Shown here in pieces: positions 1 through 48,592 of a DNA stretch of 48,592 nucleotides; positions within the stretch are counted from its first letter, which is position 1, and each line of letters begins with the position of its first letter. The translations under genes were made by a program, and so were the position numbers. Below the pieces are notes generated by a model. It ran no database searches and was not told the DNA's origin. It was given only the letters and a program-made list of their open reading frames with translations. Source of the stretch: a virus. The stretch covers positions 1 through 48,592 of the IMG/VR virus record IMGVR_UViG_3300009502_000073; one strand, 5' to 3'.

Positions 1-123
1 CTGAACCACCAGCAGCGGAACCAATTTCCAGATAATTCTCAATGGTATCATCCAGCATCGCTTTGATGCAGGGAGCCAGTTCGTCAGGTACTTGTTGAGC
101 TTGGACACCGCCCTCGAAACTTC
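1..123. repeat. Terminal direct repeat, left copy (circular assembly overlap)
   Basis: These 123 bases are identical to 48470-48592. The repeat lies inside a methyltransferase gene and joining the ends keeps its reading frame, which indicates a circular or circularly permuted molecule rather than a functional repeat. A true short terminal redundancy is less likely because the repeat has no special sequence and interrupts a gene. Confidence 0.95.
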
Positions 124-259
124 CGCCAAAGGTACCAAGATGATCTGAGCCTGAATCGAGAATAAACTGCTCGATATCCGATTTTGGGCTAACAAAATTT
201 TCCGCTAATTCTTCAGCGGAGGGAGTCGTTGATTCTTGAAATTCTTTTTTCTTAGCCAT
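1..259 (-). CDS. SAM-dependent methyltransferase, N-terminal part (continues at 48592-48024)
   Basis: The ATG at 259 follows a good ribosome site (GAGGAGAATACA). The frame runs off the left end and continues at the right end after the 123-base overlap; the ATG at 58 matches residue 68 of the joined protein in the same frame. The joined product is 234 residues. This part holds a polar, lysine-rich N-terminus and the approach to the Rossmann fold. It belongs to the glycosyltransferase/methyltransferase cassette lying between tail terminator and major tail protein. Confidence 0.85.
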   Translation of the reverse strand, partial: MAKKKEFQESTTPSAEELAENFVSPKSDIEQFILDSGSDHLGTFGGSFEGGVQAQQVPDELAPCIKAMLDDTIENYLEIGSAAGGS

Positions 260-272
260 TGTATTCTCCTCT

Positions 273-1034
273 CTATTTTTCGATTAATTGATTTTCCCAA
301 AACGATCCCCATCGCTTCGCTACATGATTATCGTTTCGTTTGCAGATTTCAGCATAGTTGAGCTGCCCATCGCGCTGCATATCCATAAAAGTTTGAGAAC
401 CAAAATGATGCAGGTAAACATCTCTGGCAATTGCGACCTTGAATCCTTTGGAGCGAGCGCGTAAACACCAGTCAAGCTCTTCTCCGCTGCATGGCCAGAG
501 TGATTCATCGAAAGCACCAAGGGTATCAAATAAGGATTTTTTAAATGCCATGCAGAATCCGATCACCCAATTTACTTCCTGAAGGACTCCCAAGTTTTTC
601 TTTCCCCACTCCAAAGCAACTTTATTTAGCTCAAATTCATTATGATAGGTGGGCAGAACAACTTGCTGTCGGCCAGCACAGTAATTAGTTACCGGCGCAA
701 CTATATCACAACGCTCAAGAGATAGAGATAATAACGATGCCCATTCAGGCGTAACAATTACATCGTTATTCAGCAGAATAATAATATCGCCATTGGCTGC
801 GGCAATACCTTGATTAACTGCTTTTGGGAAGCCGAGATTTTCAGAATTGCGGATAAAAGAAATATCAAACATGGAAATAATGTCGGCATCTTTTAATTTG
901 CTTTCGGCCATAGGATCGGAGCCATTATCAACGATAATAATTTCGTAAGGAATTTCTGTATTGGCTCGAATAGAGTCAATGCAATCTCTGGTCATTTCTA
1001 ATTTGTTGAACACCGGAATAATAATCGATACCAT
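273..1034 (-). CDS. Family 2 glycosyltransferase
   Basis: A 253-residue GT-A fold enzyme that should transfer a sugar from a nucleotide-sugar donor. The N-terminus VSIIIPVFNK, the nucleotide-binding IVDNGSD near residue 37, the metal-binding region LLNNDV at residues 87-92 (a variant DXD), and GEELDWC with GFKV near residue 195 are typical of the family. There is no membrane segment, so it is cytoplasmic. An AAGGAAAATT ribosome site precedes the ATG. It sits directly downstream of the methyltransferase gene and upstream of the tail terminator... in map order, so in transcription order it follows the tail terminator. With a second glycosyltransferase at 47140 it suggests modification of virion protein or of a host glycan; the acceptor is unknown. 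Confidence 0.85.
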   Translation of the reverse strand: MVSIIIPVFNKLEMTRDCIDSIRANTEIPYEIIIVDNGSDPMAESKLKDADIISMFDISFIRNSENLGFPKAVNQGIAAANGDIIILLNNDVIVTPEWASLLSLSLERCDIVAPVTNYCAGRQQVVLPTYHNEFELNKVALEWGKKNLGVLQEVNWVIGFCMAFKKSLFDTLGAFDESLWPCSGEELDWCLRARSKGFKVAIARDVYLHHFGSQTFMDMQRDGQLNYAEICKRNDNHVAKRWGSFWENQLIEK

Positions 1035-1046
1035 AATTTTCCTTTC

Positions 1047-1466
1047 TTAATTTAAAGATAATCTAATAGAAAAATCAACAGCCCAATGCTTAGTTTTTAC
1101 TATCGAGCCATCAGTAAGCAAAACATCTTCAGTCAATGTTACCAAGTTTTGAAAGCACATTTTTTCCATTGTGTAACCAGAAACCACCAATATCTTGTCA
1201 TCAAAAATTGCAATCAGCTTCCCGAGAATATCAGAGACTTCAGCAGCACTCGGCAGGCTTGAATATATAGAAAACTGTATAGTAGTGTCAATACAATTTT
1301 CAGTAAAACTTTTATCAGGAGTGCTGGTCACAAGCTGGAATACTATATATGGAAACTCAGAGTCCTGTGGAGCTTCATCGAGAAATAATCGGCCACCAAT
1401 TACTGATTCTAAGCTGGTGCCAACAGTGGCAGAAATAATTGCAGTAAATAGTGCAAAGATATTCAT
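1047..1466 (-). CDS. Tail terminator / tail completion protein (DUF3168-like)
   Basis: A 139-residue protein of the size and pattern of siphophage tail terminators: an N-terminal helix with a short segment on input (SVIGGRLFLDEAP) followed by FPYIVFQ and alternating beta strands. The family caps the tail tube and joins it to the head. It overlaps the stop of the head-closure gene by one base (TAATG), and adaptor, closure and terminator are in standard order. Function is inferred from fold pattern and synteny, since sequence conservation in this family is weak. Confidence 0.7.
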   Translation of the reverse strand: MNIFALFTAIISATVGTSLESVIGGRLFLDEAPQDSEFPYIVFQLVTSTPDKSFTENCIDTTIQFSIYSSLPSAAEVSDILGKLIAIFDDKILVVSGYTMEKMCFQNLVTLTEDVLLTDGSIVKTKHWAVDFSIRLSLN

Positions 1467-1786
1467 TAGCTCCCAACCTCCAAAGCGTTAAGCGACAAGT
1501 ATTCGTTTTTCTCTTTCGGATTTATTATTCCAGCAATAGAAAAATATCGGTTGCCAAATTTTACGCGCCAAGTGCTTTTAAAAGGAACGCGGTATCTTAT
1601 TTTGATTTCATGCGTAGCACTGATTCCAGACTGCTTGGCATCTTCTTTACGCTTAGCAGATAAAGGATTGATAGCTGCCCATACCGAACAAATAGCTATG
1701 TATGAATTTACGTAGCCGCCAGCACCATCGCTAATTTTTGTTGGAGCTTGAATATCAATATATTTGTTTAGTTCACCGATAGCCAT
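1466..1786 (-). CDS. Head-tail joining (head closure) protein
   Basis: A 106-residue protein with the Phage_H_T_join pattern: start MAIGELNKYIDIQAP, then SDGAGGYVNSY, VWAAINPL, and the later strands IKIRYR and FGNRYFSIAGI. Members form the ring that closes the capsid after DNA packaging. It is coupled by one-base TAATG overlaps to the adaptor upstream and the tail terminator downstream. Confidence 0.8.
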   Translation of the reverse strand: MAIGELNKYIDIQAPTKISDGAGGYVNSYIAICSVWAAINPLSAKRKEDAKQSGISATHEIKIRYRVPFKSTWRVKFGNRYFSIAGIINPKEKNEYLSLNALEVGS

Positions 1787-2952
1787 TATAATTCTCTCCA
1801 GAGTTTATATGGACAAGCAATGCTTTGCACCGTTGGATTCAGTTGATAGTTACGGTTCTGTTCTAAGACCTGCGCTTCTCGGTTTGCATAGAGATCGGCA
1901 AGTATCATTTTTATCATGGTTTTAATGGTTCTCAGCACAAGCGCTGCTGTAGCCCACCCACAAACAAAAGTAATCGTGATTGGGTTAGAAGTATATAGCG
2001 AAGATGTTGGCCATGACTTGCCGTAAGGCAGAATAAGCCCACCATATCCTTCACCATTCTTTTGCACGATGTAATCAGTGTCTTCAACCAAAACTGTTTC
2101 GACACCATTATAATCTTTATACTTAACCTCGGTAACACTTATTAGATTTCCAAAGGGAAGCCATATCCTCTTGTCTTTTGACCAATCGCATAAATACAAT
2201 TCCCACGTAGAGCTAATAATTTGTCGGCGGAGATATGCTTCCGCATATTCTCTGCTGGCAACAATAAGGTCAGTAACTAAAGAATCCTCTGAAGTAGTCG
2301 ATGCGTTTACTATAACATCAACACTAAACTCACATGCAGCCACAAGCACTTTTGCTACGACTCGCAGGTATTGTTTAGCTCCGGTATATGCTTTCTCTTG
2401 GATTGCGTTATCGTTTGCCGCCGTGACCTGAGTGAATGCGCCACTGGTAACATCGGTATAGGTAATATCATCATCAGAATCCTGAAGCTTTGCATCAATG
2501 GTTCCGCCAGCGCCGACTGTGCCTGCATTAAGATTGACAATAGCAGTCTTGCCGAGAACATCGATTCCGGTTCCAAGCAAATAATAACCGGCAGAACTAA
2601 AGGTAGGAAATGCAGCACCTTGATCTGCTGCGGAGGTTCCATTAGAAATTACTTCGCCTAATGTAAATGCGCCGGAACGATTATAAACGTAATATGTTTT
2701 AGTTGTTAGGACAGTAGCAATTTTACAGGTTTCGTGACTTGTTGCTCCAGTGAGTGTATCACCAGCTACCCAAGCACCGGCAGGAGCTACATCGAGAGTA
2801 AGTAGTTCATAGATAGAATGATTGCCAGGAACTATCGATTGAAAGCTTCCGATATTACCGGCGAAAGTTTCGGAATCGAGTTTCAGGTGCATTTTCGCTT
2901 CGGCTAGAGTAATGGGTTCTTCTGTGGGCAACACGGTTTGTTTGGCGTTCAT
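1786..2952 (-). CDS. Head-tail adaptor (gp6/gp15-like) with a large inserted domain
   Basis: At 388 residues this is about twice the usual adaptor length. Residues 11-26 (EEPITLAEAKMHLKLD) and 220 onward (SEDSLVTDLIVASREYAEAY, then TWELYLCDW) are the two halves of a normal adaptor. Between them residues about 27-219 form a beta-rich insert with two recognisable modules: WVAGDTLTGATS with FTLGEVISNGTSAADQGA, and KLQDSDDDITYTDVTSGAFT with AYTGAKQYLRVV. Such modules occur in other phage virion proteins, so the insert may display a surface domain at the neck. The upstream 27-residue gene overlaps its ATG by ATGA. Confidence 0.8.
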   Translation of the reverse strand: MNAKQTVLPTEEPITLAEAKMHLKLDSETFAGNIGSFQSIVPGNHSIYELLTLDVAPAGAWVAGDTLTGATSHETCKIATVLTTKTYYVYNRSGAFTLGEVISNGTSAADQGAAFPTFSSAGYYLLGTGIDVLGKTAIVNLNAGTVGAGGTIDAKLQDSDDDITYTDVTSGAFTQVTAANDNAIQEKAYTGAKQYLRVVAKVLVAACEFSVDVIVNASTTSEDSLVTDLIVASREYAEAYLRRQIISSTWELYLCDWSKDKRIWLPFGNLISVTEVKYKDYNGVETVLVEDTDYIVQKNGEGYGGLILPYGKSWPTSSLYTSNPITITFVCGWATAALVLRTIKTMIKMILADLYANREAQVLEQNRNYQLNPTVQSIACPYKLWREL

Positions 2953-3032
2953 CTTTTCACCTTTCTAGATTTACGTTTTTTTCGTTTCTGGCGCAGAGCT
3001 TCTTCTCGCAATTTTACAGTTGACGTTTTCAT
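2949..3032 (-). CDS. Very small basic protein (27 residues)
   Basis: The product starts MKTSTVKLREEALRQKRKKR and is almost entirely helical and strongly basic. Its ATG overlaps the stop of the holin candidate (ATGA) and its stop overlaps the ATG of the adaptor (ATGA), with GAGG four bases before the start. Coupling at both ends argues for real translation. Function is unknown; it may only carry ribosomes from the lysis genes to the adaptor. Confidence 0.55.
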   Translation of the reverse strand: MKTSTVKLREEALRQKRKKRKSRKVKR

Positions 3033-3313
3033 TTTACCTCATTGGTATTGACTGAACTTGTTTTTGTTTCTATTGCGGTAGTTGTTGATGTATTAGCCGA
3101 TGGTCTATCAGCAAGAATGCTTCCAACCTTCCCCGCAATTACCAATCCGGCGAAAGCATATACACCAGCAGGAATATCCTGAATTTCGCGGCAGTAAATA
3201 CTGACAACTAACCAAGTATAGAGAATCGTAAGCACAGTAATCACCGAAAGGAAAACGCCGGAAGATACTGTCGGGTCCTTAGAGTTCATCATTCTCGCAA
3301 AAAAATCTTTCAT
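3029..3313 (-). CDS. Two-transmembrane protein, holin candidate
   Basis: A 94-residue protein with hydrophobic segments at about residues 18-38 and 46-65 and a polar, Thr/Ser-rich C-terminal tail. The ATG at 3313 is chosen because TAGGAGAACTGCC precedes it; an in-frame GTG at 3334 lacks such a site. It directly follows the endopeptidase and spanin genes, which fits a holin that permeabilises the inner membrane. No family-specific motif proves this, and the 124-residue membrane protein at 4331 is an alternative holin. Confidence 0.5.
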   Translation of the reverse strand: MKDFFARMMNSKDPTVSSGVFLSVITVLTILYTWLVVSIYCREIQDIPAGVYAFAGLVIAGKVGSILADRPSANTSTTTAIETKTSSVNTNEVK

Positions 3314-3323
3314 GGCAGTTCTC

Positions 3324-3884
3324 CTATTTCCCACCGTAACAAATTCCTGTCTTCTCCCATTCGAGAGAATAAGCGATAAGCTTTAATGTATTCGATACCA
3401 TCATTTTGACTGGCCACTTGGTATAGCAACTGGCTTTTCCAGTACCGGCCTTGCTGGCTGTGGACAATACTTGTCCACCGGCTTTTGCACCACTGTCTGA
3501 GTCTTGGTACACGATATCGACAACATGGCCGCCATTATTAAAATACTCAACAATATTACAAAACGTTTTACCATATGCGCCTCCCACAAATAATTCATCA
3601 TTTATTTTTTCAATGCTGTTCATCATGATCTCGGCATCCGCAATGATCTGCTGTTGATCGGTAACAGTTTTTTTAATTGCTGCAATCACGTTCTCATAAT
3701 CCTTTACCTGACCATTCAAGGCAGCAATGGTTTTATCATTATCTAAGATTGTCGCAGCCTGTTTTGTAATTGTGATCTCTTTATTCTTTAACTCTACCCG
3801 CTGCCAGAGATACAGCCCAGAAGCAGATAGGGTTAAAGCGGCCAATATCATTAAAATTATATTCTTAGGATTTAGGTACCACAT
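3324..3884 (-). CDS. Inner-membrane spanin (Rz-like)
   Basis: A 186-residue type II membrane protein: a short cytoplasmic start, one transmembrane segment at about residues 8-27 (IILMILAALTLSASGLYLW), then a long coiled coil (VELKNKEITITKQAATIL onward, to about residue 95). i-spanins span the periplasm and, with the outer-membrane lipoprotein, fuse the membranes in the last step of lysis of Gram-negative cells. The outer spanin gene is nested within it in another frame. The C-terminal 90 residues are longer than in lambda Rz because the frame must also carry the nested gene. Confidence 0.8.
   Translation of the reverse strand: MWYLNPKNIILMILAALTLSASGLYLWQRVELKNKEITITKQAATILDNDKTIAALNGQVKDYENVIAAIKKTVTDQQQIIADAEIMMNSIEKINDELFVGGAYGKTFCNIVEYFNNGGHVVDIVYQDSDSGAKAGGQVLSTASKAGTGKASCYTKWPVKMMVSNTLKLIAYSLEWEKTGICYGGK
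3401..3574 (-). CDS. Outer-membrane lipoprotein spanin (Rz1-like), nested in the i-spanin
   Basis: A 57-residue lipoprotein wholly inside the i-spanin gene in a different frame. The start at 3574 (MVKRFVILLSILIMAAM) has GGAGGCGCAT just upstream. A signal peptide ends at a lipobox-like LSISC, the Cys becoming the lipidated +1 residue, and the mature part is short and proline-containing (VVQKPVDKYCPQPARP, then VLEKPVAIP) as in Rz1 proteins. It should sit in the outer membrane and bind the i-spanin C-terminus. The lipobox is a little atypical (Ser at -3), which lowers certainty slightly. Confidence 0.75.
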   Translation of the reverse strand: MVKRFVILLSILIMAAMLSISCTKTQTVVQKPVDKYCPQPARPVLEKPVAIPSGQSK

Positions 3885-3910
3885 TGTAATAATCCTCCAA
3901 TCTTGATCGT

Positions 3911-4309
3911 CTAACTAGTTTCCCTCAACTGGAAATGAGGATAATCTTTTTTCTTGGCTGTCCATGAACCACCCCACTCGAGGCCACAGCGCTCACCGAT
4001 TGCACCGGCCTCGGCATAATCAGGAATCTGGTCATCATTGACATCTACTTTTAAATCCCATGTCGGCTTTTTGTCTTTAAGAATTACAATATCAAAAGCT
4101 TTCCGCTGAATATGCAAAGATTTATGAGTCCATGTAACAATTGCACCTGGTTTAGATCGGCCTTGCTCATACAAAGCATCTTGTTCTTCCTGTGATCGAT
4201 ATGTGCAAGTTATATTGTAAGGAATGCCAGCTTCTTTCATTGCGGCATCAAAATTTAAAAACAATAATTGCATTTCCGGTAACAATTCTTTGTAATCACG
4301 ACTTGACAT
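3911..4309 (-). CDS. Endolysin: M15-type L-alanyl-D-glutamate endopeptidase
   Basis: A 132-residue single-domain zinc peptidase of the VanY/Ply500/T5-lysin type. The metal site is SLHIQRKAFD (normally SxHxxGxAxD, here Arg in place of Gly) near residue 65-74 and the final PHFQL near residue 124. The substrate would be the peptide cross-links of the cell wall. There is no signal peptide, so it needs a holin. It lies between a membrane protein gene and the spanin genes in a compact lysis cassette. Confidence 0.85.
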   Translation of the reverse strand: MSSRDYKELLPEMQLLFLNFDAAMKEAGIPYNITCTYRSQEEQDALYEQGRSKPGAIVTWTHKSLHIQRKAFDIVILKDKKPTWDLKVDVNDDQIPDYAEAGAIGERCGLEWGGSWTAKKKDYPHFQLRETS

Positions 4310-4330
4310 TTACAGCCCTACTTTCTATTT

Positions 4331-4705
4331 TTATTTTTTGCTGTCCTCAAGGTGTTTACTCATCTGGATGCGAGTAAACTTTGCTTCTTCATATATTTTA
4401 TTTAATAGTGCGTTCTGTCCTGCTATCGTTGCAGAAAAAGTATCTTTATCAACTTTCCTGTCAAGAACTGACTGAGTAATACTACATTGCTTATCAAATT
4501 CAAGCCTATCTAATTTCAACGCCATTCTCGCTTCAACATCATTCACTGCCGTCATTGGATTTCTAAACATTGGACCAATGAAAAAAGCGACAATGGATAA
4601 AATAGTTCCAATGCCAATGGTAATCGTGGTACTTAACGGCACACGAGGCCGCTTGGGTATGTGAGAATTTTCTTCTGCTACTGTCTCAAAATTTTTCTCA
4701 CTCAT
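4331..4705 (-). CDS. Single-transmembrane coiled-coil protein of the lysis region
   Basis: A 124-residue protein with one hydrophobic segment at about residues 26-47 (TITIGIGTILSIVAFFIGPM) and a predicted coiled coil behind it (VEARMALKLDRLEFDKQ onward). It is the first gene of the lysis cassette, upstream of the endopeptidase. It could be a second holin, an antiholin or a lysis regulator; no known family is recognised. Confidence 0.6.
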   Translation of the reverse strand: MSEKNFETVAEENSHIPKRPRVPLSTTITIGIGTILSIVAFFIGPMFRNPMTAVNDVEARMALKLDRLEFDKQCSITQSVLDRKVDKDTFSATIAGQNALLNKIYEEAKFTRIQMSKHLEDSKK

Positions 4706-4787
4706 ATCAGTCTCCGTTTAGCAGAATTTTTATTTTGCAGGAGAGAATCAATTTCTTGGCTCTCTCCCGCAAAGTTAAAGGTTAAGT

Positions 4788-5291
4788 TTAAATCAACGAC
4801 TCAACATAAGCATTATCAGACATCGGAACCCAACAGCAGGACATTTTTGATGTAGCTGTTGCGCCTGTCTGAGCTGCGGCTGCGCCGGTAATATAGATAA
4901 CACCAACTCCATTTTCGGAACCGATATCTACCGGATTTGTCTTCAGCGAAACTCCAGTATTAGCAGCTTCCAAGGCACCTGTGCCTAGAGCATCGCCGAG
5001 AACCGCGACACGCTTGCCAACTGCTAATGAAGTCAAGGCACCAGATGCAGCGCAAAGATCAACCGCTGCGGCTGCTGGAGTACTGGCATCGTAGCCAAAT
5101 TTAATTGTGGTAGCATCTGCCGACCAAGCAGTGATAGCCTCGATACCCAAATACAGTAACCGTACTCTTCCGATTACCGTGAAAATTGAAACCTGAGCGA
5201 CTTTGATGTAAGTAGCGTTTAAGAATACAGCAGTGTCTGTTCTAATGCCACGAAGCACCTGAGCAATCGCTTCTTGAGTTACAGAGTTCAT
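4788..5291 (-). CDS. Putative capsid-associated structural protein
   Basis: A 167-residue Ala/Thr/Gly-rich protein predicted to be mostly beta strand (MNSVTQEAIAQVLRGIRTD, IKFGYDAST, GVGVIYITGAAAAQTG). It has the composition of phage head or decoration proteins and stands three genes below the major capsid gene. I recognise no named family. A virion location is inferred from composition and context. Confidence 0.55.
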   Translation of the reverse strand: MNSVTQEAIAQVLRGIRTDTAVFLNATYIKVAQVSIFTVIGRVRLLYLGIEAITAWSADATTIKFGYDASTPAAAAVDLCAASGALTSLAVGKRVAVLGDALGTGALEAANTGVSLKTNPVDIGSENGVGVIYITGAAAAQTGATATSKMSCCWVPMSDNAYVESLI

Positions 5292-5324
5292 AGGGATAAA
5301 CCCTCCTTGATTTTATTTTGAAAC

Positions 5325-5498
5325 TTACTTCTCGGTAGAATCGGCTGCGCCACCAGCAATGTCAGTATCGAGATCATCTACTTTTTTATCTTTCTTTGCT
5401 GCCGACTTTTTCTTGCCGCTTTCCATTGCCAAAGCAATTTCTTCTTTAGCTATGGCGCGAGCAATCTGATTTACCAATTCAATCTCTTCTCTTAACAT
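5325..5498 (-). CDS. Small charged protein in the head operon (57 residues)
   Basis: The ATG at 5498 follows a near-perfect AGGAGGATTATCCTA. The N-terminal 25 residues form a helix (MLREEIELVNQIARAIAKEE); the rest is lysine-rich then acidic. It lies between two putative virion genes with short spacers. Small proteins like this are frequent next to capsid genes; the role is unknown. Confidence 0.65.
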   Translation of the reverse strand: MLREEIELVNQIARAIAKEEIALAMESGKKKSAAKKDKKVDDLDTDIAGGAADSTEK

Positions 5499-5532
5499 TA
5501 GGATAATCCTCCTTTCAGGATTTTTGTTCGGG

Positions 5533-6027
5533 TTAGATAACAGCCTGCGCCGTTACATTTGCATCCTGGAATCTGCCACCGGAAAGGATACCGAGTGCGT
5601 AGCCTACAGATGCCGCAGCAGGATCAGCAATGCACAGCCGGAATCCAATGTTATTGGCCAGAAGCATCGAAGCCTTGACTTCGATTACATACATGCAGGG
5701 AGTGCCGGTTGCTACAGGAATCAGACCTGCGGCTGCGGTTGTGGTCCAAGTGCGAGCGCCATGGACATCACCGTTTGCAAGAATAAGCGAGGTTTCGTAT
5801 CTGTAATACGGAAACATAATCGCTGTTGCCGTAGTAGGAACGATGTCATCGCAGGATTCAACAGTGATAACTGCTGCTGCTCTCGGTACGCCGAAACCAA
5901 CAACGATTAACGCATGGTCGAAATTCTTCATCAAACAGACCACAGGACTCTTGGCTGCTGCAAGACCATCAATATCAACCGGCGTATAAAGATTTACCAA
6001 ATGGACGTCTTCTAATTTTACTTTCAT
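5533..6027 (-). CDS. Putative capsid decoration/structural protein
   Basis: A 164-residue protein immediately downstream of the major capsid gene, with the pattern VNLYTPVDIDGLAAAKSPVV, FDHALIVVGFG and AAVITVESCDD seen in many siphophage proteins at this position. Its beta-rich composition fits a virion component such as a decoration protein, but no catalytic or binding motif is present and the exact role is inferred from position. Confidence 0.6.
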   Translation of the reverse strand: MKVKLEDVHLVNLYTPVDIDGLAAAKSPVVCLMKNFDHALIVVGFGVPRAAAVITVESCDDIVPTTATAIMFPYYRYETSLILANGDVHGARTWTTTAAAGLIPVATGTPCMYVIEVKASMLLANNIGFRLCIADPAAASVGYALGILSGGRFQDANVTAQAVI

Positions 6028-6107
6028 GACAATTCTCCTTATTAGGGTTTGCTAAAGGGGAGTTTCACACTCCCCTGTTTGGTTACGGGTTAACTATTTA
6101 CGCGCTC

Positions 6108-7409
6108 TTAACGAGCCTGCAACGCTACAAAATGAGCCTGAGTTGCACCGGCGCCACCTTTATAGGGTGTAAGTGCTGTAGCCCTTACTGGCTGGCCGTC
6201 TAACCGCAAAACAAACCTGAATACGCTCTCGTCATAGACGAATCTTACATGAATGCTTACATCGCTCTGAATCCCACCTTTCTGTGCTAACACATAGCCA
6301 TTCAGATCGGCTAACAGAATATCCCCGACATCTCCCAACGCACTGGCTTGTTCAATAGGAATAACAGGTCGACCAAGCAAGGTTCCGTAAGGTGCACCGC
6401 TAATTCCACCAGGAGGCATGAATATCAACTGGCCACCAAGACCTACAGCAACACTCATTGTATATAGCTGCGGCAAGCACATCTGGTTAATGTACCAGTT
6501 AGCATTCAGGTAACTACCGGCGAAAATTCTCGAAGACATATCGATTACGTTCTGTGCGGTAATCGTATCAGCTTTCTGGCCTGCTTCTTTATTGACAGTT
6601 ACAAGAGAACCGGCATTCAGGATACCTAAAGGCTGGCCAGCGCCAGTTCCACGAAGAATAGCATCATCGGTTACAAATGCAAATTCTGCGGGGAATGCTG
6701 CACGAATGAAACTTTCTAATGCCGGAGCATCAGCAAGCAATTCATCGGTTGCATAGCAAAGGCCGATCAATTTGTGCAGGTTCAATTCAATCTTGCGGAA
6801 TTTCGGTTTCGATTTTGTTTTCTCATCGGCTTCATCTGCCCAATAAGCCTGGATACCGCCCTGACGAGAACCAGTGGCGCGACTGATTTCATCGACACCA
6901 TTAATCTTCATACTGTTAGCATTACCGGAAATCTGCTGCGGTCGGCATTTTGGAGCCAATACTGAACTCTTGATAAGGTCTTGCATCAGACCATCAACAA
7001 AATCTGTCTGGACCAAGAATCCACCATCGGACTGAACGGTTTCATTCAGGCCGGAAGCAGCGGCATTATACAAGCGAGGATCGGTTTTTCCACCAGGTCT
7101 GCCAGCATTAACAACAGCCAACATCTGCTGGCCAAGAGAAGAAAATCTATCTTTCTCCCCTTTTTTCTCAGTGGCAACAGTTTTTTCAACTGTACGAGCG
7201 CTGGTATCAGCGGTTTTGTTGAGCCTATCCTGACGTTCCAAAGTAGCAACCACCTTGGAAATGTTTTCCACTTCATCCATGATTTCATTCATCAACGAAA
7301 GCTCGGCTTCATTAAGTTCACGATTTTCCAAGGTAGCCTTGGCTTCAATATCAGCAGATTTCTTTTTCAGGGATTTCGTGTCTTCCCTGTACTGACTTAC
7401 TGTTTTCAT
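6108..7409 (-). CDS. Major capsid protein, HK97 fold
   Basis: A 433-residue protein with a coiled-coil delta (scaffold) region at about residues 1-100, rich in Lys and Glu, followed by the HK97 core starting near GGFLVQTDFVDGLMQDL. Family landmarks are ATDELLADAPALESFIRAAF, DDAILRGTGAGQPLGILN and the P-loop/A-domain segment GAPYGTLLGRPVIPIEQ. The delta region is presumably removed by the adjacent ClpP-type protease. It assembles the icosahedral head. Order portal-protease-capsid is standard. Confidence 0.95.
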   Translation of the reverse strand: MKTVSQYREDTKSLKKKSADIEAKATLENRELNEAELSLMNEIMDEVENISKVVATLERQDRLNKTADTSARTVEKTVATEKKGEKDRFSSLGQQMLAVVNAGRPGGKTDPRLYNAAASGLNETVQSDGGFLVQTDFVDGLMQDLIKSSVLAPKCRPQQISGNANSMKINGVDEISRATGSRQGGIQAYWADEADEKTKSKPKFRKIELNLHKLIGLCYATDELLADAPALESFIRAAFPAEFAFVTDDAILRGTGAGQPLGILNAGSLVTVNKEAGQKADTITAQNVIDMSSRIFAGSYLNANWYINQMCLPQLYTMSVAVGLGGQLIFMPPGGISGAPYGTLLGRPVIPIEQASALGDVGDILLADLNGYVLAQKGGIQSDVSIHVRFVYDESVFRFVLRLDGQPVRATALTPYKGGAGATQAHFVALQAR

Positions 7410-7430
7410 AATATTCTCCTTTTATAGTTA

Positions 7431-8411
7431 TTAATCCTTTGATGGTGCAATTACTTCAGCCCTTATCAGCAGGTCAGCAACCCGATCCTTCTTTTTCACT
7501 ACTGGAGTCGCAACATCACGTTGCGCAGTAGATTCCGAATGTGTATCGGTAGAATCATCGTCACGTTGATCTCCGGTAAAACCTTCGGCTAGAAGTTTCT
7601 TTGCTTGTTTCTGAGAGCATCCTGCATCCCGCAGAACACGCTCTAAATCCCTTGCTGTTAATTGGACTTTCTGATTCTTTAACTGCTCCGGCACATTTGC
7701 AAAAGCGCTCAAGTTGAATGCAACAGTTTTAGATTGTGCCTTCTCATCTTTTTTATTGTCAACGCTGTCAGCAAAACCAGCATCAACAGCTTCCTGTGCA
7801 TTCAACCAAGTCTCTTCGGCCATCATCGCACATACTTCTTCTTCTTTTTTATTGCTGCGATTCATATAAACACTTAGAATCGTTGCTGATACTTTATCCA
7901 ACAAATCGGCTTCTTTCCGCATATCATCAGCACTTCCAGCGCAAAGACTCCAAGGTTCATGAATCATCAGAAATGAACCCTCGCTCATGATGATCTCATT
8001 GCAAGCCATTACAATTACACTGGCGATAGAAGCTGCAAGACCGTCAATATGAGCGATTGTCTTGGATTTATGCTGCTTGATTGCATTATAAATCGCCATT
8101 CCATCAAAAACTGAGCCGCCAGGAGTATTAAGCCGGAGATGAATCGTTCCTGCGGTAATCGCATTAAAATCTTTCACAAATTGCTCGGCTTGGATTCCCC
8201 ACCAAGAGATTTCATCATATATATAGACAGTAGCCTCTTCAGGTTGGTCTTTCTTACATTCAATTTTGTAAGCTCCCTTTGCCCGAGGTTTAAATAAACT
8301 GCGGTTAACTATTTTATGAGAGAGGTCGGAAGGCTTAACATCAACCTTATCAGTTGCGGAACTAACTTCAGTAGCTCCAACTTTCTCTAATTTAGCTGAA
8401 TTATTATCCAT
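7431..8411 (-). CDS. ClpP-type prohead maturation protease (S14)
   Basis: A 326-residue serine protease. The ClpP core lies at about residues 60-220: NTPGGSVFDGMAIYNAI, catalytic Ser128 in GLAASIAS, His151 in MIHEPW, and the following ADDMRKEADLLDK helix. A C-terminal extension of about 100 charged residues probably interacts with the scaffold region of the capsid protein. Its ATG overlaps the portal stop in ATGGATAA, giving translational coupling. Confidence 0.92.
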   Translation of the reverse strand: MDNNSAKLEKVGATEVSSATDKVDVKPSDLSHKIVNRSLFKPRAKGAYKIECKKDQPEEATVYIYDEISWWGIQAEQFVKDFNAITAGTIHLRLNTPGGSVFDGMAIYNAIKQHKSKTIAHIDGLAASIASVIVMACNEIIMSEGSFLMIHEPWSLCAGSADDMRKEADLLDKVSATILSVYMNRSNKKEEEVCAMMAEETWLNAQEAVDAGFADSVDNKKDEKAQSKTVAFNLSAFANVPEQLKNQKVQLTARDLERVLRDAGCSQKQAKKLLAEGFTGDQRDDDSTDTHSESTAQRDVATPVVKKKDRVADLLIRAEVIAPSKD

Positions 8412-9693
8412 TTTTCTTTCCTCCCTGAGTTGCTGGCGTATCTGTATTTGGTGTTACCGGCAGTCTATCTTGTTTTGCCAGTTGTTCATCGAGCTTGCTA
8501 AGTGGAACCATATTTAGCGGTACAAAGTAATCATCCGCGTATTCATGATCGATTCTGTCCATGTTTTCTTTAGCTCGAATATCGTTCTGAGAAAATGCGC
8601 CGATATTCCACATTAATCTGTAGTATTCGGCTCGATCCTTTGAGCTTCCACGCAATAAACCATCAACATTATGCCGGAAATAAAGAAGCTGCTTGATTTT
8701 CTCGTCTTCATCGAGCAATTGCATATCGAGATTTTGCTCGATTCGGATTAACCAAGGCAAGATAGAGTCGGTTACAAATGATATCTGCTCGGACTCAATA
8801 TTATTAAAGCTAGATTTACTGAGGTCTTTTAATTTATGCGGAGGTAAATTGTACCACCGAGCGACTTCAGGTATCTGGAACTGTCGGGATTCAAGGAATT
8901 GTGCGTCTTCGGCAGGAATACCTATTTTTTGTAAAGTCATGCCTTCTTGGAGCAATGCAACTCGATGAGATTGGCCAAGACCTTTGTAAACATCATCGAA
9001 CGCATCACGGAAACCTTTCGGGTCCTTGAGTACGCTAGGATGGGTAATAACTGCGCCTGGATGAGTGCCTTCGCCGAAATATAATGATCCGAAAGTTTCC
9101 ATTGCCATGCTGAGGCCAATGGATTTCCGAGCCATATTGATTACTGAATACCCCATAAAGCCATCGAAACCTAGACCAGCAATGTGAAGAATATTGTCGC
9201 GGCCTAGAGTTATTTTTTCCCGATCAACGATAATGTCATAGACTACTTCTCCATCTTTGGTATGCGGATACACTCTATTCGGCGCTATCGGCCAGAGTTC
9301 AATTATTTCCCCATAACCATTGTAAACTTTCTCAGCGTAGCAATTTCCCCAAGTAAGAAGATGAGCAGCCATGACCTCTCGACCTATCTGAGCAGTCATC
9401 AAGGGATTGAACTGGCTGTGCATAATACGAAAAAGTTTCTTCTCGGTAACTTGTTTGGTTTTACCGGCATCAGGTCGCAGTAAGTGTAAAGGTAAAGTCG
9501 AAATAGTACCGGAAATCAAAGACACAGCATTCCAGACAGCAGAATATGTGAGAGCTGTATGCTCGTCTACATTCTCACCGGCAAGCGATTGGCCACCGAC
9601 CATATTCCAAAGCGATGAGTTCCATGCTTTCGGATCAGTAACACCAAGATTACGAATATTTTTTGGTCTGGCAAGCCGAGTGAATAGCCCCAT
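8404..9693 (-). CDS. Portal protein, HK97 family
   Basis: A 429-residue portal of the PF04860 type. Landmarks include AVWNAVSLISGTISTLPLHL, WGNCYAEKV, LWPIAPNRV, ILHIAGLGFDGFMGYS and FQIPEVARWYNLPPHKLKDL, with a polar C-terminal tail. It forms the dodecameric DNA channel at one capsid vertex and docks the terminase. Its ATG overlaps by one base the stop of the small membrane protein upstream (TAATG). Confidence 0.95.
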   Translation of the reverse strand: MGLFTRLARPKNIRNLGVTDPKAWNSSLWNMVGGQSLAGENVDEHTALTYSAVWNAVSLISGTISTLPLHLLRPDAGKTKQVTEKKLFRIMHSQFNPLMTAQIGREVMAAHLLTWGNCYAEKVYNGYGEIIELWPIAPNRVYPHTKDGEVVYDIIVDREKITLGRDNILHIAGLGFDGFMGYSVINMARKSIGLSMAMETFGSLYFGEGTHPGAVITHPSVLKDPKGFRDAFDDVYKGLGQSHRVALLQEGMTLQKIGIPAEDAQFLESRQFQIPEVARWYNLPPHKLKDLSKSSFNNIESEQISFVTDSILPWLIRIEQNLDMQLLDEDEKIKQLLYFRHNVDGLLRGSSKDRAEYYRLMWNIGAFSQNDIRAKENMDRIDHEYADDYFVPLNMVPLSKLDEQLAKQDRLPVTPNTDTPATQGGKKNG

Positions 9694-9905
9694 TATCGCT
9701 TACCTCCCATGAAATAACCTGTTGCCATGAGAATTAATCCACTGACCACATAAGCCATCCAAGGGAATAATTGATATAGGCCATAAGCCAAAGAGATAAA
9801 ACCGGCAAGCATAAAAAAATCACGAACATCAAACCACTCTGCAAGTGATTTAATTCGTGATCTAAAGAACTCACTTATTGCAAACGCAATTTTAGGAATT
9901 GTCAC
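9693..9905 (-). CDS. Small membrane protein between terminase and portal
   Basis: A 70-residue protein with two hydrophobic segments at about residues 29-45 and 49-67 and a basic end (MGGKR). Short membrane proteins at this locus are common in siphophages but their role is not known. It is coupled to portal. Its 5' leader carries a promoter-like sequence and a long inverted repeat (9913-9965). Confidence 0.7.
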   Translation of the reverse strand: MTIPKIAFAISEFFRSRIKSLAEWFDVRDFFMLAGFISLAYGLYQLFPWMAYVVSGLILMATGYFMGGKR

Positions 9906-9912
9906 TTCATAT

Positions 9913-9965
9913 CCATAGAAACATTCGTTTTTAGTGGTAATCCTAGTCGAATACTGTTTCTATGG
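9913..9965 (-). promoter_or_regulatory. Inverted repeat in the leader of the portal operon
   Basis: CCATAGAAACA at 9913-9923 and TGTTTCTATGG at 9955-9965 form a perfect 11-bp inverted repeat, extended inward by TTCG/CGAA after a three-base bulge. It lies between a promoter-like sequence at 9991-10019 and the start codon at 9905. It has no trailing T-run, so a terminator is unlikely; an RNase III site, attenuator or operator is possible. Confidence 0.6.
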
Positions 9966-9990
9966 TCTATGATAATGCTATTTTGATAAA

Positions 9991-10019
9991 GATATAAGGT
10001 AAAAAATAGTAGAAGTCAA
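9991..10019 (-). promoter_or_regulatory. Putative sigma70-type promoter for the portal-capsid genes
   Basis: On the minus strand TTGACT (10019-10014) is followed after 17 bases by TATATC (9996-9991). It sits in the only noncoding gap between large terminase and portal and would start a head-gene transcript. Confidence 0.5.
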
Positions 10020-10031
10020 GGAAAATTTATT

Positions 10032-13000
10032 TCATAGCTCGCCTCTCAGTTTTTTCATCATCTCTTCTTTACTCAATCCATCATACGCGCTCTTCTGTCC
10101 GGTATCATCCAATATGCCGCAGGCCATCACTGTAGAAGTGATTCCATCAACTCTGGTAATTGATTTCTTTTTTGACACTTTCCGGTAGCCATCTTCGTCT
10201 TCAGACATTACGGTATTAGCCGCGTTCCATGTTAAACAGGGATTACCTTCGTGCCGGAACAACTTTTCGATCAGCATGTATTCAAATTTATCAATTGCCG
10301 GTGCCATTGATCGCGCCTCTTGGCCGAATGGCATCATGCGAATATCGCCCCTGCCCTTGAAATCCCATCGCTTCTTTTCTTTATCCCATTTGCCGATGTT
10401 CAATTCGATACCGGCTTTCTCAGCAAATTCCATCAAGTCTTTCATGCGGGAACGATCATAAGCAATGCCTTGAAGTGATGGGAGGTAAGGCAACTCAGAT
10501 ATAAATTTCACAACTTCGGATTTGCTAATCGCTGCGCCTTTGGAAGCAAATACATATTTTGCATCTCTCCAAGCGATATATGGAACATGATCGGTGTCGG
10601 CCTTGAGTTGCAATCCATTCCCTGGAAGCCAGAACCATACCTTTAACCGCCAGAACGAATCATAAACAGGTTTTTGTGCCGGAACCCAAACTCCATCGAC
10701 CTTTTCAAAATTGATATATCCTGGCTCAAACATTAGAGCCAGCGCGGTAAGGTCGTTAACCGCCGATAAGTCTAATCCGCCCCAACATCTGCGGCCAGAA
10801 AGGATGTCAACTGGATAATCTTTATCTGTGCAAGCCTTCCAAACCTCGGGATTAATTGCAGGGTTCTCGGATTCTGTCCAAACACAGAAATTGAGCCGTT
10901 TTACTGTGGACATCTTTGACGGAAGACCTTTAGCTTCTTTGATCTGCCCTCGAATATAATCATACCCAGGTATCCCATAAGGAAGCGAAGGATTTACCTT
11001 CGGCCAGAGAGATTCGTCAATAAGATAATGATCGTCTTCTTCGCCATTAGCATCAAGAAAATCAGCATCATCAAGAGAGCAAATAAAGGAGAAAAACTCA
11101 TCATTTTCTTCCATCTCGTGAGCTATCTTCACCCCGAGATCATGATATTCCCTGCAAACCGAGGTCATATCGTGGCCAGAATTGGTTATCATGAAAGAAA
11201 GCGGCTGTCTGCGGAACTTAAATCCGGCTCTGAGCATTTCAATAATTGAACCGTCAACATGTTCATGGATTTCATCAAGCAAGGCCATGTGAGGTCGAGG
11301 ACCAGATTTCCCTTTTTTCGTATCAGTTGCGATAACACGGAAAAATGAATTTGTTGCGAGATAGGCAAGGTTCCAGCGCTTTTCGCCTACGCCTGAAGCT
11401 ATCAAGCGCTCCTGAAGCATAGGAGATTGGTCATAGAACGCGCAGGCATCACGGAACAATACCATCGCCTGATCCTTGAAGGTTGCTGCTGCGTATATCT
11501 CAGCACGTTCTTCATGATCGGCTACAAGGCCATAGATTCCGGTGCCAGCGCAAAGAGGGCTTTTACCTGAATTTGCTGTTGGAATTAAATTCCGACCAGC
11601 AAGAAATGAGTGTAATTCACTTTCTACCGTAATGCAACGGACTGGAACCGATTCAATAGGCTCGCAACCAACAATCATCCTTCCTCTACTTAACGGCTCT
11701 GTCTTTGGTTCCTCTCGAAGATTATTAATTTTTCTCAGAAGCCTTGCAGGAACTTGTGATTTATAAGCCTGAAAACCAATCCGCCATCTTCTTGAAACCT
11801 CGACTCCATTTAACTTGGCAGCACTTTCGTGAATTTGACATTTATATCCTAATGTTCTCAAAAGATCAGCAACATCATGCGATAATCTTTTATGACAAAG
11901 CGTAATTTCGCATTTGCCATTAGGAGCAATATAACCATCGGTGTCCATTATTCCCTGTAACAACGAAAGTCTTTGTAAATTACCAGCCCTTAAATATCTC
12001 ATCGGAATATGTTTGTTTCCAAGAAGGTTAAGCGTTCTTAGCTTGCCTTGAAAAGTTTTATACTTTGATATCGACCTATCGCCACCAAGAACAACCCTCG
12101 CTGTTGTCGCAGAATGTTTTGACCTCTCGACAGCGGTAACTTTTTCCAGTCTTATTTCCTCTATTATCTGCCAATCAGAATAAGCAACTGTTATACGAGC
12201 ATCATCAGTATTCCCATCTCCTAACCAGACTCCAAGGGAATAAGGTGGAATTAAAAGACCAACATCACCAATACTTATTGATGGCGCAACACCAATTCGA
12301 TAATTCCATTTTGCCTGTGGATGAATGCTTTTAGAATTTTTCATTCTAAATGTTTTAGAAATTGTTAAGGTATTGAATTTTCCGAAACCGCCTTTTTTAA
12401 CCTCACCTAATCTTCGCGGTCCAGCTTTCATTCCACTTCTCAATACCGAAGCAAACCATTCATGTTCTGCATCTGCTATGATTTCGTCTCCATCGGAAAA
12501 TTTTAGCTTAAAGCATTTCCGGTTAAAAAATATTGGGCTAATATCTATTACTTTTGTTGGAATACCGGCAGAGTCAAAAACATAATCTCCTACCCCAATA
12601 GCACCCATCGTTGTCCAACCAGTAGGCGTAGCAATAGGAGTATCAAGCGCAAGTGGCCCCTTCCCTGTTTCAATAAACACTACACGAAATCTGCGAGTAT
12701 CATCAGATTTTCGCTTCCACCCAAAGATATTGCCAATAATAAACGCTTCCCAAGGAAACAGCAAGAATGGTTTACCTTCAAACTGTCCACCATTGAGGCA
12801 TAGGCACTCTTCAAAGAATGCTATGCCTTCGCTGGCCGCATGTTCATCATAATAGAATTTATAACCGGAATCGGTTAGTTCTTTTTTACGGTCATTGAGA
12901 TGGCGCTGGCAAGCAGCACGAACATGAGGTCCAGCAACTATAACACCGGAGATGACATCAGCAGCGTATTGAGTTGCGCGATCTTTAGATTTAGCCGGTT

Positions 13001-13088
13001 TCGAGTTCTTGACGGACAATTTGTTCTCGCTTTCTACGCTTCTGAGCTGATTTCTTGATTCGATTGATAGTCCTGCCGAGTAGATCAT
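10032..13088 (-). CDS. Large terminase subunit, interrupted by an in-frame intein
   Basis: A 1018-residue precursor; removing the intein (residues 145-506) leaves 656 residues. The N-extein ends ETGKG and the C-extein begins SGKSPL, so splicing rebuilds the ATPase P-loop ETGKGSGKS. The Walker B-type ALLDEIHEH and the RNase H-like nuclease start GGLDLSAVNDLTALAL with a later YDRSRMKDL are present. It pumps and cuts phage DNA at the portal. The ATG at 13088 has only a weak ribosome site and its first 32 codons overlap a 55-codon gene; a TTG at 13019 is an alternative start. Confidence 0.93.
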   Translation of the reverse strand: MIYSAGLSIESRNQLRSVESENKLSVKNSKPAKSKDRATQYAADVISGVIVAGPHVRAACQRHLNDRKKELTDSGYKFYYDEHAASEGIAFFEECLCLNGGQFEGKPFLLFPWEAFIIGNIFGWKRKSDDTRRFRVVFIETGKGPLALDTPIATPTGWTTMGAIGVGDYVFDSAGIPTKVIDISPIFFNRKCFKLKFSDGDEIIADAEHEWFASVLRSGMKAGPRRLGEVKKGGFGKFNTLTISKTFRMKNSKSIHPQAKWNYRIGVAPSISIGDVGLLIPPYSLGVWLGDGNTDDARITVAYSDWQIIEEIRLEKVTAVERSKHSATTARVVLGGDRSISKYKTFQGKLRTLNLLGNKHIPMRYLRAGNLQRLSLLQGIMDTDGYIAPNGKCEITLCHKRLSHDVADLLRTLGYKCQIHESAAKLNGVEVSRRWRIGFQAYKSQVPARLLRKINNLREEPKTEPLSRGRMIVGCEPIESVPVRCITVESELHSFLAGRNLIPTANSGKSPLCAGTGIYGLVADHEERAEIYAAATFKDQAMVLFRDACAFYDQSPMLQERLIASGVGEKRWNLAYLATNSFFRVIATDTKKGKSGPRPHMALLDEIHEHVDGSIIEMLRAGFKFRRQPLSFMITNSGHDMTSVCREYHDLGVKIAHEMEENDEFFSFICSLDDADFLDANGEEDDHYLIDESLWPKVNPSLPYGIPGYDYIRGQIKEAKGLPSKMSTVKRLNFCVWTESENPAINPEVWKACTDKDYPVDILSGRRCWGGLDLSAVNDLTALALMFEPGYINFEKVDGVWVPAQKPVYDSFWRLKVWFWLPGNGLQLKADTDHVPYIAWRDAKYVFASKGAAISKSEVVKFISELPYLPSLQGIAYDRSRMKDLMEFAEKAGIELNIGKWDKEKKRWDFKGRGDIRMMPFGQEARSMAPAIDKFEYMLIEKLFRHEGNPCLTWNAANTVMSEDEDGYRKVSKKKSITRVDGITSTVMACGILDDTGQKSAYDGLSKEEMMKKLRGEL
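11571..12656 (-). mobile_element. Class 3-type intein with LAGLIDADG homing endonuclease (362 residues)
   Basis: The intein covers precursor residues 145-506. It starts with Pro, not Cys or Ser (PLALDTPIATPTGW). Block B reads GDEIIADAEHEW, with Trp at B:12; block F is VPVRCITVE with Cys at F:4; block G is LIPTAN with Thr at G:5. This Trp-Cys-Thr set with no N-terminal nucleophile defines class 3 inteins. The penultimate residue is Ala instead of the usual His. Two LAGLIDADG motifs, SLGVWLGDG (about 284-292) and LLQGIMDTDG (about 376-385), mark a dodecapeptide homing endonuclease. The +1 residue is Ser507. Confidence 0.92.
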
Positions 13089-13158
13089 TCTGGATTACCC
13101 GCTGCATGGTTTTATCAGTTGGCTGAACAAATCCGCTCTTGTTAGTTGTTTCAATCAT
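12991..13158 (-). CDS. Small basic protein overlapping the terminase start (55 residues)
   Basis: The frame runs MIETTNKSGFVQPTDKTMQR to a very basic C-terminal helix (IKKSAQKRRKREQIVRQ). Its ATG overlaps the stop of the zinc-ribbon gene (ATGA), and an AGGGA site lies upstream. It overlaps the first 98 bases of the large terminase frame, which favours a downstream start for terminase. Function unknown. Confidence 0.5.
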   Translation of the reverse strand: MIETTNKSGFVQPTDKTMQRVIQNDLLGRTINRIKKSAQKRRKREQIVRQELETG

Positions 13159-13454
13159 GATTGTTTATCCCTAGAAGGCACATCAATAACATTACCTGCT
13201 GTCGGCGTATACGGCTCCTTGCATTTCACGCAGATAATCACCGGCTGCTGAGCCAGCATCTCTTGACCTGTGGGAGAGACAATCGCAGAGACCTTGCGAA
13301 GCATTACCGCGCCCATGAAATATTTGCATCCGCAAGGGCAGGTTACTTCGGTTGTATTGTTAATGTCGACCTCGAACTGCGCTGGCTTACCGGCATTCGC
13401 TAAATGCGGTACAAATCCACCGCCCATTAATTTACGTCTTGCATCTTCACCCAT
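13155..13454 (-). CDS. Zinc-ribbon phage protein
   Basis: A 99-residue protein with one zinc ribbon: CPCGC at about residue 39-43 and CVKC at about 76-79, flanking LRKVSAIVSPTGQEM. Proteins of this pattern occur in many siphophages near terminase. No enzyme motif is present; DNA or protein binding is likely. It is coupled to the downstream 55-residue gene. Confidence 0.7.
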   Translation of the reverse strand: MGEDARRKLMGGGFVPHLANAGKPAQFEVDINNTTEVTCPCGCKYFMGAVMLRKVSAIVSPTGQEMLAQQPVIICVKCKEPYTPTAGNVIDVPSRDKQS

Positions 13455-13479
13455 TTTGAAATCCTCACTTTCTATATTT

Positions 13480-14511
13480 TTAATTTCTAAAATTATGATT
13501 CGGCATTGATATCATCTCCATATAACTAGAAACAGATTTTGAATGAAACCTTGGAATGACTATTTCATGCTTTCTTGCATATCCAGCATAAGCCCTCACC
13601 ATATCAAGTAAATCATGCGCCCTTGTGTTTTTCATTTTATTTTCTATTTCTCGTGCGTCATGCCAGTAAATATCTTGCAGTGTTTGCAATTGCCTATAAT
13701 AATCTTTATTTTTTTTATCTGCTTGAACTGCTGTCAACCGAGCATACCCTCTTTGGAAACAAGGTTTTATCAAAGAATGAAATTTTTTATCTATCGCCAA
13801 ATTTGCCAAAACTTCACCATGCAGAGAATCAAACATTTTTTCCATTTCAGACAAAACGAATCTATTATTAATAAAATGAAAAATACCGTAAACCATTTTT
13901 TGAGTATTAGATTTGTATTCATTATTGACAAATATTTTACCAGTAACCTCAAATTCTGTTAAAACAAAATTAAAGACAATACTTAATCGGTCTATAATTC
14001 CGTTTTGGTCAGAATATAACATTCTTGCCAAAGTCGTTTCGCTAGAAGACTCTCTTCCCTTCAGTAAAGTTAAACATAAAATCATTTCAGGAACGCAAAA
14101 ACTCCTAATGCAAGCCGAAACATCATCAAACATCTCCTGCGTTAAATTGCAGCAAAGGTCAAGATTAATTATATCTATCCTTATACCACTATTAGCTAAT
14201 CGCTCAATCGCTCGGCACAAGCGAGAACCTAAGACATTAACTTGGGGAAAGTCTTTTCTCCATTTCGCTGTTGCCAACATTGCCGGATTATCATCACAAG
14301 CATAGATATTTTCCTCCCTTATCCCAATAGACAAAGCTTCCTTTATTTCTGCACCATGATTTGCAGGAAGACATAATAATTTTTTATTGTTCATGTCAGC
14401 CTTACCGACTATATTTTTTATTTCAGAATACACCGTTTTTCTGTATACATCTTTGACGTCCGTTAAGTATCCACCAACAGGACCACGAATACTTTTTTTA
14501 ATTGGGAACAT
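13480..14511 (-). CDS. Rossmann-fold, SAM methyltransferase-like protein of unknown target
   Basis: A 343-residue protein. Residues about 44-120 look like a class I methyltransferase: LLCLPANHGAEIKEAL (motif I region), YACDDNPAM (acidic end of strand 2) and IDIINLDLCCNLT (strand 4). The C-terminal 150 residues are helical and basic. It separates small and large terminase, an unusual place, is more AT-rich than its neighbours, and has its own early-type promoter at 14556-14584, all consistent with a recently inserted accessory gene. The methylation target is unknown and the family is not recognised. Confidence 0.5.
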   Translation of the reverse strand: MFPIKKSIRGPVGGYLTDVKDVYRKTVYSEIKNIVGKADMNNKKLLCLPANHGAEIKEALSIGIREENIYACDDNPAMLATAKWRKDFPQVNVLGSRLCRAIERLANSGIRIDIINLDLCCNLTQEMFDDVSACIRSFCVPEMILCLTLLKGRESSSETTLARMLYSDQNGIIDRLSIVFNFVLTEFEVTGKIFVNNEYKSNTQKMVYGIFHFINNRFVLSEMEKMFDSLHGEVLANLAIDKKFHSLIKPCFQRGYARLTAVQADKKNKDYYRQLQTLQDIYWHDAREIENKMKNTRAHDLLDMVRAYAGYARKHEIVIPRFHSKSVSSYMEMISMPNHNFRN

Positions 14512-14555
14512 TCAATTACTACTCCTTTTCTATATTCTATTTTTGTCACGACAGC

Positions 14556-14600
14556 ACATTAAATCCAATTTAATATATTGTCAAGCATTATTTTAATTAT
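14556..14600 (-). promoter_or_regulatory. Early-type promoter copy (upstream of 13480-14511)
   Basis: The minus strand reads AAAATAATGCTTGACA followed by ATATATTAA; TTGACA lies at 14584-14579. The -10 is poor (TAATGT after 17 bases). It is one of six similar sequences in this genome. Confidence 0.55.
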
Positions 14601-15139
14601 TATTTAAAAAATCTTTCCGCACCTTTTTGCTTCGGTTTCGTGGCTTGAGGCTTCGCAGAAACTTTACCTGCCGATGCAGGCGTTAAACCAAACTCGTTTG
14701 CCAGCTTCCGGCACTCCTGAACACTTTTCAGCGACACATCGAGCCAAGGATTTTTTCGCATTTGAGTATATATTTTCAACGGAACTTCCTCGCCTTCTTT
14801 ATCATCCTTCGGGCTTCCCATCTTCCCGCGCCTGGTTTCAGTGCAGAACATTACAACAGCACCTTCATCAGCAATATGTCGTTCAGCCTCAAGCCACCGG
14901 CCATAGGTCTGACAATACTGCGCCAGAGTCGCTCGATTAATTCCTGCAATCAATCCCATTGTTTCAAGCAGCGGAGTAATCCGATTCCACTCAATTAAAG
15001 CATCGGAACTAAGTTCAATCGGCGGGATTGGAATTTCGGTTTCGTACTCAGGCTCATCGGGATTAATTCTCTCGGGATGAACCTCTCCAGTACCCTTCAC
15101 AATATGGATATTTGTCGGTATTCTCGGCCTTCCACGCAT
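14600..15139 (-). CDS. Small terminase subunit, P27 family
   Basis: A 179-residue protein starting MRGRPRIPTNIHIVKGTGE, the classical P27-type N-terminus (RGRPRxPT...KGT). The middle part, WNRITPLLETMGLIAGINRA with YCQTYGRWLEAE, and the end, RKNPWLDVSLKSVQECRKLA, are also typical. It recognises the packaging site and hands DNA to the large subunit. The start at 15139 follows TGGAGGAATTTAT; an ATG at 15196 would add 19 residues without such a site. Confidence 0.93.
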   Translation of the reverse strand: MRGRPRIPTNIHIVKGTGEVHPERINPDEPEYETEIPIPPIELSSDALIEWNRITPLLETMGLIAGINRATLAQYCQTYGRWLEAERHIADEGAVVMFCTETRRGKMGSPKDDKEGEEVPLKIYTQMRKNPWLDVSLKSVQECRKLANEFGLTPASAGKVSAKPQATKPKQKGAERFFK

Positions 15140-15197
15140 ATAAATTCCTCCATTCGGCCACATAATAACAGATTGGCAGATTAAAAGCAAATTCATC

Positions 15198-15217
15198 TAT
15201 AGAACGATTGTTCTATA
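15198..15217. promoter_or_regulatory. Palindrome between HNH and small terminase genes
   Basis: TATAGAAC-GATT-GTTCTATA is an 8-bp perfect inverted repeat. A degenerate copy, TATAGAATGATTGTTT, lies at 15335-15350. Between them GGTTAACC and GGTTAA occur close together (about 15251-15266). The location next to small terminase and an HNH nuclease suits an operator or a packaging (cos/pac) site. Confidence 0.5.
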
Positions 15218-15362
15218 AAAAAGTTTAATTTTGTAATTCTGAATGTTCGGTTAACCACGCGGTTAATTCGGGTTCCGTGTTTAAGATTTACCCTCCCCTC
15301 CCATGCTCTTAATATCATTGGGTAATTACAGATTTATAGAATGATTGTTTCAATTGATTAGT

Positions 15363-15701
15363 TTATTTATTCCATAAGTGATTGATATCAATAGGAAAGC
15401 CGTTAATGTCACAAGCTATTGACTGTTTACCATGTTCGGCGCGCCGTTTCCAGCCTGAATGACAATTAGCGCACAAACCTTGCCAATTGTCTTCATCCCA
15501 AAACAAATCAATATTTCCCTTGTGCGGTTTGATATGGTCAATGATAGTCGCGGGCGTTTCAATTCCTATTGATAAACAATGTACGCATAAGCAATGCTCA
15601 GGATCGGATAAAAATATCCGGCGCGCACGCCTCCACTGTACGGAATCATAAAGGCGCTTTATTCCAAGATCGTTATTGTAACTACTTTTATTTGCTTGCA
15701 T
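15363..15701 (-). CDS. HNH endonuclease next to terminase
   Basis: A 112-residue HNH nuclease with the pattern YDSVQWRRARRIFL, CVHC, the catalytic ATIIDHIKPH, and LCANCHSGW. HK97 gp74-like enzymes at this position help terminase cut the packaging site, which is the likely role here rather than homing. It is the first leftward gene after the divergent region. Confidence 0.9.
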   Translation of the reverse strand: MQANKSSYNNDLGIKRLYDSVQWRRARRIFLSDPEHCLCVHCLSIGIETPATIIDHIKPHKGNIDLFWDEDNWQGLCANCHSGWKRRAEHGKQSIACDINGFPIDINHLWNK

Positions 15702-16056
15702 TGATTATTGTTTACGCTTAACAGCTGATTAAATCAATAAAAATGTAAAATAGTGGTTATTATGCACAAACCTTGGATATTATCACAACAAGATAAGCGT
15801 TTGATATTGTTAATGTTATTGCGTTTATATATGGTTATTGTGGTTAAACGCTGATTTAATGCGATATGTTAAATCGTATACTATTGATATTGCTATTGTT
15901 TATTATGGCATTGATCTTGCTATATAATACAGAGAAGAGGGAATAAATAGAGTCAAAACAAATAGAAAAGAATTAATACAATGTATAAAATAAAGCTTGA
16001 CAATAGATATTAAATACATTATATTAAATACAACAAAAAGAATGGAGGACATGAAA
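15702..16056. other. AT-rich divergent intergenic region, candidate origin
   Basis: About 355 bp without a gene between leftward and rightward units. It contains an exact DnaA-box consensus TTATGCACA at 15760-15768, an inverted pair AGCGTTT (15796-15802) and AAACGCT (15846-15852), a 12-base GATTAAATCAAT (15727-15738) repeated at 18012-18023, and many TATTGTT-like words. The right part holds the rightward promoter. Confidence 0.45.
15997..16025 (+). promoter_or_regulatory. Strong rightward promoter
   Basis: TTGACA at 15997-16002 and TATATT at 16020-16025 with an ideal 17-bp spacer. It is the only good promoter ahead of the plus-strand module. Confidence 0.8.
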
Positions 16057-16146
16057 ATGAAAACTTATTTACTAATCGGAATCGTAATTGCGGGAACAGT
16101 ATTGACAGCGCCTTACTTTATTACAATGCTGGCAATGATTAAATAA
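16057..16146 (+). CDS. Single-pass membrane microprotein (29 residues)
   Basis: MKTYLLIGIVIAGTVLTAPY begins a peptide that is almost entirely one hydrophobic helix. GGAGGACATGAAA places the second ATG (16057) at ideal spacing. It is the first gene behind the strong promoter. Function unknown. Confidence 0.6.
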   Translation: MKTYLLIGIVIAGTVLTAPYFITMLAMIK

Positions 16147-16174
16147 CGATTAAAATAAATGGAGGCAATAGACC

Positions 16175-16786
16175 ATGAAAACGAAAACAATTATTCTATA
16201 TCAGTTTGATGAATTATCGGAGCAAGCAAAACAGAAAGCAATTGAACGCTTTAGAGAAGTCAATCAAGATTTTATGCCTTGGCAAAATGAAAATGAAGAC
16301 ACGTTAAAAGCTTTTGAAAATATATTCCCGATTAAAGTCGGCGATTGGGAATATGGATATAGGAATTTCATCAATTTCAAAATGACTGTTGACTATGAAG
16401 AAATTGAAAACATGACCGGAATCAGATTGCTAAAATATTTATGGAATAATTATCGGCGCGATATTTACAACGGCAAATATTATTCCACTTCCGGCCATTA
16501 CGATGAGCAAGGCAAATACCATTACAAAAAACGATATTCAAAAATCACGCTTGAGCATTCTTGTGTTTTGACTGGTTATTGTATGGATGATGAAATTTTG
16601 CAACCGATTTATGACTTCATGCAAAAACCGGATAATCGTACATTCTATGATCTAATAAATGATTGCTTACATAATTGGATATTTGCTTGCAATCAGGAAC
16701 TTGAATATCAGAATAGTGATGAAGCAATTATTGAAACGATCCAAGCGAATGAATATGATTTTTTAGAAAACGGGAAACTAGCATAA
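16175..16786 (+). CDS. Conserved mobile-element protein of unknown function
   Basis: A 203-residue protein beginning with the pattern IILYQFDELSEQAKQKAIER, found in a broad family on phages and plasmids whose role is not established. Later hallmarks are SCVLTGYCMDDEIL and an acidic C-terminus. GGAGGC lies before the ATG. Not an enzyme by visible motifs. Expression from the strong rightward promoter suggests early host or phage regulation. Confidence 0.75.
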   Translation: MKTKTIILYQFDELSEQAKQKAIERFREVNQDFMPWQNENEDTLKAFENIFPIKVGDWEYGYRNFINFKMTVDYEEIENMTGIRLLKYLWNNYRRDIYNGKYYSTSGHYDEQGKYHYKKRYSKITLEHSCVLTGYCMDDEILQPIYDFMQKPDNRTFYDLINDCLHNWIFACNQELEYQNSDEAIIETIQANEYDFLENGKLA

Positions 16787-16810
16787 TAAAATAAATCGGA
16801 GGATAAGAAA

Positions 16811-17239
16811 ATGACTAAACATGAGAGAATGTATGAACAAATCGAAAAACACGGCGCAAATTTAAATGCAATCTTTAACACTGATTTAGATAACATCAAA
16901 CTTTGCAAAAAACTTTTCCAATTGGAAAACAAAGCCCACCATGCGACAACTTGCCTATGCAATACAAACACACTCAACCTGTTAGATCTTAATCCCTACA
17001 CTGGCTACGATGTAAAACAGGCAACAGAAGAGGAACAAGACGCTTTTTTTGATGATATCCTCAATAAAGTTGACAAGATTTTGAAGTTTAGAGAAAAAAA
17101 CATTCCAGTTTTTATCAATCACGATCCACGAGGCTATGCTTTAAAGATTAAAAGCGAATATGTACGCGAACACAACTTGCAAATTCATCAAGACTTCGGC
17201 GGATTCGGTATTATCGCGCCTAAATTTGACGGGAACTAA
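16811..17239 (+). CDS. Conserved phage/plasmid protein of unknown function
   Basis: A 142-residue protein with a helical N-terminal half (LCKKLFQLENKAHHATT) and a C-terminal segment PVFINHDPRGYALKIKSEYV then DFGGFGIIAPKF that I recognise as recurring in phage and plasmid proteins. No function has been assigned to it that I know of. GGAGG precedes the ATG. Confidence 0.75.
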   Translation: MTKHERMYEQIEKHGANLNAIFNTDLDNIKLCKKLFQLENKAHHATTCLCNTNTLNLLDLNPYTGYDVKQATEEEQDAFFDDILNKVDKILKFREKNIPVFINHDPRGYALKIKSEYVREHNLQIHQDFGGFGIIAPKFDGN

Positions 17240-17266
17240 AAACTAAAATAAAATGGAGGCTAAGCA

Positions 17267-17350
17267 ATGACTAATTTACAATTGATTAGAAATAGCTTTA
17301 AAAAATTAGGGTTTGAATTGCGGAAAAGGAAATTTTCAGGAATGAAATAA
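17267..17350 (+). CDS. Very small basic protein (27 residues)
   Basis: MTNLQLIRNSFKKLGFELRK starts a 27-residue basic peptide. ATGGAGGCTAAGCA before the ATG is a strong ribosome site matching the others in this module, which is the main support. Confidence 0.45.
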   Translation: MTNLQLIRNSFKKLGFELRKRKFSGMK

Positions 17351-17419
17351 ATTTTTATATCAGGGATTATTTTGATTTGAAAATCAGTTAGTAAAAAATA
17401 AATTAATGGAGGTTATAAA

Positions 17420-17584
17420 ATGAAAAAACTTTTTGAACGGTCTAGAGTTATTGGGTTAAATGAGCGGATCATTGAAGTCAATGGATTAACGATTATCGCA
17501 GCCAGTCTTATTGTTGCCGTATTATTTTTTTTAATCGGCTATAACGCTGCGTATTATCTCAAGCTGGTGGTTTGCTCATGTTAA
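17420..17584 (+). CDS. Small single-transmembrane protein (54 residues)
   Basis: A charged N-terminus (MKKLFERSRVIGLNER) is followed by one hydrophobic segment at about residues 23-45 and a short Cys-containing tail. GGAGGTTATAAA precedes the ATG. The ATG of the next frame lies in its stop region (ATGTTAA). Confidence 0.6.
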   Translation: MKKLFERSRVIGLNERIIEVNGLTIIAASLIVAVLFFLIGYNAAYYLKLVVCSC

Positions 17585-17808
17585 GACTAACAAGGTAGCA
17601 AACAGAAAAGCTCGATATACTATTGACTGCGCTAAAAGAGAATAGCGGATTAGCCTTGCTCTTTTCACAGTGTAGCGCAAAAAATTGCGGTATGATTTAC
17701 GATGTAAAAGATGGTCAAGGCATGTCTGGGATCAGTTATGGATACTGCAAAAAACATCTTGCGGAAGTTATGCAAAAAATAAAAAATCGGAGGGCAAGCA
17801 ATGGATAA
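17578..17808 (+). pseudogene. Small zinc-binding-type protein with in-frame amber codon 7
   Basis: The ATG at 17578 overlaps the previous stop and has GGTGG upstream, but codon 7 is TAG (17596-17598). The frame then continues without interruption to 17808 with a credible domain: CSAKNC and SYGYCKKHLAEV. A TTG at 17623 could start a 61-residue version. The stop overlaps the next ATG as ATGGATAA, so translation into this gene seems expected. TAG is a normal terminator elsewhere in the genome, so recoding is unlikely; a broken start or weak internal initiation fits better. Confidence 0.45.
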
Positions 17809-17914
17809 GTTATTAATTTTTGCTTTAATCGGTTTAACAGTCATTTGTTTGTTTGTAATAGAAATAATTGATAGACCACGCGGCAAGAAGCCAAAATGGA
17901 TTAGATACAAATAA
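17801..17914 (+). CDS. Small membrane protein (37 residues)
   Basis: MDKLLIFALIGLTVICLFVI is a transmembrane helix followed by a basic tail (DRPRGKKPKWIRYK). CGGAGGGCAAGCA gives an ideal ribosome site. It is the last gene before the terminator. Function unknown. Confidence 0.6.
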   Translation: MDKLLIFALIGLTVICLFVIEIIDRPRGKKPKWIRYK

Positions 17915-17940
17915 CAATACATAAATAAATCAATACCAGG

Positions 17941-17972
17941 AAAGCGCTTGAATAGTTCAGGCGCTTTTTTTA
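17941..17972 (+). terminator. Rho-independent terminator of the rightward module
   Basis: AAAGCGC-TTGAA-TAG-TTCAG-GCGC followed by TTTTTTT forms a GC-rich stem with a T-run, 26 bases after the last stop codon. Confidence 0.9.
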
Positions 17973-18307
17973 TTGCCTTTTATTGCTAATTTATTACAGT
18001 ATCTTAAGCTTGATTAAATCAATTTTAAGCCTATCAAAGATAAATCAATGGTTGGATATATGGCAATGGATTAAATCGTTTCCTGAACAATCGTCAAGAG
18101 TTTTTCGGCATGTTTTGAATTATGGCCGGAATTGCAAATCTGAAATAATTTTTACAGATATTAAATGGTATGAATATTGCAGGAAGTCAGATTCCCAAAA
18201 ATAAAATACCCTCAAAAACTCGCATACTAGACCTCTACACTACTGGAGAAATCGGCACCGATAGAATAGGCAAGGGGTTTCCTAATCAATACAGTACCGA
18301 CTTCTCA
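17973..18307. other. Noncoding region between convergent units
   Basis: No convincing gene. It holds GATTAAATCAAT at 18012-18023 (also at 15727-15738) and, at 18222-18250, a copy of the ribosome-site/start region of the ribbon-helix-helix gene. Confidence 0.5.
18222..18250 (-). repeat. Duplicate of the regulator gene's initiation region
   Basis: About 25 of 29 bases match 18514-18542, including AGAGGT and the ATG (18225-18223). Translation from this copy stops after 12 codons. Confidence 0.6.
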
Positions 18308-18517
18308 CTACTCCTGAATACTATTCAAGCGGTCTTCTACGATTTGCCGGATCATTGTTGCCGGTGGCGTGTTATGATTGTCTTTAGCAAATTTCTTAAG
18401 CTTCTTATCACAAACCGGAGACAAACAGATTGTACGGCTAATGGTATTACGCTTGGCAGGATCGTCGAACTTAGGTCTGCCACGCTTGAGAATTTTTTTC
18501 TTCGTATTTTCTTGCAT
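18308..18517 (-). CDS. Ribbon-helix-helix DNA-binding regulator
   Basis: A 69-residue protein: a basic arm KRGRPKFDDPAKR, then a beta strand NTISRTICLS, and helices DKKLKKFAKDNH and PATMIRQIVEDRL, as in CopG/Arc-type dimers. It probably represses its own and other early promoters. AGAGGTGCAGT precedes the ATG. It is the only evident transcription regulator in the genome. Confidence 0.75.
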   Translation of the reverse strand: MQENTKKKILKRGRPKFDDPAKRNTISRTICLSPVCDKKLKKFAKDNHNTPPATMIRQIVEDRLNSIQE

Positions 18518-18557
18518 ACTGCACCTCTACACTCCTGGAAAATTTCGTTTTTGACTT

Positions 18558-18596
18558 ATCTTTATCATGGTTTAATATATTGTCAAGGATTATTTT
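18558..18596 (-). promoter_or_regulatory. Early-type promoter copy upstream of the regulator gene
   Basis: The minus strand reads AAAATAATCCTTGACA then ATATATTAA; TTGACA is at 18586-18581, 64 bases before the regulator ATG. Confidence 0.6.
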
Positions 18597-18632
18597 TAAT
18601 TGGATTAAATATTTTACTTATTTTATAAATAA

Positions 18633-19493
18633 TCATTTTCTACTTCTGTTGGTTGGCTTTAATTGTTTCTTGTCACTGTCTTTATTAAAAACCCACCATT
18701 TGTCCATGTTGGCAGGTAATGTTTTTTCTTTAACAGCTACTTCTAATAATTTAATATTTCCATATGTGGAAAGCACCGCTCTTACATATTCACTATCTCC
18801 CGCTGTCGATTTATCACCAACATAATCCCTGAGCGCAGCCATAAGATCACCATTCGCTTTAGAAAGATGGAACCCAAGAATCACATTGCCTGCAATACAG
18901 CCCTTTATCGGATCATGGAGGTCACGTTCATCGTTGATAATCCCCTCGTCTTTCAATTTCTTTACCCATCCATTGATTATCTGAAAAGGACCTCGCGCTC
19001 CGGTGCTGCTTACTGCACTTGGATTGCCTCGGGATTCATGGAACCAGATTGATAACGATAGCTCAGGGTATTTGGATTTAGAGATGATAGTGTCGATCTG
19101 GGTTTCCAAGGTTGACCGAGACACAGTGCGGTCAGTGTAGGGATAGAAGAAATTTACAATTGCATCTCTGTTCTGCCTGCTGACATTAGGAGCCGGAATC
19201 AGAAGGTAGATGATTAATAAAAGCTGTGTAATGAGTAGGAAGCTTAACCCTGCTAGAGAGAGAGCTAGTTTCCGCTTGGGTAAAGTTATCTTAAGCTCAG
19301 AGCCTTTGTCGCGCACATAACATTCAACACAAAAGAAATCATCGTTACCTTGGTCGCGGCTATACATACCTCTCTTGCGCTTCTTCCCGCAAGTAGTGCA
19401 ATTTCCTTGGTGTTCATCAGTGTATTCGTAATGCTTATTGGATTTCAAGTCGGGATAAATCAGTTCTCGAATTATCTTCCATAACTTTTTCAT
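18633..19493 (-). CDS. Membrane-anchored lytic transglycosylase with N-terminal zinc ribbon
   Basis: A 286-residue protein with three parts: a zinc ribbon (Cys32, Cys35, Cys55, Cys58), a transmembrane segment at about 76-100, and an SLT-type lysozyme domain from about 110. The catalytic Glu153 lies in FHESRGNPSAVSSTGARGPF, the standard transglycosylase signature. The topology puts the zinc ribbon in the cytoplasm and the enzyme in the periplasm, where it would cut glycan strands. It lies in the early region, far from the lysis cassette, so a role in early wall remodelling or superinfection is as likely as lysis. AAGGAGACCTA precedes the ATG. Confidence 0.82.
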   Translation of the reverse strand: MKKLWKIIRELIYPDLKSNKHYEYTDEHQGNCTTCGKKRKRGMYSRDQGNDDFFCVECYVRDKGSELKITLPKRKLALSLAGLSFLLITQLLLIIYLLIPAPNVSRQNRDAIVNFFYPYTDRTVSRSTLETQIDTIISKSKYPELSLSIWFHESRGNPSAVSSTGARGPFQIINGWVKKLKDEGIINDERDLHDPIKGCIAGNVILGFHLSKANGDLMAALRDYVGDKSTAGDSEYVRAVLSTYGNIKLLEVAVKEKTLPANMDKWWVFNKDSDKKQLKPTNRSRK

Positions 19494-19520
19494 TAGGTCT
19501 CCTTGTGTTAAATTTTTTAT

Positions 19521-19955
19521 TTACGGTATAACATGATCCCATTCTGTGACAAAGGGAAAACTTATAAGTTGATTACAAATCTCTTGAGAATATTGAGAAT
19601 AAATTAATGGTAATAATAAGTTCTTATCGTCTCTTGATGCCATTGCGGCAATGCGATAAAAAAGATCAGAACATTCATCGGGTAAATAAAAATCACGCCA
19701 ACCTTTTTTAACTAATCTTCTTAGGAAGACTTCAATAACTTCTGCATGTCCAAAACTATCTGCAATTTCAAGATGAACTAAATTACATGGCAAATACTTT
19801 TGTGTATATTTAGCGCCGTTACCAGAAACGTGTTGATAAATACGGCTTATTAAATAGCCAGTTATTCCTACATAATATTTATCATCTGAACAATCAAGAA
19901 TATAAATATAATGTCTTCTATCTTTTCTTTTCCCAAAAAACCAAGACGATTTCAT
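19521..19955 (-). CDS. GIY-YIG nuclease domain protein
   Basis: A 144-residue protein whose first 90 residues are a GIY-YIG domain: HYIYILDC, KYYVGIT, RIYQHVSGNGAKYTQKY (the Arg and the GAKYT segment as in UPF0213-type members) and HLEIADSFGHAEVIEVFLRR with the metal-binding Glu. It starts 25 bases after the structured RNA at 19981-20210 on the same strand, with GAGGGG at the start. It could be a free-standing homing nuclease or a DNA repair-type nuclease. Confidence 0.8.
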   Translation of the reverse strand: MKSSWFFGKRKDRRHYIYILDCSDDKYYVGITGYLISRIYQHVSGNGAKYTQKYLPCNLVHLEIADSFGHAEVIEVFLRRLVKKGWRDFYLPDECSDLFYRIAAMASRDDKNLLLPLIYSQYSQEICNQLISFPFVTEWDHVIP

Positions 19956-19980
19956 TTTCCCCTCTTTTAATGACGAACTC

Positions 19981-20210
19981 CACAGCTACGTCAGGATATG
20001 TTTGTGCCGCGCACCGGAATGCCTTGCGGCACCGGCGCGGCTTATATCCTTCCGGCTGTGTATTTCTTTGCCCATTGTCTCTCGACTATTGGGGCAGGGT
20101 ACGCTGATGGATGCGGCCTATGGCGGTAGCTCGCGCGGATTGCCAAGTATTTCATGAACGCTAGCAGCCTTACTATCCCCAGGCCTTAGTTTTACTTGAG
20201 CTACCACCAT
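19981..20210 (-). ncRNA. Strongly folded RNA of unknown class
   Basis: On the minus strand AUGGUGGUAGCUC (20210-20198) pairs with GAGCUACCGCCAU (20132-20120) over 13 positions including one G-U wobble, which would be a C-A mismatch on the plus strand. Inside it AAGUA (20197-20193) pairs with UACUU (20149-20145). Next comes UGCCC/GGGCA (20096-20092, 20073-20069) with a GUC-GAGA-GAC tip. Last is a long hairpin from CACAGC (20060) to GCUGUG (19981) with GGAUAU/AUAUCC, GCCGCG/CGCGGC, CCGG/CCGG and UGCC-GCAA-GGCA. Two GNRA loops appear only in the minus orientation. No protein frame is credible here. HEARO/omega-type RNA is the first class I would test; no IscB gene is present. Confidence 0.8.
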
Positions 20211-20223
20211 TTGGTCGCTATTA

Positions 20224-20409
20224 TTACTTTATAGATATATTAAAATAATTATGTGACAATACCATTTCTTTTAAAATTTTTTCAATATTTTTTGGTAATT
20301 TATCTGTGAGTCTAATCTTTAATTCATATTGTTTTGGAAATGGGGAATAAGGTAGCCCATTAGCAATAAAACTTACATCTGTGACAAATCCCTTTGCTTT
20401 AAGTTCCAT
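20224..20409 (-). CDS. Small protein of unknown function (61 residues)
   Basis: MELKAKGFVTDVSFIANGLP begins a mixed alpha/beta protein with no recognised motif. AGAGGAAAACAAA precedes the ATG and an early-type promoter lies 30-60 bases upstream. It is co-transcribed with the structured RNA, which starts 14 bases after its stop. Confidence 0.6.
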   Translation of the reverse strand: MELKAKGFVTDVSFIANGLPYSPFPKQYELKIRLTDKLPKNIEKILKEMVLSHNYFNISIK

Positions 20410-20437
20410 TTTGTTTTCCTCTTTTAATTTTTACAAT

Positions 20438-20478
20438 ATATTAAATTATAGTAAATCAAATGTCAAGAACTATTTTAG
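20438..20478 (-). promoter_or_regulatory. Early-type promoter ahead of the structured-RNA unit
   Basis: AAAATAGTTCTTGACA with TTGACA at 20466-20461 and TAATAT at 20443-20438 after 17 bases. Confidence 0.65.
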
Positions 20479-20538
20479 AACGGATTAAGATTCTCCCCCA
20501 AGATTGTGTTTATAGTTATATCTTGTAATAATTCGTAT

Positions 20539-21327
20539 TCAGACATTTTGTGATGTTTTTTTTAGATTGTCAACTTTCCACAATGGCTGTAAATTGTCTA
20601 GCGACCATAATATTTTTACTATAAAATTGGATGGTGGATATTCTTTAAAAAAAGATATTGGAATTTTATGATCGATTTCCCATCCACCCCTACCATAATT
20701 ATTCCAATTCATTCCATCAATAAATTGTCTTTCGAGGTGTGATTTTAAATTGGCAGAAGAATATCCCAATAATTTTAAAATAGACATATTGTTCTTGTTG
20801 CCCTTTAACGCAAAACGGATTGCTCTTGATGTATTGCTATGTAATTTTTTATAAGGATTGTTCGCATTAGCCCTGTCTCTCGCAAGCCGTAAAACAGCTA
20901 ATCTTTTTTTATTTTTCTGATAGTGTCGGGCAGACGTTATAGAGTTCTTTTCTTTTTGTTCTTTTATTTTTTCCGGAGTGCGATTACTTAATGATCTCTT
21001 TTGTATATCTTTACATTTTTGAATATTTTTCTTATAATACATTTTTTTATATTCTTTAATGTGGTCAGCATTATTTCTTTTCCAGTTCCCAACAGCTTTT
21101 CGATGTTTTATTAAATTGTCTTCAGAACTTTTCCAATTATCAGAATATTTTTTACATTTTTCTTTATTATTTTGTCGCCATATCTTGCGCCTATCGTTAC
21201 CACAGGTTTTACATTCCATACTTCTTCCAAGTCTATAATGGCTCGATATTGGAAAACTTTCAAAATCTTTTTCAATCTTACATTTTATACATATTTGAGT
21301 TTTTATTAATATAATCGTTTCCTTCAT
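20539..21327 (-). CDS. HNH endonuclease with N-terminal zinc motif, homing type
   Basis: A 262-residue protein. The N-terminal CIKCKIEKDFESF with CKTCGNDRRK is a zinc motif; a long basic helical middle (about residues 45-165) resembles DNA-binding linkers; the C-terminal GGWEIDHKIPISFF followed by LDNLQPLWKVDNLKK is the HNH-type catalytic part. It overlaps the helicase stop by ATGA. The composition is AT-rich and lysine-rich, consistent with a mobile gene. Probably a free-standing homing endonuclease. Confidence 0.8.
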   Translation of the reverse strand: MKETIILIKTQICIKCKIEKDFESFPISSHYRLGRSMECKTCGNDRRKIWRQNNKEKCKKYSDNWKSSEDNLIKHRKAVGNWKRNNADHIKEYKKMYYKKNIQKCKDIQKRSLSNRTPEKIKEQKEKNSITSARHYQKNKKRLAVLRLARDRANANNPYKKLHSNTSRAIRFALKGNKNNMSILKLLGYSSANLKSHLERQFIDGMNWNNYGRGGWEIDHKIPISFFKEYPPSNFIVKILWSLDNLQPLWKVDNLKKTSQNV

Positions 21328-23027
21328 TGCTTACTTTCTCCTCCATAGCCCCAAGGTGCTTCATCCCAAGCCACTTGCGCCTGAAAAGATTTGCTCCACA
21401 ATGATGGTCTCGATGTATATATTTTATTTACCTGTTCATCGAGAATATAAATTGTAACTGTATCGTCTTCCACGCGATTTCCTCGGCCAGCCATTTGTTC
21501 AATAGTCGCCATTGCCTCTGCTTGATACCAAAGCCTCCCAACCGTTCCACTATTCGCCCTAGCGGATATAATTTTGTCGGCTAACGACAACCAAGGCATT
21601 TTTAAAATTACAATAAAAGAACACATTTCATATTTTAAATCCAAACCACGCTCGCTAGATGGCGAACAAAGGACTACATCTCCTGGATCATTTTTGTCAA
21701 AGCCATCGACATAATCATTTATTATTTCTTGCCGGTTTTCAGATGTATGAGTTATTAGTCTCGAAGAATCAACCGCAGCCATAACCTTGTTACATAAATC
21801 GAAAGAGACGGTGTGGATTAGCCCACGCTGATTTTTGTGCTTATTTAAAATCCATTTCACGGCGCTTGCCAGTTTCGGTATGCCATCAGCCATTGTGTCT
21901 CTGGTTAAATTAGCAGCAGGCCAAATATGGACAGGAGCGTTATCTGGATTGAAAGTAGATTCTACCTCATGGATTTCCCCGTCTTCTACGTCATCAATAT
22001 CAATCCCTAACCTTTTGCATTCTACCGCTATTGGAAGAAAAGTTGCCGATATTAATACAAAAGTTCCAGAATGGTTCCATAAAAATTTATTAGCAAGTTC
22101 GGGATTAATCCACGTAGGGGAGAAAATCAATCGACCTTGCCTGGCTCCATAACGAGGAATTTCCTGCATTACCCATCCCTTGTCGACATTGTTTAGAAAA
22201 ATCTCACATCGTTCAGACAAGTGGACAAAATTTTCCATTTCTTTTATTTTTTTTAATTTAAAATCGGTTTCTTGGTTATCTATGGCATTAATTTCTCGCT
22301 GAAGCCTACCCAATATTTGATTTGAGCGAACCAATGCTTCTTGAACAAAATTTTTCCAACTATCTATACCGTTTTTTGCGCTAGCAGTTTTATATTTCGG
22401 ACCTTCTTGTAATCCAAGTTGAAAAAGTGACCGTTCACCAAAACTTAAAGAAACAAATGCGTCGAGTGATTTTTGCAACGAATCCGCCTCGTCTATCACG
22501 GTGAAGGGATTACCGGAAAATCTTCCAGCATAAGAAATTTCAGATAAAAAATACGCAAAATTGGTAATCCTATATGAAGACTCCAATGCCTTTGTTTTTG
22601 CAATTTTATATAAACATAGGCTCTTTTTTTCACATGGATTTAATTTTGTAGAAAAGCATTCGTTACAATTACGCGAGTTGTCTAATAGGCATGGATAATT
22701 ATTTCTTCCCCAAAGAGATTCGATAATCCTTGGAAAATCTTTGGTGATCTGTCCTTGTAAAAACTTTGAAGAAACTAAATACGTTAAATCTCCCGCCATT
22801 AAGCCACACACCATAGCGCAAAGAGATTTTCCAAACCCTGTTTTTGCTCTAATTATGCGAAACTTTTTAGTTCCATTCATTATCCACGAAATTGCTTCTT
22901 CTTGATGCAACCGAAAATTTTTATCTTTGAAATTTACTAATCTGTCTTTGGCTTCTGTTGGTGTAATCAATTCTATTCTCCTTTCGGCTCGTTTAAATGG
23001 CTCAGGTTGATTTAAGGGTACATTCAC
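21324..23027 (-). CDS. DinG/XPD-like superfamily 2 DNA helicase
   Basis: A 567-residue helicase. Walker A AKTGFGKS is at residues 61-68, the DEAD box VIDEAD at about 177-182, and motif VI EQMAGRGNR near residue 515. Cysteines 113, 121, 124, 132 and 138 between motifs I and II fit an iron-sulphur cluster as in DinG and XPD. It should unwind DNA 5' to 3' in replication or recombination. The ATG at 23027 has only a weak ribosome site. Confidence 0.88.
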   Translation of the reverse strand: MNVPLNQPEPFKRAERRIELITPTEAKDRLVNFKDKNFRLHQEEAISWIMNGTKKFRIIRAKTGFGKSLCAMVCGLMAGDLTYLVSSKFLQGQITKDFPRIIESLWGRNNYPCLLDNSRNCNECFSTKLNPCEKKSLCLYKIAKTKALESSYRITNFAYFLSEISYAGRFSGNPFTVIDEADSLQKSLDAFVSLSFGERSLFQLGLQEGPKYKTASAKNGIDSWKNFVQEALVRSNQILGRLQREINAIDNQETDFKLKKIKEMENFVHLSERCEIFLNNVDKGWVMQEIPRYGARQGRLIFSPTWINPELANKFLWNHSGTFVLISATFLPIAVECKRLGIDIDDVEDGEIHEVESTFNPDNAPVHIWPAANLTRDTMADGIPKLASAVKWILNKHKNQRGLIHTVSFDLCNKVMAAVDSSRLITHTSENRQEIINDYVDGFDKNDPGDVVLCSPSSERGLDLKYEMCSFIVILKMPWLSLADKIISARANSGTVGRLWYQAEAMATIEQMAGRGNRVEDDTVTIYILDEQVNKIYTSRPSLWSKSFQAQVAWDEAPWGYGGESKQ

Positions 23028-23102
23028 TATGGTTTTTTATTATCTCGTCACCAGCATGGCAAATCCAAAACCTGAGTGCCGAAATAATCAAATATCCGCA
23101 CC

Positions 23103-23357
23103 CTATTTCTCGAATCTCTCCCCTAATAGCTTCCAACCCCGACTAAATAACAATTCCCTCGCCGCAATTCTCACTACCCAAGGAACCCGCCAATTCAATT
23201 CTGTCGATCTGCTGTTCTCATAGAATTTTCCCGAGTACCGAGGCTTGGCCAAAAATTGCAGATAGCTTATATTCAGATCGTAAATCTCTTCGAGACTTTT
23301 ATCATGGTATTTGCCAAAGCCGATACCGGTAGAACGCATATTAGGATTAGTTTTCAT
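23103..23357 (-). CDS. Small protein with exonuclease X C-terminal-like (DUF3820-type) pattern
   Basis: An 84-residue protein starting at 23357 after GAGGTATCAA. The central TGIGFGKYHDKSLEEIYDLN and YLQFLAKPRY match the fGKykgksleei...YlqWl pattern of small phage proteins related to the exonuclease X tail domain. Its start overlaps the end of the restored methyltransferase frame by 11 bases. Likely DNA-related; no catalytic residues are evident. Confidence 0.65.
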   Translation of the reverse strand: MKTNPNMRSTGIGFGKYHDKSLEEIYDLNISYLQFLAKPRYSGKFYENSRSTELNWRVPWVVRIAARELLFSRGWKLLGERFEK

Positions 23358-23917
23358 TTGATACCTCATTTCCCCAAGAATCCCAACCCGAAACTTGTTC
23401 ACGAGCAAACAATTCAATGCGGGTTTCACCCATTGGTTCAATTAATTTTCTAAATATATCGGGTTTTTTTAGAATGCCTATCCGTCTTACTAGCGACTAA
23501 AGTTGGAAAAGCTTTCCGCTTGGGATACATTTCAATCTTACCTTTATACCCAAATAATAAAAACTCTGTCCGATGGTGGAATCCAAATAAACACATTCCG
23601 TTTTGCTTATCCCATGTAATTGTCCGTTGATATTTGAATCCCCAATATTCCATGATTCCAAAACTAACTGGCAAATATTTTTGGATAGTCCATAGAAATA
23701 GAAAACAATTATCTGCGGATATGGATTGAACAGAAAGTAGTTTAATCTCTTCCAAGCTCATTACAGGATAATCCATCTTGATTTGGTTAGGGCGAACAGC
23801 ACGAATTATTTTTTTAATCGGCCAAGGAGGATCGGCGTATATTATCTGATATTTTTTATCTGGAAATGGAATCTGCATTGTGCCGATGCATGATCTGGAA
23901 CTTGGTTCTGTTTTCAT
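23347..23917 (-). CDS. MT-A70-type DNA adenine methyltransferase, frame broken at a seven-A tract
   Basis: The ATG at 23917 follows TGGAGGCAAA. Residues 29-32 are the DPPW catalytic motif (YADPPWPI), with FLFLWTIQKYLP, GFKYQRTITWDK and HHRTEFLLFGYKG as in MT-A70 enzymes. The frame stops at 23450 after HSKKTRYI. Skipping one base in the A7 run (23470-23464) continues as HSKKPDIFRKLIEPMGETRI then ELFAREQVSGWDSWGNE, the normal family C-terminus, to a stop at 23347. The coordinates given cover the restored gene. Mutation, an assembly error or slippage on A7 could explain it. It probably protects phage DNA from restriction. Confidence 0.85.
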
Positions 23918-24033
23918 TTTGCCTCCAGTATTTTTTCTATACCACAAAATCCACAATCTTCTTCCCAACAAACTATGCCCAATTTTCCCAAACGATCTGC
24001 TCGGCACTCATCAATTTCAAGACTATTATTCAT
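23914..24033 (-). CDS. Small Cys-containing protein (39 residues)
   Basis: MNNSLEIDECRADRLGKLGI begins a 39-residue peptide with four cysteines (including CGFC). Its stop overlaps the methyltransferase ATG (ATGA). A GAGAGATGAG sequence precedes the start. Possibly a zinc knuckle; function unknown. Confidence 0.5.
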   Translation of the reverse strand: MNNSLEIDECRADRLGKLGIVCWEEDCGFCGIEKILEAK

Positions 24034-24110
24034 CTCATCTCTCGCAAGGTTTGAAATTCCATACCGGCTCCTATAAAGACTTTAACTATAACTTTAACTA
24101 GATGGTCATG

Positions 24111-24212
24111 TGTCCCATGGGACATTTGAGTCCGTTAATCAAAACGTGACATCTGAGTAAATGAGTAAAGTGTCTATGTGGACACTTGAGTGAATGAGTA
24201 AATAAATTAAGG
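24111..24212. repeat. Operator- or iteron-like repeat cluster
   Basis: A 14-bp palindrome TGTCCCATGGGACA (24111-24124) is followed by three related units: GGGACATTTGAGT (24119-24131), GTGACATCTGAGTAAATGAG (24146-24165) and GTGGACACTTGAGTGAATGAG (24178-24198), the last two each extended by TAAA; then GGGACA and GTGACACA. It occupies the 206-base gap upstream of the methyltransferase unit. Confidence 0.7.
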
Positions 24213-24239
24213 GACAAGTGTGACACATGATACAATTAC

Positions 24240-24887
24240 TCACATCTTCACTAACTTTATGTTTTTAGTGCGTTCCCGGTACTCTCTTTTTCTTAACCGT
24301 TCTCTTATTCTTGCTTTAGTCAACTCGGAGTCAAGCTCTTCGTCAATAAAATTGTCACAACGACAATGTAAATCTTCAGGAATTAATTCTTTGATGTCCT
24401 CAATTTTGCCTAAAATTTTGTCCCGTCCAAAATCGCCCTGTCCCTGGGACAAATAGCCTTCCATGAGCTTATCAAGGTAATTATTCAACCAATTGATGTC
24501 ATAACTTATAGAGTCAACTTCGTCTGCGGCTTTCGCCATTTTATATCTTTTGCTCTTTTTTACATCGCCAACATGCTGCAAAAACACGTATTCAAATAGT
24601 TGCCGACCTGCATAAACCATTGACTTATAGACATCCAAATTTATCCTGAACTTCTCAGGATATTTTTCTCGGATCATGGTTACTATAAGATCGGTGGAAG
24701 GATGAACAGGTATCTGGATTCTCTCTTTTTGCTCTTTGGCATGAGTCATTATGGGAAGTTTGTCAACTATATCCTCTATGACTAACCCCAAGAACCAGTT
24801 CTGTTTATCGTCTTTATTTTCTGTTTCTGCCGCATCGTGAGGCTTATTTGGAATGATCTCACCTTTTTCTCTTGCTTTTGTTTTCAT
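24240..24887 (-). CDS. Protein of unknown function (215 residues)
   Basis: A charged, mostly helical protein without a recognised family. The middle, RIQIPVHPSTDLIVTMIREK, may be a short beta-helix unit as in DNA-binding regulators; the C-terminus is very basic (IRERLRKREYRERTKN). AAGGAGTTATGTT precedes the ATG. Just downstream of its stop lies the repeat cluster at 24111-24212, so it might be its ligand; this is speculative. Confidence 0.6.
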   Translation of the reverse strand: MKTKAREKGEIIPNKPHDAAETENKDDKQNWFLGLVIEDIVDKLPIMTHAKEQKERIQIPVHPSTDLIVTMIREKYPEKFRINLDVYKSMVYAGRQLFEYVFLQHVGDVKKSKRYKMAKAADEVDSISYDINWLNNYLDKLMEGYLSQGQGDFGRDKILGKIEDIKELIPEDLHCRCDNFIDEELDSELTKARIRERLRKREYRERTKNIKLVKM

Positions 24888-24935
24888 AACATAACTCCTT
24901 GGATAAATTTTAGCTCACTATTCTATGGACAGAAG

Positions 24936-25082
24936 CTATGTCTTTTTAATCCGGCGCGGTATATCCCAATAAGGTGATCGACATTGTTTATTACTGCAAG
25001 TTTTAGGATGTTTTGGAGTACGCGGGAACCATTGATAGCCACACCGCAGGCAAACGCATTTAGATATTGATTGTTTTTTCAA
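24936..25082 (-). CDS. Small zinc-ribbon protein (48 residues)
   Basis: The TTG at 25082 is preferred because AAGGAGACAGCC precedes it. The protein carries CVCLRCGYQWFPR and CSNKQCRSPYWD, a compact zinc ribbon of the kind found in many phages, ending basic (RRIKKT). Likely DNA binding. An early-type promoter ends about 20 bases upstream. Confidence 0.7.
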   Translation of the reverse strand: MKKQSISKCVCLRCGYQWFPRTPKHPKTCSNKQCRSPYWDIPRRIKKT

Positions 25083-25104
25083 GGCTGTCTCCTTTTTATT
25101 TATA

Positions 25105-25145
25105 TGAATAGCATTAGTGTATATAGTTGTCAACAATTATTTTCT
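25105..25145 (-). promoter_or_regulatory. Early-type promoter ahead of the zinc-ribbon gene
   Basis: AAAATAATTGTTGACA with TTGACA at 25133-25128 and TATTCA at 25110-25105 after 17 bases. Confidence 0.6.
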
Positions 25146-25659
25146 ATAATTCGTGTTTGATTTTCCAGAACTTTATCATGTGATCGATCACATATCTGGA
25201 TATGTTTTCCCTTGAATTGACATAAACATGGACACCATATCGGATGCTGAAGCTAACCAGACATTGCCGGATCAGTTCTGGAGAAATTGAAGAATGCAGA
25301 TAAGGCCGGTACAGTTCTGATTCTTTAGCTTCAACTACCAGACCTACCCATTCCATCTGCTTAAATCTTGCCATTTTAACCTTGGTTTTCTCGCGCTCAG
25401 TAGTGCAATAGCTTAAAAGGTCGGATATACCCTTGCGCTCAACACAAAAGCTCTCACTCAGACCTCGCAAGGAATAATCACCATCCTTGAGAGTTGTCGA
25501 ACATAAATTCATCCCCTTGGGTAATCGAGTTCCGAATAAAGGAGTCTGCTCTCGGGTATCAACAAGAATTGTCATCTCGGGAGGAAACACCGGAGGCTTC
25601 AGCTTGTAATCGAGAATGTGTTTAGCTATTGATTGTGCGGTTCGAGGATCAGTTCTCAT
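25144..25659 (-). CDS. ERCC4-type (XPF/MUS81-like) nuclease
   Basis: A 171-residue protein made almost entirely of an ERCC4 domain. The catalytic set is Asp34 in VDTREQTPL, Asp61 in LKDGDYSL, and Glu74-Arg-Lys76 in VERKGISDLL. These enzymes cut branched DNA such as flaps and replication forks. No helix-hairpin-helix part is present, so it may act as a minimal resolvase. Its ATG overlaps the upstream stop (ATGA). Confidence 0.9.
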   Translation of the reverse strand: MRTDPRTAQSIAKHILDYKLKPPVFPPEMTILVDTREQTPLFGTRLPKGMNLCSTTLKDGDYSLRGLSESFCVERKGISDLLSYCTTEREKTKVKMARFKQMEWVGLVVEAKESELYRPYLHSSISPELIRQCLVSFSIRYGVHVYVNSRENISRYVIDHMIKFWKIKHEL

Positions 25660-26216
25660 TCCTGCCAGCCCTCCCTTAACAAAGCGCTGTAAATAGCTTC
25701 CGCATCGGATTTATCTTTTTCTAAGAAACTTTTTATAGTTATCCAGTTCTCATGAGTATCATTGCAGGCATCACAGTAATAGGGTTCATTCTTAAGCACC
25801 ATAACCTCCCAACAGTTTCCATCTTTGTCGATTGGTATATCCCACAGTTTAGCGACAAAGCTATCATTTATTGCTGAAGAAATTTCACAGTCTCTTTTTA
25901 TATAACCGTGATGTTCATAACTATCATAAAAAACTTCCGCTGCTATTTCGTATTGGCCGTATTGGGATAATGAAAGCTCAAAATCTATAGCTGGTTTTCC
26001 ATCAACACAGAACTCGGCTTCAAACCTATCAACACCAGGTATCGCGCATAATTTGTAAGAAGTTATAAAAACTTTTGTTTCTCCTATTTTAATAACTTTG
26101 CCCTGTTGGAAATTGTCTATAAAATACTGGACAGGTTTATTTATCGTAACAAGCTTTCCACTAAATTTTGTGTATCGAGGAACTCTTTCGATTCCAGGCG
26201 GAATGTATTCAGCCAT
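25656..26216 (-). CDS. Protein of unknown function (186 residues)
   Basis: No family is recognised. Features include a beta-rich N-terminal half (KVIKIGETKVFITSYKL) and a small Cys pair YYCDACNDTHENW near residue 152. The ATG directly follows the stop of the 55-residue gene upstream and its end overlaps the ERCC4 nuclease start, so the three are translated together. Confidence 0.6.
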   Translation of the reverse strand: MAEYIPPGIERVPRYTKFSGKLVTINKPVQYFIDNFQQGKVIKIGETKVFITSYKLCAIPGVDRFEAEFCVDGKPAIDFELSLSQYGQYEIAAEVFYDSYEHHGYIKRDCEISSAINDSFVAKLWDIPIDKDGNCWEVMVLKNEPYYCDACNDTHENWITIKSFLEKDKSDAEAIYSALLREGWQE

Positions 26217-26384
26217 TTATACATCCTCCCTATCGCTTCGCATAGTCTCTGCAAGATTAACCTGTGCTTCCGTGAACTCCACTACTCGCATAATTGTCTC
26301 AGCGATTTTAATACCGCGCATCTGGCCATATTTCTCGCGGAGTGTTTTGAGATCGGCTTTGATTTGTTCAAGATTGGTTCCCAT
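26217..26384 (-). CDS. Small helical protein (55 residues)
   Basis: MGTNLEQIKADLKTLREKYG begins an all-helical protein with heptad-like spacing. CTAGGAGAAATA precedes the ATG and the stop abuts the next ATG (TAAATG). Function unknown. Confidence 0.65.
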   Translation of the reverse strand: MGTNLEQIKADLKTLREKYGQMRGIKIAETIMRVVEFTEAQVNLAETMRSDREDV

Positions 26385-26392
26385 TATTTCTC

Positions 26393-26899
26393 CTAGATTT
26401 TAACTTCGACTGTGCAAATCGTATCATTATGACTACCGCCATGAGCAACCAAAAGAATTTCAACAATCTGAAATCCTCTGACTTTGCCCACACCAGAACT
26501 ATTCCAGCCAAATGAAATACAAATTCCTCCTTTTTTCACTATACGAGAAATTTGATCTATATGTTTTGACCGCCAACTCGATTGAGTAGTTTGCATCGTG
26601 ACTGGAATCCCAACATTTTTATAACACTCTGAAACTTGCCTTAAAGAATATGGCGGATCGTAAAATACAAAATCAACGCTGTTATCCGAAAACATTTTCA
26701 AAAAATCCAACGCATCCATGTGGTAGTTTGTTTCCATAAGCGGGTTTAAATCATTTGTTATTTTTGCTAACTTGCTGCTATTTGCAAAAGGGTCAACGCT
26801 TTCCATTTCTGGCTGTAAATATTTATAAATTAATACATTAATACATTTTATACTAAATGTGTTTGAATTTGGCATTTCCCATATTCGATTAATAATCAT
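26393..26899 (-). CDS. DNA methyltransferase (DPPY type)
   Basis: A 168-residue protein with the catalytic DPPY at residues 81-84 (VDFVFYDPPYSLRQ) preceded by VDPFANSSK at about 35-43, probably the SAM-binding motif, as in methylases where it stands N-terminal. The later GGICISFGWNSSGVG is motif VI-like. It probably methylates adenine (N6) in phage DNA. It is short, so the target-recognition part is minimal. TAGGAG lies five bases before the ATG. Confidence 0.8.
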   Translation of the reverse strand: MIINRIWEMPNSNTFSIKCINVLIYKYLQPEMESVDPFANSSKLAKITNDLNPLMETNYHMDALDFLKMFSDNSVDFVFYDPPYSLRQVSECYKNVGIPVTMQTTQSSWRSKHIDQISRIVKKGGICISFGWNSSGVGKVRGFQIVEILLVAHGGSHNDTICTVEVKI

Positions 26900-26996
26900 A
26901 AAAACTCCTACATTACTTTTTTTCTACCTCACCAGATTATAATATTTTGGCACCTTTTTTAATATTATCAATTGCCCACATAGGCCGACACTCCCC

Positions 26997-27131
26997 TCAA
27001 AAAGTAGCAAAATAAGTTATAAAAGCTGCCGAAATCCAGTACCCAAAATGTCTCCAGTCACCACTAGGAATATAAAAACAAGCAGCGACTACATCTAAGA
27101 TAATTAAAACAGTAGGAAATATTTTCTCCAC
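26997..27131 (-). CDS. Small membrane protein (44 residues, GTG start)
   Basis: The frame begins GTG (27131) after GAGGAAGGAAATA, overlapping the upstream TAG stop by one base. The peptide MEKIFPTVLIILDVVAACFY, SGDWRHFGYWISAAF follows a pattern I recognise in small phage inner-membrane proteins (EKxxPxxLxxLDxxAA...GDWRxxxYW). Two hydrophobic stretches are visible. Function unknown. Confidence 0.7.
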   Translation of the reverse strand: MEKIFPTVLIILDVVAACFYIPSGDWRHFGYWISAAFITYFATF

Positions 27132-27364
27132 TATTTCCTTCCTCTCGCATCAGCAAACAATGAAGTGCTTACCATCCCAGTATTCCATTGATCGATGGCT
27201 TTCTCCTGAGTATTTGTTGGTACGGTAGATGGTTGATTTTGGCAATCAGGATTAATGCAGGCAACGATATGCGCTATCTTTTCGGTTAAGCCCTGTTTGC
27301 CAATAAAGTGCATTGGCCTCATACTGCAACATTTGCATTTGTTTAGTTTACGCCAGTCGATCAT
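27131..27364 (-). CDS. Lar-like restriction-alleviation zinc-ribbon protein
   Basis: A 77-residue protein starting at 27364 after AAGGAGTTTTGTGCAA. LNKCKCCSMRPMHF, CINPDCQN and the end EKAIDQWNTG match the Lar family layout (CPxCG...C..C....A...WN). Such proteins are linked to modulation of type I restriction, and this gene lies next to a DNA methyltransferase. The functional label rests on family resemblance. Confidence 0.65.
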   Translation of the reverse strand: MIDWRKLNKCKCCSMRPMHFIGKQGLTEKIAHIVACINPDCQNQPSTVPTNTQEKAIDQWNTGMVSTSLFADARGRK

Positions 27365-27485
27365 TTGCACAAAACTCCTTACATTACCCACTACATAACG
27401 TAGCATTTCTATTGCTGATTTAACGATTTACGGCATATTTACCCATATATTGTCTAGTGGGGTATATCCTCTTGTTGGGCTACAA

Positions 27486-27674
27486 CTAATCGGTTGGTAG
27501 CCATTCTTTAATTTCAATAAATATCAGGCGCAAACTCCATTTTGCGTATGCCCCAAGCATAAATGTTGGGTGCTTCCAGAAGCCAATACTTTTTTTAAAA
27601 TCAAGATAATTACCCACCAATTTCAGTATTTGAAATCTTCCGTAAGGATATCTTTTGCTTTTTAACAACATCAT
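27486..27674 (-). CDS. Small protein of unknown function (62 residues)
   Basis: Start at the ATG 27674 after AAAGGTAACAAAATT. The product, MMLLKSKRYPYGRFQILKLV and SIGFWKHPTFMLGAYAKWS, is rich in aromatic and basic residues and may be amphipathic or membrane-associated. Not recognised with certainty. Confidence 0.55.
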   Translation of the reverse strand: MMLLKSKRYPYGRFQILKLVGNYLDFKKSIGFWKHPTFMLGAYAKWSLRLIFIEIKEWLPTD

Positions 27675-27746
27675 AATTTTGTTACCTTTCCACGCAGCAA
27701 ATAGAAAGCCCAACAATGGCAATCCAGCCGAATCGCTGCGCTCCGG

Positions 27747-29195
27747 CTAAAAATCATCATCCGGTAAATTCTTCGGCAACGTGAACTGCTTCGGTTTTAA
27801 TTCCTTCTTTGACAACTTCTTCTCAGTAAGCTTATCTTCCGTTTCTTCCACTATACTATCAACAACAATCTCCTCACCCTCAGCCTCACCTTCTTCGATA
27901 AATATCCCAATCTTTCCAGTCTTGTTGTACTGATCTTTATCCATGACCTTCTCAATCCAGAGCTGATAGCCTTTATCTTTCACCATGCTTCGCAGGATAG
28001 CAGTATTCTTTGGTCCAAGCAGCGATCCATCTTTAATTCGCAGTAAACGCATTGTAGGATTAAGTGCCATCGAAATACCCATTGACACCATCAGCTTCTC
28101 GCCATCAGAACATTGTGCCAGCAGGATATTATTGTATAGTAAGCCTTCATCATCGAAACTGAGGCCATCTACCGGCATCTTGATACCTTGGAGAAGAGCT
28201 AAGCGATCAGCGCGACATTTTTCCAATTTGGTGTCGAGTGACTTGGCAGCGCTTTTGATGGTACCGAGCGCCTCTATTTCTTTTTTGTAAGTAGCGTTAT
28301 CCCTGATTTTGGAATTTTTAGTTTCGATCTCCTCGATCTCAGTATTGATGGTTTCAACATCAATAGGCTGCAAAGTTGCTATGGCAGTTTTTTCCTTTTG
28401 ATAATCTACGCGAATGCTATCCAGAGATTTCTCTAAGCCGACCAATCTTTCTTTAGTTTCCGCTAAGTCCTGTTCTAGGGCAGCTATCTTTTTTTTGCAA
28501 TCAGGGATATCTTGATCTTTGAGATTAAGCGCTGTTTGCTTCAGGCTCTCATTGATAGCTCCACGATTTTTAATTTCCTGATTAAAGGCAATAGCATCTG
28601 TTAATTTTTTGGAAAGATCGACCATTTTAACTTCTTCGGTTTCCGTGACATCTACCCATTGCTTCAATGACTTCACTTTGATTTCGGCGGTCTTTAGGTC
28701 ACGATTTTTAATTGTGCGGTCATCGAATATCTGCTTCTCTTTCAAATCCCATGCTGTGACATCGACACCGATAAGCTCCAACAATGCTTTGCGTTGTTGC
28801 TGGCCTTCACGATTGATAAATTCCAGCGGATCAAAACTGATCGCGCCGAGAATTTTATCCAAGAATGATCGCGGAGTTTCGTTGTCTAGAATTTCTTTAG
28901 GCTCGATAAAGGTTTCGATTTTATCATTGCTGACTTTACTGGTTATAGTAAATGGAGGAATGCCGAGAGATTTATCACCATCCATTTCGATAACAATCTT
29001 CCCCTTCTTTGAACCTTTCTTTACTGGCTCTGCGGGTGCCGACTTCTTCCCTTTGAGGCCGATAACAATCGCATCAAGCACCGAGGATTTTCCCATTGCG
29101 TTCTCACCCTTGATCTCGATAACTTCTGACTTGGGAACGATGTGAATTGCTTTTAACTTGAGAATGTTTTCAGCTACTAATGATAAAATTTTCAT
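27747..29195 (-). CDS. SMC/RecF-like ATPase
   Basis: A 482-residue ABC-type ATPase. Walker A is GENAMGKSS at residues 30-38; two coiled-coil arms occupy about 150-330; the signature CSDGEKLMVSMGISMAL is near residue 370. The C-terminal 70 residues are acidic and Lys-rich and end DDDF, similar to the acidic tips of SSB proteins. It is followed in map terms by a Cas4/RecB-like nuclease gene (upstream in transcription), a pairing common in phage recombination modules. AAGGAG precedes the ATG. Confidence 0.85.
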   Translation of the reverse strand: MKILSLVAENILKLKAIHIVPKSEVIEIKGENAMGKSSVLDAIVIGLKGKKSAPAEPVKKGSKKGKIVIEMDGDKSLGIPPFTITSKVSNDKIETFIEPKEILDNETPRSFLDKILGAISFDPLEFINREGQQQRKALLELIGVDVTAWDLKEKQIFDDRTIKNRDLKTAEIKVKSLKQWVDVTETEEVKMVDLSKKLTDAIAFNQEIKNRGAINESLKQTALNLKDQDIPDCKKKIAALEQDLAETKERLVGLEKSLDSIRVDYQKEKTAIATLQPIDVETINTEIEEIETKNSKIRDNATYKKEIEALGTIKSAAKSLDTKLEKCRADRLALLQGIKMPVDGLSFDDEGLLYNNILLAQCSDGEKLMVSMGISMALNPTMRLLRIKDGSLLGPKNTAILRSMVKDKGYQLWIEKVMDKDQYNKTGKIGIFIEEGEAEGEEIVVDSIVEETEDKLTEKKLSKKELKPKQFTLPKNLPDDDF

Positions 29196-29216
29196 AACTA
29201 TAATCTCCTTTTTTAT

Positions 29217-30170
29217 TTAACAACAACACCTTGATCTTGGCTGTCGGCACATGCTACAAATATTACCCGATGCCTTTTCGGAACTTGCAATCTTAGTTTC
29301 ACAATTAACGCAAAGATGTGGAACAAAAAGTCCGACAAGTTTTCCTGGCTCAACTTCTTTTTTACATTTTTTGCAAACATATTTCCACTGGTCATCTACA
29401 CAGCAAACACCACCGCACCTTTCACAAGTTTCGCCAAGCACATAAGTTGAGTGCTTACAGTTAATCATTTTAGTTTCTTTTTCAGAACTGGAAACCATAC
29501 CTATAATCTTATCCAGCGCCTCACAATCTTTGCATCTACTCCTACCACTCGGCGGCGCGGCCAACTCAAATATCTCTCTGGTTAGATTAAATGCTGCACG
29601 AATTATCCGGCGATCATTAATTACCGGAACTACAACTGCATCAAATCTCATCCGGAATCCAGTGTCAGTAATATTCTCACATGCGGCCTTGGCTTCGGTA
29701 ATTGGTTCCATATAAATCAAATACAATTCGGCTTCACGATCAAGCAGCAACGAATATACATTGGCTTGGATTTCATACATCGGGAATAATTTATCCTGGG
29801 CATCAGTATGTTTTGCTGTCTTGAAATCAGGAATTACTTTTTTGCCATCCGATTTAATCCAGATATCATCGGGTACACCGGATAATGTAACGCCAGTTTT
29901 CTCATCGAGAAATTTTGATTTGCTCCAATGGGGAACTGGTTCCCATCCGACAATGTGACCAATCTTCTGCATCCACTCAGGCTGAAGCTCTCCACTAATT
30001 ATATGATGCACACAATGCTTGGTATAGGCATCAATACTTGAGAATATTCCAGGAAATGATTGATACGGCAGTTTGTTATTCAGTTTCAATTTAATCCAAT
30101 AGCACCGAGGGCAGAAATCTTCGAGGGCTACTGCGCCGAGATTCTTTGCTGATATTTTTAATGGTTCCAT
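29217..30170 (-). CDS. Cas4/RecB-like PD-(D/E)XK nuclease with Cys-rich C-terminal extension
   Basis: A 317-residue protein starting at 30170 (one base after the preceding stop, GGGTGAATAAA upstream). Cys20 and Cys23 (DFCPRCYW), SGVPDDIW, PDFKTAK at 114-120 (PD-(D/E)XK core) and YEIQANVYSLLL, then Cys213 and Cys216, are as expected for an iron-sulphur Cas4-like exonuclease. Residues 235-317 form an added domain with about 17 cysteines in CxxC pairs (CERCGGVCC, CKKC, CVNC, CSMC, CCC), resembling stacked zinc ribbons. This extension begins with Met235 and may be a fused gene. Confidence 0.85.
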   Translation of the reverse strand: MEPLKISAKNLGAVALEDFCPRCYWIKLKLNNKLPYQSFPGIFSSIDAYTKHCVHHIISGELQPEWMQKIGHIVGWEPVPHWSKSKFLDEKTGVTLSGVPDDIWIKSDGKKVIPDFKTAKHTDAQDKLFPMYEIQANVYSLLLDREAELYLIYMEPITEAKAACENITDTGFRMRFDAVVVPVINDRRIIRAAFNLTREIFELAAPPSGRSRCKDCEALDKIIGMVSSSEKETKMINCKHSTYVLGETCERCGGVCCVDDQWKYVCKKCKKEVEPGKLVGLFVPHLCVNCETKIASSEKASGNICSMCRQPRSRCCC

Positions 30171-30171
30171 T

Positions 30172-30708
30172 TTATTCACCCGCCTTCCAATTAATCCTGA
30201 GAAGATTATGAATTGCAATAGCAGAATAACCAGCATGTTCCCAATCGCTTCCGCCAAACTGTCTGGACATATTAATATCACCCTTGCTTCCGGTACAGAG
30301 CAAAGGGTATGTGCTAACATCAATAGTTTCCCAGATAACATACCCTTTTGTAAAAGAAGTTTGACGAGTTGCAGGAATTGAAGTTAATAGTAACCCAACA
30401 AGAGCTTGTCCGAAATGACCGACAGTTGCGAACTCCCTATACTGCTGGTCTGAATAACCGTAAGGTATTCGTTCTTCAAATCCACATTGTGTTACACTCA
30501 TGTGGGTTAACCCTGCATAAGCGTAATGGCTTCCAATATGGACAGCCGCCGCAGTTAGCCCGCCAAGGATAGCTGCTGGATAGTTAAGATTTTTGGTTTT
30601 AAAGGTCTCAAGATTGACTCCAAAGAAATAGAAGTCATATCCACCCGCAATTGCCGGAACCGATGTAAGCACAAGTATCAAAACTATTGAGCAAATTATC
30701 TTTTTCAT
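30172..30708 (-). CDS. Exported protein of unknown function
   Basis: A 178-residue protein with a clear signal peptide (MKKIICSIVLILVLTSVPAI, cleavage after AIA near residue 22). The mature part has two further hydrophobic stretches near residues 46-65 and 100-112 and conserved-looking histidines (AAAVHIGSHYAYAG; GHFGQALVG). It would act in the periplasm or inner membrane. Secretion genes in an early phage region often alter host envelope or exclude other phages; this is inference. Confidence 0.7.
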   Translation of the reverse strand: MKKIICSIVLILVLTSVPAIAGGYDFYFFGVNLETFKTKNLNYPAAILGGLTAAAVHIGSHYAYAGLTHMSVTQCGFEERIPYGYSDQQYREFATVGHFGQALVGLLLTSIPATRQTSFTKGYVIWETIDVSTYPLLCTGSKGDINMSRQFGGSDWEHAGYSAIAIHNLLRINWKAGE

Positions 30709-30732
30709 TTTCTTTTCCCCTTTCTTTGTATC

Positions 30733-30811
30733 GGCAGTGTTGGCCAGGAAGTAGAAGTCTGCTTCGCACCTGACAATGCACCTTCTCCGGTTTTATCTCT
30801 CCGGCACTGCC
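30733..30811 (-). other. Candidate structured element downstream of the ParB-like gene
   Basis: On the minus strand GGCAGUG (30811-30805) pairs with CACUGCC (30739-30733). Inside are CCGG-N10-CCGG and AGAAG...CUUCU, giving a possible three-way junction of 79 nt in the leader of the exported protein. A related closing stem occurs at 31745-31857. Confidence 0.45.
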
Positions 30812-30816
30812 TTCGA

Positions 30817-31647
30817 TTATATGCTATCCGCCGATCCCTGAATCTCTTCAATCTCTCCCAACACCTCACCAGCTTCAGCAATATACTGCCAAACCTTCTG
30901 GCGTTCCGGTGCCGGAGTTTCGTATATTTCTTTCATCAGCTTATAGAGCCGAGGACCAAACTGATTCCAAGGAACTTTTTTCGATTTGATCTTTTCGATA
31001 TCTTTCGCAGTAGCTTTTTTCTTACCAGCGGTTTTCGATGTTTCAACGGCATCCTTGAGAACCTTCACAGCTTCTTCGGTTCCCTTTTCCCTAACCATCT
31101 TACCTGCGAGAGTTGATGACACCTGCCCATCTTTTACCATCTGTAGTAGTTCATCAGGAGCATTGGATAGCTCGAGGATATTCTGGATATGGTGAATACT
31201 ATAACCAGTTTTGGTGCTAACTTGGTTCATATCCCATCCGAATTTCAGCAGGCGCTTGCAGACCTCAGCGGTTTCGAGTTGCGTAAGTGGCCTGCCGGAA
31301 TTGCGAAGTATCATTGATAATATTCGATCACCTTCATTGCTGTATCTATCTTCAACTCGCACTGGCACTGTCAGGATTTCAGCGCCTTCGGAAATAGCGA
31401 GTCTGGTTGCTAATAATCTGCAATGACCATTGGTAACTACGAGGGATTCGGTTTCACCTTCTTTTTTCAAGTAGCAGGTTAATGGTTCCTTCACGCCTTC
31501 TGTTTTGATGCTATCAGCCAGCCATCGGATATGAGCATCAAGTTCTGCACCAGCTTGTCTGACATTCCATCCTGGCTCTTCGACCAAAGTTTTAGGATCA
31601 ACACGATACATATCTAACCTCCCCGCAATTACATCTTTGATTGCCAT
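30817..31647 (-). CDS. ParB/Spo0J-like DNA-binding protein
   Basis: A 276-residue protein with the ParB nuclease-like N-domain: LADSIKTEGVKEPLTCY, VVTNGHCRLLATRLA, VPVRVEDRY, NSGRPLTQLETAEVCKRLL, followed by a helix-turn-helix KTGYSIHHIQNILELSNAPD. The C-terminus is charged and helical. With no ParA present, it is more likely a regulator, nuclease or DNA-binding factor than a partition protein. AAGGAGAATAGT precedes the ATG. Confidence 0.88.
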   Translation of the reverse strand: MAIKDVIAGRLDMYRVDPKTLVEEPGWNVRQAGAELDAHIRWLADSIKTEGVKEPLTCYLKKEGETESLVVTNGHCRLLATRLAISEGAEILTVPVRVEDRYSNEGDRILSMILRNSGRPLTQLETAEVCKRLLKFGWDMNQVSTKTGYSIHHIQNILELSNAPDELLQMVKDGQVSSTLAGKMVREKGTEEAVKVLKDAVETSKTAGKKKATAKDIEKIKSKKVPWNQFGPRLYKLMKEIYETPAPERQKVWQYIAEAGEVLGEIEEIQGSADSI

Positions 31648-31690
31648 ACTATTCTCCTTTTCTATTTTCTATGGAACTAATTTTTACAAT

Positions 31691-31730
31691 TTAATATATT
31701 ATAATAATTGCTTTGTCAAGAACTATTTTA
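31691..31730 (-). promoter_or_regulatory. Early-type promoter ahead of the ParB-like gene
   Basis: AAAATAGTTCTTGACA with TTGACA at 31719-31714 and TATTAA at 31696-31691 after 17 bases. Confidence 0.65.
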
Positions 31731-31744
31731 ATTTATTTTTGGAA

Positions 31745-31857
31745 GGCAGCACTCCCAATACATCACCACAATGTATACTCATTCAACCATTCACCATAAA
31801 TTTTATATGTTAATCTTCCCGATATCACTGGCTATCGGCCTGCCGCTCATTGCTGCC
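31745..31857 (-). other. Candidate structured element upstream of the ParB-like gene
   Basis: GGCAGCA (minus 31857-31851) pairs with TGCTGCC (31751-31745), enclosing a clear hairpin CCGATA-GCCAGTGA-TATCGG (31838-31819). It fills most of a 266-base gap without a gene between the SSB-like and ParB-like genes. Confidence 0.45.
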
Positions 31858-31913
31858 ACTTAAATCCATCCATCCTTTAGGGCAAGATTTTTAATAGAAG
31901 ATTTACTTAAAAA

Positions 31914-32492
31914 TCAAAAATCTTCATCTTGTGCTGCCGAAGCTGCCGGAGCTGATTTTCCTGCGGCCTCTTTCTTACCGGCCTTTTCCTTCTTTTCAGG
32001 GAATAAGGTTTTCTCCAGATCATCAACACTGTCAGACATTTTGCCAAAACCAACCAGATTTACAGCAACTTGCTCCTGACCGTTTTTATCTTTGTAAGCA
32101 TTCTGCTTGGTCTTGATACGCATTAACTGCGCCGGAAGCTTTGCTTTCACTTTATCAAAGCATTTCTGCTCGAACACCGAAACATCACCAGGGAATGCTT
32201 TGCTGAATGCTGCGAACAATCCAGTAGCACCGAGGAAATCAACTACAAGCTGCTCGCCTTTTTTGTTCTCAGCAGCGATTGCATCGATACTTACTTCGTT
32301 ACTATCATCATCCACATCATCGACAACCATCGGAATCTTCCAGAGCTTGTCACCTTGTTTATTGAAGGTTTCCTTGCCTTCTTTATCTTTCAGAGCATCG
32401 ATGCCTTCCAAAAACTTCACGATATGCCAACCGTCTTCTGCGCGTTTAAAGCCTGACTCAATAACTCCTCTTTCCTGTGCTTGTACTTTCAT
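31914..32492 (-). CDS. Single-stranded-DNA-binding-like protein
   Basis: A 192-residue protein with a beta-rich core (KRAEDGWHIVKFLEGIDAL, KLWKIPMVVDDVDDD) and a low-complexity Lys/Ala-rich linker ending in the acidic tip QDEDF, as in SSB proteins that recruit partners through their C-terminus. It lies among recombination genes. No OB-fold family signature is unmistakable, so the label rests on tail and context. AAGGAG lies before the ATG. Confidence 0.6.
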   Translation of the reverse strand: MKVQAQERGVIESGFKRAEDGWHIVKFLEGIDALKDKEGKETFNKQGDKLWKIPMVVDDVDDDSNEVSIDAIAAENKKGEQLVVDFLGATGLFAAFSKAFPGDVSVFEQKCFDKVKAKLPAQLMRIKTKQNAYKDKNGQEQVAVNLVGFGKMSDSVDDLEKTLFPEKKEKAGKKEAAGKSAPAASAAQDEDF

Positions 32493-32545
32493 GTAACTTT
32501 TCTCCTTTTCGTTTATTTATGTTGCAATTATTTGTTATAGGTTAA

Positions 32546-32776
32546 TTAAATGTCTTCCTGCGACAGTCTTTCCTGAATCGCCGCTCTCTCGGTTTCAAGA
32601 GCAAGATACTGCGCCTTCAAGCGAGCCATCTCAGCGCCGATAGCAGTCGCGTATGTTCTGGTTACTTCACGGAACTTACCAAAGCGACTAAATCTTGAGA
32701 CCTTAGCTGCTACGGCAGGTTTGGTAACAATGCTGGCTTTCTTCGCAACTGGTTTAACTGTTTCTTTGATAGACAT
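32546..32776 (-). CDS. Small basic coiled-coil protein (76 residues)
   Basis: A Lys/Ala-rich N-terminal half (KETVKPVAKKASIVTKPAVA) reminiscent of histone-like tails, followed by a helix AEMARLKAQYLALETERAAI. AAGGAGAACAG precedes the ATG. Possibly DNA binding; no family recognised. Confidence 0.6.
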   Translation of the reverse strand: MSIKETVKPVAKKASIVTKPAVAAKVSRFSRFGKFREVTRTYATAIGAEMARLKAQYLALETERAAIQERLSQEDI

Positions 32777-32806
32777 ATTTACTGTTCTCCTTTCTATAGA
32801 TTTTTG

Positions 32807-33097
32807 TTAATTGTCTTTCTTGAGCTTGTTGTTGACCTGTTTAATATTATACATCTGGCCTCGGACTTCTTTTAGAGCCTTAACGAAATCATGGATGCCG
32901 ATTTTAATATTGCTATAAAACAACTTCACTTCCGCATCTATTTTCTCGCTATCTCCCTGAATCTCCCAAGCCACCTGCGAACCACTGTCTTGATTCTTTT
33001 CTCGCTTGATATAAGGTATCACTACAAGTCCTCGCATCATGAGAAAAGCTACAATGTTCGCGTCTTCAACTTGTGTTGCCTTTACTGAATTTACCAC
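32807..33097 (-). CDS. DUF5659-like small protein (GTG start)
   Basis: A 96-residue protein starting GTG at 33097 after AAGGAGGCTTAG. The pattern DANIVAFLMMRGLVVIPYIK followed by SQVAWEIQGDSEKIDAEVKL and YSNIKIGIHDFVKALKEVRG resembles the small DUF5659 family of phage proteins. Function unknown. Confidence 0.6.
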   Translation of the reverse strand: MVNSVKATQVEDANIVAFLMMRGLVVIPYIKREKNQDSGSQVAWEIQGDSEKIDAEVKLFYSNIKIGIHDFVKALKEVRGQMYNIKQVNNKLKKDN

Positions 33098-33172
33098 CTA
33101 AGCCTCCTTGAATTTATTTGTCTAAGATTTTTCCCTCCTTTCCTGTTTCTTTTTTCTTTCTCCTCTTCCTTT

Positions 33173-33991
33173 CTATTTGAAAATTCCATTGGCTTCTCTA
33201 AAAACTTTTCCTACATGAAATTTGCGCTTAACAATTCCCTTCGGTGGCATAACACCAGTCCACTTGGCTAGGTAATCATCGTTGGGATTGAATGAGATTA
33301 GCGGCGCGTAATAGTTCCAAGTAGCCGCAGTAGTTGATCCAATCTTGGGAGCCTCAACACCTTCGGGAGCTTCCCAAGGTTCAATGTAACCAATAAAGTC
33401 AAAGAACCCATCCATCGATTTGCTGAACTCTTGCCCCATCAATGCTGGTGCTGCGGATAGCGCACGATTCCATTTTGGGCGATCTGCTAATCTGGCGGTG
33501 CAGACAATATCAAAACCTGCCATTGTTAATGTTTGTAATGCTCGCATGAGTCGATTCATCTGGCCAGCAAGAGTTCCATAGGCTTCCTGAGACATCTTCA
33601 CCTGCATGGTCAATGCTTTGAGAATTTCATCTTTCTCTTTCTCTGATTTAGAATCGAAATTCTCTTTCAGGATTTCTTGGGATAAGTGGACAAGCATCAG
33701 GTGAGTGAATGAATCCAGAATGATTGTCTTGGCTCCGGTGAATTTCTCGGAATCGTAGAGAGTATCGATTAGATCATCGAATCCTACATAGACTCCGACT
33801 TTCATCTTTAGATCAGGTCGATTGATCGCAACTACACTGGTGCCGATCTTCCGGCCTTCTGCGGTGAGATAGACTATAGGATCATTAGCGGTTTGGATTG
33901 TCGTACAGGTCTTATGGCCACCGGCGAGGGAATATATAAGCATTAGATTGCCCTGCCCTTCTGAAATGTTTTTGTAATTAATTAATCGCAT
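33173..33991 (-). CDS. Sak4-like RecA-type ATPase (single-strand annealing recombinase)
   Basis: A 272-residue RecA-core ATPase. The P-loop is YSLAGGHKTC (residues 20-29), with His in place of the usual Gly before Lys; Walker B is KTIILDSFTHL near residue 93. The pattern DDLIDTL, QMNRLMRALQTL and FDIVCTARLADRP fits phage AAA_24/Sak4 proteins, which load on single-stranded DNA with SSB. An SSB-like protein and two nucleases are neighbours, which supports a recombination module. Confidence 0.82.
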   Translation of the reverse strand: MRLINYKNISEGQGNLMLIYSLAGGHKTCTTIQTANDPIVYLTAEGRKIGTSVVAINRPDLKMKVGVYVGFDDLIDTLYDSEKFTGAKTIILDSFTHLMLVHLSQEILKENFDSKSEKEKDEILKALTMQVKMSQEAYGTLAGQMNRLMRALQTLTMAGFDIVCTARLADRPKWNRALSAAPALMGQEFSKSMDGFFDFIGYIEPWEAPEGVEAPKIGSTTAATWNYYAPLISFNPNDDYLAKWTGVMPPKGIVKRKFHVGKVFREANGIFK

Positions 33992-33994
33992 GAA

Positions 33995-34147
33995 CTATCT
34001 CCTCTTCTTTATCTTATTTATTTCGGTTATTGTATTGTTAATTTGTTCAATAAGCAATGGAAGCGAACTAAAAAATTTTTCAACTTTTTTTACAAAATTA
34101 CGGTCTCCGCGCAATGGCAATACAGGTAGTTTTTTTATTCTTTTCAT
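33995..34147 (-). CDS. Small basic protein (50 residues)
   Basis: MKRIKKLPVLPLRGDRNFVK begins a lysine-rich peptide ending in a helix (LLIEQINNTITEINKIKKRR). The ATG abuts the stop of the nuclease gene (TAAATG) with GGGAG upstream, and its own end carries the AGGAG site of the next gene. Function unknown. Confidence 0.55.
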   Translation of the reverse strand: MKRIKKLPVLPLRGDRNFVKKVEKFFSSLPLLIEQINNTITEINKIKKRR

Positions 34148-35275
34148 TTAATTTTTCTCCCTTATTTTATAAAGTTGCTCACTCACATTTCCATTCGCAC
34201 AAATATATTTCATATCACATGGAATCCCTGGCAGTACATTATTGCAGGCTTTCCAGTTCTTATAGAAATTCCCTGTCCATCGTGCCGCAAGGATTTCAAT
34301 TACGATTTGCTTGTAGCGCTCAGCGATACCGGCAATATCAAATTCACCACGATAGAATTTCTTACCGTACATATTTTTCTCGCGGTCATAGCCGATGAAA
34401 TAATTAGATGGCCGAGACAGAACTTCATCATAAACTCTTTTATAAATCTGCTCGGGAGTCTCTTCGATTTTCTTCCGGCCTTTCTGTTGTGGGAACTGAA
34501 CTATTTCCATTACACAGTATTCGAGCTTGGGATCGGCAAGGAAATAAGTTCCGATTTGTGATTGCAGGAAAAATGGATCGAGATAAAATTCAGGTCTACC
34601 GGATAATTTGTCTTCGGTAAAATATGTTGGATATTTCCGATCATAGAAACCGGAAATAGTTAATGGAAAATTCCACCGGCGTTCATCTTCAGATTGGTTT
34701 GCCCGTTCTTGCCAGAGGTTTATGGCTTCTTTGCCAACTGACACCGATGGAATAAAAGCTGAAGCTGGCAGAACAATCTCATGAGTCATATTTATTTTAG
34801 ATTGCAATTCATAACCGGCTTCAGTTTTAATATCTAAGTATTTATAGACATGGTATAGAGCGCGTACTTTTGCTTTGGTTAGGTCATCAATTTCGTATTT
34901 ATCAATTAATTCTTGGATATTGATTTTCGCACCGAGATGTTTTTGCTTAATGGAATCCCACAGAGTTCCAGCCTTGAGAGGAACGCTCATAGCCGCAGGC
35001 CGCAATTCGATTCCTAATATTTTTTTGAGATAGTATAAATAATGGCAGGTACAAAAATCTCCGGTACTGGAATGAGAAAGTGGAACTATACGAGTGATGT
35101 CGGCAACGCATCGATATGCGCCTTGCTGCTTACAGAATCCACAGACACCGTGAAGAGTGTCCATTTTATCATCAGTAGCGTATTCGTAGAACTCACATTC
35201 CTTGTTATCGAAGCTCGGGGAAAATTTGGGACAGCGTTTTGAATCCAAAAGATTTCGCATATTGTCGGACTCCAT
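34148..35275 (-). CDS. PD-(D/E)XK (RecB-like) nuclease
   Basis: A 375-residue protein. FCTCHYLYYLKKILG near residue 74 and a C-terminal Cys cluster (CNNVLPGIPCDMKYIC) match the iron-sulphur ligands of AddB/Cas4-type nucleases. Between them SGFYDRKYPTYFTEDKLSGR with LQSQIGTYFL is the nuclease core (Asp, Glu-x-Lys, Gln helix). It leads the early operon behind the promoter at 35305. An internal ATG at 35260 has GGAG at better spacing and may be the true start. Confidence 0.75.
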   Translation of the reverse strand: MESDNMRNLLDSKRCPKFSPSFDNKECEFYEYATDDKMDTLHGVCGFCKQQGAYRCVADITRIVPLSHSSTGDFCTCHYLYYLKKILGIELRPAAMSVPLKAGTLWDSIKQKHLGAKINIQELIDKYEIDDLTKAKVRALYHVYKYLDIKTEAGYELQSKINMTHEIVLPASAFIPSVSVGKEAINLWQERANQSEDERRWNFPLTISGFYDRKYPTYFTEDKLSGRPEFYLDPFFLQSQIGTYFLADPKLEYCVMEIVQFPQQKGRKKIEETPEQIYKRVYDEVLSRPSNYFIGYDREKNMYGKKFYRGEFDIAGIAERYKQIVIEILAARWTGNFYKNWKACNNVLPGIPCDMKYICANGNVSEQLYKIREKN

Positions 35276-35304
35276 TTCTATGATCTATGTTTAGTTTCAG
35301 GCAT

Positions 35305-35345
35305 AAGATAAACGATGATTAATATATTGTCAAGAACTTTTTTAC
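35305..35345 (-). promoter_or_regulatory. Early-type promoter at the head of the recombination operon
   Basis: AAAAAAGTTCTTGACA then ATATATTAA; TTGACA at 35333-35328 and TATCTT at 35310-35305 after 17 bases. It marks the boundary between the late tail genes and the early genes. Confidence 0.65.
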
Positions 35346-35391
35346 ATTATTTTATATTGGCTTAATTAATAACAAAACATAATGCAAGTAG

Positions 35392-36141
35392 TTAGAATAT
35401 CAAGATTTGAGGGATAAACGCTGATACCCTTGTTCCATTATCCACCGAACTGGCCGCACTTAATCCGGCAGCATTAATTGCTTTGACGGTATAGGCATAA
35501 GTTGTTCCTACCGTTCCTGTCGTGTCGTCAAAGGTGTTTGTGCCGTGAGATATAGCCGTGTCGCTGTTTAAAACTGAACCGTCACGATAGACTTTATGTC
35601 CTGATGTTTCCCCCGTTCCTGCTGTCCAAGTGATTGTGACTTTATCAGTAAGGTTATCAGTAGCGGAAACGGAAGTTGGAGCATCAGGGACACCGTTATA
35701 ACCAGTTGCATAAAGTGATAAAGCCCTTCCTGCGTTGGTAGTATTTTGGTATGTTTGAACTCCCTGCCCGAAATAACTTCCGCTTCTAAATCCGAACCCG
35801 CTATACCCCGAATTATCCCTTTCCCAGTATCCGGTTTCGTCATAGACACCTATACAGTCGCCGATGGTAACATCACAATTTTTCCCAGTAAATGTCTGTT
35901 TGCTTCCACCTGTTACATTGCCTATGGTTTCATAATCCCGATCATCCCAATCAGTACCACTTCCCGAAAAAGTACCAATCACAACCGCCGTCTGGCTAGT
36001 GTTAGCCCAAACTTCAAAAGAATCTAATATGCCCGTAGCATTAGCCGGATTATTATAATCAACTTTTGTCGTTCCAGTAGAAGAGTTAGCCGATGCGCGG
36101 TCTATTGCCCCAGCTCCTATATCAATAGTTTCGTACGCCAT
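35392..36141 (-). CDS. Tail fibre/tip protein with fibronectin type III domain
   Basis: A 249-residue, Gly/Ser/Thr-rich protein. The first 150 residues form a beta-sandwich-like domain (FEVWANTSQTAVVIGTF, YWERDNSGYSGFGFRSG). Residues about 152-238 are a fibronectin type III domain: PDAPTSVSATDNLTDKVTIT, W, GHKVYRDG and YAYTVKAINAAGLS. It is probably exposed on the virion and involved in binding the host or surface polymers. It is the last gene of the tail operon. Confidence 0.75.
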   Translation of the reverse strand: MAYETIDIGAGAIDRASANSSTGTTKVDYNNPANATGILDSFEVWANTSQTAVVIGTFSGSGTDWDDRDYETIGNVTGGSKQTFTGKNCDVTIGDCIGVYDETGYWERDNSGYSGFGFRSGSYFGQGVQTYQNTTNAGRALSLYATGYNGVPDAPTSVSATDNLTDKVTITWTAGTGETSGHKVYRDGSVLNSDTAISHGTNTFDDTTGTVGTTYAYTVKAINAAGLSAASSVDNGTRVSAFIPQILIF

Positions 36142-36815
36142 TATGCCCTCACACTATAACTGCCGATAGTTTCAACTGCTGTGTTTTTTTTCTTATGGGG
36201 ATGCCTCATATTCTGTTTCGCCTCTTCTGTTCTAGGTATTCCCTTTAAAGAAGGAAGTTTTGCCTTAGTTTCCCTTATCTTCTTCTTTGTTTCTTCAGAT
36301 ATTTTTTTGCCTTTATTTCCTAAAGATATTTTTGTTTTTGTTTCCTCTGATGTAGGATGCCCTTTCTTTGTTTCACTCATCCTTTGTCGAGTTACAGATG
36401 ATTTTTTCTTTCCTCTTTGCCCTTTGCTCATTTTTAGTCTTACTTCTTCTGAATACTTTTTACCACGCATAGGACTTACTTTCCCTTTGTGTGATTCCTT
36501 CATTTTGATTTTAGAACTATCCGAAAAAGAATACCCGTCAATTCCATCTCCACCATTTGTTAAATTATATCCAATAGGAGATTTGCAGTTATAAAATTTT
36601 ATCCAATAAGTCTCTTTCTCGTTTAATATTTCTCGACTGTCGGAATAATCTATTATTTCAATAACGAACGATTCAATCCCGTATTTATTCATTGCTTTAG
36701 CAATAGGGAATTTGTTCTCCCTAATATGGGTAGCAATCCTTTGATTTACATCTTTTTTTGTTTGTCCGATGTAAATTTTCCCATTAACTCTATTTTGTAT
36801 TTTATATATAATCAT
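36141..36815 (-). CDS. GIY-YIG homing endonuclease with NUMOD3 repeats
   Basis: A 224-residue protein. The GIY-YIG domain is at residues 1-90 (IIYKIQNRVNGKIYIGQTKK, RIATHIREN, IEIIDYSDSREILNEKETYW). Behind it lie five NUMOD3-type DNA-binding repeats of the form (G)KxxSEExxxKxxxxxKG (residues about 105-200). It is a free-standing mobile gene placed inside the tail-fibre operon. Its C-terminal end SYSVRA resembles the end of the upstream gene product (IYSVRG). Confidence 0.9.
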   Translation of the reverse strand: MIIYKIQNRVNGKIYIGQTKKDVNQRIATHIRENKFPIAKAMNKYGIESFVIEIIDYSDSREILNEKETYWIKFYNCKSPIGYNLTNGGDGIDGYSFSDSSKIKMKESHKGKVSPMRGKKYSEEVRLKMSKGQRGKKKSSVTRQRMSETKKGHPTSEETKTKISLGNKGKKISEETKKKIRETKAKLPSLKGIPRTEEAKQNMRHPHKKKNTAVETIGSYSVRA

Positions 36816-37400
36816 TTATCCCCTTACAGAATAGATTGGTGATATGGATAAAAAATCAACCTCTTTAAGTGCCGATACTTTGGCTTCTGCATTTGCTATT
36901 TTGGAGTTCCACTTTATTGCATCTGGGTCTGTTTGTTTTGTTTCTTCAGGCATAAGACTTAATACTTTATATGTATTCCTTCTTGCTAGATAACCAATAT
37001 CTTGATTGACAACTTTTGCTATTCCGTTCTTACAATGCAAATCATCTTCAAGATAATTAAGATGTGTCTGTGCTAAAGCAAACTCAAAGCAGTAGAGGAT
37101 TTCCTCTTCTGTGACATCATGTTCAAATTGGATTGCATGATTACAGAAGGGATTATCTCTTTCTTCTGTTGGAAGTGAGGCAAGCCAAGTATCATAATCC
37201 TTTTGGTCAACTGGAGAACCTTCTTTATCTACCTTTCCCTGATAACCACCCTCAGGAATAATCGGCACGATAACATGATGTTCTTTCTGATACTTATCCC
37301 AACCTTCATCCCCTTTTTCAAGATAGAATGAGGCAGAAATATTTACCATCCCCATAGCAGTGTATTTGTCTTTTGTTATTGGAAGTATTTTGAAGTACAT
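36816..37400 (-). CDS. Tail-region protein of unknown function (194 residues)
   Basis: Start at 37400 (MYFKILPITKDKYTAMGMVN) after AAAGGATTTT. The protein is acidic with many aromatic residues (YLEKGDEGWDKYQKEHHVIV; FEHDVTEEEILYCFEFALAQ). No known domain is recognised. Its place after a fibre gene suggests a fibre chaperone or accessory tail protein. The homing endonuclease gene starts right at its stop codon. Confidence 0.6.
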   Translation of the reverse strand: MYFKILPITKDKYTAMGMVNISASFYLEKGDEGWDKYQKEHHVIVPIIPEGGYQGKVDKEGSPVDQKDYDTWLASLPTEERDNPFCNHAIQFEHDVTEEEILYCFEFALAQTHLNYLEDDLHCKNGIAKVVNQDIGYLARRNTYKVLSLMPEETKQTDPDAIKWNSKIANAEAKVSALKEVDFLSISPIYSVRG

Positions 37401-37410
37401 AAAATCCTTT

Positions 37411-38301
37411 CTAAGGTAGTTGGAATACCAGTTCAACGATTAATCCCTTCGGAGCAGTTGTTTGAACTGCATCAACATCAATCCGCAATACATCTCCGGT
37501 AACGACATCATCATGCGCTGCATCAATAGTCCCAGGCTGAGCCGATGTTCTGGTGGAAGTTTCTCCGGTTTCAATTCGCATTTTGGTAGAAAGCATATCA
37601 ACAGCATCTGTCACATTGGCAATTTGAATATCGGTATTGTTTGTAGTTCCCGCAGTAATAACTGTTGCAGCTACTCGAACTAAATTCATTCCAGTTAATT
37701 CAGTAGGAACCACAAAATAAACTTTTCCGTCACCAGTAGCTACGTCAGTTGTTGGAGAAAATGCTATTATTTGTACGACTCTGCATCCATGATTACTGCC
37801 AGCCAGAGCATCAGGAGATATGAATTTCCCATTCTCAGTGCCAGCATTTACTTCGGCTATGCTGGCAACAGCTATTGAAGAACCAGTTGCAGGATTTAAT
37901 AACTCCCATCGGGTATTGGCTAGATTATAAGCAACTAAACACACAGCACCAGCAGCCGGAATATCTGCGGCAGCTAAAGCAGAGCTGCCTTTTTTAACTA
38001 TCGTATGCGCTGTTAATCCATCAGGAGCAAAGGTCGGAGTTGTGGAGGTATTAGCTCCACTAGCCACAAACAAGCAAACCCGGTTATTCGATAACGTAAT
38101 GTCCGGTGTATAGTCTGCGGTAATTGCATCAACAGTACCAGCGGCATTAGCAATTGGTATTCCAGCTACTGAAACATTTACTTCCAATAAATTCGCGGCA
38201 GCTATGAAAGCAGCCATTTCGCTTAAAAAAGTATCACCGTCATCTGAAAACGTAGATGGATTTGACCTGCTTGGATAAACTGTAAAAGCTGGTATAGGCA
38301 T
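37411..38301 (-). CDS. Tail fibre protein
   Basis: A 296-residue beta-rich protein. The N-terminal PAFTVYPSRSNPSTFSDDGD is the usual start of phage fibre proteins; YTPDITLSNNRVCLFVASGA and HTIVKKGSSALAAADIPAAG form a repeated beta module; the C-terminal GCRVVQIIAFSPTTDVATGD to LRIDVDAVQTTAPKGLIVEL is a known virion domain in many phages. It is likely part of a receptor-binding structure. AAGGAGAGATTAAA precedes the ATG. Confidence 0.8.
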   Translation of the reverse strand: MPIPAFTVYPSRSNPSTFSDDGDTFLSEMAAFIAAANLLEVNVSVAGIPIANAAGTVDAITADYTPDITLSNNRVCLFVASGANTSTTPTFAPDGLTAHTIVKKGSSALAAADIPAAGAVCLVAYNLANTRWELLNPATGSSIAVASIAEVNAGTENGKFISPDALAGSNHGCRVVQIIAFSPTTDVATGDGKVYFVVPTELTGMNLVRVAATVITAGTTNNTDIQIANVTDAVDMLSTKMRIETGETSTRTSAQPGTIDAAHDDVVTGDVLRIDVDAVQTTAPKGLIVELVFQLP

Positions 38302-38349
38302 TTTAATCTCTCCTTAAACCGTTAATATTGTTCTCGACCTTATAAATGA

Positions 38350-41300
38350 TCACGTCAAGCCCTCCAACTCAAGAGCGCAGTCACTCACAATTGGACCAGA
38401 CAAAACAATCTGAAAATCTTTATAGTAACCATAGACAATTGTACAGCCATAGTCTTCATCACCAATCCAGACAATCGGAGTTGTTCGATACAATGCAAGC
38501 TGTCGTTTGGTTTCATCGACTATAGTATTTTTGATAACTAAATTGCAAGTCATCCTATCAGCAAAAGCGCGAGGGATAATTTGCCAGTTGCCAAATACGT
38601 CTTGAGTCTTGGTTGAGTAATCAGTAATGCCGACAGACGGGCTCCACTTCATTGCGCCGATATTATATTTCTGGCCGACAATGATTGCGCCGCATTTTGC
38701 AATTCCACCGGTGTTGGTAATGGTAATAGATATAGTCGCATTCGGATAGGGAGGCAATACCGATGTAGATAAATTTGTTTTGACTAAAGTAATTGCTCGG
38801 ACAATCGGCTCAAAAAAATAAGTGTACCAATCAGTGACATTGATCGTAGTGATGAGATCGGTAGTCACATTATACACAACACCTTCAATGGGATCAGTAA
38901 CTGTAATTGTTACAGAAGTAGCATCTAAATTTAAAAGAGCAATTGAGTCTATCAGCCCTGGAGTTAAAACAAAATTTATTGATTCTGTTTGCTCTGTCTG
39001 CGTACCAAGAGATATATCAAAAACTTTCCACCGGTTTGTACTGCCAATTTCTAGCCAATAGACAGGTGCGGTTTGATCGTCATCGGGAGGATAATGGCCG
39101 ATGTTAGTTCCGGTGCCTACGACTATTGATTCGTAGATTTTGTGGATATCAGGAGTCGTGACCATAACACGATCACCAAAAGAATAGAAAGGTAAAACGA
39201 ATACAGCGCGTTTGTAAATGTCACCTCCCATAGTACAAGCATAAACTTCTCCGGTAGATTTTACGGCTACACCTGACCACGGTCGTGAAGTTTGCGACAA
39301 AGCAACGAAATTGCCAGTTCCGGCAGTCCGTTTATATATATCACCATTAGCGGTAGTTGCATATACGTTGTTGCTCGCATCAACTGATAACCCTGTCCAT
39401 GCTCTTGATGTTTGCGATAGTGCAACAAAACTGCCAGTACCATTAGTCCGCATATAAATATCTCCACCATAAACGGCAGCGTAAATATTGCCATTAGGTG
39501 CTGCTGCCATTGCTGCCCAATTCCGCGATGCTTGTGAGAGTGCCGCAAAATTTCCAGAGCCAGCTGTTTGCATGTAAATATCACCACCAAACACACAACA
39601 ATAAATATTACCACTGACCGCGCAAGCAAACCCTGACCACAATCTTACGGTTTGAGACAAGGCATTAAAATCACCGGCACTTGCGGTTTGCATATAGATA
39701 TCACCATTGCTAACGCAAGCATATACATTACCATTCGCAGCAGCTTTTATAGAACTCCAATTTCTTGATGTTTGAGCAAGTGTAACAAAATCTCCTACAC
39801 CAGAAGTTTGTTTGTAAATGCTCCCATTGTTGATTACTGTATATATATCCCGTAAGGTGTAACTACTTATATAAAATAAACCAGTTGCCGATATGCAAAG
39901 TCCAAAGGACGATCCACATGGATGGGTTAAAAATACCTGCCAAGACGTAGTGCCAAATGCTAATTTGTAAATAGTGCTATCTCCGCCCCATAATCCATAT
40001 ATGTCACCGGTGAAGTCCGATTGCATCTCTTGGAAGACCAAATTATTGATTTCGGCAAAGTCACCAGCGCCTGCGGTTTGTTTATAGGTGTGACTTGATG
40101 TGTTTCCGGCAGCGATTATATAAACACATACAAAAACACTTCCATCGGGAGTAACACAAACAGAACGAAAATCCGCAGCACTTGATGGCAAGAAATCTAC
40201 CACTTCAAAGTTTCCTGCACCTGATGTTTGTTTATAGAGTTTCCCGCCTGTACCCCAAACCGTAGCATAGATATTCCCACTAGGAGCCGCCGCTAACCCT
40301 GACCACTTTCTCGCGGTTTGGGCTAGGGATACAAAATCTCCTACACCAGAAGTTTGTTTGTAAATCTGACCATTAACGTCACTGCTTACACAGGCGTAGA
40401 TATTGCCATTAGGCGCAGCACACATCTTCCACCAGTTTCTATTGGTTTGCCCAAGTGCAGCAAAATCACCTGTACCAGATGTTTGTTTGTAAATATCTCC
40501 ACCCATGACACAACAATAAACATCACTATCTGGCGCAACACACATTCCATAATAAACTAGTGCAGTCTGTCCTAATGCAGTAAGCCTATCACGAGAAATG
40601 GCGCAAGCCAAAACATCAGAGCTTGGAGCCACGGCAATTGCATTCCAATTTCTTAGGGTTTGATTCTGTTGAACAAAATTATTGTTACCGGTGCTTTGAA
40701 TATAAAAATCACCGCCATAAACAGCGGCATAAGTCTTTCCAGAGGGATCACTACAAATCGCCCACCACGTCTGAGCTGTCTGATCCAATCCAACAAAATT
40801 ACCAACGCCTAATGCCTGCTGATAAATATCTCCATTAACGCATACGCAATAAACATTTCCAATCGGACTTACTGCCATCCCTGCCCATGCGCGAGATGTT
40901 TGGGTTAGAGTTACAAAATCTCCGGTTCCAGCGGTACGCTTATAAATGCTGCCGTTATACACACTACAATAAATATCGCCACCAGCATTGGCACACATGC
41001 CGTACCAAGATAAACTAGCTTGTGACAGCGCACCAAAGGCTCCACTTCCATCTGTGGACTTGTAAATATCTCCGCCATTCACGCAGCAATAAATATTACC
41101 ATTTGGTGCTGCACACATGCCCTGCCAAGCTTTATTGCCCTGTGATAATGTACTAAAGGTCGTGCCGCCGTTTGTTGACCGATATATATCACCGCCATTC
41201 ACACAGGCGAAGATATATCCGGTAACTGGACTCACGCACATACCTGACCAATTGCGAGAATCAGCGCAAACCTGAGTGAATGCACCAGCACCAGCAGTTT

Positions 41301-41493
41301 GTTTATAAATCGTTCCACCATAGACTGCTGCAAAAACATCGCCACTTGCTGCCGCTGCCATTGCCTGCCAGTTACGATTGGTATCATTTAACTTGATAAA
41401 ATTGCAATCCAACCATTCCGCGTAATCATCTTCAGGGACTGTCGATGAAGTTAGTTTTGTATCATCAATTGTAATCGGTCTTATGATATTCAT
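38350..41493 (-). CDS. Giant tail protein: conserved tail protein split by 18 beta-propeller-like repeats
   Basis: A 1047-residue protein directly after the tape measure gene. Residues 1-30 (MNIIRPITIDDTKLTSSTVP, EDDYAEW) and 770-1047 (GDRVMVTTPDIHKIYES, STNRWKVFDI, DWYTYFFEP, ITDYSTKTQDVFGNWQI, VWIGDEDYGC, YGYYKDFQI) look like the two halves of a conserved siphophage minor tail protein of about 310 residues with a carbohydrate-binding-type fold. Residues about 36-765 are about 18 repeats of 38-45 residues with the core QTSRNWSGMAAAPNGNIY, GGDIYKQTAGTGDFVAL. The repeats resemble blades of beta-propellers and are probably exposed for binding host surface sugars. Confidence 0.85.
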   Translation of the reverse strand: MNIIRPITIDDTKLTSSTVPEDDYAEWLDCNFIKLNDTNRNWQAMAAAASGDVFAAVYGGTIYKQTAGAGAFTQVCADSRNWSGMCVSPVTGYIFACVNGGDIYRSTNGGTTFSTLSQGNKAWQGMCAAPNGNIYCCVNGGDIYKSTDGSGAFGALSQASLSWYGMCANAGGDIYCSVYNGSIYKRTAGTGDFVTLTQTSRAWAGMAVSPIGNVYCVCVNGDIYQQALGVGNFVGLDQTAQTWWAICSDPSGKTYAAVYGGDFYIQSTGNNNFVQQNQTLRNWNAIAVAPSSDVLACAISRDRLTALGQTALVYYGMCVAPDSDVYCCVMGGDIYKQTSGTGDFAALGQTNRNWWKMCAAPNGNIYACVSSDVNGQIYKQTSGVGDFVSLAQTARKWSGLAAAPSGNIYATVWGTGGKLYKQTSGAGNFEVVDFLPSSAADFRSVCVTPDGSVFVCVYIIAAGNTSSHTYKQTAGAGDFAEINNLVFQEMQSDFTGDIYGLWGGDSTIYKLAFGTTSWQVFLTHPCGSSFGLCISATGLFYISSYTLRDIYTVINNGSIYKQTSGVGDFVTLAQTSRNWSSIKAAANGNVYACVSNGDIYMQTASAGDFNALSQTVRLWSGFACAVSGNIYCCVFGGDIYMQTAGSGNFAALSQASRNWAAMAAAPNGNIYAAVYGGDIYMRTNGTGSFVALSQTSRAWTGLSVDASNNVYATTANGDIYKRTAGTGNFVALSQTSRPWSGVAVKSTGEVYACTMGGDIYKRAVFVLPFYSFGDRVMVTTPDIHKIYESIVVGTGTNIGHYPPDDDQTAPVYWLEIGSTNRWKVFDISLGTQTEQTESINFVLTPGLIDSIALLNLDATSVTITVTDPIEGVVYNVTTDLITTINVTDWYTYFFEPIVRAITLVKTNLSTSVLPPYPNATISITITNTGGIAKCGAIIVGQKYNIGAMKWSPSVGITDYSTKTQDVFGNWQIIPRAFADRMTCNLVIKNTIVDETKRQLALYRTTPIVWIGDEDYGCTIVYGYYKDFQIVLSGPIVSDCALELEGLT
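39199..41388 (-). repeat. Tandem coding repeats (about 120 bp x 18) in the giant tail protein
   Basis: About 18 imperfect units of roughly 120 bp each. Most units carry the core D-I-Y-K-x-T-x-G-x-G-x-F and the linker Q-T-x-R-x-W-x-x-M. Units 7 and 11-13 are divergent; unit 7 lacks the second half. Confidence 0.85.
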
Positions 41494-41494
41494 T

Positions 41495-44400
41495 TTAATA
41501 ACCCCTGTCAGTAGGCATACCAGCTACTTCCCAACGGTCAAGAAGCTTCGCTGTTTTTTGAGTATAGCTGGCAATTGAAACATTGCCTTTATTGATTTCG
41601 TTTCTCAGCGATCTTACTTCTGAAATCAACTCTTCTGTATTCAGCAATGACTTACTATCTTTATTGCTAAAGATTTTACTTGGTCCGGTGAACTCCATTT
41701 CGGGACCATTTTCTCCTACGATCCTATAGCCACCGGCAAAGTCTCCACCTTCTGCGAAAGCAGGAACATGGAGCGCACGAATATAATCAGCATAAGTCGC
41801 ATAGTTCTCAGGTTTAATATTCCCTCGTGCAGTTTCCAGATATTTATAGTATTGATCTGCGCTGTCCGACATCTGCATTAAAGCATTATAAGCGGCGAGG
41901 CCAGCATCAGTAGTGAGGTTAAGGGATTCAACAAGTCCACGATAACCAGCGCGAGTTCCAGGCAGATCGAAACCGTACATGCCAAGCATGTCGAGCAAAG
42001 ATGATTTTAACTTGGATTGCTTCTCCGCATCGCTGAAGAAAGCGTTATAATATTTCTGCATGGACTCGGTTAATTTATCCAAGCCACCGGCGATAGCGAT
42101 GAGGCTTTCGGAGAATTTAATTGCCTCGGGAATTGTGCCGTTGAAAGATTGGTTCACCATTTTAAGGTAGTGAAGGATTGTTTCTTTATCAGTAACCAAT
42201 CGGACTGCGGTTTCCATTAAACCTTCGTTTAATTTCTGATAGCCTTTTATAACAGTTCCGAACAATGCTTCAACAGCCTTATCTCCAGCAGCATTGAAAT
42301 AATCGGTTAATGCTTTATTGATTTCATCAGTAGTCTTTCCTTGAAGATTTATTTTAGTTGTTTCAAAAACATAATTCAAAGTTGCATCAAGATCAGTGCC
42401 TAACCCTTTTGCTAATTCGATTAAGGTTGCGCCCATATTCTTAAATACCTTGTCAAACATATTGGAAACCTCGCCATTGAGAGATTGATAAATATCATAA
42501 GTCCAATTAGAGTCCTTGCTGAACCATCCACCATCAGTATGCACAAGAACTGTACCGTATTGTTGGCTTCCAACTGATCCACCTGCCTGTAGAGATCGGT
42601 TACTGGTTCCACCAAACATTACACCGGATGCAACTAATGATTGAGTAGTCTTTCCACCAAAAACATCTCCCATAAAGTTCGCTATATTTTGTGCTAACTT
42701 ATCTTGGCCACCTATCCAAGGCGTATAAAGCATTCCAAAGGAACCTTGAAGAATTGTAATAAATACATTTGCGGCACCAAGCATTAAGCCTTTGAATAAC
42801 TCAAGTTGTTTTGATTCCCATTCTGTCGCTCCAAAATTATAAGCATTGCTAATTCCACCTGTGCGAATTAAACTCGTGACAAGACCAGTGATATTATTAT
42901 TTAAGGAAACCAATTCGTTATATATTTTTGTTAGCTTCACTTCCTCGACATTATAAATGCTTTCCAGCATCTTTAGAGAATTGGCAATCGATTCGCTTCC
43001 GGTTCCATTCGCAGCACCAAGTAATGTGCTTTCAGGAAGAACTGCCGCTGTAGTAGCAGAACTCACGTTCCCATTAAAAGCCATATTGTTTGCGGCGAAT
43101 AAAGACATCAATGCGCCAGCAACGGCAGCAATACGAACTACTGCGGTGTATCCATCGCCAGAGGTTCCAGCATTAGCGCAGGCTTCAACAGCTTTAACAA
43201 CGGCAATTGCAAGAGCTGCGGCTTTTTCCGCTACTGCAAATTCCATCGCCATCTGGTGATATTTTTTCTGTTGTTCGGAGCCTTGAGCGTAAGTATTGGC
43301 AACGGCTTCAAGACCACTGCCAATTGTAGAGAATACGTCTTGTGCCTGAGATAAGCGCTGAGTATATTGATCTGCCCAAGTTTTATTCGTAGCGATTGCT
43401 GCATTTATGTCAGCAGCTTTAGTGGCTTTAATCAATCCGAGCTTATCCTTGTAATAATTAATTTCTGCCTGTCTGCGAATTTCAATAGCATCTAATTGTT
43501 GCTGAGCGTAAGCGCTTTCCATTCCAGGGATATCTTTTAAATATGCAGCGGCTTTCGCTGACATCTGCGCAAGCTCTCGGGCATTACTCTCTTCCCGCAT
43601 GTTCGCATACTTTTCCCATTGCTTATTGTAATCAGCATCGAGAGCTTTCATCTCAGCAACTCGTACCGCATAGGTCTTGCCATTGGCATTAATCAGATCA
43701 CCTTGATGACTATACCAAGCATTCAAAGCTTTTTGTTTACTATTTATATTATCATTCATTACCGAAAACTCGTTATAGCCAGCGATTTCTAACATCTTAG
43801 ACGCATGGTCAACTTGGGCTACTTGGTCTTCATACATCTTTTTATTTGCACTGGTCAGTGCTACATAGATCGCGCCGGCATCTTTTGCTGCATTATTCAT
43901 TGCTGCTAAGCGAGCGACTTCAGCATCGCGTTTTTCCTTTTCAATCTCAATGGATGATTTTGACGCTCTTTTTTCAGCATTAACTACACCGTCAATATTA
44001 GCTATTGACTTTTCAGCTAGTATTCGCGCCGCTTCCATATCAGATTCAGCACTGGCTTTATATTCCTTCGCTAGGTTAGCCCAATACTTACTTGCTTCTC
44101 CAAAACTAAGAAAGGCATTCAACTCGTCCTTCTTTTGCAAAAACTTACTAATACCAGCAGTAGCAAGCAAGGAGACAACTCCGATCCCCTGGAATAGTCC
44201 AAAAAGTTTTTGAAAGGCTATAATTAACGTTTCGCCAACTATTTCTTTAAGTTCTTGTATCTGCGCTCTAAATCTCTGGAGAGCGATAGTTGATTCATTT
44301 TGAGTGCCTTGCAATTGTAAGGTTTTGACTCTAAGGTTGGCAATAACTAACGCCATAAGATCAGCTTGAGTAGCGCCATTCTTAATTGCCTGAGCGACTA

Positions 44401-45352
44401 TCAACATCTGCTCTTTGGTCACAGCGCCAGATTGCACCATTGCTTTCGGCATACGAGTAGCAATACTATCAGATATCCGTTCATAAGCTTCGGAGACACT
44501 AGTTCCCATGTAAATTGATCCAGCAATAACAACTTTAGAAAATTCCACAATCTGTTTGGGATCGTAACCTGCCAGCATCAACTTTGTAGCCTTTATCATT
44601 AGGTCGGAATCATCAATTGTCTCTTTGGTATATGCCTTCATATTTGCAATCATTGTAGCAGAAGCGGCTCCACTCTCTTCGGCAATGAGATGGAACGAAG
44701 ATTCAGTTTGTTGTTTCTTCGCGCCGAGTTCCATGTATTCCAAAACCTTTTGAACGCCAGTGGTCAGAACATAATAAGCCGCATAAACGCGAAGGGCTGC
44801 CCGAGCCATTGCGGCCATAGACCATTCTTGCTTACCCACCATTTCATCATGAAGATGAGCAAGGCTATCATTCTTCGCACGTTCAATATTAATCCAGTCT
44901 TGAGAATTTTTCTTTAAAGTGGATTGGAGGATTGCGGCACCCTTAGTGGTTTCATCAATTTGTCTTTGGATTGTTGCCTGAGACCGGATACCGAGATTAT
45001 CCCAATACTGTTGCTGAGCGGCCTGCATGGCTTTGGTTTGTGCAATCTGCGTAGCAAACTGTTTAGCATTGAGTGCCTCAATTTTAGCAGCTCCCATTGC
45101 TGCTGCTCGAGCTTGGTCTTCAGCACTGGCAGTAGCAGACTTAGCGATGGTTTCATAACTCAGGATTGCATTGGCTTTCATCCGAGTGAACATTTCATCG
45201 GATTTAGTACCAAGATTTTTCCAAGCCTTATCTATCGATACGCCTTTTTCTTCGGCACTGGTTAAAGCATCTTGCAAACCTTTATCGTATCTGGTTCGAT
45301 CAAGGTCTAGTTCAAATATCATTGAACCGGCTTTTGTTCCACCTTCGGACAT
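41495..45352 (-). CDS. Tail tape measure protein
   Basis: A 1285-residue protein, mostly helical and rich in Ala, Lys and Glu, with coiled-coil stretches and hydrophobic segments (VVSLLATAGISKFL near 385; AAALAIAVVKAVEACA and IAAVAGALMSLFAANN near 700-760). The N-terminal GSMIFELDLDRTRYDKGLQD is typical of tape measures. At about 0.15 nm per residue it predicts a tail near 190 nm. The ATG overlaps the upstream stop by one base (TAATG). Confidence 0.93.
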   Translation of the reverse strand: MSEGGTKAGSMIFELDLDRTRYDKGLQDALTSAEEKGVSIDKAWKNLGTKSDEMFTRMKANAILSYETIAKSATASAEDQARAAAMGAAKIEALNAKQFATQIAQTKAMQAAQQQYWDNLGIRSQATIQRQIDETTKGAAILQSTLKKNSQDWINIERAKNDSLAHLHDEMVGKQEWSMAAMARAALRVYAAYYVLTTGVQKVLEYMELGAKKQQTESSFHLIAEESGAASATMIANMKAYTKETIDDSDLMIKATKLMLAGYDPKQIVEFSKVVIAGSIYMGTSVSEAYERISDSIATRMPKAMVQSGAVTKEQMLIVAQAIKNGATQADLMALVIANLRVKTLQLQGTQNESTIALQRFRAQIQELKEIVGETLIIAFQKLFGLFQGIGVVSLLATAGISKFLQKKDELNAFLSFGEASKYWANLAKEYKASAESDMEAARILAEKSIANIDGVVNAEKRASKSSIEIEKEKRDAEVARLAAMNNAAKDAGAIYVALTSANKKMYEDQVAQVDHASKMLEIAGYNEFSVMNDNINSKQKALNAWYSHQGDLINANGKTYAVRVAEMKALDADYNKQWEKYANMREESNARELAQMSAKAAAYLKDIPGMESAYAQQQLDAIEIRRQAEINYYKDKLGLIKATKAADINAAIATNKTWADQYTQRLSQAQDVFSTIGSGLEAVANTYAQGSEQQKKYHQMAMEFAVAEKAAALAIAVVKAVEACANAGTSGDGYTAVVRIAAVAGALMSLFAANNMAFNGNVSSATTAAVLPESTLLGAANGTGSESIANSLKMLESIYNVEEVKLTKIYNELVSLNNNITGLVTSLIRTGGISNAYNFGATEWESKQLELFKGLMLGAANVFITILQGSFGMLYTPWIGGQDKLAQNIANFMGDVFGGKTTQSLVASGVMFGGTSNRSLQAGGSVGSQQYGTVLVHTDGGWFSKDSNWTYDIYQSLNGEVSNMFDKVFKNMGATLIELAKGLGTDLDATLNYVFETTKINLQGKTTDEINKALTDYFNAAGDKAVEALFGTVIKGYQKLNEGLMETAVRLVTDKETILHYLKMVNQSFNGTIPEAIKFSESLIAIAGGLDKLTESMQKYYNAFFSDAEKQSKLKSSLLDMLGMYGFDLPGTRAGYRGLVESLNLTTDAGLAAYNALMQMSDSADQYYKYLETARGNIKPENYATYADYIRALHVPAFAEGGDFAGGYRIVGENGPEMEFTGPSKIFSNKDSKSLLNTEELISEVRSLRNEINKGNVSIASYTQKTAKLLDRWEVAGMPTDRGY

Positions 45353-45765
45353 TATTGACCTCGCTCAATAATTGATTTCATTTTCGCTTTGCTTGCGGCT
45401 ATCGCTGGCCGAAAGAATTTCTGACCACGACCAGGTCGAGTCGCGTATTCAAACATGGTGGCATAGTAGGCTTTCTTCTGGCCGACCATTACCCAAATAT
45501 TATGTACTCCAGCTTTTACATTCTGAACAATACGAACTGATCTCAATAGTTCACCGGCATCACGCGCAGTCCACCATTTACCGGCATCCTTGCCACGTTT
45601 ATATGCTGGCCGACTGATAGCATGCTGTATGATTGCTTGTAGATTGGAGCGAGTTTTCTCCGCAAGAACCGTTGCCGCCGCCTGCATTCTTTCACTGGCA
45701 ACCTTATCTGCCATCTTATTAACAGCCTGTGGATTCCAGAAAATATGTGTTTTAGCTCTCAACAT
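45352..45765 (-). CDS. HK97 gp10-like neck/tail protein
   Basis: A 137-residue protein starting at 45765, which overlaps the chaperone stop as TAATG. The pattern AGELLRSVRIVQ, HNIWVMVGQKKAYYATMFEY, ATRPGRGQKFFRPAIAASK is that of HK97 gp10-type proteins. Its place between the tail chaperone and tape measure, rather than next to the head-closure gene, is unusual. Confidence 0.75.
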   Translation of the reverse strand: MLRAKTHIFWNPQAVNKMADKVASERMQAAATVLAEKTRSNLQAIIQHAISRPAYKRGKDAGKWWTARDAGELLRSVRIVQNVKAGVHNIWVMVGQKKAYYATMFEYATRPGRGQKFFRPAIAASKAKMKSIIERGQ

Positions 45766-46153
45766 TATTTCTTCTGGCGCTCCTTTAAAAAGAATTGGTA
45801 TGTATGATAAACTCTTATAAAGACTTCCCAATGATTCTTCACCTTGGGATGGTGATCTATCATCGACCACAATGCGTTATGGTCAAGGTCTAGCTCATGG
45901 TTACTTTCGCCGGTAAAATATAACTTTATCTGGCCACGAATTAACTGATATATTTCCGCCGGTATATAATTGTCTTCTAGCAACTCGACACGGCAGGTCT
46001 CGCAATCAGGACTACCGGCAACTCCTCTTGCATTACGCTCTTCCCACATCGTTCTGCATTGGTCACATGCAGTTAACGTAACCTCGTGGTCAGTGCCTTC
46101 GTCAAGAACAATGGTTGCAGCCTGCGAGGTCACAAACTGCAACCACTCTATCA
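45765..46153 (-). CDS. Tail assembly chaperone, T-part (made by -1 frameshift)
   Basis: This frame has no good start of its own: only a TTG at 46142, and it is open upstream to the slippery site at 46160-46154. After the shift translation runs LIEWLQFVTSQAATIVLDEG and on for about 129 residues, with a possible zinc knuckle CDQC / CETC. It is the counterpart of lambda gpT fused to gpG. The fusion product chaperones the tape measure during tail assembly. Confidence 0.85.
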
Positions 46154-46618
46154 GTTTTTTTCAGCAGCAGCCTTAGCATCGCCAACAGCGCCGGAGATCG
46201 TCTGCAAGCAGCGACCAACAAAACGAGCGAACACTGGTTTCTCCATCAGCTTCATTTTGTTTTCCGTTGTGCATTCAATATTGGTTCCATCATTATTCAG
46301 GAACGGAGCCTTGTTCTCCCATTCCATAATAATGTGATCCCAAGTGAGGGTTTGGTCCTTCTTCTTCTGCTCAGGAGTCTGGTCAAAACTTGTAACCCTT
46401 TCCATCTTCCGAGTGCTTGGATTAAGAACATGCTCAACGATCTTCTTGGTAGTGTCACGTTGTATCTGTTCAATAATATCACTGGTAAGTGGCCGTAGTT
46501 TTACCCTACCGATCCCCTCTACTGGTTCATCAAAAACAGTTTCTCCATCCGTCAACCTGACCGAACTTGTCTGAAACGGAAACCATTCACCTGCGCTGTC
46601 ATTAAGATCAAAATTCAT
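46151..46618 (-). CDS. Tail assembly chaperone, G-part
   Basis: A 155-residue acidic-start protein (MNFDLNDSAGEWFPFQTSSV) with VKLRPLTSDIIEQIQRDTTK and a helical C-terminus RFVGRCLQTISGAVGDAKA. It lies between the major tail protein and the T-part and ends at the slippery A AAA AAC followed immediately by TGA TAG, as in lambda gpG. Confidence 0.85.
   Translation of the reverse strand: MNFDLNDSAGEWFPFQTSSVRLTDGETVFDEPVEGIGRVKLRPLTSDIIEQIQRDTTKKIVEHVLNPSTRKMERVTSFDQTPEQKKKDQTLTWDHIIMEWENKAPFLNNDGTNIECTTENKMKLMEKPVFARFVGRCLQTISGAVGDAKAAAEKN
46154..46160 (-). promoter_or_regulatory. Programmed -1 frameshift site (A AAA AAC)
   Basis: Reading GAA AAA AAC TGA in frame zero, the heptamer A AAA AAC fits the X XXY YYZ rule; a -1 slip gives CTG ATA GAG TGG and avoids both stops. 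Confidence 0.85.
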
Positions 46619-46660
46619 TGCGCGACCGAGCCTTTCTGACTCACTAAGGAGTCTGCTTGT

Positions 46661-47101
46661 TTATGTTAATATCACGAAGGCACCGCTAACCTTGCCTTCA
46701 AAACTTGTCTTTGCACTGCCATTACGATCTGCATCGACCTTGCCTGCGGAAGTCATCAGAATTGTTCCACCGCTTCCGATACCTAAGTAACTGGTGCTAT
46801 TGATCCAGAAACGAATGCCGGAAGTCGTAGAGCAAACCAATTTTATTGCATTGGCTACACAAGACTGAAGAGTTAGCTGCTGCGGATCAGTCGGATCGTA
46901 AGCGACATCAGATAGAGAAATTGTACCGCCATCTGCGGAACCAAATTCAAAGATGTCTACATCCACTCCAAACTCCGAAACATCGACTGTCTTTCTTGTC
47001 ATACCGGAAAGCGAATACTTTCCAGCACCGAGTATCTTTGAGGTCGCTCCCAAAGTTACTTTCTGAAACGCACCTGATAATGTTGCTGCCCTGTCTGCCA
47101 T
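46661..47101 (-). CDS. Major tail (tube) protein
   Basis: A 146-residue protein with the tube-protein pattern: VTLGATSKILGAGKYSLSGM, VDIFEFGSADGGTISLSDVA, YDPTDPQQLTLQSCVANA, and the terminal KTSFEGKVSGAFVIL. It polymerises around the tape measure. TAAAGGAGGATTTTCAGT gives a strong ribosome site, as expected for an abundant virion protein. Followed by the G/T chaperone genes. Confidence 0.88.
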   Translation of the reverse strand: MADRAATLSGAFQKVTLGATSKILGAGKYSLSGMTRKTVDVSEFGVDVDIFEFGSADGGTISLSDVAYDPTDPQQLTLQSCVANAIKLVCSTTSGIRFWINSTSYLGIGSGGTILMTSAGKVDADRNGSAKTSFEGKVSGAFVILT

Positions 47102-47139
47102 ACTGAAAATCCTCCTTTAGGTAAAGATTAGCTTTACTA

Positions 47140-47823
47140 TTATTCTTGTAATTGTTTATCGATTTCTAGTGCTTGATCTATGGCCTGTTTACTCTTGCAA
47201 GCTCGATAGAGCCTGTTTGTTGCTGTATTTACCACCATTGTCGTTAAATGTCCAGCGGGAACTGAAGTATCTACAAATATTTTATATCCCGCTAGTTTCA
47301 AATCCGCGCAGAATCCAAAATCTTCGCCAATCGGAGTACCATCGAGATTTTTTTGAGACTTGAACCAAGGATAAGGCATGTTGCGAAACACTTCCATGTT
47401 ATACATGATGCAGCCAGTGCCAGTAGCATCAACTTCAACAAGGGAACCATCTTCCCAATCATCAATACTTTCATACGCAAATCTGTCATCGCCCAAATCA
47501 ACCATCTTCATCATTAACGAATCAAATGGAGGATAACGCCGATGGACTAAAGCGCCTACAATTGGTAAATTGTGGGATAGCAGTACCGGAACTGTTTTAG
47601 GATGATATACTTGGTCAACATCACACATCATTAAATTCGTGGCTCCCATCTGCAATGCTCGTTCCACGATATTGTTTCGCAGGTCTTCGATATGTCCGTT
47701 GTCAGCATGGATTAAAGTAAAATCAGGCTTCTCCATTAAGATAAACGAATACAAGAAACTCGCCGGTACAAACGGAAACGTGCAGGGAATGCCAACCGCT
47801 AAGTGGAAATTACTTACCTTCAT
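47140..47823 (-). CDS. Glycosyltransferase, GT-A fold
   Basis: A 227-residue enzyme of a type often seen in phage and bacterial sugar-transfer clusters. LRNNIVERAL near residue 48 and MMCDVDQVYHP (DXD at residues 68-70) form the nucleotide-sugar and metal site; ATGTGCIMYN and GEDFGFCADLKLAGY (ED-type base region near residue 187) follow. No signal or membrane segment. The start codon overlaps the upstream small gene by 14 bases. Confidence 0.82.
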   Translation of the reverse strand: MKVSNFHLAVGIPCTFPFVPASFLYSFILMEKPDFTLIHADNGHIEDLRNNIVERALQMGATNLMMCDVDQVYHPKTVPVLLSHNLPIVGALVHRRYPPFDSLMMKMVDLGDDRFAYESIDDWEDGSLVEVDATGTGCIMYNMEVFRNMPYPWFKSQKNLDGTPIGEDFGFCADLKLAGYKIFVDTSVPAGHLTTMVVNTATNRLYRACKSKQAIDQALEIDKQLQE

Positions 47824-48040
47824 AATTTATATCACTCTCTTCCTGTTCCTCAATGGGAACTAATTTGAATTTCCTTAAAACAGTCGTAAGGTTTTTTACC
47901 TGTTCAGTACCAATAAACATTTCAGCGGTTACAATTGGAATATTCTTGGCTGAAAAATGAATATTGAGAGTACGCACATATTTCAACCCCAATACATCAC
48001 AAATTTCTTTTTCTATTCCTGGATCAAGTCTCGTTGACAT
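47810..48040 (-). CDS. Small protein of unknown function in the glycosylation cassette
   Basis: A 76-residue mixed alpha/beta protein (MSTRLDPGIEKEICDVLGLK; IPIVTAEMFIG; LTTVLRKFKLVPIEEQEE). It overlaps the methyltransferase end by 17 bases and the glycosyltransferase start by 14, so it is translationally coupled to both. Family not recognised. Confidence 0.6.
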   Translation of the reverse strand: MSTRLDPGIEKEICDVLGLKYVRTLNIHFSAKNIPIVTAEMFIGTEQVKNLTTVLRKFKLVPIEEQEESDINYEGK

Positions 48041-48592
48041 TTTCTGCTTTCTCTACCTTTCTCAGAAGTAATATACCGCACTTCTGTTCGGTCTTAGATA
48101 TATATTCATCAACCAGTTTCCAATTCTTTTTATCCTGCTTCAGGTCTACCGCTACACCGGCACAGCCATAGGGATAGCCGATTTGACTGTCGTGGAAAAT
48201 CAGGAATCCATTAGGCTTTAGGAACTCACTATAAGTCTTCACATCAGCCTTGACACCATCATACATATGATCGCCATCAATCAGAATCGCATCGAAACAT
48301 ACCCTAAGCTGCCGCAGGCAGGCCACTGTATCTTCATGATGGCTGTCACCTATAATCTCTTCATGTGGGATATCTCGAAGGACGTAGGAGCGTATATGGG
48401 CTTTGGGATGCTGGTTGTTATCGATCAGAACCATTCGCTTCGGATGGAAATAATGATCGATAAGGAAAGCTGAACCACCAGCAGCGGAACCAATTTCCAG
48501 ATAATTCTCAATGGTATCATCCAGCATCGCTTTGATGCAGGGAGCCAGTTCGTCAGGTACTTGTTGAGCTTGGACACCGCCCTCGAAACTTC
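48024..48592 (-). CDS. SAM-dependent methyltransferase, C-terminal part (starts at 259 after circularisation)
   Basis: This is the main part of a 234-residue class I methyltransferase. YLEIGSAAGGSAFLIDHY is motif I, MVLIDNNQHPK marks the end of strand 2, IIGDSHHEDTV and ILIDGDHMYDGVKADVKTY give the strand 4 region with the pattern of Methyltransf_24/cephalosporin-hydroxylase-type proteins that often modify sugars. Together with the two glycosyltransferases it may methylate a sugar attached to the virion or to a host polymer. Confidence 0.85.
   Translation of the reverse strand, partial: SFEGGVQAQQVPDELAPCIKAMLDDTIENYLEIGSAAGGSAFLIDHYFHPKRMVLIDNNQHPKAHIRSYVLRDIPHEEIIGDSHHEDTVACLRQLRVCFDAILIDGDHMYDGVKADVKTYSEFLKPNGFLIFHDSQIGYPYGCAGVAVDLKQDKKNWKLVDEYISKTEQKCGILLLRKVEKAENVNET
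48470..48592. repeat. Terminal direct repeat, right copy
   Basis: Second copy of the 123-base sequence at 1-123. Removing one copy gives a circle of 48,469 bp. Confidence 0.95.

Follow-up and report, generated by a model that had tools for sequence, protein, structure and literature searches.

The element and its genomic neighborhood

The window analyzed here is a stretch of DNA of 48,592 nucleotides from a lake phage, the ends of which carry a direct terminal repeat of 123 bp. Given this repeat, the genome is probably complete and circularly assembled at ~48.5 kb; the record itself may be classed otherwise. On the minus strand we noted an early-type promoter followed by a 61-aa ORF, a GC-rich stretch with the potential to fold as RNA, a gene for a GIY-YIG nuclease and a transglycosylase (SLT) gene (Table 1). 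The promoter, which the first-pass annotation had already recognized ahead of the RNA, resembles a second one at 31728-31678 (80% over 51 bp), and upstream of it lies an endonuclease VII-like HNH gene that adjoins a helicase gene. The RNA, when read from the minus strand, is co-directional with its neighboring genes, and it fills the gap between the stop codon of the 61-aa ORF and the ribosome-binding site (RBS) of the GIY-YIG gene. No terminator is evident after its 3' hairpin and no strong promoter immediately before it, suggesting that it is most simply a part of a longer message.

Table 1. Features of the locus, in the order in which the minus strand is read
Feature	Position	Strand	Remarks
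Early-type promoter, TTGACA-17-TAATAT	20438..20466	minus	sigma-70-type; before the 61-aa gene, RNA, GIY-YIG and SLT genes
61-aa ORF	20224..20409	minus	no assigned family; its stop codon lies shortly before the RNA
Structured RNA, whole	19970..20222	minus	253 nt, GC 0.538; copy in contig L019 identical
5' domain	20120..20210	minus	closed by 13-bp stem 20198-20210/20120-20132; large internal loop
Possible stem continuation in 5' domain	20193-20197/20145-20149	minus	
Small hairpin	20069..20096	minus	GAGA tetraloop 20083-20080
3' hairpin	19981..20060	minus	80 nt; GCAA tetraloop 20027-20024
GIY-YIG nuclease gene	19521..19955	minus	144 aa, UPF0213-like; Pfam PF01541, 1.9e-11; RBS GAGGGG

For the 61-aa ORF no genuine relatives were found, the three candidates that came up (L021-L023) being spurious frames on the strand opposite a long ORF, and the structure modeled from the single sequence of its product has low confidence (pLDDT 62). 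The solved structures nearest to the 144-aa GIY-YIG protein are those of the UPF0213 proteins 1zg2 and 1ywl, and this protein may be a homing endonuclease. A second GIY-YIG gene, at 36144-36815, has a NUMOD3 motif, is a typical free-standing homing endonuclease gene and adjoins the major tail protein gene; it follows its upstream frame with almost no gap and has no comparable RNA structure.

The element stands out from its surroundings in base composition: its GC content is 53.8%, as against 25% in the 61-aa ORF, 31% in the GIY-YIG gene and 40% in the genome. This places it within the most GC-rich 0.1% of the genome, only 0.08% of same-sized windows being equally rich, and agrees with its earlier description as a GC-rich element in an AT-rich neighborhood. 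A conserved protein frame through the region had been named as evidence that would speak against an RNA; none of the plus-strand frames through it has a Pfam or PHROG match.

Predicted fold and coding strand

The RNA comprises three structural units, namely a 5' domain, a small hairpin and an 80-nt 3' hairpin. In the ViennaRNA prediction the stem closing the 5' domain consists of 13 continuous pairs with pair probabilities of at least 0.88. Putative pseudoknot pairings (GGCCU with AGGCC, and GGAU with AUCC) can be drawn by eye for the internal loop of this domain. In the small hairpin the pair probability is 0.99 for the inner stem and 0.79 for the outer stem, while in the 3' hairpin it is 0.99 for the lower stem, the base of which lies ~15 nt ahead of the GIY-YIG RBS. 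All of the helices that the first-pass annotation had drawn, including the 13-position stem and the 80-nt hairpin, were found where it had placed them.

As a chance baseline we used 1,000 dinucleotide shuffles of the RNA sequence for each strand. The minus strand has a minimum free energy of -95.4 kcal/mol (ViennaRNA) that none of the 1,000 shuffles reaches (z -3.7), and a helix of at least 13 bp or a pair of GNRA tetraloops is likewise rare among them, being seen in 6 and 3 of the 1,000, respectively. On the plus strand, 8 of 1,000 shuffles reach the minimum free energy of the real sequence, the longest helix spans just 9 bp and is matched in 438 of 1,000, and there is no GNRA loop. Furthermore, one pair of the 13-bp stem, a U-G wobble when the minus strand is read, becomes a C-A mismatch on the opposite strand, and the GAGA and GCAA tips are GNRA loops only in the minus-strand fold. 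The wobble and the tips had been put forward from the sequence as pointers to the strand, and this orientation argument is sound. The better fold on the minus strand by all of these measures supports an RNA read from that strand. Taken with the GC island, the shuffle tests and strand bias support the original proposal of a large folded RNA of unknown class, and it is very probable that the minus strand of 19970-20222 makes an elaborately folded RNA. We infer that it is transcribed as drawn and that the fold actually forms.

The strongest part of the RNA is the 3' hairpin, which has a z of -5.64 when considered alone; the 5' domain, taken by itself, gives a modest z of -1.66. In a GC-corrected scan of the whole 48.6 kb with 150-nt windows, the region of the 3' hairpin ranks about seventh among distinct places, indicating that fold stability by itself is not unique to this RNA. 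Once GC content is taken into account, the 150-nt window that folds most stably in this genome includes a strong 14-bp hairpin (TTTGCGGGAGAGA...TCTCTCCTGCAAAA) on the minus strand at ~4730-4780, between two ORFs, which is probably a terminator.

Copies of the RNA and comparison with known classes

The only other copy of the RNA that we found is 100% identical and lies in L019, a contig of a lake metagenome bin labeled Bacteroidetes, which is 99.8% identical to the window over 5.2 kb and represents the same phage species. The bin label is weak evidence of the host because most genes of this phage are preceded by clear Shine-Dalgarno sequences, which are atypical for Bacteroidota. L019 keeps the promoter hexamers; its similarity to the window breaks off a little upstream of them, at window position 20475, where L019 has the end of another frame (L019 1-62) in place of the HNH gene. 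Thus, what follows the promoter is retained as a unit next to differing upstream sequences, pointing to promoters as sites where this phage exchanges modules. Of eleven differences between the two sequences, eight fall within a 142-bp part of the SLT gene (L019 1520-1661, window 19017-18876), and the 1.4 kb that include the RNA and the GIY-YIG gene show none.

The search for homologues that the first-pass annotation had recommended produced one identical copy, and no divergent homologue among phages, plasmids, viral contigs and ~790 Bacteroidota genomes. Searches of the RNA against phages and plasmids with blastn, and of IMG/VR with exact gapped patterns, recovered no further genuine copy; the pattern matches (L020 and L060-L062) had little in common with the RNA beyond the words searched for. 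A covariance model built from the RNA retrieved only the L019 copy from 35 records, related viral contigs and named phages among them. When applied to the ~790 Bacteroidota genomes it drew in matches with e-values of 1e-3 to 1e-2 (L056-L058) that fall inside protein-coding ORFs, and the number of weak matches in some 390 such genomes was about that expected by chance. Relatives of the neighboring or other phage genes gave a similar picture: the RNA is absent from 30 loci with portal relatives, from the helicase relatives L012 and L013, and from the whole records of four of the five phage GIY-YIG relatives that were fetched. A scan of viral contigs with the SLT protein detected no relative.

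No Rfam family matched the RNA at gathering thresholds, and a cmscan of the region against all of Rfam returned nothing at E<=10, in line with the class having been called unknown. Two of the candidate classes named at the outset, a HEARO/omega-type RNA and a degenerate self-splicing intron, did not hold up. The single-family models for HEARO (RF02033) and group I introns (RF00028) had no match in the genome at E<=10, and the group II model (RF00029) was likewise negative at this level. As controls, ten IscB loci taken from other replicons were scored with the HEARO model, and nine gave 59-160 bits; the group I model exceeded its cut-off in two named control genomes. The RNA does resemble HEARO/omega RNA (RF02033) in being a structured RNA of ~200-250 nt immediately upstream of a co-oriented nuclease gene; however, it differs in having no sequence or model match, in being followed by a GIY-YIG rather than an IscB gene, and in lying in a genome without IscB. 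The reported absence of IscB and TnpB genes was borne out, since tblastn with seven IscB proteins found nothing above noise in the genome and PF07282 had no match there. No RVT_1 domain was detected either, and because the genome looks complete, the lack of IscB, TnpB and reverse transcriptase genes counts for more. We accordingly set aside a TnpB omega RNA, for which a TnpB gene in cis is missing, and a retron ncRNA, for which a nearby reverse transcriptase gene is missing. A group I intron was rejected given that the 61-aa, GIY-YIG and SLT ORFs are each complete: with the 61-aa and SLT ORFs both having their own start and stop, there are no split exons around the RNA. The segment CAAGUAAAACUAAGGC, with a supposed resemblance first to an IscB omega RNA and later to the SpCas9 tracrRNA, was also discounted as a pointer, as real HEAROs lack it and its pairing runs the wrong way round for a repeat:anti-repeat duplex.

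Possible roles of the RNA

We tentatively prefer, at a little less than even probability, the interpretation of the RNA as an intercistronic structure of an early polycistronic transcript that acts in cis. Such a transcript would start from the promoter at 20466 and carry the 61-aa gene, the RNA, the GIY-YIG gene and the SLT gene, with the 3' hairpin and the 5' domain separating, and thereby uncoupling, the 61-aa gene from the nuclease gene. The structure could limit ribosome read-through and provide a cleavage or decay boundary, so that the level or timing of the nuclease might be set independently. In favor of this reading, the fold and its strand bias beat the shuffles and the RNA fills the gap before the GIY-YIG RBS; the retention in L019 of the unit from the promoter onwards next to a different upstream sequence would be consistent with it, and a possible precedent by analogy is offered by the endonuclease leader hairpins of T4-like phages (PMC2988022). 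On the other hand, a 253-nt two-domain fold with GNRA tips exceeds the needs of a leader hairpin, the second GIY-YIG gene has no such structure, and the 144-aa protein is itself a presumed homing endonuclease.

In the account of T4-like phages in the review just cited, endonuclease genes carry stable leader hairpins and are regulated by RNA structures. In I-TevI, segB and mobE the RBS is sequestered by a hairpin, whereas in seg43(25) of Aeromonas phage 25, a segD-like homing endonuclease gene, the RBS is left free and a very stable hairpin of putative effect immediately precedes it (PMC2988022). Like the structures described there for I-TevI, segB and mobE, the present RNA belongs to a polycistronic message and lies ahead of a phage endonuclease gene. 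Unlike them, it leaves the RBS mostly accessible by prediction (mean accessibility 0.69, toward the high end among 32 genes), and no late promoter was identified inside it. With no strong sequestration of the RBS predicted, the classical I-TevI/mobE mechanism described in the review would not apply, and the arrangement of seg43(25) is closer, with the very stable 3' hairpin directly before an endonuclease RBS that is predicted to be mostly free. The differences from seg43(25), as far as that source describes it, are the extra ~90-nt 5' domain with its 13-bp stem, the small hairpin and the unrelated phage. If the RNA does act in cis, it would extend the known repertoire of structured leaders before phage endonuclease genes by a domain beyond the leader structures described in the review, and the claim to novelty reaches no further than an unusual variant of a structured leader.

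The main rival, which we consider unlikely but deserving of serious weight, would make the element a phage RNA in its own right, belonging to an undescribed class: cut from the early transcript, with a compact fold held by the GNRA tips and possible pseudoknots, it would act in trans on a host or phage target or bind a phage protein. The two-domain fold, the two GNRA tips on one strand, the retention of a 54% GC island in a tract of 25-31% and the lack of an Rfam match would all suit such an RNA; however, neither a promoter nor a terminator of its own is evident, and with no divergent homologue in the viral contigs, phages, plasmids and ~790 Bacteroidota genomes there is no sign of wide use. 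Should the RNA indeed act in trans, it would be the founding member of a new class of phage RNAs. It is improbable that the element represents a new class of ~250-nt tertiary-folded phage RNA released from the early transcript that either acts in trans or partners the adjacent GIY-YIG nuclease. Rather improbable, too, is a GC-rich piece of DNA, derived from the host or a foreign source, whose strong fold is due to chance: the element is an orphan sequence chosen by eye out of 48.6 kb, its GC content is in the top 0.1% of windows and it is only about seventh in the genome after GC correction, but no shuffle of the same dinucleotide composition folds as well, a helix of this length and two GNRA tips are both infrequent among the shuffles, and none of the protein frames across it matches Pfam or PHROGs.

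The strong palindromic arms and the module edge that varies between strains, L019 differing upstream of 20475, could also point to a DNA-level element, such as a palindrome used in replication, recombination or packaging. This is very unlikely given the strand bias of the fold, with the wobble pair and GNRA tips confined to the minus strand, and the absence of a GC-skew extremum at the locus. We see only a slim chance that the RNA is what is left of a self-splicing or guide-RNA element (a group I or II intron, HEARO/omega or retron RNA) brought in with the nuclease cassette. Although it is surrounded by nuclease genes typical of mobile elements, in a genome with a probable intein in its terminase, the negative HEARO, group I, group II and Rfam-wide searches, the lack of IscB, TnpB and reverse transcriptase, and the absence of flanking split exons come close to refuting such an origin for the families covered by Rfam.

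The terminase large subunit in question (10032-13088, 1018 aa) contains an insert of ~360 aa, around residues 146-507, which splits the Walker A region (GKGP... / SGKS) and which we regard as a probable intein.
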